Shown piece by piece: positions 1 through 41,386 of a stretch of 41,386 nucleotides of DNA. Origin of the DNA: Desulfurellales bacterium. Lineage in GTDB: Bacteria; Campylobacterota_A; Desulfurellia; Desulfurellales; Hippeaceae. Every line of letters begins with the position of its first letter. Within the stretch, counting starts at the first letter, position 1. A program made the position numbers and the translations under genes. A model generated the notes under the pieces. That model made no database searches and was not told the DNA's origin. It saw nothing but the letters and a program-made list of their open reading frames with translations. The DNA lies in contig JALWEJ010000044.1 in the NCBI GenBank assembly GCA_027014115.1, forward strand, positions 1-41,386. The letters are read 5' to 3'.

Positions 1-200
1 TTTACTTCTCTGTGATACTTAGATGGATTTTACATTTGATGATGACAACAACATTGTCATTGCATCACAGTCTGGGGTTTACACAAAATGTGGGGGGTCG
101 AAAAGATTGCAAGAAGGCAAAATATTATGAAGAAGATCAAGATTATCTTCTGGAATTTGAAGAAAATGTCACACATTACGAGGTGTTTGCGAAAGAATAA
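1..200 (+). other. possible remnant of a degraded reading frame
   Basis: I do not recognise a gene here. One plus frame starting at an ATG at 23 reads acidic, protein-like sequence (MDFTFDDDNNIVIASQSG) and stops near 130. A different frame ending at 198-200 reads a charged tail (YYEEDQDYLLEFEENVTHYE). The two could be halves of one frameshifted gene, which would fit the neighbouring arsC being broken by indels, but nothing confirms it. The sequence begins inside the window, so an upstream part may be missing. No function is assigned. Confidence 0.2.
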
Positions 201-258
201 ATTTAAAATTAAATGATTTTTTACACTATTTTGTTCAACTCGCTTTTTATGTAATTTT

Positions 259-645
259 TTACTTGTCTCTGACTTTTTTGAAGATCTGTATAATTCTATC
301 TTCACTGCCTGTTGCTTTTGCCGGGTCTTTAAAGCCTTTGTGAATGAGTTTTGTTTTTTAGATATGTGGGATAGCGTTCATTTGCATCTCCACAGACAGT
401 AACAACAACATCAAAATTCATATTGCTGAGTTCTTTAATTTTTTTAAGTATTGATTTTCAATATCTACACTATCTTCTTCCATAACCTTTATCGTGTAAG
501 TATTGAGACCGTGCTTTTCTATACCTGCAGAGTATACATTAAATTTATTGTCGAGGTATAGTTTTGCATATCCTTCAGCCATTTGACTTCTGCATGAGTT
601 TCTGGTACACAAAAAAGCATATTTTTCTTCATCAAATTTCCTCAA
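259..645 (-). pseudogene. arsC: decayed thioredoxin-type arsenate reductase
   Basis: This is a broken low-molecular-weight phosphatase-fold arsenate reductase, which would reduce arsenate to arsenite using thioredoxin. The first frame carries the P-loop [15 protein letters not shown] and the family segment [19 protein letters not shown]. It then runs into a stop after a base loss in an A-run near 440. A second frame continues with [19 protein letters not shown] and ANERYPTYL. A third frame, entered near 335, gives GFKDPAKATGSEDRIIQIF and a stop at 259-261. The three pieces together span about 129 codons, normal for the family. The third redox cysteine, usually in NERCP, is a tyrosine here. 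A further one-base loss near 625 may have disturbed the original ATG at 630-632. Multiple indels plus the lost cysteine make this a pseudogene; homopolymer sequencing error is the alternative for some of the indels. Confidence 0.88.
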
Positions 646-650
646 CTCCT

Positions 651-679
651 ATTATACCAAAATATTCTTTATGTGTAAA
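651..679 (-). promoter_or_regulatory. sigma-70 promoter of the decayed arsC
   Basis: On the minus strand a TTTACA box (674-679) lies 17 bases from a perfect TATAAT (651-656), directly upstream of the arsC remnant. The promoter looks intact although its gene is dead. Confidence 0.6.
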
Positions 680-776
680 TTTATCGGTTACTGTTTTTCT
701 ATCTTATTATTTGAATTTTGTTTTAAGTTGTGCAATAATTTATGGATTTTAAGATTTTGAGAGAGGAAGTGTAAGT

Positions 777-1682
777 ATGGGAGAGCATCACCATCATCAT
801 GATATGAAGGGCAAAAATCTTTTTATTGCTGTTATTTTAAATATTGTTATCACATTGTCTCAAATTATAGGAGGGATAATGTCGGGTTCTCTTGCCCTAT
901 TAAGCGATGCTGTTCACAATTTTAGCGATGTTCTGGCGCTTATTGTTGCCTATTTTGCAAACCGTCTGGCAGCTAGACCAAACGATACATCAAAAACTTT
1001 CGGCTATAGACGGGCTGAGATTTTAGCTGCACTTTTTAACGCCTCTGTTCTTATAGGTATAGGTATATTTTTGATTATTGAAGCATTTCACAAATTTTAC
1101 CATCCTGAGACAATCGATTCGTTTTGGGTAATTGTGCTTGGAGTTTTGAGTATATTGTTAAATACAGCAAGTGTGCTGCTTATAAGGTGTGATGCTTCCA
1201 ACAATATTAATATCAAGGTAGCATATCTTCATCTTTTAACCGATGTTGCAACAAGCGTTGCTGTTGTTGTGGGCGGAACTTTAATGTATTACTTTGGCAT
1301 ATTTTGGATTGATCCTTTTATTTCTATATTAATTGCACTTTATCTTATATGGGCATCATTCGGACTCATAAAGGAGAGTGGTTCAATACTTATGCAGTTT
1401 GTCCCGAAGGGTGTTGAGATTGATAAAATTGTCAAAGAGATAGAGAAAGAGCCGGAAATTAAGGATGTTCACCACGTTCACATATGGCAATTGGATGACA
1501 ATCATGTACATTTTGAAGCACATCTGAATTTTAAAGATGACGTAATGCTTTCTGTATCAAATCGCGTTATAGATGAGCTTGAAAAAAAATTGTATGATAT
1601 TTTTCATATTGACCATACAACATTCCAGTGTGAATATGAAAGAAATGACAAGAAGGGCGTTATAGTATCAAATAAAGGTTGA
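777..1682 (+). CDS. cation diffusion facilitator family transporter, zinc-type
   Basis: This inner-membrane antiporter of the CDF family (CzcD/ZitB-like) would export Zn2+ or a similar divalent metal in exchange for protons. The 301-residue length is typical. The N-terminus has a run of five histidines (GEHHHHHD), as often seen in zinc CDFs. Membrane segments start at about residue 14. The metal site signatures are visible: HNFSD in the second helix and HLLTD in the fifth, giving the HxxxD pairs of zinc-selective members. A soluble C-terminal domain contains HHVHIW. The ATG at 777 is preceded by GAGAGGAAG. It ends 8 bases before the convergent gene at 1691. Its position beside the arsC remnant suggests a metal-resistance locus. 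Confidence 0.92.
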   Translation: MGEHHHHHDMKGKNLFIAVILNIVITLSQIIGGIMSGSLALLSDAVHNFSDVLALIVAYFANRLAARPNDTSKTFGYRRAEILAALFNASVLIGIGIFLIIEAFHKFYHPETIDSFWVIVLGVLSILLNTASVLLIRCDASNNINIKVAYLHLLTDVATSVAVVVGGTLMYYFGIFWIDPFISILIALYLIWASFGLIKESGSILMQFVPKGVEIDKIVKEIEKEPEIKDVHHVHIWQLDDNHVHFEAHLNFKDDVMLSVSNRVIDELEKKLYDIFHIDHTTFQCEYERNDKKGVIVSNKG

Positions 1683-1690
1683 GTTTGAAC

Positions 1691-3157
1691 TTAAATTATT
1701 ATCTTATCAATATTACCGCTTGGCTCTATCTTTATACATCTATCCGGCTTTTCAAACAATTTTTTCTGTTCTTTGTATATTTCAAGCCTGCCGTCTGATG
1801 CGCTTTTTTCTTTTTCTCTTTTTTTGAAGTGTTCCATAACTGTTTTATCGTTTGTATCAACAAAGACTATATTGGGCTTTATTCCTAAGCGCTTCATATG
1901 TGACTGCACATCATCTCTTAACTTTTTTGTCAAATATGTGGCATCGAGTATGACATTTTTTCCTTCCCTTAAGAGTTCATATCCTGTGCTTGAGAGTTTT
2001 TCATAAACCTTTTTTGTTATTTCATCTGAATAGATGCCTTTTTTGAAATCCGATAAATCCTTTTGGTGTTTGTCCATATTCATAAGCTCTTTTCTAACCT
2101 CATCGGAGCTGATTATTTCAACACCGATTTTGTCTGCAATCTGTTTTGCTCTGTAGCTTTTGCCGGAACCCGTCAATCCGCACATAACAAACAGCTTGGG
2201 TTTATAATTATCTGGCAGATATCCGAAAGCCAAATCAAAATATTGGTTTGCCTCTTGTCTGTTTTGTTGAAAGAAAGCTATTTTTCCTCTTACATATGCC
2301 CTGTATATTTTGTAAAAGTCAATAATATCGGTTATATCCTTATCGTTTGAAAAGTCTATGTAGTAGTTTAGAAACATCTTTGACAAATCGTATCTTTGGT
2401 AGTTTTCCAAATCCATCAATAAAAATGCAACATCACTTACAGCATCTGAATATCTGAACCGTTCGTTAAACTCAATACAGTCATAGATATAAATCTCGTT
2501 TTCTGCGGCTATACAGATGTTGCGCGAATACATATCGCCGTGACAGTCTCTTATTTTTTTATCGTTCATTCTTTTCTCAAACAGTGCTTTGTTGTTTGTG
2601 TAAAAGTCGTCGGTATATTTTTTTAGTGCATCATACTGATACTGTGTAATGTATTCACCAACCGCATTTCTTGTCTGTTCAAAATTTTCATCTGTGTTTT
2701 GTCTGTTTTGTTCAATTGAGCCAAAGCTTGTTATGTAGTCGTCTGTTTTTGCTTTTTTGTGAAAGTCTGCAGTAATTTTGGCTATTGCTTTTATTTGTTT
2801 TTCTTCTACCTTGTTTTGTTTTATTAAAACATCCATCATTTTTTCTTGCGGGATTTTTTTCATTTTGACGGCATAGTCCATTATTTCACCGTCTTTGTCT
2901 ATATCTATACCGTTCTTTGTTTCTACTATCTTTGATAATCCAAGATACATATCTTGTGCAAGCCTTCTGTTTAGTTCAATCTCTTTTTGGCAGAATTCAA
3001 GCCTTTTTTGCAGACTTGAATAGTCCAAAAACCCAAAATCCACCGGTTTTTTAATTTTATAAACCGTATCTTTTCCTATCAAAACCCAAGATATATGTGT
3101 CTCTTCAAGTTTAAAGTTGTATTTGTCAATCAGTTGGTTTATATTCTCTTTTTCCAT
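1691..3157 (-). CDS. bifunctional aminoglycoside phosphotransferase-like / P-loop kinase protein
   Basis: This 488-residue protein fuses two kinase-like domains, an arrangement found as one conserved family in many proteobacteria; the physiological substrate is not known to me. Residues about 1-320 form an APH/choline-kinase-like domain with the catalytic loop HGDMYSRN and the following metal aspartate in IYIYDCIEF. Residues about 325-488 form a P-loop kinase domain with Walker A GLTGSGKS and a segment VILDATYL resembling small-molecule kinases such as gluconate kinase or zeta-toxin-like AAA_33 proteins. The start has a strong GGAGG site 7 bases upstream. It is a single gene, convergent with the CDF transporter. 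Family assignment is secure; enzymatic activity is inference. Confidence 0.85.
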   Translation of the reverse strand: MEKENINQLIDKYNFKLEETHISWVLIGKDTVYKIKKPVDFGFLDYSSLQKRLEFCQKEIELNRRLAQDMYLGLSKIVETKNGIDIDKDGEIMDYAVKMKKIPQEKMMDVLIKQNKVEEKQIKAIAKITADFHKKAKTDDYITSFGSIEQNRQNTDENFEQTRNAVGEYITQYQYDALKKYTDDFYTNNKALFEKRMNDKKIRDCHGDMYSRNICIAAENEIYIYDCIEFNERFRYSDAVSDVAFLLMDLENYQRYDLSKMFLNYYIDFSNDKDITDIIDFYKIYRAYVRGKIAFFQQNRQEANQYFDLAFGYLPDNYKPKLFVMCGLTGSGKSYRAKQIADKIGVEIISSDEVRKELMNMDKHQKDLSDFKKGIYSDEITKKVYEKLSSTGYELLREGKNVILDATYLTKKLRDDVQSHMKRLGIKPNIVFVDTNDKTVMEHFKKREKEKSASDGRLEIYKEQKKLFEKPDRCIKIEPSGNIDKIII

Positions 3158-3219
3158 GCCCTACCTCCAAAGTATTGTGTTGTATATTTATATAATTATA
3201 TCAGTATTTATCAATCAAA

Positions 3220-3258
3220 AAATAAAAAAAGGCAAAACTTGAACTCAAGTCTTGCCTT
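3220..3258 (-). terminator. intrinsic terminator after the acyl-CoA synthetase gene
   Basis: On the minus strand AAGGCAAGACTTGA and TCAAGTTTTGCCTT pair into a 14-base stem with one G-T pair around a two-base GT centre, so the hairpin closes a few pairs in. A T-rich tail follows. It lies 25 bases past the stop of the gene at 3283-4977. Confidence 0.85.
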
Positions 3259-3282
3259 GAAGTCTTTTGTTTATTAAGAAAA

Positions 3283-4977
3283 TTAAGCTGTTTCTATCTT
3301 TGCAACATCTTCCAAACCAAGCTCTTTTGTTGATATGTCTCTCATCTCTACTTTTCTTATTTTTCCTGTAACTGTCATTGGGAATGAATCGGTAAACTTG
3401 ATGTAGCGGGGAATCTTATAGTGGGCAATTTTTCCTTTGCAGTATTCTTTTATCTCTTCTTCGTTTACAGTTTCGCCCTCTTTGAGTTTTATCCAAGCAC
3501 AGACTTCTTCTCCGTATTTCTTGTCGGGTACGCCCACAACCTGAACATCGGCTATTTGTGGATGTGTATATAAGAATTCTTCAATTTCTCTCGGATATAT
3601 GTTCTGGCCGCCTCTGATTATCATATCCTTAATTCTGCCTGTTATCTTGAAATATCCATCCTCTGTCATAACAGCCAAATCTCCTGTGTGCAGCCAGCGT
3701 GATTCATCTATTGCGTTTTGTGTGGCTTCGGGATTGTTGTAGTAGTATTTCATAACATTGTAACCTCTTGCACACAACTCTCCCTGTTCTCCAACCGGAA
3801 CAATCTCGCCTGTTTCTGGATTTATTATTTTAACCTCAACAAATGGTAGTGGTTTGCCGACTGTCTCTGTTCTATGCTCGATAGTGTCATCTGTTAATGT
3901 CTGCGTTATAACGGGACTTGATTCGGTCTGTCCGTATGCTATTTCAACCTCTTTCATATTCATTTCGTTGTTGACGCGTTTCATTATCTCAACAGGACAG
4001 GGTGAACCTGCCATTATGCCTGTCCTTAAACTGCTTAAATCAAATTTTTCAAATTCCGGATGCTCAAGCTCTGCGATAAACATAGTAGGAACGCCGTGGA
4101 CAGCTGTGCATTTTTCTTTTTCAATTACTGTAAGTGTTGTTAAAGGATTGAAGTATTCACTCGGTATAACCATTGTTGCACCAAGTGATGTGCATGTTAG
4201 GTTGCTCATAACCATACCGAAACAGTGATAGAATGGAACAGGTATACAAAGCCTGTCTTTATCTGTGAATTTCATGGCTTTTCCGACAAAATAGCCGTTG
4301 TTAAGTATATTGAAATGTGTTAGTGTTGCAGCCTTTGGAAAACCTGTTGTACCTGATGTATACTGTATGTTTATAGGGTCATCAAAATCCAGTGATGCTT
4401 GTCTTTTTTTAAGCTCGCCGTCTTCAACTTTTTTAGATAAATCGTAGAGCTCTTTCCATTTAAACATGCCTGTGTATTTTTCATCGCTGATACATACAAC
4501 ATTTTTAAGTTTTGGCAGTTTATTTGAATGAATTTCTCCAGGTTTTGCACCCCTTGCAAACGGTGCAACCTCATAGAACATATGTATATAGTCCGATGTT
4601 TTAAAGTTTTCTATCATTATTAGTGTGTTTATTTCAGATTGTTTAAGGGCATATTCAAGTTCGCTTGTTCTATATGCCGGGTTTATGGTGACAAGTATTG
4701 CTCCTATTTTTGCCGTTGCAAACTGAGTTAAAACCCATTCGGCGTTGTTTGTTGACCATATTGCAACCTTATCCCCCTTTTGTATACCCAAAGCCATTAA
4801 ACCTTTTGCAATCTTATTCACCTCTTTATTAAATTCCGTGTATGTCATTCTTATATTTTGATGGACACTTATAAGACATTCGTTGTTTGCAAATTTCTTC
4901 GCATTATCATCGAGCATATCGCCTATTGTTTTTGCAAGAAATTTTTCATTTGAACCTTCAAAAGCATAACTTAACAT
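3283..4977 (-). CDS. AMP-binding fatty-acyl-CoA synthetase
   Basis: This 564-residue member of the ANL adenylating superfamily would activate a fatty acid with ATP and CoA to acyl-CoA for beta-oxidation or lipid synthesis. The phosphate-binding loop is YTSGTTGFPKAA, the A5 motif is YGQTES, the hinge region is WLHTGDLA followed by GRIKDMIIRGGQNIYP, and the C-terminal catalytic lysine is in TVTGKIRK. These motifs are all canonical and the length is normal. The sequence resembles FadD-type and medium-chain enzymes; substrate chain length cannot be read from motifs. It starts 19 bases after the stop of a second synthetase, with an AAGGAG site, so the two are probably one operon ending at the terminator at 3220-3258. 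Confidence 0.9.
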   Translation of the reverse strand: MLSYAFEGSNEKFLAKTIGDMLDDNAKKFANNECLISVHQNIRMTYTEFNKEVNKIAKGLMALGIQKGDKVAIWSTNNAEWVLTQFATAKIGAILVTINPAYRTSELEYALKQSEINTLIMIENFKTSDYIHMFYEVAPFARGAKPGEIHSNKLPKLKNVVCISDEKYTGMFKWKELYDLSKKVEDGELKKRQASLDFDDPINIQYTSGTTGFPKAATLTHFNILNNGYFVGKAMKFTDKDRLCIPVPFYHCFGMVMSNLTCTSLGATMVIPSEYFNPLTTLTVIEKEKCTAVHGVPTMFIAELEHPEFEKFDLSSLRTGIMAGSPCPVEIMKRVNNEMNMKEVEIAYGQTESSPVITQTLTDDTIEHRTETVGKPLPFVEVKIINPETGEIVPVGEQGELCARGYNVMKYYYNNPEATQNAIDESRWLHTGDLAVMTEDGYFKITGRIKDMIIRGGQNIYPREIEEFLYTHPQIADVQVVGVPDKKYGEEVCAWIKLKEGETVNEEEIKEYCKGKIAHYKIPRYIKFTDSFPMTVTGKIRKVEMRDISTKELGLEDVAKIETA

Positions 4978-4996
4978 ATATTTCTCCTTATCTTAT

Positions 4997-6667
4997 TTAC
5001 ATGTATGAACTGTTTTTCTTACCGGTTTTTTGCTCAAGTTCTCTTCTTCTTAGAACCGCTCTTTTGATTTTTCCACTTATTGTTTTTGGAAGTTCTTTAA
5101 CAAATTCTATTTCTCTTGGATATTTGTATGGTGCCGTTTTGTTTTTTACAAAATCTTGAATGTCTTTTATTAAACTATCCGATGGATTATGATTTTCTGC
5201 AAGTATAATAAATGCTTTGACTATATTGCCCCTTATCGGGTCTGGTGATGCAACGACAGCGCTTTCAAGTACAGCAGGATGTTCTTGTAGTGCGCTTTCA
5301 ACCTCAAAAGGTCCTATTCTGTAGCCTGATGATTTTATCACATCATCGGCTCTTCCGTAAAACCAGAAATATCCGTCATTATCTTTATATGCTCTATCTC
5401 CCGTATAATAAAAATCTCCGACAAAAGCCTCCTCTGTTGCAGCTTCGTCTTTATAGTAACCTTTTGCTATGCCGTATGGATGCTGTGGTTTTATTTTGAC
5501 TGCAATATGCCCTGGTTCTCCTATTGGCATATCGTTTCCGTTGTCGTCAACAATTCTTACATCAAATCCCGGAACTGGTTTACCCATTGAGCCGTATTTA
5601 ATTGGCATTGAAGGGTAATTTGCAACAAGCAAAACAGATTCTGTCTGACCGTATCCGTCATATATCAAGGTGCCTGTGGCATTTTTCCATGCCTTTATTA
5701 CCTCCGGGTTTATGGGTTCGCCTGCCGATGTGCAGTGCCTTAGATTTGAAAAGTTGTATTGTGATAAATCTTCTTGAATAAGCATTCGATAAACGGTGGG
5801 AGGGGCGCAGAAACTTGTTATGCCTTGAGTTGTAAGTAGTTTAAGTGTGATTTTCGGATTAAGCGCCCCTTCCGCATTCTGCATAAAAACTGCAGAACCT
5901 ATTATCCATTGGCCGTACAACTTCCCCCAGACGGCCTTCCCCCATCCTGTATCTGAGATAGTCCAGTGTAGATCAGTTGGTTTTAAATCGTGCCAATATT
6001 TGGCTGTAACTATATGTGCTAAAGCGTAAGATTGCTCATGCATAACCATTTTTGGATATTTTGTTGTTCCAGATGTAAAATATATCAAAAGAGGGTCTGT
6101 AGATTTTGTCGGTTCGATATTATCTTTAGATAGTTTTATTGAGGCTTTGTCCATTTGATTTTCGAAGGAAAGCCAACCTTCGGCATCTCCGTCTATCACC
6201 ATTTTGTGTTTTAAGCCTTGACATCCTTCCATGCAAGCCTCATCAACTTTGTTAACATTGGATGCACTTGCAATTGCCATAACGGCATCACCTTTATTAA
6301 TTCTGTATCTTATGTCTTCTGACATTAGTATATTTGGTGCGGGAAGTGCCACTGCTCCGATTTTGTTAAGCCCGAGCATTACAGCATACCATTCAACAAT
6401 TCTCGGAACCATTATAAGAACATTATCACCTTTTGTAATACCCAAGGATAACAGCACGTTTGCAAATTTATTTGACATTATTGATAAATCCCAAAAGCTG
6501 TATTTTTTAACGATTTTTCCTGTTGTGTCAGCCCAAACAAGAGCCAATTTGGTTTTATCCTCTGCCCATTGGTCAACAACATCGAATGCGAAATTATAAT
6601 ATTCCGGTACCTCTAATTGAAAATCCTCTCTTTCTTTTGCGTAATCCAACATGTTATGTTGATGCAT
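4997..6667 (-). CDS. AMP-binding acyl-CoA synthetase, medium-chain/acetyl-CoA-synthetase-like
   Basis: This is a second adenylate-forming acyl-CoA ligase of about 556 residues. It has the P-loop YFTSGTTKYPKMV, the A5 motif YGQTES, YYTGDRAYKD followed by GRADDVIKSSGYRIGP, and the lysine motif KTISGKIKR. The segment SDTGWGKAVWGKLYGQW is characteristic of the medium-chain (ACSM) and acetyl-CoA synthetase-like branch. I chose the ATG at 6667 because GAGGTGG lies just upstream; an ATG 12 bases earlier in frame is possible. It is first gene of an operon with the synthetase at 3283-4977. Two different ligases together suggest growth on or scavenging of fatty acids or other carboxylic acids. Confidence 0.88.
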   Translation of the reverse strand: MHQHNMLDYAKEREDFQLEVPEYYNFAFDVVDQWAEDKTKLALVWADTTGKIVKKYSFWDLSIMSNKFANVLLSLGITKGDNVLIMVPRIVEWYAVMLGLNKIGAVALPAPNILMSEDIRYRINKGDAVMAIASASNVNKVDEACMEGCQGLKHKMVIDGDAEGWLSFENQMDKASIKLSKDNIEPTKSTDPLLIYFTSGTTKYPKMVMHEQSYALAHIVTAKYWHDLKPTDLHWTISDTGWGKAVWGKLYGQWIIGSAVFMQNAEGALNPKITLKLLTTQGITSFCAPPTVYRMLIQEDLSQYNFSNLRHCTSAGEPINPEVIKAWKNATGTLIYDGYGQTESVLLVANYPSMPIKYGSMGKPVPGFDVRIVDDNGNDMPIGEPGHIAVKIKPQHPYGIAKGYYKDEAATEEAFVGDFYYTGDRAYKDNDGYFWFYGRADDVIKSSGYRIGPFEVESALQEHPAVLESAVVASPDPIRGNIVKAFIILAENHNPSDSLIKDIQDFVKNKTAPYKYPREIEFVKELPKTISGKIKRAVLRRRELEQKTGKKNSSYM

Positions 6668-6695
6668 AAACCACCTCATAAATCAATTTTGCCAC

Positions 6696-6723
6696 ATTCT
6701 ATACAAAATATTAAAAAAGTCAA
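6696..6723 (-). promoter_or_regulatory. sigma-70 promoter for the acyl-CoA synthetase operon
   Basis: On the minus strand TTGACT (6718-6723) and TAGAAT (6696-6701) are separated by 16 bases. The predicted start near 6689 would leave a leader of about 22 bases before the chosen ATG, containing the GAGGTGG ribosome site. Confidence 0.6.
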
Positions 6724-6781
6724 TATATTATACAATGAAAAATTTTTCACTCAGAGCTATGTTAAATGATAGGTTGCTAAG

Positions 6782-7048
6782 TTATTTTTTAATGAGCATA
6801 AATATGCCGACTACTATAAAACCGATTGCTGCTATATAGTTTAGATATTTTTTATCTATGTATTGAGAAATCAAATCCCCTGCCAAAACACCTATGGCAC
6901 TTGTTGTCACAAGAGCAAAAGATGCGCCAAGAAACACTATCCATTTGTTTGCTTCTTTATCCGTTGCAAAAAGAAGTGTTGCAAGCTGTGTTTTATCTCC
7001 AAGCTCAGCAAGGAATATGGAAACAAAAACTATAAAAAATACCTTCAT
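6782..7048 (-). CDS. TMEM165/GDT1 (UPF0016) family cation transporter, single-repeat form
   Basis: This 88-residue membrane protein is one half of the usual two-repeat GDT1 architecture. Members transport Mn2+ or Ca2+. The signature ELGDKTQLATLLFA, containing the E-x-G-D-(K/R)-(T/S) motif, is at residues 15-28 and is followed by further hydrophobic helices ending in IGFIVVGIFMLIKK. Bacterial half-size members act as dimers, either with themselves or with a second small protein. No second half is adjacent. Its ATG abuts the stop codon of the aminotransferase with no gap, so it is co-transcribed and probably translationally coupled. Confidence 0.85.
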   Translation of the reverse strand: MKVFFIVFVSIFLAELGDKTQLATLLFATDKEANKWIVFLGASFALVTTSAIGVLAGDLISQYIDKKYLNYIAAIGFIVVGIFMLIKK

Positions 7049-8395
7049 CTATCTTTGTGCCTCGTACTGCTCAAATAGTTTTGCAAATAGTTTGGGAACA
7101 AGCTTCATTTTATGCTCCGGAGCCACACAGGCTATTCTCATCTGAGTGTGTCCCGGATTTGTATTGTTTAACACATTGTAAAATCCCCACATTGGACTAA
7201 CAAGCAGTGTCATTCTTTTTGAGTCTATCTCAACCTCTCCGTTTTGAGCACAAAACATTACAAAATCCTCAGCATCAAAACCGGGTTTAGCAATCTCTCT
7301 GACATCCAATACCGTATAAATAGATGCTTCAGGTTGTGACATTATGATACCCGGTATATGTTTTTTGAATTCTTCGTAGAGATTTTTAAGAATTTTTTTG
7401 TAGTATGTTTTTAAATCGTTAATCCAATTTAGTATATCCTCCTCAGATTCATCATATAGAGCCTCTGCTATATGTTGATCTATTATTGAAGGGCATAAAT
7501 ATGTGGTATTGGCATAGGATGCTTTATCCCTAAAATCTTTATTGTCTGTTACTAAGGCACCCATTCTTAATCCGCATGCATTGAATGTTTTTGAAAGGCT
7601 TTCAATACTTATTCTTATACCAGCTTCCTCTATTCCTTCAACATCTTTATTTGTAACCTTCCAAATTGTAGGTGGTTCCTCATCTACATAATATAGACCC
7701 CTGTATGCCTCGTCGCTTATAATGAATATATTGTTTTTCATGCATATTCTTGCGTATTCGTTTATTGTTTTTTGCCTCATTAGCTGACCTGATGGGTTAT
7801 CGTAGGGTATTATCAATAAAGCCCCCGGTTTGTATTTTTTGATTGCATCTTCTATCTCTTTTACTGCAACATTGCTGAAATTGCCTTTTCTATCAAGTGC
7901 CCTTGGCACAGATACAATTTTTCTACCTATTTCATCAACCACAGCTTTGTAATTTGTGTATGTAGGGTTCATAACAAGTAGGGGCTTTTCATCGCTACCT
8001 GCGTCACCGCAAACTCCTAGAATTGCTGTTCTCATAACGGCAGAGCCGCCTTCTTGCACAACAGAGTATAGTTGAGGATTAATGTCTTTGGGCAGAAACG
8101 CTCTTATGATTTTGATAAATACATCATTTGCTTTTTGTGTCCCGGGTGTTTCTCCATATCTCCATGTTCCTTCAATTAGTTCTTGATTTGTTGGATTTAG
8201 ATATCTTTCGAGCATTTTTGGGTGTGTTTTTAAAGATACGCTTCCAATTGCAACATTTATTGCCTCAATAGGAGCTTTATGGTTTTCTTTGTCGCTTGCC
8301 ACTCTGTTTTCGAATACTGTTTGAGCCAATCTCAAGCCGGATGGTCTAACATTGTTAAAAAAATTTGAAAATTTTGAATCTTGTTTATAGTTCAT
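7049..8395 (-). CDS. PLP-dependent class I/II aminotransferase
   Basis: This is a fold-type I aminotransferase of about 448 residues. The PLP-binding lysine is in ESLSKTFNACGLRMG and the cofactor aspartate in IISDEAYRGLYY; YDNPSGQLM corresponds to the conserved NPxG region. The amino donor cannot be fixed from sequence. I chose the ATG at 8395 because AAAGGAGA precedes it at good spacing and the following residues (NYKQDSKFSNFFNNV) start the conserved region; a longer reading frame to 8464 would overlap the promoter. It is followed without a gap by the GDT1-family gene. Confidence 0.85.
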   Translation of the reverse strand: MNYKQDSKFSNFFNNVRPSGLRLAQTVFENRVASDKENHKAPIEAINVAIGSVSLKTHPKMLERYLNPTNQELIEGTWRYGETPGTQKANDVFIKIIRAFLPKDINPQLYSVVQEGGSAVMRTAILGVCGDAGSDEKPLLVMNPTYTNYKAVVDEIGRKIVSVPRALDRKGNFSNVAVKEIEDAIKKYKPGALLIIPYDNPSGQLMRQKTINEYARICMKNNIFIISDEAYRGLYYVDEEPPTIWKVTNKDVEGIEEAGIRISIESLSKTFNACGLRMGALVTDNKDFRDKASYANTTYLCPSIIDQHIAEALYDESEEDILNWINDLKTYYKKILKNLYEEFKKHIPGIIMSQPEASIYTVLDVREIAKPGFDAEDFVMFCAQNGEVEIDSKRMTLLVSPMWGFYNVLNNTNPGHTQMRIACVAPEHKMKLVPKLFAKLFEQYEAQR

Positions 8396-8436
8396 GGCTA
8401 TATCTCCTTTAAACTCCCCCCGAAATAGTGAAAAGC

Positions 8437-8464
8437 ATTTTATTAAACTTTTTATATTTGTCAA
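8437..8464 (-). promoter_or_regulatory. consensus sigma-70 promoter for the aminotransferase gene
   Basis: On the minus strand a perfect TTGACA (8459-8464) and TAAAAT (8437-8442) are 16 bases apart. The expected start near 8430 gives a leader of about 35 bases including the AAAGGAGA site, which supports the start chosen at 8395. Confidence 0.7.
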
Positions 8465-8574
8465 TTGTTTTTAGTTGTGTTATTATCACATAAGTCTTAT
8501 GTATTTGTTGTCCGATTATGGTATCTAAAAGAAAAATTCTGTTTGTTGAATTTGTTTGGTAATTGAGGTAGTCT

Positions 8575-9426
8575 ATGAAAATAGCCATTAAAGAGCTTGT
8601 TGGTAATGTGTCTGAGGGCGTATCTTTTCCGAGAATTGCTGTTAGGATACTTAGACTGTTTGAAGATGATAGCTTAAGTACATATCAGTTATCAAAAGCC
8701 ATATCTTTGGACCCTATTCTTGCAGCCTATATATTAAAAATATCTAACTCCGCTTTTTACGGTTTTAAGACAAAAATAAAAAATCTATCGGATGCAATTG
8801 CCTTGATAGGTTTTGAAGAGGTTAAAAAGATAGTTGTGATGGTCAGTATGAAAAATGCATTTTCAGTAAGTGATGAGTTTGATAGGATTTTATGGGAGCA
8901 TTCCTTGGCTGTCGCTGTTGCAGCATCCGAATTTAACGGCAGACTAAAAATCACAAACGACGGTTCGGCATATTTAATGGGTCTGTTGCATGATATAGGG
9001 AAGGTTGTCTTTAAAAAGACAAAAGAGTTGAATTATGCCGATGATGTTTTGAGGAAAGCGTATGAAAGCAATATTTCTGCTAAGACGATTGAAGAGGAAG
9101 AGTACGGCTACAATCATGCCGATGTTGGTGCATATCTCCTTGAAACTTGGAATTTTGACCAAGACATAGTAGATGCGGTAGGTTTTCATCATATTAATTT
9201 TATTGCTCTAAAAAAAGACTTTTTAAAGAATGCGGCACTTGTTTCATTGGCTGACTATTTTGTTAACATGATGGGCATAGGAAAAAAGGAGCCCGTAAAG
9301 GATTTGATTTTAATCAATGAGTCCTGCAGCGCCAAGTTTTTAGGATATTTTAATGAAAATCCCATAGATATTTTAAATTCTGTGCATATGAAATACAGTG
9401 AGCTCAAAAAGGCTTTTGAATCTTAG
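8575..9426 (+). CDS. HDOD domain protein
   Basis: This 283-residue cytosolic protein is nearly all HDOD domain, a degenerate relative of HD phosphohydrolases used in bacterial signalling and regulation. The start has the family pattern SFPRIAVRILRLFEDDSLS and SLDPILAAYILKISNSAFYG. A later segment reads YLMGLLHDIGKVVF, which keeps an HD pair, and GFHHIN near residue 205. Catalysis is uncertain because HDOD proteins usually lack the full metal site. The ATG is preceded by GAGGT. It is divergent from the aminotransferase and is first in the long plus-strand gene run. Confidence 0.85.
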   Translation: MKIAIKELVGNVSEGVSFPRIAVRILRLFEDDSLSTYQLSKAISLDPILAAYILKISNSAFYGFKTKIKNLSDAIALIGFEEVKKIVVMVSMKNAFSVSDEFDRILWEHSLAVAVAASEFNGRLKITNDGSAYLMGLLHDIGKVVFKKTKELNYADDVLRKAYESNISAKTIEEEEYGYNHADVGAYLLETWNFDQDIVDAVGFHHINFIALKKDFLKNAALVSLADYFVNMMGIGKKEPVKDLILINESCSAKFLGYFNENPIDILNSVHMKYSELKKAFES

Positions 9427-9444
9427 ATTGGCGGTTTGTTCTAT

Positions 9445-10383
9445 ATGAATATATTTGTTACTGGTGCTACGGGTTTTGTCGGTGTTAATGCCGTAGAAAA
9501 ACTATCCAAAATCCATAATGTGTTTGCTTTTGTAAGAAATTATTCCAAAGCAAAACCTATCTTGTCCATGAAAAATGTTCATATTGTTTTTGGAGATATA
9601 TTAAACAAAGACAGCATTAAAAATGCTTTACTGCATCATGAAATTGACGCAGTGCTGCATATAGCCGGTTTAATAAAAAGCCACTATATAGACAATCTGT
9701 ATCTTGTAAACAAAAAAGGTTCTCAAAATGTGGCAAATGCCGCAAAAAATGCCGGTATCGATAATATCGTTTATGTATCATCGCTTGCAGCAAGGGGACC
9801 GTCTGAAAAAAATACGCCTGTTTCCCATTACGGTTATTCAAAAAGGCACGGTGAGTATGAATTTGTAAAGTATTTTTCCGATAAAAATCTGAAAATTATC
9901 AGGCCGCCAATTATTTATGGACCAAATGAAAAGGAATTTTTTACACTTTTTAAAATGGCAAAAATAGGTGTTTTACCCATGCTTGAAGATAGATACTGCA
10001 GTTTTATATACATTGACGATTTGGTGGATGCAGTTGAGAAGCTTATTGAATTAAAAAATAACTCCGTTAAGGTTTACCATATTTCCGACGGTTATGAGTA
10101 CTTGTGGGGTAAGGTTTGTGATTTTTTGTTTGAGTCTGTAGGAAAAAAAGGCGGCATAAAGATAAAGATGAATGAAAAAAAGGCAAAATTAATTGCTTAT
10201 GCAACATATTTTCTAAAAGACAGTGCACCGTTTACATTTGATAAGGTAAACGAAATTAAGGCTTTAAAATGGTGCTGCAGTTATGAGAATCTAAAAAATG
10301 ACATAGGTTTTACTCCTCAATATTCAATAAAAGAAGGTTTTAAAAAAACGTATGAGTGGTATGTAAAAAATGGATGGATATAG
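9445..10383 (+). CDS. NAD(P)-dependent epimerase/dehydratase family protein
   Basis: This 312-residue extended short-chain dehydrogenase has a Rossmann nucleotide site at the very N-terminus (FVTGATGFVG, residues 4-13). The catalytic tyrosine and lysine are in HYGYSKRHGE, and a serine in VYVSSLAARG. It resembles dihydroflavonol reductase or nucleoside-diphosphate-sugar epimerase-like proteins; substrate unknown. I prefer the ATG at 9445 over a TTG at 9436 because the Rossmann strand then begins at residue 2. It starts 18 bases after the HDOD gene and overlaps mtnA by 14 bases. Confidence 0.85.
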   Translation: MNIFVTGATGFVGVNAVEKLSKIHNVFAFVRNYSKAKPILSMKNVHIVFGDILNKDSIKNALLHHEIDAVLHIAGLIKSHYIDNLYLVNKKGSQNVANAAKNAGIDNIVYVSSLAARGPSEKNTPVSHYGYSKRHGEYEFVKYFSDKNLKIIRPPIIYGPNEKEFFTLFKMAKIGVLPMLEDRYCSFIYIDDLVDAVEKLIELKNNSVKVYHISDGYEYLWGKVCDFLFESVGKKGGIKIKMNEKKAKLIAYATYFLKDSAPFTFDKVNEIKALKWCCSYENLKNDIGFTPQYSIKEGFKKTYEWYVKNGWI

Positions 10384-11374
10384 TCCTCTTATTGTAAAAG
10401 ACAGTTCTGTTTTCATATTGGACCAAAAACAACTGCCCGGAAAGGTTAACTATTTTGAGGCAAATACTGTTGATGATGTCTGTTTTGCTATTAAAGAGAT
10501 GTTGGTTAGGGGCGCTCCCTTAATAGGTATTACTGCGGCTTTCGGGCTGTTTTTGGCAGCTAAAGATGCAGATACCATAGAGAGCTTAAAAGAACAATTG
10601 AAATTGGCATCTGAGTGCCTTGCAAAGACAAGGCCTACGGCTGTAAATCTTTTTTTTGCCATAAATAGAATAAACGGTATTGTTAATTATAATATGAATG
10701 TAGTCGATATTGTGGGAAAAATAAAAAAAGAGGCTTTTTCTGTTTGGGATGAACAGAAAGAATCGGATTTGTTGATTGGCAAACATGGTGCGGAGTTTTT
10801 AAAAGGAAAAAGAAATGTTTTAACTCACTGCAATACAGGAACTTTGGCAACCGGTGGTATAGGTACTGCTTTGGGTATAGTAAAAACTATGCATAAACAG
10901 GGCAGCTTGGATACTGTTTTTGTTGATGAGACCAGGCCGTATCTTCAAGGTATGAGGCTTACTGCATTTGAACTGGAAAAAGAGGGTATAAATTACAAAA
11001 TAGTTACAGATAATTCATGCGGCATTCTTATGAAAAAAGGACTTGTGGATGCTGTTGTTGTTGGTGCTGACAGGATAGCAAAAAACGGTGATACGGCAAA
11101 CAAGATAGGTACATACTGTTTAGCATCCATGGCTAAGATACACAATCTACCATTTATTGTTGCAGCGCCTGAATCCACTATAGATAGAATGATAGAGTCA
11201 ATGGATGATATTGTGGTGGAAGAAAGAGCAAAAGAGGAAGTTCTAAAGATTGGTGATTTTTATCTATCTCCTGAAAATGCTGATGCTTTACACCTCTCTT
11301 TTGATTTGACAGATGCCAATCTGATAAGCGCAATAATTACGGAAAAAAATGTTTATGAGAGGTTTGGGTTTTGA
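10370..11374 (+). CDS. mtnA: S-methyl-5-thioribose-1-phosphate isomerase
   Basis: This 334-residue enzyme of the eIF2B-alpha/MtnA family converts the aldose 5-methylthioribose-1-phosphate to the ketose methylthioribulose-1-phosphate in methionine salvage, and also handles 5-deoxyribose-1-phosphate. Clear signatures are MLVRGAPLIGITAAFG, the catalytic cysteine in THCNTGTLATGGIGTALG, DETRPYLQGMRLTAFEL, and the aspartate motif VVGADRIAKNGDTANKIG. The ATG lies 14 bases inside the end of the epimerase gene. The following crotonase starts at a TTG that overlaps this stop codon. No mtnK, mtnB or other salvage gene is adjacent, although a class II aldolase occurs at 30638. Confidence 0.93.
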   Translation: MDGYSPLIVKDSSVFILDQKQLPGKVNYFEANTVDDVCFAIKEMLVRGAPLIGITAAFGLFLAAKDADTIESLKEQLKLASECLAKTRPTAVNLFFAINRINGIVNYNMNVVDIVGKIKKEAFSVWDEQKESDLLIGKHGAEFLKGKRNVLTHCNTGTLATGGIGTALGIVKTMHKQGSLDTVFVDETRPYLQGMRLTAFELEKEGINYKIVTDNSCGILMKKGLVDAVVVGADRIAKNGDTANKIGTYCLASMAKIHNLPFIVAAPESTIDRMIESMDDIVVEERAKEEVLKIGDFYLSPENADALHLSFDLTDANLISAIITEKNVYERFGF

Positions 11375-12129
11375 AGTATGTTAAATATAAAGAAATAGAT
11401 TCAATAGGTATTTTGACACTCGATAGAGTAGATAAGCACAATGCCATAAACAGGGAATTTATGTATGAATTTGGGGAACTTTTATCTTACCTTGAGAAGG
11501 CTGATATTAAATCACTTATTATTACATCCTCAGGCAGAGATGTTTTTGCATCAGGTGGAGATATAGAGTATTTTGTTACACTGTCAACGAAAGAGGATGC
11601 CTATACAATGGCATTTAACATGCATACCATATTGAATAGATTTGAAGACCTCGAAATACCCACGGTATGCGCAATAAACGGTTCTTGTATAGGCGGTGGA
11701 GCGGAACTTATTTTGGCTTTTGATATAAGGTTTATGAGAAATGACAGTTTTATTCAGTTTAAGGAAAAAGAGCTTGGCGTTACAACCGGTTGGGGTGGAA
11801 CATACCGTTTGGCAAAGACTATTGGCTATTCAAAAGCTTTGAATTATCTTTTGAGTGCAGAAAAGATTGATGCAAAGAAGGCGAAGGATGTAGGTCTTGT
11901 TGATGAAATTTATGATAAGGATATAGTCTTTGAAAAGGCTTTGGAGTTCTGTAGAGGCTTTGAAAAAGAGGAACTTGTGTTAATAAAATATATAAAAAAG
12001 CTTACCAAACAGTCTGTTTCCATATCAAGGGATGAGGCTATGGAACTTGAAAGAAGACTGTTTTCAAATAGTTGGATGCTGGGAAAAAGAGAATCTCAAA
12101 TGAAAAAATTTCTAAACAGGGTGAAGTAA
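11371..12129 (+). CDS. enoyl-CoA hydratase/isomerase family protein (crotonase)
   Basis: This 252-residue crotonase-fold protein probably hydrates 2-enoyl-CoA in beta-oxidation. The oxyanion-hole segments are ASGGDIEYF and INGSCIGGGAEL. Both acidic residues usual in hydratases appear to be present: the glutamate of GGGAEL and the first glutamate of KEKELGVTTGWGGTYRL. The start is a TTG overlapping the TGA of mtnA; no in-frame ATG lies nearby. It shares one base with ftsY. Together with the two acyl-CoA synthetases it fits fatty-acid use, though its neighbours here are housekeeping genes. Confidence 0.85.
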   Translation: MKYVKYKEIDSIGILTLDRVDKHNAINREFMYEFGELLSYLEKADIKSLIITSSGRDVFASGGDIEYFVTLSTKEDAYTMAFNMHTILNRFEDLEIPTVCAINGSCIGGGAELILAFDIRFMRNDSFIQFKEKELGVTTGWGGTYRLAKTIGYSKALNYLLSAEKIDAKKAKDVGLVDEIYDKDIVFEKALEFCRGFEKEELVLIKYIKKLTKQSVSISRDEAMELERRLFSNSWMLGKRESQMKKFLNRVK

Positions 12130-13040
12130 TGGGGTTTTTGAAGAGTGTTTCCGATAAGATGTCAAAAATGAAGTCGGGTTTTACAGATAAAATTCATGAA
12201 GAATCAAAAAAGGATGAACCCGTTGATAATGATTATCTTGAATTTGTAGAAGAGCTGTTGATAGAGGCTGATTTTGGAGTTAGGGTTACGCAGAGAATTA
12301 TGGAAGAGATAGATGCCGATATTGATGCTTCAAAAATCAAAACAAGAAGGGATGTTGAGCAGAAAATAAGAGAGATTGCACTTGATATTTTGGAGAAAGT
12401 AGAAAAACCGCTTGAAATTAGAAAAAAACCGTTTGTTATTTTAACTGTGGGCATTAACGGTTCGGGTAAAACCACGACAATAGGAAAACTTGCAAGTATA
12501 AACTCAGACAAGGGTAAAAGGGTGATGCTTGTTGCAGCCGATACATTTAGGGCTGCAGCCATAGAGCAGCTTGAGATTTGGGCAGAGAGAGCTGATGTTT
12601 CCATTGTCAAACAAAAAGAGAATGCAGACCCTGCAGCTGTGGCATTTGATGGAGTACAAAGCGCAGTAATCAAAGGGATGGATGTAGTTTTTGTTGATAC
12701 TGCAGGCAGACTGCATACCCAAAAGAACCTGATGAATGAGATTGTTAAGGTTAAAAAATCCATAGAGAAAGCATATTCTAAAGAGCCTGATGAGGTTTTG
12801 CTTGTGCTTGATGCCACAATTGGTCAAAATGCTATAAACCAAGCAAGAGAATTTAATAAAATGCTGAATGTTACGGGCATTGCTTTGACAAAAATGGATG
12901 GAACGGCAAAAGGCGGAATTATTTTGGCAATAAGCGAAGAATTTGGTATACCTATTAGATACATTGGCATCGGTGAACAGATTGAAGATCTAAAGGTGTT
13001 TAATGCGAAAGATTTTGTAGAATCGGTCTTTGTGCCGTAA
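12129..13040 (+). CDS. ftsY: signal recognition particle receptor FtsY
   Basis: This 303-residue SRP GTPase is the membrane-associated receptor that docks ribosome-SRP complexes at the Sec translocon. It has a short charged N-terminus, then the N domain and the G domain: G1 GINGSGKTTTIGKLA, DTFRAAA, G3 VDTAGRLHTQ, the helix VLDATIGQNAINQA, G4 TKMDGTAKGG and the closing region GIGEQIEDLKVFN. The long acidic A domain of enterobacterial FtsY is absent, as in many other bacteria. The ATG overlaps the crotonase stop by one base (TAATG); an upstream in-frame ATG lies inside the crotonase gene and is unlikely. Confidence 0.96.
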   Translation: MGFLKSVSDKMSKMKSGFTDKIHEESKKDEPVDNDYLEFVEELLIEADFGVRVTQRIMEEIDADIDASKIKTRRDVEQKIREIALDILEKVEKPLEIRKKPFVILTVGINGSGKTTTIGKLASINSDKGKRVMLVAADTFRAAAIEQLEIWAERADVSIVKQKENADPAAVAFDGVQSAVIKGMDVVFVDTAGRLHTQKNLMNEIVKVKKSIEKAYSKEPDEVLLVLDATIGQNAINQAREFNKMLNVTGIALTKMDGTAKGGIILAISEEFGIPIRYIGIGEQIEDLKVFNAKDFVESVFVP

Positions 13041-13058
13041 TTTTTGGAGGTGGTTTAA

Positions 13059-14586
<1,528 letters not shown>

Positions 14587-14612
14587 TTGTTTTCTTTGGA
14601 CTTTGACTTTTT

Positions 14613-15761
14613 ATGCTTGAAATTAAGGGAATATATGCAGATGCTGTGGTTTTGTCAGATGAGATTGACAAGTTGGCAAAAGCGCAGATACAGCAGCTTG
14701 CAGACCATCCCATCTCAAAAAATGCCCACATACGAATAATGCCCGATGTTCATGCGGGTCTTGGATGTGTAATCGGGTATACGGCAAAACTGACGGATAT
14801 TGTTATACCCAATCTTATAGGGGTTGATATAGGCTGCGGTGTTTTGGCTTTTGATTTTGATGGATTGGATTTAAAAGTCAAAGATTTTGAGACAATTGAT
14901 AGGATTATAAGAAACAGTATACCAAGCGGAACAAGAATAAGGGGTTCTTTTTTGCACAATGTTGAGCGTATTGCAGATGAGTATCTCAAGCTTGATTTTT
15001 GGAAATTTGAAAAATTACTTGAGAAGACAGCAAAAAAGACAAATCAGGATATAAACTATATTTTAAATTCCATAGGAACACTCGGAGGAGGCAACCACTT
15101 TATAGAAATTGATAAATCAAAAAACGGTTTGTATTTTGTTGTTCATTCCGGTTCAAGGAATTTTGGCTTAAATGTTGCAAATTATCATCAAAAAAAGGCA
15201 AAGAGGATATGTAAAGACAGCACACCAAGAGGGATGGAGTATTTGAGTAAAGATGATGCAGAAGAGTATATGAAAGATATGAAAACAGCTCAGCAGTTTG
15301 CAAAACTAAACAGATACGCAATTTTATATACACTTTTAAAAGAATTTTTCGGAAATGTTATGTCTAATAAAATTGTAGAGAGTGTGCATAATTACATAAA
15401 TTTTGAGGATAGTATTGTCAGAAAAGGTGCAATATCGGCAAAAAAAGGTGAGCTGCTTTTGATACCTTTGAATATGTCGGAGGGTATCATCGTAGGAAGG
15501 GGTAGGGGTAATAAGGAGTGGAATGAATCTGCGCCGCACGGTGCAGGTAGGGTTATGTCAAGAAAGCAGGCAAAAAAGAGTCTCTCTTTGCGAGAGTTTA
15601 AAAAGAGAATGGATGGAGTATTTTCGACATGTATAAACAAACATACAATAGACGAAAGCCCTATGGCTTATAAAAATTCAAACTACATACTGGGTTATCT
15701 TAAAGATACAGTTGATGTTATTGAAACTGCAAAACCTGTATACAACTTCAAGGCGGTGTAA
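14613..15761 (+). CDS. rtcB: RtcB family RNA-splicing ligase
   Basis: This 382-residue RtcB-like protein would join RNA 2,3-cyclic phosphate or 3-phosphate ends to 5-OH ends, using GTP and Mn2+, for RNA repair. Metal-site motifs are visible: MPDVHAGLGCVIGYTA, the cysteine of GVDIGCGV, GGGNHFIEID, VHSGSRNFG, and the guanylylated histidine region SAPHGAGRVMSRKQAKK. The length matches the shorter bacterial RtcB class. It is not beside an rtcA or archease gene; it lies 26 bases after the FtsB-like gene and 3 bases before trmFO. Confidence 0.92.
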   Translation: MLEIKGIYADAVVLSDEIDKLAKAQIQQLADHPISKNAHIRIMPDVHAGLGCVIGYTAKLTDIVIPNLIGVDIGCGVLAFDFDGLDLKVKDFETIDRIIRNSIPSGTRIRGSFLHNVERIADEYLKLDFWKFEKLLEKTAKKTNQDINYILNSIGTLGGGNHFIEIDKSKNGLYFVVHSGSRNFGLNVANYHQKKAKRICKDSTPRGMEYLSKDDAEEYMKDMKTAQQFAKLNRYAILYTLLKEFFGNVMSNKIVESVHNYINFEDSIVRKGAISAKKGELLLIPLNMSEGIIVGRGRGNKEWNESAPHGAGRVMSRKQAKKSLSLREFKKRMDGVFSTCINKHTIDESPMAYKNSNYILGYLKDTVDVIETAKPVYNFKAV

Positions 15762-15764
15762 TTT

Positions 15765-17060
15765 ATGAAAATAAATATTGTAGGCGGCGGATTGGCAGGT
15801 GTTGAGGCTGCTTGGGCTGCTGCAAAGTGCGGCATAGATGTCAATCTATTTGAAATGAAGCCGATAGAGTTTAGTGATGTCCATAAGGATAAAAATCTTG
15901 CGGAAATTGTCTGTTCAAACTCATTCGGCAACATGTCTTTAACCACAGCAAGCGGTGTTTTAAAAAAAGAGATGGAGATTTTGGGTTCTTTAACAGTTGA
16001 GGCTGCCTATCTATCAAGAGTTGAAGCAGGCGGTGCTTTGGCTGTAGACAGAAAATTGTTTTCAAAGATTGTAACAGAAAAGATTGAGGCAAACAGCCGT
16101 ATTCATATAGTTAGAGAAAAAATCACAAAACTCAACAGAGAGGATTTATGGATTGTTGCATGCGGTCCTTTGTGTGATAAAAGTCTGACAGAATATCTAA
16201 AAGATTTAATTGGCGGTGATTTTTTGTACTTTTTTGATGCCATTGCGCCTATTGTTTATGCAGACAGCGTGGATTTTTCAAAGGGTTTTTGGGGTTCAAG
16301 ATACTCAGAGGGTAAGGATTATTTCAACTGTATTTTGAAAGAAGAGGAGTATGAAAAATTTTATGAAGAGCTTTTGAACGGCAAAAAAGTTGAATTTGAA
16401 GATTTTGAAAAAAACTATTTTGAAGCCTGTCTGCCTGTTGAAGAGATAGCAAAACGAGGTAAGAAAACGCTGCTTTTTGGACCTTTAAAACCTGTAGGGC
16501 TTGAGCATGAGGGAAAAAGGCCTTTTGCGGTTATTCAGTTAAGAAAGGAAAATAAAGAAGGGACGCTGCTTGGGCTTGTGGGTTTTCAGACAAAACTGAC
16601 GTACCCTGAGCAAAAGAGAATTTTCGGCATGATACCTGCACTAAAAAATGCCGAATTTGCAAAACTGGGCAGTCTTCACAGGAATACCTTTATAAATTCG
16701 CCTACTCTTTTAAATGATTTTTTGCAGATGGAAAAGTATGATAATATATTTTTTGCAGGTCAAATTACCGGTGTTGAGGGTTATATGGCGTCTGCTGCAA
16801 GCGGAATATATGTCGGCATGAATGCTGCTCTTTTAGCAAAGGGTAAACAGATGAAAGCTTTACCAAAAAATAGTATGCTCGGCGGATTGGTTCATCACAT
16901 AACCACAAAAGAGGGTGAATTCCAGCCTATTAGTGAGAATTTCGGTTTTATAGATATCGGAAAGGTGAGAAATAAAAAGGAGAAACGCAAACAGCAGTCG
17001 GCTGTTGCAGTTGAGAATATAAAACAGTGGAGAGAAAAGTATGAATGTAGTTCTGATTAG
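15765..17060 (+). CDS. trmFO: folate- and FAD-dependent tRNA (uracil-54-C5)-methyltransferase
   Basis: This 431-residue flavoprotein makes ribothymidine at position 54 of tRNA using methylenetetrahydrofolate as carbon donor. The N-terminal FAD site is NIVGGGLAGVEAAWAA followed by LFEMKP. Family blocks include VCSNSFGNMSLTTASGVLK, LPVEEIAKRGKKTLLFGPLK, QLRKENKEGTLLGLVGFQT and the C-terminal FFAGQITGVEGYMASAASG. Length is normal for the GidA-small/TrmFO family. It overlaps thyX, another folate-dependent methylating enzyme, by 20 bases. Confidence 0.95.
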   Translation: MKINIVGGGLAGVEAAWAAAKCGIDVNLFEMKPIEFSDVHKDKNLAEIVCSNSFGNMSLTTASGVLKKEMEILGSLTVEAAYLSRVEAGGALAVDRKLFSKIVTEKIEANSRIHIVREKITKLNREDLWIVACGPLCDKSLTEYLKDLIGGDFLYFFDAIAPIVYADSVDFSKGFWGSRYSEGKDYFNCILKEEEYEKFYEELLNGKKVEFEDFEKNYFEACLPVEEIAKRGKKTLLFGPLKPVGLEHEGKRPFAVIQLRKENKEGTLLGLVGFQTKLTYPEQKRIFGMIPALKNAEFAKLGSLHRNTFINSPTLLNDFLQMEKYDNIFFAGQITGVEGYMASAASGIYVGMNAALLAKGKQMKALPKNSMLGGLVHHITTKEGEFQPISENFGFIDIGKVRNKKEKRKQQSAVAVENIKQWREKYECSSD

Positions 17061-17718
17061 GCATACATATGACCCTGACGATTTGGCAGCTTTGGCAGCA
17101 AGAGTCTGCTACAGCAGTCAATCTGTGAATGAGATAGATATGGACGGCGACCAAAAAGAAAAACTGATAAAAAGGGTTGTAAAATCTGGGCACCATTCCG
17201 TTTTGGAGCATGTGAGTTTTACCTATGCACTTGAAGGGTTAAGCAGGGTTGCAACACACCAGCTTGTGAGGCATAGATTGGCAAGTTACTCTCAACAGAG
17301 CCATAGATATACAACAATCAAAGAAAACAGCTTTGTTATTCCACCGTCAATTACAGAAAACAAAGAAGCGCTTGCCGTATACAAAGATGCTTTGAAAAAG
17401 AGCATGGAGCTTTACAGCAGACTGATTGATATGGGTATAAAAAAGGAGGATGCAAGGTTTGTTATACCTCAAGGTGTATCCTCAAATATTGTTGTTACAA
17501 TGAACGCAAGAGAACTTCTGCACTTTTTTACACTCAGATGCTGCATTAGGGCTCAGTGGGAGATACGGGATGCGTCTGTAGAGATGTTGAGGCTTGCAAA
17601 AGATAAAGCGCCTGTTATTTTTGAAAATGCCGGACCAGCCTGTGTAAGGGGCAGATGCCCAGAAGAAAAGCCGTGCGACAACATACCACAAATCAGGGAA
17701 TTTTTTAAAACATTATGA
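17041..17718 (+). CDS. thyX: flavin-dependent thymidylate synthase
   Basis: This 225-residue FAD enzyme converts dUMP to dTMP using methylenetetrahydrofolate and NADPH. The ThyX motif RHRLASYSQQSHRY is at about residues 78-91, preceded by GHHSVLEHVSFTYALEGLSR. The later block FVIPQGVSSNIVVTMNARELLHF and the C-terminal ALKKS/RGRCPEEKPCDN region fit the family. It sits between trmFO and rsmI, overlapping both; its last four bases share ATGA with the rsmI start. No thyA is in the window. Confidence 0.96.
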   Translation: MNVVLIRHTYDPDDLAALAARVCYSSQSVNEIDMDGDQKEKLIKRVVKSGHHSVLEHVSFTYALEGLSRVATHQLVRHRLASYSQQSHRYTTIKENSFVIPPSITENKEALAVYKDALKKSMELYSRLIDMGIKKEDARFVIPQGVSSNIVVTMNARELLHFFTLRCCIRAQWEIRDASVEMLRLAKDKAPVIFENAGPACVRGRCPEEKPCDNIPQIREFFKTL

Positions 17719-18389
17719 GCGGCAGACTGTTTGTTATTGCAACGCCGATGGGCAATCTTGAGGATATTACAATAAGGGCACTAAACACCCTAAAGAGTGT
17801 TGATGTAATATTCGCAGAAAGCCCAATGCATTCAAAAAGGCTTTTATCCCACTATGAAATAGAAAAAAGGGTTGTAAAATACAATGACCACAACGCTGTG
17901 AAGATGATAGATTATGCGCTTGAACTTGCAGATGAGGGTCAAGATATTGGGCTTATAACCGATGCCGGCACACCAACTATTCAAGACCCCGGATACAGAC
18001 TTGTTTCAGCTTTTAGGCAAAAAGGGGTAGATGTTGTACCCATTCCAGGAACTTCAGCCTTTGTTGCTGCACTCTCTGCAAGCGGCCTGCCCACAGACCG
18101 ATTTGTCTTTTTGGGATTTCTGCCAAAAGGACCTATAAAAAAACGCAACATTCTCAAATCCTTCGATATGGAAGCCACGATAATACTCTATGAATCACCA
18201 AACAGATTGATTAAAACACTTGAGGCTGTTGTGGATGCTTTTGGTGAGGATAGAGAGGTTGTTGTTGCAAGAGAGCTTACGAAGATATATGAGGAGTTTG
18301 TCGCAGGTTCATCCAAAGAGGTGCTTGAGGTATTTAAGGGTAGGGATTCTATTAAGGGTGAATTTGTCATACTTATAAGAAAGCCTTAA
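17715..18389 (+). CDS. rsmI: 16S rRNA 2-O-ribose C1402 methyltransferase
   Basis: This 224-residue tetrapyrrole-methylase-fold enzyme methylates C1402 ribose of 16S rRNA in the decoding centre with S-adenosylmethionine. The start LFVIATPMGNLEDITIRAL is diagnostic, followed by FAESPMHSKRLLSHYEI, LITDAGTPTIQDPGYRLV, PIPGTSAFVAALSASGLPT and IILYESPNRLIKTL. It is shorter than the Escherichia coli protein by the C-terminal region, as is common. The ATG overlaps the thyX stop as ATGA, and the gene stops 4 bases before murJ. Confidence 0.95.
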   Translation: MSGRLFVIATPMGNLEDITIRALNTLKSVDVIFAESPMHSKRLLSHYEIEKRVVKYNDHNAVKMIDYALELADEGQDIGLITDAGTPTIQDPGYRLVSAFRQKGVDVVPIPGTSAFVAALSASGLPTDRFVFLGFLPKGPIKKRNILKSFDMEATIILYESPNRLIKTLEAVVDAFGEDREVVVARELTKIYEEFVAGSSKEVLEVFKGRDSIKGEFVILIRKP

Positions 18390-18393
18390 GGTC

Positions 18394-19836
18394 ATGCTTA
18401 AAAACGCCAAAATTATTGCTTTTTTCACACTCATAAGTAGACTGCTTGGTTATATTCGCGACTTTTTTATAGCAAACTACTTCGGCACATCCGTTTATAC
18501 CGATATGTTTTTTATTGTTTTTCGTATGCCCAATTCTCTTAGGCGTTTTTTTGGTGAAGGTGCGCTGAATTCTTCTGTTGTGCCGGTTTTATCCAAACTT
18601 GATGACAGCAAAAAACCCAAAGCCGTCTGGAATATTGTTTTTGTTTTTTTTGTAATTTTGATTTTTGTATCAATACTCGGTGTTGTTTTTTCAAAGGCTT
18701 TGATAGCTTTATTTGCTGCGGGATTTCTGCATTCAACCCAGCTTGCTCTTATGGATACTATGACAAAGATGACTTTTCCCTATATATTTTTTATTGGTTT
18801 GAGTGTGCTTTTTATGGGCATTTTGAACACCTACAACCGTTTTGCCGTGCCGGCTTTTGCACCTGCACTTTTAAATATCAGCATTATAACAAGCATTGTA
18901 CTTTTATATTCAAAATTGGCACACCCTGTTTATGCTCTATGTATCGGTGTAATTATAGGCGGTATATTGCAGCTTGCAGTATCTTTTTTTGATTTTTTAA
19001 GGCTTAAGCTGCCGTTTTATTTTGATTTTAGGATTGAATCTACAACAAAAGAGATATTGAGGCTTATGGGTATGGCAGCTGTTGGCGGTGGTGTTTTTCA
19101 AATTGCATCTATGGTTGATGCATTCTTGGCATCTTTTATGCCGCACGGCAGTTTTTCGTATCTTTCATACGCAAACAGGCTGTTTCAACTGCCTTTTGCG
19201 GTTTTTTCCATAGCTTTGGCTCAAAGCTCTCTTGTTGATTTATCAAAGCTTCCTAAGGATGAGATTTTGCCAAAGAGTTCGAAACTTATAAAATTTGTCA
19301 GTATAATATCGATTGCTGTTACACTCTATTTTCTCTTTTTTGGTGAAGATGTAATAAGGCTCATATTTCAGCATGGAAAATTCAGCGATATTTCCGTCAA
19401 AAATACTTATTATGCACTCTCTTTCATGATTGTTGGCTTTTTCTTTTATTCTCAAACCAAAGTGCTCGGCAATGTGTTTTATGCCGTTAAGGATGTAAAA
19501 ACGCCGCTAAAAGCCTCAACTATTGCTGCGGTTTTGTCGATTATCTCTTCTGTTGTATTCGGCATGCTGTTTGGTTTTTTAGGACTTGCTTCGGCTGCTG
19601 CAGTATCGGGTTTTGCAAACATGGCTGCACTTGTCTATTTTATCAACAAACGCATGGGTTCTTTGGGTTTTTTTGAGTTTGTTGATGCTCATATTGTTCT
19701 CTTTTTTGTTCTGCTTCTTTTTGTTTCTTTGGGGATAAGATATTTCAAATTCGGGATGTTGGTAAATATAGGCTTGTCTGTTTTACTGTATTTAACCCTT
19801 TTTTATCCGTTTTATAGGCGTTTTAGAAGTATCTAA
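18394..19836 (+). CDS. murJ: lipid II flippase MurJ
   Basis: This 480-residue polytopic membrane protein of the MOP superfamily flips lipid II across the inner membrane for peptidoglycan synthesis. The N-terminus has the family pattern ALISRLLGYIRDFFIANYFG-like (here TLISRLLGYIRDFFIANYFG), then MFFIVFRMPNSLRRFFGEGA and LSYANRLFQLPFAVFSIAL. About 14 hydrophobic helices can be traced. An AAGG lies just upstream of the ATG. It closes the housekeeping run and its last 4 bases overlap the convergent YgbA-like gene. Confidence 0.93.
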   Translation: MLKNAKIIAFFTLISRLLGYIRDFFIANYFGTSVYTDMFFIVFRMPNSLRRFFGEGALNSSVVPVLSKLDDSKKPKAVWNIVFVFFVILIFVSILGVVFSKALIALFAAGFLHSTQLALMDTMTKMTFPYIFFIGLSVLFMGILNTYNRFAVPAFAPALLNISIITSIVLLYSKLAHPVYALCIGVIIGGILQLAVSFFDFLRLKLPFYFDFRIESTTKEILRLMGMAAVGGGVFQIASMVDAFLASFMPHGSFSYLSYANRLFQLPFAVFSIALAQSSLVDLSKLPKDEILPKSSKLIKFVSIISIAVTLYFLFFGEDVIRLIFQHGKFSDISVKNTYYALSFMIVGFFFYSQTKVLGNVFYAVKDVKTPLKASTIAAVLSIISSVVFGMLFGFLGLASAAAVSGFANMAALVYFINKRMGSLGFFEFVDAHIVLFFVLLLFVSLGIRYFKFGMLVNIGLSVLLYLTLFYPFYRRFRSI

Positions 19837-20150
19837 AAGAAATAGTGAAATATCATATCAAGCCTTCCGTGCTTTATCATATATATTCCGCTGAACTTCA
19901 TAACCTCTTTTATTTTCTGCCTCATTTTCGGAGAATAGCAGTGAATTTTGCAGTGTTTACACTGGGGTTTTGGGTCAAGCGGGCATTTTTCGTTTTTTCT
20001 TTTTGCATATTCCAAAAGCTCATAACATTCTTGGCATAATCCGTTTTTGAACTCTTTTTGTCCGTTTTTTATGTGATTTTGTTCGCAGTATACCTTTATG
20101 AATGTAGTTAATATTTTTTCGTCTTTTTTTATTCTTTTTGATTTTTTCAT
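19833..20150 (-). CDS. nitrous-oxide-stimulated promoter (YgbA) family protein
   Basis: This 105-residue small cysteine-rich protein matches the YgbA family. It has an early LTTFIKVYCEQNH, then CQECYELLEYAKRKNEKCP, CKHCKIHCYSP and the end FSGIYMIKHGRLDMIFHYFF. The paired cysteines suggest metal or iron-sulfur binding. YgbA in enterobacteria is linked to nitric-oxide stress recovery; that role is from family knowledge, not visible here. It is last in the minus-strand stress cluster, but a strong terminator hairpin ends only about 9 bases before its ATG and I see no Shine-Dalgarno site. Confidence 0.82.
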   Translation of the reverse strand: MKKSKRIKKDEKILTTFIKVYCEQNHIKNGQKEFKNGLCQECYELLEYAKRKNEKCPLDPKPQCKHCKIHCYSPKMRQKIKEVMKFSGIYMIKHGRLDMIFHYFF

Positions 20151-20151
20151 A

Positions 20152-20181
20152 ACAAAGAAAAGGGGGACATTTTGCCCCCTT
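20152..20181 (-). terminator. intrinsic terminator between the winged-helix gene and ygbA-like gene
   Basis: On the minus strand AAGGGGG (20175-20181) pairs with CCCCCTT (20160-20166) around an 8-base loop, followed by TTCTTTGTT. It begins 3 bases after the stop codon at 20185-20187 and ends just before the next gene. Confidence 0.8.
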
Positions 20182-20184
20182 AAA

Positions 20185-20364
20185 CTATTTTGCCTGGTAG
20201 TAGCACCTTTTTGGTGATTCTACAAAACCATCTTTTTTGAGTTTTGATATAATCTTTGATGCTTCTTTTGAATCTATGTCTGCAAGATGTGCAACCTCTG
20301 CTGTTTTTAGCGGTTTATCTGATTCTTTTAGAGTATTTAAAACCTTTTGTTCTTTGTCGTTCAT
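20185..20364 (-). CDS. small winged-helix DNA-binding protein
   Basis: This 59-residue protein has the shape of a minimal winged helix: VLNTLKESDKPLKTAEVAHL, then DSKEASKIISKLKKDGFVES as the recognition part, and a short wing ending in CYYQAK. Similar tiny regulators of the MarR/ArsR-like fold occur next to flavoprotein and rubredoxin genes. Its ATG overlaps the stop of the flavodiiron gene as ATGA, so translation is coupled. It may be an autoregulator of the operon or may regulate elsewhere; the target is unknown. It is directly followed by a strong terminator. Confidence 0.7.
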   Translation of the reverse strand: MNDKEQKVLNTLKESDKPLKTAEVAHLADIDSKEASKIISKLKKDGFVESPKRCYYQAK

Positions 20365-21551
20365 CCTGTTATTCCTATGCTTTTGTGTTTTTCATAGATT
20401 TCTTCAGCCAGTTTATCCAATGCCTTATAGTCATCCTCTTTCGGTTCTCCCTTAACAAGGACAGGGTCAATTACATCAACCTTTAGATTGCCGAGCATGC
20501 CGAGAATGTGGTCTACAGCTTTACCGCCCCAGCCGTATGACGCAATAACCGATGCAAATTTTGCTTTTGGTCTTAAGGCGTTTGCAAGGTATGCCAGTGA
20601 TGCAATTGAAGGATGAGCGCCTGCCAAAACAAACGGTGTTGCAAATACAACTGTTGCATCATTAACCAAAGCCATTGCAACCTCACCGAGTGGAACCTCT
20701 GAGATGTTAAACAGCTTAACATCTATTCCCTTTTCCATTAATGCATCACCGAGATATTCTACCATTTTTTTTGTGCTGCCGTGCATTGATATGTAGGGTA
20801 TTAAAACCTCATTATCAAGCCTGTCAGAAACCCAATCTTTGTATGCATCAATAATAAATTGCGGATTTTTGTGAACAGAGCCGTGGCTTGGACATATCAT
20901 ATCAAAGCCAAGTTCCTCTATTTTGGCAATATGTTTTTTGATATGTGTTCTAAAGGGCATCATTATTTCAGCATAGTAGTGTTTTGCGCCTTCGTATATC
21001 AACATTTCATCTTTTGGTCCAAAAACCCTACTTGTTGCTATGTGTGAGCCAAAGAAGTCGCATGTAAAGAGCATTTTCTTTTCTTCCAAGTGGCTTATCA
21101 TGGTTTCAGGCCAGTGCACCCACGGTGTAAAAATAAATCTAAGGTGCATATCTCCCAAATCAAGTACATCTCCGTCTTTTACGACTATGAATTTTTCCTC
21201 ATCTATAGGCATTAAATCCATCAAAAAGCCTTTGCATTTGGCGTTTGTTACAACTTTGGCTTCGGGGAATCTCTCCAAAACTGCAGGAATTGAGCCTGAG
21301 TGGTCCTGTTCTGCATGGTGAGCAACTACATAGTCAAGTTTGTCAATTCCGAGTATATCGAGATTTCTCATAAGTTCATAGGTTTTTTCCGGATCTACCG
21401 TGTCAAGCAAAACGGTTTTTTCAGAAGCTTTTATCAAATATGAATTGTAGCTTGTGCCTTTCGGTAACTCTACAAGTTCGTCAAAAATGGGTCTATCCCA
21501 ATGGATAGCCCCCACAAAATAGACATTGTCTTTTAGTTTTTGAACTGCCAT
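20361..21551 (-). CDS. FprA-family A-type flavodiiron protein
   Basis: This 396-residue protein has an N-terminal metallo-beta-lactamase-like diiron domain and a C-terminal flavodoxin domain. It would reduce O2 to water or NO to N2O in the cytoplasm, taking electrons from rubredoxin. The diiron ligands are in VAHHAEQDHSGSIP (HxExDH), with further ligands in the TPWVHWPETM and CPSHGSV regions. The FMN-binding loop is around ISMHGSTKKMVEYL. I chose the ATG at 21551 because AGGAGGAT lies upstream and FVGAIHWDR follows. It sits between superoxide reductase and the winged-helix gene in an oxygen-defence operon. Confidence 0.94.
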   Translation of the reverse strand: MAVQKLKDNVYFVGAIHWDRPIFDELVELPKGTSYNSYLIKASEKTVLLDTVDPEKTYELMRNLDILGIDKLDYVVAHHAEQDHSGSIPAVLERFPEAKVVTNAKCKGFLMDLMPIDEEKFIVVKDGDVLDLGDMHLRFIFTPWVHWPETMISHLEEKKMLFTCDFFGSHIATSRVFGPKDEMLIYEGAKHYYAEIMMPFRTHIKKHIAKIEELGFDMICPSHGSVHKNPQFIIDAYKDWVSDRLDNEVLIPYISMHGSTKKMVEYLGDALMEKGIDVKLFNISEVPLGEVAMALVNDATVVFATPFVLAGAHPSIASLAYLANALRPKAKFASVIASYGWGGKAVDHILGMLGNLKVDVIDPVLVKGEPKEDDYKALDKLAEEIYEKHKSIGITG

Positions 21552-21567
21552 TTTAGTGATTATCCTC

Positions 21568-21948
21568 CTATCCCTTCCATAAACCGTGAAGGTTGCAGTA
21601 TTCTCTTGCTGATACCTCTTTGCCTTCAGGAACTTCAAATTCAGTCTCAGGTGCATCGCCCGGTTCTAAGAATTTTATATAGACAGCACCGTCTACATTG
21701 AGTTCAATCCATTCAATGTAGTGTTTTTCTTCCATTGGATGAGCGGTATTTTCACCGACTTTTACGATATATTTATTGCCTTCTCTTTTGATGAAAGGTA
21801 CATGTTTTTCTGTCGATGTATCGGCTGTCTTTGCATCTAATTTGTCCATAGGTTGTCCGCAGCAGATAAGTTCACCTACACCACCGTGTAAAACCTCTAC
21901 TATATTCCCGCATATCTCACATCTGTAAACCTCAAGTCTTTCAGCCAT
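21568..21948 (-). CDS. desulfoferrodoxin (superoxide reductase, 2Fe type)
   Basis: This 126-residue enzyme reduces superoxide to hydrogen peroxide without making oxygen. The N-terminal desulforedoxin-like center I has four cysteines in [10 protein letters not shown] and ELICCGQPM. The catalytic center II has the conserved [19 protein letters not shown], and the cysteine and histidine near the end (EYCNLHGLW). Electrons come from rubredoxin, encoded immediately upstream. It lies 16 bases before the flavodiiron gene with a good ribosome site (GGAGG). Confidence 0.95.
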
Positions 21949-21972
21949 AATCTATACCTCCTTAAATTTTAA

Positions 21973-22137
21973 TTATTCGCTGTATTCATCAAAAGCGTCT
22001 TTGTCTGCACCGCAAATTGGGCATGTCCACTCATCAGGTATATCCTCAAAAGCAGTTCCTGGTGCAATATTATTATCAGGGTCACCGGTTTGCGGGTCGT
22101 AAATGTATCCGCATATTTCACACCTGTACTTTTTCAT
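21973..22137 (-). CDS. rubredoxin
   Basis: This 54-residue electron carrier has the two CxxCG knuckles that bind one iron: [11 protein letters not shown] at the start and [11 protein letters not shown] near the end, with DEWTCP between. It would feed electrons to the superoxide reductase and flavodiiron proteins encoded next to it. A GGAGG site precedes the ATG. Start at 22137, stop TAA at 21973-21975. Confidence 0.95.
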
Positions 22138-22157
22138 ACTATGAACCTCCTAAAAAA

Positions 22158-22568
22158 TTACAAACATTTTTTGCAAATTCCATATGCAGTAGTATTAAGC
22201 TTTTCTATTTTGTGCCCATGCATCTTATTTTTAATGCAATTTTCATCAAACTCTATTTTATATATGCCGTTACACTTCTTACATCTGAAATACATGTATC
22301 CGTTTCCGTCATTTAAACAGTATCTAACATCATCCTTACTAAAAACAATTTTATTGATTATTCCGTTATTTTCAAGTAAAGAAAGGTTGTTGTAGAGTGT
22401 GGCTTTTGATATTGTGGGTGTTATCTTGTATGTTTGATTGTATAATGTTTCGATTTTTAAACAATTTTGACTTCTTATTATCTGTTCAAGTATGATTATC
22501 CTGTAATAGGATGCATTAATTTTATGGTTAGCAAGAATTTCCTTTGCCAATTTTTGGTTTTTGTTCAT
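22158..22568 (-). CDS. Fur/PerR-family transcriptional regulator, atypical metal site
   Basis: This 136-residue protein has the Fur fold: a winged helix (SYYRIIILEQIIRSQNCLKI, then TISKATLYNNLSLLENNGII) and a C-terminal dimer domain. The structural zinc cysteines are intact as two CxxC pairs (RCKKCNG and ICKKCL). The regulatory site is not normal. The usual histidine cluster before the first CxxC reads DGNGYMYFRC, and the usual GH in the helix reads SQNCL. From position it should be a PerR-like peroxide or iron regulator of the rubredoxin-superoxide reductase operon, but the sensing mechanism may differ. It overlaps the glycosylase gene by 4 bases. Confidence 0.85.
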   Translation of the reverse strand: MNKNQKLAKEILANHKINASYYRIIILEQIIRSQNCLKIETLYNQTYKITPTISKATLYNNLSLLENNGIINKIVFSKDDVRYCLNDGNGYMYFRCKKCNGIYKIEFDENCIKNKMHGHKIEKLNTTAYGICKKCL

Positions 22569-23191
22569 TTGAATACTTCCTTTGTCTGTTTATACCATAG
22601 CAGAAAATCAAGATGATGCATAGGAATGTCAATTTTCTTTGAAAAACCCTGCATTTTCTTTTCAATTTCCTTGTATTTTTTTTCATTCAATGATTTTGGT
22701 ATTTCATCTATTATATTAAATAAAACAAGATTTTTTAGAATATGTCTGTCAAGTATAGCAAGTTCGTATCCGAAACCTGTATTTCTCAAAAAATGGCTTG
22801 CTTCTTTATAACCCAACCCTTTGAAGTTACCGACCAACCAGTCTCTTGCTTTATAAATATCTGAAAAACTTTCTATTTTTTCTTTGAGATTTATGCTTTC
22901 TAACTTTTGAAGAGCTTCTTTTATGTATTTTGATTTGTTGTTTTTGAATCTTACATTATTTATGGCATGGGCAAGTTCTTCTTGAGATGATGTAAATATA
23001 AAACCATTTTTAAAAATTTCATTAAGCACTCTGTCGCATGTTTTTGCTTTGGATTGGGGTGTTAAAAGGCAGAAAACAAGTTCTCTTAAAAAAAATTCGC
23101 TTTTATTGGAATGCCTGATTTTATCAAACTCATATATTCTTGATGCTATCTGAGGTTTAATTTTTGAGTAAGTTTCTCTCAGCTGTTTCAT
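22565..23191 (-). CDS. ogg: 8-oxoguanine N-glycosylase/DNA lyase (Ogg2-like)
   Basis: This 208-residue helix-hairpin-helix glycosylase removes 8-oxoguanine and cleaves the abasic site. The hairpin and catalytic lysine are in GLGYKEASHFLRNTG, and the catalytic aspartate is in LAILDRHIL. There is no iron-sulfur cluster cysteine set at the end, which separates it from endonuclease III. It is the first gene of the oxygen-defence operon, which adds repair of oxidised DNA to superoxide and oxygen removal. Confidence 0.88.
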   Translation of the reverse strand: MKQLRETYSKIKPQIASRIYEFDKIRHSNKSEFFLRELVFCLLTPQSKAKTCDRVLNEIFKNGFIFTSSQEELAHAINNVRFKNNKSKYIKEALQKLESINLKEKIESFSDIYKARDWLVGNFKGLGYKEASHFLRNTGFGYELAILDRHILKNLVLFNIIDEIPKSLNEKKYKEIEKKMQGFSKKIDIPMHHLDFLLWYKQTKEVFK

Positions 23192-23219
23192 AGTATTCCA
23201 ACCTTTTTAGAAAAATTTT

Positions 23220-23282
23220 GCGTTAACAAGTTTTTCATACCGTTAACATTTTTCATTATGCATAAATTATAATATTTGTCAA
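23220..23282 (-). promoter_or_regulatory. promoter and possible operator of the oxygen-defence operon
   Basis: On the minus strand TTGACA (23277-23282) and CATAAT (23255-23260) are 16 bases apart. Between this and the ogg start, TGTTAACG occurs twice (23241-23248 and 23221-23228) with exactly 20 bases from one copy to the next. Two copies two helical turns apart, each containing the palindrome GTTAAC, look like operator half-sites. Which regulator binds is unknown; the Fur-family protein or the small winged-helix protein are candidates. Confidence 0.55.
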
Positions 23283-23358
23283 ATAAAAAAATTTTATAAA
23301 ATATAAATAATATAGTTTTGAATATTTTGTTTATCAGAATAAAATCAATATTCATTTC

Positions 23359-23387
23359 TTGACAAGCTGGTATATTTAATATATTTT
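23359..23387 (+). promoter_or_regulatory. promoter of the response-regulator operon, probably leaderless
   Basis: TTGACA (23359-23364) is followed by an AT-only stretch with TATATT at 23380-23385 or TATTTT at 23382-23387 as the minus-10 box. The expected transcription start falls at or within a few bases of the ATG at 23394. The sequence before the ATG (TTTTTTGTTT) has no Shine-Dalgarno site. Confidence 0.5.
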
Positions 23388-23393
23388 TTGTTT

Positions 23394-25379
23394 ATGGATA
23401 AGAAGCTGATTGATAAATTAATTGAGTTAAAAGATAGTCTTGATTTAACTGTTTTATATGTTGAAGACAATGAAGATATAAAACAAGAAACGCTTGAGAT
23501 TCTTAAGCAGTTTTTTAACAGCCTAGAAACAGCAAGTGATGGTGAGGAAGGCCTCGAAAAATTTAAAAAAACAAAATTCGATATAGTTATAACAGATGTT
23601 AGTATGCCTAAAATGAACGGCGTTAAAATGGTTAAACAAATTAAGAATATTGATAAAAAAATACCTGTTATAGTTATAACTGCATTTAATGATTTTGAAT
23701 ATTTATCGGAATTTATAAAGATTGGAGCTTATGGTTATATATTGAAACCCATAGATATGAATCAACTGCTTGAAGCTATTTATAGAGTTTCTGAAAAGGT
23801 AAGGTTGAGGCGAGAAAGGGACGATGCTCTTGCTTTGCTTGAGCAATATAAACATATTATAGATAAAAGTTCAACAGTAACAAAAACTGATTTAGATGGC
23901 ATAATAACATACGCAAACGATAAGTTCTGTCAAACAACAGGATACACAAAAAAGGAGCTTATAGGAAAGCCTCACAATATAATAAGACATCCAGATATGC
24001 CAGAATCTATATTTAAAGAATTGTGGGATACTATTCAAAATAAAAATATATGGCAAAATATTTTAAAAAACAGAACCAAAGATGGTAAAACGGTTTATAT
24101 GAAAGTTACTATTGCACCTATCTTAAATCAAAAAAAAGAGATAATTGAATATATTGCCGTAAGGCAGGATATAACCGAACTTATGAACCCTAAGAAATTA
24201 CTTCATGACAAGGTAGCAGAGCTTGAAAAACCTGTCTTGTTGTTGTGTAGAATAGAGGATTATGAGGATTTAGAAAATTTCTATGATAGTAATACCTTAA
24301 ATATGATAGAAGATAATTTTTTTGAAGAATCGAAGAAGTTTTTTCCCGATGGATGCAGTTTTGAATACAGCTATAATCTCGGAGGAGGGGAATTTGCTTT
24401 TTTGAGGGAGTATGACTCGCAAAAAAGCTTAAATGAATTTTTAAGTGATATAAAACAGTTTCAGGATAATGTTGCAAACAGCGTAATTGATGTTGAAGGA
24501 TATGAATATGATATGGATGTTATATTGAGCTTTGCATTTGAAAAGCAAAATATTTTGGAAAATGTCAGGCTTGGTATCAAAAAAGCCGAGCAAGAAAAAA
24601 TAAATATTGTTTTTGCCGATAAGCTTGTTGCTGAAATGCACGAAAAATCAAAAAAGAATATAGAAACACTAAAAATGATTAAAAATGCCATAAATGACAA
24701 CAGAATTGTATCCTATTATCAACCTATCTACAACAATTTTACAAAAGAAATCGAAAAATACGAATCCCTTGTTAGGCTGATTAGAGAAGACGGAGAGGTT
24801 TTGTCACCATTTTTCTTTCTTGATGTTGCAAAAATCGGTAAATACTACAAACAGATAACATTAATAGTGTTCGATAATGTTATCAATGCCATAAAAAAAA
24901 CCAAAAAAGAGATATCAATAAACCTATCTTCAATAGACATAGAAGATAAAACAATCAGAAATAGTATATTAAACAGGCTTAATGATGATAGAGAGTTGTC
25001 TTCACATCTTGTTGTAGAACTGCTTGAGGATGAGGGTATTAATCAATTTGATGTTATGAAAAATTTTATTAAAGATATGAAACAGCTTGGTGCAAAGATA
25101 GCTATAGACGATTTTGGAAGTGGGTATTCAAATTTTTCAAGACTGCTTGAGTATGAGCCTGATTACCTAAAAATTGATGCAAGCTTGATGAAAAATATTG
25201 CAAATGATGAGTTTAGTTTGAACATAGTCGAAACAATCAAAAGTTTTGCTGATAAGCAGGGCTATCAGGTTGTGGCAGAATATGTTGCCGATAAGGCGAT
25301 ATTCGATATTATAAACAAGCTTGGCATAGAGTATTCGCAGGGATATTATATCGGAAAACCCGAACCTTTGAATTTTTAA
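23394..25379 (+). CDS. response regulator: receiver, PAS, degenerate GGDEF and EAL domains
   Basis: This 661-residue cytosolic protein would hydrolyse cyclic di-GMP under control of a partner kinase. The receiver domain (about 18-135) has acidic residues in YVEDNED, the phospho-acceptor D68 in VITDVSMP and the lysine of ILKPID. A PAS domain (about 150-262) contains DGIITYANDKFCQTTGYT and ends in VRQDITE. The third part looks like a GGDEF domain whose signature has become GGGEF (330-334), so cyclase activity is unlikely. The EAL domain (about 430-655) reads ESLVR in place of EALxR, but keeps INLSS, DDFGSGYS, LKIDASLM and SQGYYIGKP, so phosphodiesterase activity is likely. The kinase gene follows with no gap. 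Confidence 0.9.
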   Translation: MDKKLIDKLIELKDSLDLTVLYVEDNEDIKQETLEILKQFFNSLETASDGEEGLEKFKKTKFDIVITDVSMPKMNGVKMVKQIKNIDKKIPVIVITAFNDFEYLSEFIKIGAYGYILKPIDMNQLLEAIYRVSEKVRLRRERDDALALLEQYKHIIDKSSTVTKTDLDGIITYANDKFCQTTGYTKKELIGKPHNIIRHPDMPESIFKELWDTIQNKNIWQNILKNRTKDGKTVYMKVTIAPILNQKKEIIEYIAVRQDITELMNPKKLLHDKVAELEKPVLLLCRIEDYEDLENFYDSNTLNMIEDNFFEESKKFFPDGCSFEYSYNLGGGEFAFLREYDSQKSLNEFLSDIKQFQDNVANSVIDVEGYEYDMDVILSFAFEKQNILENVRLGIKKAEQEKINIVFADKLVAEMHEKSKKNIETLKMIKNAINDNRIVSYYQPIYNNFTKEIEKYESLVRLIREDGEVLSPFFFLDVAKIGKYYKQITLIVFDNVINAIKKTKKEISINLSSIDIEDKTIRNSILNRLNDDRELSSHLVVELLEDEGINQFDVMKNFIKDMKQLGAKIAIDDFGSGYSNFSRLLEYEPDYLKIDASLMKNIANDEFSLNIVETIKSFADKQGYQVVAEYVADKAIFDIINKLGIEYSQGYYIGKPEPLNF

Positions 25380-28274
25380 ATGAATATTAAACAAACAGCT
25401 GTTACCGTTTTTTTTGCGGTTTTTTTGTTTTCTTTTTCCTCATACGCCAAAGACAGCGTTACGCTCCAGCTGAATTGGAAATACCAGTTTGAGTTTGCCG
25501 GATATATAGCAGCAAAAGAAAAGGGTTTTTATAAACAAGCCGGCTTGGATGTAAAGATGAAGGAGTATAACGGCGGAAGCGTTGTAGATACGGTATTGAA
25601 CGGTAAAGCTAATTTCGGTGTTACAGACAGCGAACTGTTTGCCTTTATTGCTATGAATAAGCCTGTTGTTCTGCTTGCAAATTTTTTCAAACGCTCACCT
25701 TTGGTTTTGGCGACAAAACCAAACATACTAACACCCCTTGATTTAAAAAACAAAATAATTATGGCAGGAGAAAATGAGTTTAAATTTACAAGCCTAGGCC
25801 TTATGCTTAATAAATTTCATATAAACACAAAAGATTTGGTTTTAAAAAAAGGAACATACTCTATTGAACCGTTTGCTAACGGAAAAGTTGATGCTATGGC
25901 AATTTATCTGACAAATCAGCCTTATGAATTAAACAATAAAAAGATAAAATATAACATTATAGATCCTGCAAACTATGGCATATTTACATATTCGGGTAAT
26001 CTGTTTACATCGAAGACTATGTTTAAAGAACACCCAAAGATTGTTGAAAGATTTGTTGATGCAACAATCAGAGGCTGGAGATATGCTCTAAATCATCAAA
26101 AAGAGATTGTCAATATAATATATAAAAAATATTCAACAAGAAAAAGCATCTCAGCCTTGATGTTTGAGGCAAATGCAATCGATAGAATAATGATGCGTAA
26201 TGTTTTTAGAATCGGTTATGTTGACAAAGATGTTGTGCAAAGTATAATAGATGGCTTTGAAGCTATTGTCAAAAAGCATGATCGTGTCAATCTTGACGAT
26301 TTTCTTTATCAAAGCACTGCTTCAAAAGTTTTTCTTAATAGACAGCTCAAATTCATAAAAAAACACAAGGTGATTAGAATATGTATAAAACCCGATTGGA
26401 TTCCAATTGAGTATATTCAAGACGATAAGCCTCACGGTATATCTATCGGCGTATTGAAGAAAATATCCAAGATTTCAGGATTGAAATTTGAGTTGGTTAA
26501 AACAGACAGCTGGCTTCAGTCTAAAAAATATCTTTATAATAAAAAATGCGATTTACTGCCTGCTGTAATAACAACAAACAAAAAACCCAAATATGCGCTG
26601 CTTACAAAACCCTATATAAATTTTGAACTTTTTATGTTTGCAAAAAAGGATAAAGGTTTTGCGATAAATTTTAAGTCGCTTGTGTCAAAGCCCATGGCAA
26701 GAAAAAAGGGCTCAGGTATTATAAAGGTATTAAAAGAAAAATATCCCAATATAAATATCTTAGAGACAAATTCGTGTAAGGAATCTTTTGATTTTGTTGA
26801 TAATGGAAAAGCATATTACACAATCAGCACACTGCCTGTTGCGCAGTACTACATAAAAAAATACGGTTATAACGATATTGTAATCATAGGCAATGCCGGA
26901 CTAAGATACAAACTGTCTATGGCTGTTAGGGACGATATGCCGCAGTTGGTAGATATAATAAACAGCTGTTTACCTTCAATATCAAGTAGTGATATCGATT
27001 CCATTTATACGCATCAAATAAACGATATTAAGCTTAAACAGTATAATCAATATATCATAAATATACTTATAATTGTAGCGATTGTGGTTTTAATTTTGTT
27101 TGCAGTTATCTATGTAATAAACAAAAAAAATGCCGAATTAAAGAGTGTCAAATACTCTCTTGAAGAATCGCTAAATAGTCTTGAAAAAATGAAGGATGTT
27201 TTGTTGCAGGGCATTATCATATACCAAAACGGAGTTTGTGTAAATGCTAATAGAGTTGCCCTTAAAACTTTGGGTTATACAAAAGACGAGATTGTTGGTA
27301 AGGGTTATTTTGATTTGATAAGCAACAAGTATAGAGATATTGTGGAAGAAGCATTAAATAAAGACTTAACAGATGCTTACGAAATAGAAATGATAAAAAA
27401 AGATAGAACCACTATATACACACTTGCAAAAGGCGGTTGGATAGATATAAAAGGCAAAAGATCAAGAGTTGGTTCTTTTGTGGATATTACACATATAAAG
27501 AAGTTGGAAGAAGAGCTAAAAAACATAAATGACACCTTGGGAAAAAGAGTAAAAGAAGAGGTGAATAAAAACAGACAGAAGGATAATATGATGATGCAGC
27601 AGTCAAAAATGGCATCTATGGGTGAGCTTTTGAGCATGATTGCCCATCAATGGAGACAGCCGTTAAATGCAATATCTGTTACGATTAATTCGTTGCTTTT
27701 GAAGGTGGAGCTTGGAAATTACGATGAAAAATTAATCAAAGAGAAAATTGAAAGCATGTCGGAATATATAAAACATCTTAGCGAGACCATAGATGATTTT
27801 AGGAATTTTTTCAAACCGGATAAGCAAAAAGAGAGTGTTTGTATTGACGATATTATAAAAAGTGTTTTAAAGATTATTAAGGAAAGCATTATATCTAAGG
27901 GTATAAATATTGAATTGGAATTGAATTGCAAGACATATATAAATACATACCCCAATGAACTTAAGCATGTTGTTATGAATTTGATAAACAACGCACAAGA
28001 TGCTTTAGAAGAAAGAGAGATTCAAAATCCTTCTATAAAGATTTCAACCTTAAATCACAACGGTTATGTTGTAATTACAATAGAAGACAATGCAGGCGGT
28101 ATAGATAAATCCATTATGGATAGAATATTTGAGCCATATTTTTCCACAAAGAGCAAGAAAGAGGGAACGGGTCTTGGGCTTTATATGTCAAAGATAATGG
28201 TTGAAGAACATCTTAGTGGAAAACTCAATGTGGAGAATACAAAATACGGCGCCAAATTTACCGTAACCATATAG
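25380..28274 (+). CDS. sensor histidine kinase with two tandem periplasmic binding-protein domains
   Basis: This 964-residue inner-membrane kinase has a signal peptide (1-23, cleavage near SSYA). Next comes an NMT1/THI5-like (SsuA-type) domain (about 27-310, LNWKYQFEFAGYIAAKEKGF). A second, family 3 solute-binding domain follows (about 335-550, RICIKPDWIPIEYI). One membrane helix lies at about 557-580 (IIVAIVVLILFAVIYVI), followed by a PAS domain (about 605-715, YTKDEIVGKGYFDLIS), a coiled coil, a dimerisation domain with the phospho-histidine in MIAHQWRQPLN, and an ATPase domain with NLINNAQDAL, DNAGGI and GTGLGLYMSK. It probably phosphorylates the EAL regulator just upstream, whose stop codon directly precedes this ATG. 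The two sensors suggest detection of one or two small periplasmic solutes; the NMT1 part hints at pyrimidine-like or sulfonate-like ligands, which is inference. Confidence 0.92.
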   Translation: MNIKQTAVTVFFAVFLFSFSSYAKDSVTLQLNWKYQFEFAGYIAAKEKGFYKQAGLDVKMKEYNGGSVVDTVLNGKANFGVTDSELFAFIAMNKPVVLLANFFKRSPLVLATKPNILTPLDLKNKIIMAGENEFKFTSLGLMLNKFHINTKDLVLKKGTYSIEPFANGKVDAMAIYLTNQPYELNNKKIKYNIIDPANYGIFTYSGNLFTSKTMFKEHPKIVERFVDATIRGWRYALNHQKEIVNIIYKKYSTRKSISALMFEANAIDRIMMRNVFRIGYVDKDVVQSIIDGFEAIVKKHDRVNLDDFLYQSTASKVFLNRQLKFIKKHKVIRICIKPDWIPIEYIQDDKPHGISIGVLKKISKISGLKFELVKTDSWLQSKKYLYNKKCDLLPAVITTNKKPKYALLTKPYINFELFMFAKKDKGFAINFKSLVSKPMARKKGSGIIKVLKEKYPNINILETNSCKESFDFVDNGKAYYTISTLPVAQYYIKKYGYNDIVIIGNAGLRYKLSMAVRDDMPQLVDIINSCLPSISSSDIDSIYTHQINDIKLKQYNQYIINILIIVAIVVLILFAVIYVINKKNAELKSVKYSLEESLNSLEKMKDVLLQGIIIYQNGVCVNANRVALKTLGYTKDEIVGKGYFDLISNKYRDIVEEALNKDLTDAYEIEMIKKDRTTIYTLAKGGWIDIKGKRSRVGSFVDITHIKKLEEELKNINDTLGKRVKEEVNKNRQKDNMMMQQSKMASMGELLSMIAHQWRQPLNAISVTINSLLLKVELGNYDEKLIKEKIESMSEYIKHLSETIDDFRNFFKPDKQKESVCIDDIIKSVLKIIKESIISKGINIELELNCKTYINTYPNELKHVVMNLINNAQDALEEREIQNPSIKISTLNHNGYVVITIEDNAGGIDKSIMDRIFEPYFSTKSKKEGTGLGLYMSKIMVEEHLSGKLNVENTKYGAKFTVTI

Positions 28275-28293
28275 TAATTTATATATAGATACA

Positions 28294-29013
28294 ATGAAAG
28301 AACGATTGGATGTCTTTCTATGTGAGAATGGGTATGCTGAAACAAGAAGTAAAGCGCAGCAGCTTATAAAAGGCGGATTTGTTGTTGTTGACGGCAGTGT
28401 TTGTAAAAAAAACTCGTTTTTGGTTGACTATAGCTTTGATATTGAGATTAAGAAATCGCCTTTTGTCTATGTTGGCAGGGCAGGGGTTAAGCTAAAACAT
28501 GCATTAGATGAGTTTTTAATAAAATTACAGGGTAAGGTTTGTCTTGATATAGGAGCATCGACAGGCGGTTTTGCAGACTGTATGCTGAAAGAGGGTGCAG
28601 AAAAGGTTTATGCGGTGGATGTTGGAGAAAATCAGCTGCATGAATCATTAAAAAATAGTGAAAAGGTTGTTTCATTTGAAAAAACCGATATTAGAACATT
28701 TGATGCAGATATAAAATTTGATTTTGCTGCGGCTGATGTGAGTTTTATTTCCCTTGAACACATACTTCCTCATATAAAGAAATTTCTAAAAAATGGTTCA
28801 GATGCGGTTATTTTAATCAAACCCCAATTTGAAGTTGGACCTAAAGCTACAAAAAAGGGTATAGTAAAAAGTAAAAAAGCGATTAAAAAGGTTATAGAAA
28901 AAGTTCAGCAACAGTGTATAGATGTTGGGTTAAAGCCTATAGGTATAACAAGATCGCCCATACTCGGAAAAAACGGCAACAGTGAATTTTTAATGCATGT
29001 TGTTTTTAGATAA
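28294..29013 (+). CDS. tlyA: TlyA family rRNA 2-O-methyltransferase
   Basis: This 239-residue protein has an N-terminal S4 RNA-binding domain (RLDVFLCENGYAETRSKAQQ) and a Rossmann-like methyltransferase domain (VCLDIGASTGGFADCML, then VYAVDVGENQLH). TlyA proteins 2-O-methylate rRNA, with C1409 of 16S and C1920 of 23S rRNA known in mycobacteria; older annotations call them hemolysins. The motif PQFEVG is typical of the family. It starts 19 bases after the kinase gene, so it may share its transcript. Confidence 0.92.
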   Translation: MKERLDVFLCENGYAETRSKAQQLIKGGFVVVDGSVCKKNSFLVDYSFDIEIKKSPFVYVGRAGVKLKHALDEFLIKLQGKVCLDIGASTGGFADCMLKEGAEKVYAVDVGENQLHESLKNSEKVVSFEKTDIRTFDADIKFDFAAADVSFISLEHILPHIKKFLKNGSDAVILIKPQFEVGPKATKKGIVKSKKAIKKVIEKVQQQCIDVGLKPIGITRSPILGKNGNSEFLMHVVFR

Positions 29014-29023
29014 GGCGTGATGC

Positions 29024-29902
29024 ATGATTAGGGTTTATACAGCTCTGTTTGTAGGTATTGTGTGTGTCTCTTTGGCATCCATACTGATTAAGCTTACAAG
29101 CGATGTGCCGAGCGTTATTATGACAGCATACAGATTGGTTATATCCTCACTACTGCTTCTTGGTTATGCATATTTTAAGAAAAAAAGCCTTCCCAAGCTC
29201 AACAAAAAAGATATCCTTACAGCGGCTTTGGGCGGATTTTTTTTGAGTGCTCATTTTATTTTTTGGATAGCATCAATAAAATACACCTCAATTCCCAGCT
29301 CTGTTACGCTTGTTGCAACAAGCCCTATTTTTGTCGGCATGTTTTCTTTTTTTATCCTAAAAGAAAAGCAGAATTTTGTTGTTGTTTTGAGTATTTTTAT
29401 GTCAATAGCAGGCAGCGTTATTCTAACATCTTCTGACGGCGGTCTTTTTTATGATAAGTTGGATAAGATTTCACTTTTGGGTGACATTCTGGCAGTACTC
29501 GGTGCGGTTTCTGTATCTGGTTATTTTCTTGTCGGCTCATATTTGAGAAGAAATATGGACATAATAGACTACATTACGGTTGTTTACAGTTTTGCTGCTG
29601 TTTTTTCTCTTATTTTTGCTTTGATATCGGGTTATGGTTTTGTGGGCTACAGAGAAAGTTCGTATGTTTATATGTTTCTGCTTGCTGTTGTGCCTCAGCT
29701 TTTGGGTCATACATCGTTCAACTGGGCGCTTAAATATGCAAAAACAACCGCAGTTGCCATAGCCACGCTTGGAGAGCCTGTGGGTGCAACCATTTTAGCA
29801 TATATACTATTCAAAGAGAGTGTGAGCTTTATTCAAGGTGTGGGTATTGTAGTTATTCTTTCATCCATATTTATTTCCTCATTCAATGCACAAAGAGATT
29901 AG
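29024..29902 (+). CDS. EamA/DMT family transporter
   Basis: This 292-residue protein has about ten hydrophobic helices arranged as two EamA repeats (first around ASILIKLTSDVPSVIMTAYR, second around LLGDILAVLGAVSVSGYFLV). Drug/metabolite superfamily exporters of this kind move metabolites or amino acids; substrate unknown. The ending motif AIATLGEPVGATILAYILF is typical of the family. AAGG precedes the ATG. It ends the plus-strand run and overlaps the convergent sir2 gene by 4 bases. Confidence 0.88.
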   Translation: MIRVYTALFVGIVCVSLASILIKLTSDVPSVIMTAYRLVISSLLLLGYAYFKKKSLPKLNKKDILTAALGGFFLSAHFIFWIASIKYTSIPSSVTLVATSPIFVGMFSFFILKEKQNFVVVLSIFMSIAGSVILTSSDGGLFYDKLDKISLLGDILAVLGAVSVSGYFLVGSYLRRNMDIIDYITVVYSFAAVFSLIFALISGYGFVGYRESSYVYMFLLAVVPQLLGHTSFNWALKYAKTTAVAIATLGEPVGATILAYILFKESVSFIQGVGIVVILSSIFISSFNAQRD

Positions 29903-30645
29903 GATTTTAAATATTTTAGAATACTGCTCATAACTTTCTCTGATTCTTGAAGGATAGTTATGTCTGAATATATAGAGATGCCTGAATATTCTACATTTAT
30001 ATCAATAACAAATGCTCTGCTGTCGTGTGCAATCTTTGGTATGCCTGCTGCCGGTTGAACAACGCCGCTTGTTCCGACAGCTATGAACACACCGCAGTTT
30101 GCAGCTTTTTTTGATGCTTCTTTTAGTATATCTCTATCAAGGCTTTCTCCAAAAAGAACAACATTGGGTCTTATGCTTCCCTCTTTGCAGAATTTGCATT
30201 TTGGAACCAGTTCTTCATCTTTGTAGATGGTGTAATCTTCATAAACTTTTCCACATCTCATACACCTTGATTCAAATATACTGCCGTGCAGGTTGAGTAT
30301 ATTCTTATTCCCAGCCTGCTTATGCAGAGAGTCAATATTTTGTGTAATCAAAGTAAATCTGTCTTGAAACATATCTTCAAGCTCTGCCGCAGATAAGTGG
30401 GCAATGTTGGGTTTTGATTCTTTTATCTGTTTTTTTCTTTGATTGTACCACTGCCACACAAGTTTCGGGTTTTTAACAAATGAATCAAATGTCGAAAGTT
30501 CTCTTTGTGAATTGTTGTGCCATAAGCCGTCTTTACCTCTAAATGTGGATATGCCGCTTGCTTTTGATATGCCCGCACCTGTAAAAACAACGATGCTTTT
30601 TGCTTCTTTTATTTTTTTGGCTGCCTGTTTTATTAAGCTATCCAT
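29899..30645 (-). CDS. NAD-dependent protein deacylase, Sir2 family
   Basis: This 248-residue sirtuin removes acyl groups from protein lysines using NAD. The NAD site GAGISKASGISTFRGKDGLW, the TQNIDSLHKQAG block, the catalytic histidine in NLHGSIFESRC, the four zinc cysteines (CMRC and CKFC), and the late VGTSGVVQPAAGIP are present. Length is normal for bacterial CobB-type sirtuins. Its ATG lies 8 bases inside the end of the class II aldolase gene. With acyl-CoA synthetases elsewhere in the window, a role in reversing acylation is plausible but unproven. Confidence 0.93.
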   Translation of the reverse strand: MDSLIKQAAKKIKEAKSIVVFTGAGISKASGISTFRGKDGLWHNNSQRELSTFDSFVKNPKLVWQWYNQRKKQIKESKPNIAHLSAAELEDMFQDRFTLITQNIDSLHKQAGNKNILNLHGSIFESRCMRCGKVYEDYTIYKDEELVPKCKFCKEGSIRPNVVLFGESLDRDILKEASKKAANCGVFIAVGTSGVVQPAAGIPKIAHDSRAFVIDINVEYSGISIYSDITILQESEKVMSSILKYLKS

Positions 30646-31192
30646 TTAATTTTACAAGGGTTATGATTTTTGCTGAATTTTCAAGTGCACTGATTATTTG
30701 AGCAGCACCAAAAAGTGTTTCTGAATAGGCAAAAGCTCCGTGACCCTTTGCAATAACAATATTCTTTTTTGGATTATCTTTAAAGTATAAAGGTATCTCT
30801 TCTTGTGCTATCTGCCAGTTATTGTATGGTATATCTATCACATCAACCTCTTTCAAAAAAAGAGCCCCTTCATAATCAATAGGTTTTATTCTGTTTTGCT
30901 TTAATGATAGCGCAGCGGCATATGGGCAGTGTGCATGCACTACTGCTTTTGCACATTCAATATTTTTGTATATGTTTATATGTATATCCACTTCGCTTGA
31001 GGCTGCATTCCATCTGATATCCCTTTCAAGTCCTATTTTTACTATGTCTTTGCCTTTCAAACCGTATAGGCTTCTGCCTGTTTTTGTTATCCATACACCG
31101 TCTTTTGTTTTTGCGCTCATATTTCCGCTTGATGCATCCACAAGATGTGATAAAAAGAGTATGTCACCCGTTTTTCTAAATTCTCCTATCAT
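30638..31192 (-). CDS. class II aldolase/adducin family protein
   Basis: This 184-residue zinc enzyme belongs to the fuculose-1-phosphate aldolase, ribulose-5-phosphate epimerase and MtnB family. The phosphate-binding start is SSGNMSAKTKDGVWITKTG, a catalytic glutamate lies in SSEVDIH, and zinc histidines are in VHAHCPYAAAL and KGHGAF. I chose the ATG at 31192, which has GGAGG upstream, over an in-frame ATG at 31213 inside dedA. The substrate is unknown. Because MtnA is encoded at 10370, it could be MtnB of methionine salvage or the aldolase of the deoxynucleoside (DHAP) shunt. Confidence 0.85.
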   Translation of the reverse strand: MIGEFRKTGDILFLSHLVDASSGNMSAKTKDGVWITKTGRSLYGLKGKDIVKIGLERDIRWNAASSEVDIHINIYKNIECAKAVVHAHCPYAAALSLKQNRIKPIDYEGALFLKEVDVIDIPYNNWQIAQEEIPLYFKDNPKKNIVIAKGHGAFAYSETLFGAAQIISALENSAKIITLVKLNG

Positions 31193-31781
31193 TTTTTTTC
31201 CTCCGATAGACATATAAAACTATTATAACAGCAGAAAAAACAGCTATATAGATATAACTTCTGTGCAGCATATGCTTAACAAGTTCGGGGTGGTTGCCGA
31301 CAGAATATCCAATAAATGCCAAAATTGACACCCAGATACCAGCACCCAATATCGTAAAAATAGAAAAAGCCGCAATATTCATTTTTGCAAGTCCAGCAGG
31401 CAGAGATATATACTGTCTGATGCCCGGAAGAAGCCGTCCTATGAATGTGCTTATCGCTCCATGTTCTTGAAAGAACAGACACACTTTTTTGAGTGTTTTG
31501 CTGCTCAAACCGACATATTTTCCATATTTTTCCAAAAAAGCATAACCCATTTTGTAGGATATGTAGTAGTTGAATAAACCTCCAAAAAGGCTGCCCAAAA
31601 TTCCAAAAAGCACAACAAAAAAGATGTTCATATCGCCTTTTGCAGCCAAATATGCTGCAGGTGGTACTACTATTTCGCTTGGAAAAGGAAAAAATGAGCT
31701 CTCCAAAAACATTAGAAAAAAAATACCGCCGTATCCGCCGTATCCTATTGATGTAACTATAAATTGAATAACAGATTCCAT
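31176..31781 (-). CDS. DedA family membrane protein
   Basis: This 201-residue inner-membrane protein of the DedA/SNARE-associated family has the motif FPFPSEIVVPPAAYLA near residue 30 and the conserved arginine and proline-rich GRLLPGIRQYISLPAGLAKM. Such proteins help move undecaprenyl phosphate or other lipids and maintain proton motive force. I chose the ATG at 31781, one base after the primase stop codon. Its end overlaps the class II aldolase start by 17 bases. A basic tail RRKKNDRR follows the last helix. Confidence 0.88.
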   Translation of the reverse strand: MESVIQFIVTSIGYGGYGGIFFLMFLESSFFPFPSEIVVPPAAYLAAKGDMNIFFVVLFGILGSLFGGLFNYYISYKMGYAFLEKYGKYVGLSSKTLKKVCLFFQEHGAISTFIGRLLPGIRQYISLPAGLAKMNIAAFSIFTILGAGIWVSILAFIGYSVGNHPELVKHMLHRSYIYIAVFSAVIIVLYVYRRKKNDRRI

Positions 31782-31782
31782 T

Positions 31783-33468
31783 TTATGAAACAATTTCCTT
31801 GAGTTTTAAAAACAGCTGATTGTATTCGTTTAACAAATCATCGCTTGGGTTTTTTATGAGTTTTTCTTTTATCCCTTTTAGCTGTTTTTCTATCTTTTCT
31901 TTTTCGAATTGTCTGATTATACCGAGAAAGATCTTTCTTTTTTCGTAGTTGCTTTCAATATCTGTATATTCCAAAGACAAAAGCTTGTATGCAAGCTCTT
32001 TGAGCTCTTTTTTATCAAATGTGTCAATAAATTTATCCGTTTTTAGTTCTTCACCTGTTAGATATATGCTTAATACGGCTTTATAAAGCTCAAGATAGTA
32101 TGAGTTTAGAAGTTCTTTAAATTCCTCCAAATCCTCTATCCACCCCATAAGCTCTATATCTTTTAAAATCAGGCTTAAAAAAATATCCTCTTTTTTTGTG
32201 TTTTTGAAGTGAACTGTTTCTGTACGGGGCTGTTTTTTTGTAAATATATCCTCAGATATGCCGAGTAGTTTTGCAGCTTTTGAGATATAGCTTGTGCGTA
32301 TTGAGTGGTTTGAGATATTAATCAAAGCCGGCTTTAGCTCATCTGCAATCTTTAATTTGTTCTGCGGTTTTGTTGTGTCGTATTTGTTTTGAAGGTACTC
32401 CATAAGATAATCAAAATAATCCTTTGCCTCTTTGATTTTCTCCGTGTAGGCTTTTTTGCCGTATTTTATGATAAAACTATCGGGGTCTTCCTTGTTTTCA
32501 AGTGTTATAACATATGCAAACATTCCGCTTGATAGAATATCTTTTGCACTTCTTGTCATAGCCCTAAAACCTGCCTCATCGGCATCGTAATTAAAAAACA
32601 TATTTTCTGAATATCTTTTGATTGTCGTGATATGGTATTTTGACAATGCTGTTCCAAGCGTTGCAACCGCATTCTTTATTCCTACACTATGAAGTCTTAT
32701 GCAGTCCATATAGCCCTCTGTTATTATCAGTTTGTTGTTTTGTCTTATTGAATCTTTTGCCTCAAATAAACCGTAGAGGATTTTATGCTTTGAAAAAAGA
32801 GCGGTTTCAGGAGAATTTATGTATTTTGCCTTTGATTTGTCATTGGTCAATATCCTTCCGCCAAATGCTACAACAGCACCCTTGGCATTTTTTATCGGAA
32901 AAATAATTCTGCCTGCAAATCTGTTGTATACCCCGTTTTGTGTTTTTACAAATATGCCGCTTTGGATTATATCGTCTTCTTTGAACTCTTTTTTTAACAG
33001 CATATAAAGCTCGCTGCTTGGGGGTGCATACCCGAGACTAAAGGCTTCTATTGTCTGTTTGTCTATCTGTCTTGACTGCAGATATTTTAATGCGCTGTTG
33101 TTTTGCCGTAGTTTTGAAAAAAAATATTCCGATGCCTTTTTGTGTATTTCTATTAAGGGATTTTTTGTTGATGTATCTTTATTGAAGGCTTGTATGTCTA
33201 TATTGTAGCGCTCCGCAAGCTCTTTTAATGCATCTTTAAATTCAAGATTCTCTATTTTCATAAAAAAGGTTATAACATCGCCGCTTTCCCCACATCCGAA
33301 GCAGTGAAAGAATTGTCCTTTCGGGTTTACTGTAAATGACGGTGTTTTTTCCGAATGGAATGGGCATAGTCCGACATAATTCGAACCCCGCTTTTTCAGC
33401 TGAACATACTGCGATATAAATTCCACTATATCGATGTTTTCTTTTATCTTTTCTACTGCCGAATTCAT
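31783..33468 (-). CDS. dnaG: DNA primase
   Basis: This 561-residue enzyme makes RNA primers at replication forks. The N-terminal CHC2 zinc site is CPFHSEKTPSF followed by FHCFGCGESGDV (C-H-C-C). The catalytic core has the RNA polymerase-like block and a TOPRIM fold with ITEGYMDCIRLH and the metal site NYDADEAGFRAM. The C-terminal part, which would bind the DnaB helicase, is present but diverged. The ATG overlaps the mutS2 stop as ATGA. An rpoD gene, often next to dnaG, is not adjacent here. Confidence 0.95.
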   Translation of the reverse strand: MNSAVEKIKENIDIVEFISQYVQLKKRGSNYVGLCPFHSEKTPSFTVNPKGQFFHCFGCGESGDVITFFMKIENLEFKDALKELAERYNIDIQAFNKDTSTKNPLIEIHKKASEYFFSKLRQNNSALKYLQSRQIDKQTIEAFSLGYAPPSSELYMLLKKEFKEDDIIQSGIFVKTQNGVYNRFAGRIIFPIKNAKGAVVAFGGRILTNDKSKAKYINSPETALFSKHKILYGLFEAKDSIRQNNKLIITEGYMDCIRLHSVGIKNAVATLGTALSKYHITTIKRYSENMFFNYDADEAGFRAMTRSAKDILSSGMFAYVITLENKEDPDSFIIKYGKKAYTEKIKEAKDYFDYLMEYLQNKYDTTKPQNKLKIADELKPALINISNHSIRTSYISKAAKLLGISEDIFTKKQPRTETVHFKNTKKEDIFLSLILKDIELMGWIEDLEEFKELLNSYYLELYKAVLSIYLTGEELKTDKFIDTFDKKELKELAYKLLSLEYTDIESNYEKRKIFLGIIRQFEKEKIEKQLKGIKEKLIKNPSDDLLNEYNQLFLKLKEIVS

Positions 33469-35732
33469 TTTAATTCCACTATTGTTGCACCGTCTCCGCC
33501 TTCATTTGGATGTGCCGAATGAAATGATTTTACAAAAGGGCTTGATTTTAAAACCTCATGCACCATAGACCTCAGTATGCCGCTTCCTATGCCGTGTATA
33601 ATTCTTGCTGTTTTAATAGAATCACCCAAAAGAGAGCTTAGAAAACGCATAAGCTCAAGCTCGGCCTCATCTCTGCGTTTTCCTATGATGTTGAGCTCAA
33701 GTGATTCGAATTTGTTTTGTGTTTTTATGTGTATATCCTTTTTCTTTTCTTTTTCTTTTTTTATTTTTATTTTCTCTATAGAGGAGATGCCGACCTCAAT
33801 AATTTTTCCATCAATCTCCAAAGCTGCCTTTTTTCCTTTTATGTTGACTATTTTTCCTATCATATTATTGAACGATACAGTATCATTTATATGTAGTGTT
33901 TCACTGTTTTGCTCTTTTGGGCTTTGAGTAAATAGATTGTCTGCATTCTGCTTGATTTTGCTGAGTTTTTTGTGTGTTTTTGGGATGTTTTTATCCTTTA
34001 AAAGGTTGTTTATCTCCTCTTTCAGTTCGTTTATTAAGTTTTCATACAGCTCTTTTTTTCTTTTTTCTTCATTCGTTATTCGTTCTAAGATTTCATCTTG
34101 TGTTTTTTGTTTTTTGCTCATTATTTCTTTGTATGACTGTTTCAGTTTTTCAAGCTCTTTTTCTTTTTGTGTTAGTCTTTGAATCTCTTTTTCCAATTCA
34201 TTTTCTAACTTTGAGAAGTTTGTTTCATTGTTTTTGAAGTATTCATTGGCAGTTTCTATGATGCTGTTTGGCATATTAAGTGTTTTTAAAATCTCTTTTG
34301 CGTAGCTTTTTCCTATATGTGAATACATTAGCCTGTATGTCGGTTTTAATGTTTTTTCGTCAAATTCAAAAGCTGCTGTGGGATAGTGTTTTGATGATAA
34401 TATATATGCAAGTTTTTTGTAGTGGGTTGTAACGATAAACGAACAGTTGTCTGTTAAGTTTTTAATAATTGAATATGCAACAGCCTCACCCTCATCGGGC
34501 GATGTACCGCTTCCTATTTCATCAAGCAGCACAAGTGAGCGTTTTGTTATATTTTCATATATTTCCTTTACAGCCATCATTTTTGCCGAAAATGAGCTGA
34601 GGGATTCCATTATGTTCTGTTCATCTCCGATTACCGCATAGACAGCATCAAAATTTCCTATCTCAATATGTGAAGCAGTTATGGGTATGTTTGAGAATAC
34701 ACACAAGACATATAGGCCTGCTGTTTTTAGAAAAACAGTTTTTCCACCTGTATTTGGTCCTGTGATAATGAGTTTTCTGTCTTTTTTCAAATCGATATCG
34801 ACGCTTTTTGTGTTGTTGTTTATATGTGCAAGAATCGGATGTTTTATATTTTTTGCAAACAGTATACATTTGTCTGAAAACTTTATTTCTGGTTGTTCAA
34901 AATCCTTTGCATATTGAAATTTGGCTGTCTGTAAATCAAAATAGCCTATACGCTTTTCGTTATACATAAGTTTTTGTGAATTTTTTCTGACCAGATTTGT
35001 CAGATTTGTCAGAATTCTTCTTCTTTCTGCCTCTTCTTTTAGTATCAGCTCCTCAAGTGCGTTGTTTTTTTCGTATATGCTGTCGGGCTCAACAAAAAAT
35101 CCGCCGGATTTTGATATATCTATAATTCTTCCGCTTATATATTCTTTGAAGTTGGATTTCATAAGAATTGTGTATCTTGAGCGTTTCATAAAAATAGCAG
35201 TATCTGCAATGATTTCCCTTATTCTTGAATGCATAAGGTTTTTCAGGTTTCTTGATATGTCGTCTTTTAGCTGTTTTATCTGACTTCTAACCTCAAATAG
35301 ATAGCTTGTTGCACTGTCTTTTAAGAATCCGTGGTCGTCTACTGCTTTTTTTATTTTATCATACAGCTCAACCGGAAAATCGAATGATATATAATTTGTA
35401 CAAATATCGGATTCATGCTCGCTGAAGTTGTTTTCAATTTCTCTAATCATGCTTAGGAAATTTCCTATTAAGAAAAGCTCTTTTTCTATCAATATACCTG
35501 AAAATGCTTCTTTGATTATATCTGATATGTATATATCATCAAGCGGATAAGCCCCCCATTTGTAGAAAAATGTAAAAAATTCGTTTAGTATTTCAAAGTC
35601 CGATTTTGCTTTTTGTGTATCAAAAACAGGCTTTAAATCTTCGAGTGCTTTTTTTCCGTATTTTGTCTGTATGAATGAACCTATAATCTCTTTTAGTTTG
35701 TCAAACTCAAGAGTTTTTAAAACATCTCTCAT
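33465..35732 (-). CDS. mutS2: MutS2 endonuclease
   Basis: This 755-residue MutS homologue lacks the mismatch-recognition domain and has been linked to suppression of homologous recombination and to rescue of collided ribosomes. The ATPase has Walker A TGPNTGGKTVFLKT and Walker B VLLDEIGSGTSPDEGEA. A long coiled-coil follows, then a small KOW-like module (NDTVSFNNMIGKIVNIKGKK), and finally the Smr nuclease domain with RIIHGIGSGILR and HPNEGGDGAT. It is first in the operon mutS2-dnaG-dedA-aldolase-sir2. No Shine-Dalgarno site precedes the ATG, and a promoter lies only about 10 bases upstream. Confidence 0.95.
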   Translation of the reverse strand: MRDVLKTLEFDKLKEIIGSFIQTKYGKKALEDLKPVFDTQKAKSDFEILNEFFTFFYKWGAYPLDDIYISDIIKEAFSGILIEKELFLIGNFLSMIREIENNFSEHESDICTNYISFDFPVELYDKIKKAVDDHGFLKDSATSYLFEVRSQIKQLKDDISRNLKNLMHSRIREIIADTAIFMKRSRYTILMKSNFKEYISGRIIDISKSGGFFVEPDSIYEKNNALEELILKEEAERRRILTNLTNLVRKNSQKLMYNEKRIGYFDLQTAKFQYAKDFEQPEIKFSDKCILFAKNIKHPILAHINNNTKSVDIDLKKDRKLIITGPNTGGKTVFLKTAGLYVLCVFSNIPITASHIEIGNFDAVYAVIGDEQNIMESLSSFSAKMMAVKEIYENITKRSLVLLDEIGSGTSPDEGEAVAYSIIKNLTDNCSFIVTTHYKKLAYILSSKHYPTAAFEFDEKTLKPTYRLMYSHIGKSYAKEILKTLNMPNSIIETANEYFKNNETNFSKLENELEKEIQRLTQKEKELEKLKQSYKEIMSKKQKTQDEILERITNEEKRKKELYENLINELKEEINNLLKDKNIPKTHKKLSKIKQNADNLFTQSPKEQNSETLHINDTVSFNNMIGKIVNIKGKKAALEIDGKIIEVGISSIEKIKIKKEKEKKKDIHIKTQNKFESLELNIIGKRRDEAELELMRFLSSLLGDSIKTARIIHGIGSGILRSMVHEVLKSSPFVKSFHSAHPNEGGDGATIVELK

Positions 35733-35741
35733 AGCTGTATC

Positions 35742-35770
35742 AATATAATGGTTTTTATTAAGAATAACAA
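35742..35770 (-). promoter_or_regulatory. mutS2 operon promoter, probably giving a leaderless mRNA
   Basis: On the minus strand TTGTTA (35765-35770) and TATATT (35742-35747) are exactly 17 bases apart. The start of transcription should fall near 35735, leaving 0-4 bases before the mutS2 ATG at 35732. The upstream sequence GATACAGCT has no ribosome-binding site. Confidence 0.55.
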
Positions 35771-35816
35771 GTGGCTATTTTTGCATAAAACACAAAACAA
35801 AGGCTTTGTAGAAATC

Positions 35817-35850
35817 TGTACTGCCCCCGCTTGTCAAGACAATTTTCTCT
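35817..35850 (+). repeat. left terminal inverted repeat of the IS3-family element
   Basis: Reads TGTACTGCCCCCGC, then TTGTCAAGACAATTTT. It pairs with the right end at 37167-37200, sharing TGCCCCCGC, AAGACA and ATTTT. Confidence 0.75.
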
Positions 35851-35898
35851 AATTTCTTATTCCCTCCTTTCTTGTTAAATAAAATTCAGTATTCTTCA

Positions 35899-36673
35899 TT
35901 ATGCAGCATCCGTTTTATTTAATTCCTGGGTGTATATTTTCATAGGGGGTTTATACCCTATGGATGAATGCAATCTCTTCCAATTATATGTCTTCATATA
36001 ATTGGAAATCCCAGCTCTTGCATCTTTTAGGGTTTCATACCTGCTTGGATAAACATTTTCCTGCTTTAGGCTTCTGAAGAATCTCTCCATATAGATATTA
36101 TCAAAGCATCTGCCCTTTGCATCCATTGAGATTGAGATATTGTGCTTTTTTAGAATCTCTGTTGTTCTATTTGACGTATATTGGCTACCCTGGTCTTAAA
36201 TTGAATATCTTGGGTGATTTGTATTTTTCCAAAGCTTCTTTAATTGTATCTGCAACAAGACTATCATCCATTGATGAGGATAGTTTATGTGATAAAACAG
36301 CCCTTGTTTTTAAATCCATAACAACACACAGATATGAAAAACCCCTGTTTAATCTAATGTATGTGATATCAGATACCCATACCTGATTGGGTTTTTCTAT
36401 ATCTATGTTTTTCAATAGATATGGATATGTTCTGTTGTTTTCATCCGGTAGGGTTTTAATATTAAGAAGTTTCATAAATCTTGTTATTTTTCTTTTACCG
36501 ACATTAAAACCTTTCTGTTTTAATTCGTGATACATACGTCTGTATCCGTAATAGGACTGGTCTGTATAGATTTTATCTATGGTATTCATTATCTCTATGT
36601 CTAATGCAGAAAGAGGACGTCCCTTTTTTATGTAATAAAGCGTAGAACGGTCTATATCAAGAAGCTCGCACTC
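35899..36673 (-). pseudogene. IS3-family transposase OrfB, frameshifted
   Basis: This is the DDE integrase half of the transposase. It begins with the conserved ECELLDIDRSTLYYIKKGRP and PLSALDIEIMNTID, then SYYGYRRMYHELKQKG. The first catalytic aspartate is in QVWVSDITYI. A one-base indel near 36195-36201 breaks the frame just before the second aspartate: the first frame ends at IFNLRPG, and the true continuation DQGSQYTSNRTTEIL is in the next frame. The catalytic glutamate is in DNIYMERFFRSLK, and the tail YNWKRLHSSIGYKPP is typical. All three catalytic residues survive in pieces, but the protein cannot be made. Confidence 0.9.
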
Positions 36674-37062
36674 ACCTGGTGATTGAAAGCCTGCCGCAGT
36701 TTGGGCAGGATAAGGATTTATTGAGATTGGACTCCACCAGGCTTTTTCTCTTACTCCAGTCCAAGCTCCTTAATTTTTTTAATACCCAATCCCTCTCTAT
36801 TGTGGTTTGTCCCAATGCTTTAGATAAAGCATCAATCTGGGATTCTTTTTCTTTTATCTCTTCTTTGTATTTCTTTATGCTAACAGCATTTTCAAATGCC
36901 AATGAGGCATTCTCCAAAAATTGTTTTTTCCACTGCTGGACTGATTTTGGCAGTATATCATACTTGGATGCAAGCTCATTTATTGTTGTATTACCCTCTA
37001 AGAGCTCTAAGATTGCTTTTGTTTTAAACTCGGGTGAGAAAATTCTTAAGCTTCTGACTCAT
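36672..37062 (-). pseudogene. IS3-family transposase OrfA, frameshifted
   Basis: This is the helix-turn-helix and leucine-zipper half. From the ATG at 37062 the protein starts MSQKLKNF, then an extra T in a T-run near 37040 shifts the frame. The continuation reads SPEFKTKAILELLEG, NELASKYDILPKSVQQWKKQ and a coiled coil with KEKESQIDALSKALGQ. It ends at a TGA at 36672-36674, where the orfB sequence continues in another frame. In live IS3 elements orfA and orfB are joined by programmed frameshifting at an A-rich site; the junction here has no such site, and the extra frameshifts argue for decay. Confidence 0.8.
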
Positions 37063-37166
37063 AAAATTTCCCAATTAAACTTAAATATAAATTCAAGAAC
37101 AGATAAGACAAGATGTAAAAACAATGAAGATTTCTCAAATCTTAACAGATTTGAGAACGAGATTGT

Positions 37167-37200
37167 TCAAAAATCTGTCTTAATTTGCGGGGGCATTATA
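37167..37200 (-). repeat. right terminal inverted repeat of the IS3-family element
   Basis: Read on the minus strand: TATAATGCCCCCGC, then AAATTAAGACAGATTTT. Its outer edge coincides with the start of the truncated CRISPR repeat. Confidence 0.75.
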
Positions 37201-38198
37201 CATAAACGGAAATAGTGCAATAATCTCCCAAATATAACACATCTAAATATTACAGAGAAAAGTTAGTCGTAATTCCCTTCATAAACGGAAATAGTGCAAT
37301 GTTGAAAAAGCAGTGGATGGGAAAGGTTATGTTAATGGTCGTAATTCCCTTCATAAACGGAAATAGTGCAATTGCCGAAGACCACCCTGCAGAATGCAGT
37401 TTTGTATATGAGTCGTAATTCCCTTCATAAACGGAAATAGTGCAATTAGAAACAAGGGAAGGCAACTATTACATTGCCCTCCGCCTATACGTCGTAATTC
37501 CCTTCATAAACGGAAATAGTGCAATTAGCTCGGCGGCTTTTTTTGTATGTGCAGGATGTCTTGCAGTCGTAATTCCCTTCATAAACGGAAATAGTGCAAT
37601 TATAGGTTTTTCTATTGGTATTCTTGTAAAAATTATAAGCCGGTCGTAATTCCCTTCATAAACGGAAATAGTGCAATGAAGCCGTCGGGCTTTTAGAGTA
37701 GTGAAATACTCTATTAGTCGTAATTCCCTTCATAAACGGAAATAGTGCAATGGAATAGTTGGTCTCAAACTTATGAGACCAAAATTGGTCGTAATTCCCT
37801 TCATAAACGGAAATAGTGCAATCACAACCGATGATGGTTATGTATGTGAATATTGTTATGAGAATAGTCGTAATTCCCTTCATAAACGGAAATAGTGCAA
37901 TCGTTTACCAAAAACGGTATAGAAGCTAGCGGGGCATTCGTCGTAATTCCCTTCATAAACGGAAATAGTGCAATATGGTTATTGAAGAGCAATTAAAGAA
38001 ATCGGAAGAGAAGTCGTAATTCCCTTCATAAACGGAAATAGTGCAATTTTCCAAAATACCAAATATAAATTATTTGTTACTATAAACGAGTCGTAATTCC
38101 CTTCATAAACGGAAATAGTGCAATTGATTGGTTGTATAACAATTACGATATTGCAACCTTTGTGTCGTAATTCCCTTCATAAACGGAAATAGTGCAAT

Positions 38199-38543
38199 TC
38201 TGAGCCTGAGAATACAGTGTATATAAACGGAGTAAGAGAGTCGTAATTCCCTTCATAAACGGAAATAGTGCAATTTTATAGAGAAGCAAATATTTATAAA
38301 CACGGACTGCATATTGTCGTAATTCCCTTCATAAACGGAAATAGTGCAATGGGTTTCCGTCACCCTCAAAGAAAAGCATTTGTGCTATACCGTCGTAATT
38401 CCCTTCATAAACGGAAATAGTGCAATTCTGAGCCTGAGAATACAGTGTATATAAACGGAGTAAGAGAGTCGTAATTCCCTTCATAAACGGAAATAGTGCA
38501 ATGGGTTTCCGTCACCCTCAAAGAAAAGCATTTGTGCTATACC
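38199..38543. repeat. duplicated spacer block inside the CRISPR array
   Basis: The 41-base spacer at 38199-38239 (starts TCTGAGCCTGAG) is repeated exactly at 38427-38467. The 41-base spacer at 38351-38391 (starts GGGTTTCCGTCA) is repeated exactly at 38503-38543. The spacer between the first pair (38275-38315) is present once. The order is A-B-C-A-C. Confidence 0.97.
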
Positions 38544-38804
38544 GTCGTAATTCCCTTCATAAACGGAAATAGTGCAATTAGACTATCAGCCCTTGCTTTA
38601 AAAATAGTTACTGTCTTAATCGGTCGTAATTCCCTTCATAAACGGAAATAGTGCAATGATAAAGATTCAGAAAATATCTTATGTCGGTAAGATAAAGTCG
38701 TAATTCCCTTCATAAACGGAAATAGTGCAATATCAGACCTAAATCAAGGTCTGATTGAAAAAAGGTTTTGTCGTAATTCCCTTCATAAACGGAAATAGTG
38801 CAAT

Positions 38805-38847
38805 TGTAAAAGCAGTTGAGAAAGAGTTTGGTTTACGACCTGACGCA
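38805..38847. repeat. spacer duplicated 30 units away, first copy
   Basis: This 43-base spacer (starts TGTAAAAGCAGTTGAG, ends CGACCTGACGCA) is identical to the one at 41070-41112. Confidence 0.97.
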
Positions 38848-41069
38848 GTCGTAATTCCCTTCATAAACGGAAATAGTGCAATAATCAAAAGATTTTATTA
38901 GAAAAGAGAGAGGGCGATTATTATATGTCGTAATTCCCTTCATAAACGGAAATAGTGCAATGGTATTAATGTTACGGGACATAGTAACAATTCTAATTTA
39001 AGTCGTAATTCCCTTCATAAACGGAAATAGTGCAATACAGTTTATAGGTGTCCGACACTCTACCTTGTGGAGATGGAGTCGTAATTCCCTTCATAAACGG
39101 AAATAGTGCAATAATGGTATACAATAAACTATGAAATGCTTGACAATATGGTCGTAATTCCCTTCATAAACGGAAATAGTGCAATTATCCAACTTGTAAT
39201 TACAATATAAGATGGACAGGATCTCCTGTCGTAATTCCCTTCATAAACGGAAATAGTGCAATTATGCTACGTATAGACTTTAAATTAAGCCAGGAAAAGA
39301 GGTCGTAATTCCCTTCATAAACGGAAATAGTGCAATCTTAATCCACTTAAAGCCTTGTAGAATGCAACACTTCTAGTCGTAATTCCCTTCATAAACGGAA
39401 ATAGTGCAATAGTGCTTGCAAGTTTGCGGCTTGTAGCAAGCACTCAACCTACCAAGTCGTAATTCCCTTCATAAACGGAAATAGTGCAATAGAAAGGTAT
39501 TGATTTGATTAAGGAAGCTTTGAGAAAAGCAGTCGTAATTCCCTTCATAAACGGAAATAGTGCAATAAAAGCAGGGTGATAAAATAGAACCCTGCACCGA
39601 CGACGAAGTCGTAATTCCCTTCATAAACGGAAATAGTGCAATGAAATGGATCATGCCCCAATAGGATATACTTGTCCACAAGTCGTAATTCCCTTCATAA
39701 ACGGAAATAGTGCAATAAGAAGGGGAATGTCCATTGACTTCAATGGACACAATATGGTCGTAATTCCCTTCATAAACGGAAATAGTGCAATGAAACTCTT
39801 GCCGCCTCAAAAACATTAAAAAGCATTAGTGATGTCGTAATTCCCTTCATAAACGGAAATAGTGCAATTGTCAAGAGTGTTGGAGTCATTACAGACTTCA
39901 ACGAATTTAGTCGTAATTCCCTTCATAAACGGAAATAGTGCAATCATTAAAAAGCATTAGTGATAACCACAGAATTGAAGCAATTAAAGTCGTAATTCCC
40001 TTCATAAACGGAAATAGTGCAATTATTCCCTGTGCAGGAAAAGATAGAACCTTGCCCCGGTCGTAATTCCCTTCATAAACGGAAATAGTGCAATTTGAAA
40101 AGTATCCGAAAGTGTTCTTTGAAAAAATTAAACCTAGTCGTAATTCCCTTCATAAACGGAAATAGTGCAATTTTAATATAACCCTTCAAGGGTTTAAAAA
40201 ATTGGGGAAAGTCGTAATTCCCTTCATAAACGGAAATAGTGCAATAGAAAGAGTAGATAGGTTTGTGGTTATTGAATTTATAGATAATGTCGTAATTCCC
40301 TTCATAAACGGAAATAGTGCAATGGTTTAGTTATGTTAAGTTTTGTTAGATTAGAAAGAGTCGTAATTCCCTTCATAAACGGAAATAGTGCAATCTAATT
40401 TGATAGGTTATGTAGAAATTACAACTAACTCCGTCGTAATTCCCTTCATAAACGGAAATAGTGCAATAAGCAAAGGCAAAAGGGTATACCGTTACAAAGG
40501 TATACGGTATAAGTCGTAATTCCCTTCATAAACGGAAATAGTGCAATATCTTGCATTTGCTCTATATGAGCAAAAGGATAGATTTGTCGTAATTCCCTTC
40601 ATAAACGGAAATAGTGCAATGTTCTCAAAGGAAGCAAAAATAAATGATATTATCATATCCTGTCGTAATTCCCTTCATAAACGGAAATAGTGCAATCGAA
40701 GGTATTCGGAGCAGTGAGCACATTTCAGAAATTGAAGGGTCGTAATTCCCTTCATAAACGGAAATAGTGCAATTTGCATTTGCTCTTTATGAGCAAAAGG
40801 ATAATTTGTCGTAATTCCCTTCATAAACGGAAATAGTGCAATCGACATAACCTACCCACAATCACCTATTCAAATTATACGTCGTAATTCCCTTCATAAA
40901 CGGAAATAGTGCAATTTGCTAAACAAATCTATAATATTCCAAAACACAAGATACAGTCGTAATTCCCTTCATAAACGGAAATAGTGCAATATTTACTTTT
41001 ATCTAAAAACACAAGCAAAAAGCAGGGGATATGTGTCGTAATTCCCTTCATAAACGGAAATAGTGCAAT

Positions 41070-41112
41070 TGTAAAAGCAGTTGAGAAAGAGTTTGGTTTA
41101 CGACCTGACGCA
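41070..41112. repeat. spacer duplicated 30 units away, second copy
   Basis: Exact copy of the spacer at 38805-38847. The neighbouring spacers on either side differ, so this is not a long block duplication. Confidence 0.97.
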
Positions 41113-41386
41113 GTCGTAATTCCCTTCATAAACGGAAATAGTGCAATAAAGAAACTTTATCAAGTAGTAGAAGATGCCTTGTTTAAGGCATGTCGTAATT
41201 CCCTTCATAAACGGAAATAGTGCAATAAGGGAATATTTGTAACAAGAGAAGGCAGATACACGTCGTAATTCCCTTCATAAACGGAAATAGTGCAATTCTT
41301 GCCTTGTAGCTTCAAAGGCATTGCGAGTTTTGCTGTCGTAATTCCCTTCATAAACGGAAATAGTGCAATAGAAAACTGATTTAAGT

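What the first reader, a model, noticed from the sequence alone, without database searches (positions are those of the whole stretch)
37222..41334. CRISPR spacers are overwhelmingly in one coding orientation, as expected for an RNA-targeting system
I translated every spacer by hand. Nearly all have a plus-strand frame that reads like real protein, for example EMDHAPIGYTCPQ (39643-39681), YPTCNYNIRWTGSP (39186-39227), RRGMSIDFNGHNM (39717-39756), FNITLQGFKKLGK (40172-40210) and DITYPQSPIQII (40843-40880). For the last one, all three reverse frames contain stops. Only about three spacers (38351-38391 with its copy, 39337-39375 and 41297-41334) look equally good or better on the minus strand. If crRNAs are made from the minus strand, as the ATTACGAC handle-like repeat end suggests, they would be antisense to target mRNAs. 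That is the orientation needed by type III or other RNA-guided RNA-cleaving systems, and could come from selection or from RNA-biased acquisition such as a reverse transcriptase-Cas1 adaptation module. An open frame over 13 codons is weak evidence alone; the strength is in the consistency and in the synonymous differences reported separately.
Basis: partly seen in the sequence, partly recalled or inferred. Interest (0 to 1): 0.8.

Follow-up and report, generated by a model that had tools for sequence, protein, structure and literature searches.

The report
Type III-A CRISPR array, mRNA-antisense spacers
This is the CRISPR memory bank of an RNA-sensing (type III-A) immune system in a sulfur bacterium of the family Desulfurellaceae: about nine in ten stored snippets face the way needed to pair with a virus's messenger RNA, which is expected for this kind of system, and an unexpected excess of them can fold into hairpins.

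Summary
Open frames alone show nothing (82 plus, 85 minus). A codon-phase model shows a strong bias: 43 of 52 unique spacers score as plus-strand coding (p=2e-6; estimated sense fraction 0.92, 95% 0.77-0.99). Type III-A arrays of family relatives agree (26:10); type I arrays of the family show none (25:28). The window lies in a Desulfurellaceae genome. The leader is on the right in relatives, so crRNAs come from the minus strand and are antisense to target mRNA. The genome carries csm4, csm5, csx20, card1 and cas6 on another contig; cas10, csm2, csm3 and the III-A cas1 are missing, probably in an assembly gap. The RNA-targeting reading is supported. The RT-Cas1 suggestion is not: no reverse transcriptase was found here, and cas1 at related loci has none. 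Selection for functional spacers is the likelier cause and is already documented for type III. No protospacer was found, so strand is inferred from coding signal. One unlisted feature is less ordinary: 11 of 52 spacers hold perfect stems of at least 7 bp (about 1.5 expected), noticed post hoc. Ordinary system; the hairpin excess deserves follow-up.

The parts
37201..41386 (-). CRISPR array: 55 perfect repeats plus one truncated, 55 complete spacers (52 unique); runs off the contig end. Transcribed on the minus strand (inferred).
   Evidence: leader on the right in relatives
37201..37221 (-). Leader-distal repeat, truncated (the ATTACGAC handle side is missing) at the end of an IS3-like element
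41335..41369 (-). Last repeat in the contig; as crRNA ATTGCACTATTTCCGTTTATGAAGGGAATTACGAC, with an 8-nt 3' end ATTACGAC resembling a type III 5' handle
   Evidence: the repeat of a Rhodothermus array beside a III-A operon also ends ATTACGAC
37447..37490 (+). Spacer ETREGNYYIALRLY, similar in the plus frame to 38883 (EKREGDYY) and 41227 (TREGRY)
38199..38239 (+). Spacer SEPENTVYINGVR (copy at 38427-38467), homologous to a G014 spacer SEPGQTVYMNGTR
38351..38391 (-). Spacer (copy at 38503-38543) encoding a dCTP-deaminase C-terminus on the minus strand (GIAQMLFFEGDGN): a true exception
39337..39375 (-). Spacer with the strongest minus-strand coding score (LLR -6.9)
39567..39607 (+). Spacer KQGDKIEPCTDDE with a 7-bp hairpin; similar to 40024-40059 (EKIEPCP)
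40548..40585 (+). Spacer LAFALYEQKDRF, homologous to 40774-40807; a 7-bp hairpin present in both
37752..37787 (.). Example of a hairpin spacer: 9-bp perfect stem, 6-nt loop (11 of 52 have stems of at least 7 bp)

Best explanation
The array feeds a type III-A (Csm) RNA-sensing system. A leader to the right (off the contig) drives transcription of the minus strand; Cas6 cuts in the repeats; each crRNA carries ATTACGAC plus a guide that is antisense to viral mRNA. The Csm complex, whose Csm4 and Csm5 are seen in this genome, binds the transcript, Cas10 makes cyclic oligoadenylate, Card1 is activated, and Csx20 probably removes the signal (these steps follow from what is known of the families). 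Spacers are taken from both strands of invading DNA by an RT-free Cas1-Cas2; cells with mRNA-antisense spacers survive, so the surviving array is strongly biased, with a minority of non-functional exceptions such as 38351. Shown: the array, the coding-strand bias, leader side and RT-free III-A loci in relatives, csm4/csm5/csx20/card1/cas6 in this genome. Inferred: that this array uses that csm operon, that cas10/csm2/csm3/cas1-cas2 sit in an assembly gap, and that selection is the cause.
For: Coding model 43:9, sense fraction 0.92; relatives' III-A arrays 26:10; type I arrays of the family 25:28; type III versus type I Fisher p=2e-4. In relatives' III-A and RT type III arrays, Shine-Dalgarno-ATG sites lie on the target-sense strand in 8 spacers and on the other strand in none. 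Homologous spacers share orientation and differ mostly at third codon positions. Leader conserved on the right in five arrays. G008:C56: array, leader, cas1, cas10, csm2, csm3, csm4, csm5, csx20-like, card1-like in order. Own genome: csm4, csm5, csx20, card1, cas6 at the end of contig C45. Selection, not acquisition, produced the bias in an RT-free type III system (PMC7515739); type III arrays in general prefer coding-strand targets (PMC8482600).
Against: No protospacer was found in phage records, in 7 pattern scans of IMG/VR, or in 25 genomes of the class, so gene strand is inferred. cas10, csm2 and csm3 were not found in this genome. Arrays of this repeat family can stand away from cas genes (G008:C82), so the link to C45 is not proven. 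At least one spacer (38351) has the wrong orientation for mRNA targeting.
Confidence: 0.75

Rival explanations
1. The bias arises at acquisition: Cas1-Cas2 prefers one DNA strand, for example the displaced coding strand during transcription, perhaps through single-strand hairpins, and inserts it in a fixed orientation.
For: Hairpins are enriched in these spacers. A review of type III-A adaptation reports a preference for DNA secondary structure (PMC9048733).
Against: Hairpin spacers are not detectably more biased than others (13:2 versus 56:17 over both III-A sets). Strand-neutral acquisition was found in an RT-free type III system (PMC7515739).
Confidence: 0.15
2. The spacers were copied from RNA by an RT-Cas1, possibly from RNA phages.
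For: RT-Cas1 and Cas6-RT-Cas1 occur in other genomes of the family, and those arrays are biased too (30:11). No DNA protospacers were found.
Against: No RVT_1 in this genome; RT-free Cas1 at the homologous III-A loci. Spacer 38351 comes from a dCTP-deaminase gene, which points to DNA. Spacer folding energy is symmetric between strands, and perfect stems are far commoner than in MS2 or AP205.
Confidence: 0.06
3. The bias is an artefact of purine-rich strands, or of one virus whose genes all point one way, rather than of mRNA targeting.
For: The plus strand is 56% purine. The number of source viruses is unknown.
Against: Composition shuffles do not reach the observed value. Similar bias in arrays of other genomes of the family and none in its type I arrays. 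A one-directional genome would still need consistent insertion orientation.
Confidence: 0.04

Closest known systems
Type III arrays in general (Vink et al. 2021, PMC8482600)
   Same: Spacers prefer the orientation that lets crRNAs pair with mRNA.
   Different: There the strand came from mapped protospacers; here from codon signal, since no protospacer was found.
Thermus thermophilus RT-free type III adaptation (Artamonova et al. 2020, PMC7515739)
   Same: RT-free Cas1 (in relatives here) and strong mRNA-antisense bias; selection shown as the cause.
   Different: Experimental; here selection is inferred.
Streptococcus thermophilus III-A adaptation (Zhang et al. 2021, as described in the review PMC9048733; the paper itself was not readable here)
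   Same: A link between III-A spacers and DNA hairpins.
   Different: Laboratory acquisition from plasmids and the host genome. Here the hairpin excess is in a native array, and 180 spacers from arrays beside III-A loci on plasmids of other taxa do not show it clearly (6 seen, about 3.3 expected).
RT-Cas1 type III systems of the same family (G005, G007)
   Same: Type III, same family, similar strand bias.
   Different: Cas1 fused to a reverse transcriptase; different repeats; no clear hairpin excess (2/41).

Membership tests
Type III-A (Csm) CRISPR-Cas | Csm4 and Csm5 present in the genome | tested here: met
   C45 proteins match TIGR01903 and TIGR01899 above cut-off
Type III-A (Csm) CRISPR-Cas | Cas10/Csm1, Csm2 and Csm3 present | tested here: inconclusive
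   Not found in this genome, but the csm operon is cut by the end of C45 about 100 bases before the csm4 start; all three are present at the homologous locus in G008
Type III-A (Csm) CRISPR-Cas | cOA-responsive ancillary effector | tested here: met
   Card1 CARF and endonuclease domains; Csx20
Type III-A (Csm) CRISPR-Cas | Array physically linked to the csm operon | tested here: inconclusive
   Different contigs here (C44, C45); linked in G008:C56, unlinked in G008:C82
Type III-A (Csm) CRISPR-Cas | crRNA antisense to target transcripts | tested here: met
   By coding signal and leader side, not by mapped protospacers
RT-Cas1 type III adaptation | Reverse transcriptase fused or next to Cas1 | tested here: not met
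   No RVT_1 hit in the genome; the III-A cas1 of this genome is missing from the assembly, relatives' copies are RT-free
Type I-B-like system of the same genome | Repeat shared with the window array | tested here: not met
   The repeat beside the C31 Cas1/Cas3 locus (TTTCAATACAAGGCTTGTGTCGGTTCAAT) is unrelated

The most novel reading that the evidence does not exclude
The III-A Cas1-Cas2 of this Desulfurellaceae clade preferentially captures inverted-repeat (hairpin) DNA, leaving a several-fold excess of hairpins in a native array: natural-array evidence for the structure preference reported in laboratory III-A adaptation.
Probability: 0.3. Interest if true: 0.6.

Novelty: new member of a known kind. 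Interest (0 to 1): 0.4.

Why it matters
The strand bias is a clean example, without any protospacer match, of reading RNA targeting from codon signal in spacers; the same test separates type III from type I arrays in one family and could be run on the many arrays whose targets are unknown. If the hairpin excess is real, it would let the substrate preference of type III-A adaptation be studied from natural arrays.

Tried and rejected
Counting open frames (no bias). Spacer search in phage records (only E=10 chance hits), in 25 genomes of the class (apart from 38351 versus dCTP-deaminase genes, short matches to conserved host genes read as chance), and 7 wobble-degenerate pattern scans of IMG/VR (none). 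RNA-phage origin of the hairpins: MS2 and AP205 fragments have stems of at least 7 bp in 3-4%, and folding energy is the same on both strands. Generality of the hairpin excess: not evident in arrays beside III-A loci on plasmids of other taxa. More arrays located by leader similarity gave only six further spacers.

Full report
What is there. The array spans 37201-41386 on a contig that ends inside it. It has 55 perfect 35-nt repeats, one truncated repeat at the left, 55 complete spacers and 52 unique ones of 34-45 nt. The repeat occurs nowhere else in the 1.72-Mb genome. Named relatives with a near-identical repeat are Desulfurellaceae or Desulfurellales metagenome assemblies.

Checking the observation. 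Counting open frames does not show a bias: 82 plus and 85 minus, and known gene fragments behave the same. Codon content does. A 3-periodic model trained on 195 kb of family genes (size) recognises the strand of 89% of held-out host fragments and 79% of T4 fragments of the same lengths. It assigns 43 of the 52 spacers to plus and 9 to minus (p=2e-6); the estimated sense fraction is 0.92 (0.77-0.99). Composition shuffles reach at most 40. Homologous spacers within the array, and one shared with G014, keep orientation, and where they differ do so mostly at third codon positions.

Controls. The same model gives 26:10 for III-A arrays of relatives, 30:11 for RT-Cas1 type III arrays, and 25:28 for type I arrays of the family, most of them from one array. 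In the relatives' and RT arrays, 8 spacers cover a Shine-Dalgarno and ATG on the target-sense strand and none on the other.

Which strand is transcribed. In five arrays of relatives with the same repeat orientation the flank to the right of the last repeat is conserved and is taken as the leader; in G008:C56 it lies between array and cas1. The window's left end has the truncated repeat. Transcription is therefore inferred to run on the minus strand, giving crRNAs that start ATTACGAC and are antisense to plus-strand messages.

Which system. Contig C45 of the genome ends in csm4, csm5, csx20, card1 and cas6. Cas10 and Csm2 were sought and not found; the only RAMP-family hit is csm5. In G008 an array with a repeat two bases different sits beside cas1, cas10, csm2-5 and the same ancillary genes. 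The simplest reading is a gap between C44 and C45, but G008 also has such an array away from cas genes. A separate type I-B-like locus with Cas1 and Cas3 lies on C31 with an unrelated repeat.

Why the bias. No reverse transcriptase was found in this genome, and the homologous III-A loci carry RT-free Cas1; RT-Cas1 occurs in two other genomes of the family. In Thermus, an RT-free type III system takes spacers from both strands and selection makes the bias (PMC7515739); type III arrays generally show it (PMC8482600). Selection is the best explanation, not a demonstrated one.

Hairpins. Eleven of 52 window spacers hold a perfect stem of at least 7 bp; about 1.5 are expected from dinucleotide shuffles, and 2.7-4% of genome fragments have one. 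Relatives' III-A spacers: 4 of 36, 0.8 expected; RT arrays 2 of 41; type I 1 of 53. Stem positions within spacers vary. This was noticed by eye and tested afterwards with a chosen threshold; two of the eleven are one homologous pair. It fits a reported preference of III-A adaptation for DNA secondary structure (PMC9048733), but arrays beside III-A loci on plasmids of other taxa do not show it clearly, so it may belong to this clade or to its viruses.

Limits. No protospacer was found. The strand claim therefore rests on coding signal, leader position in relatives, and homology.

Noticed in passing
window 35817-37200: IS3-like element (rve/HTH_21 fragment at 36185-36589) with probable inverted ends TGTACTGCCCCCGC and GCGGGGGCATTATA; its right end abuts and truncates the leader-distal repeat.
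   Followed up: partly
window 37222-41334: Excess of spacers with perfect stems of 7-9 bp (11 of 52); also in relatives' III-A arrays (4 of 36), not clearly in RT or type I arrays.
   Followed up: yes
window 38199-38543; 38805-38847 and 41070-41112: Spacer duplications: two spacers (38199, 38351) repeated in the same order shortly after, and one spacer repeated about 2.3 kb apart.
   Followed up: no
L045, L046, L047, L101, L146, L106: Spacers of relatives' type III arrays often cover a Shine-Dalgarno plus ATG (6 of 44 III-A, 2 of 41 RT), always on the target-sense strand; none in the window array.
   Followed up: partly
L107:2362-4971; L106:9287-11401: Cas6-RT-Cas1 fusion (G007) and RT-Cas1 beside a Cmr-type operon and a CARF nuclease (G005) in the same family.
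   Followed up: partly
L056:1462-2316: A stand-alone reverse transcriptase in G008 beside a formylglycine-enzyme-like protein: looks like a diversity-generating retroelement (by eye only).
   Followed up: no
L034:9987-18364: Type I-B-like locus on C31 of this genome: Cas1, Cas3 and a short array with repeat TTTCAATACAAGGCTTGTGTCGGTTCAAT.
   Followed up: partly
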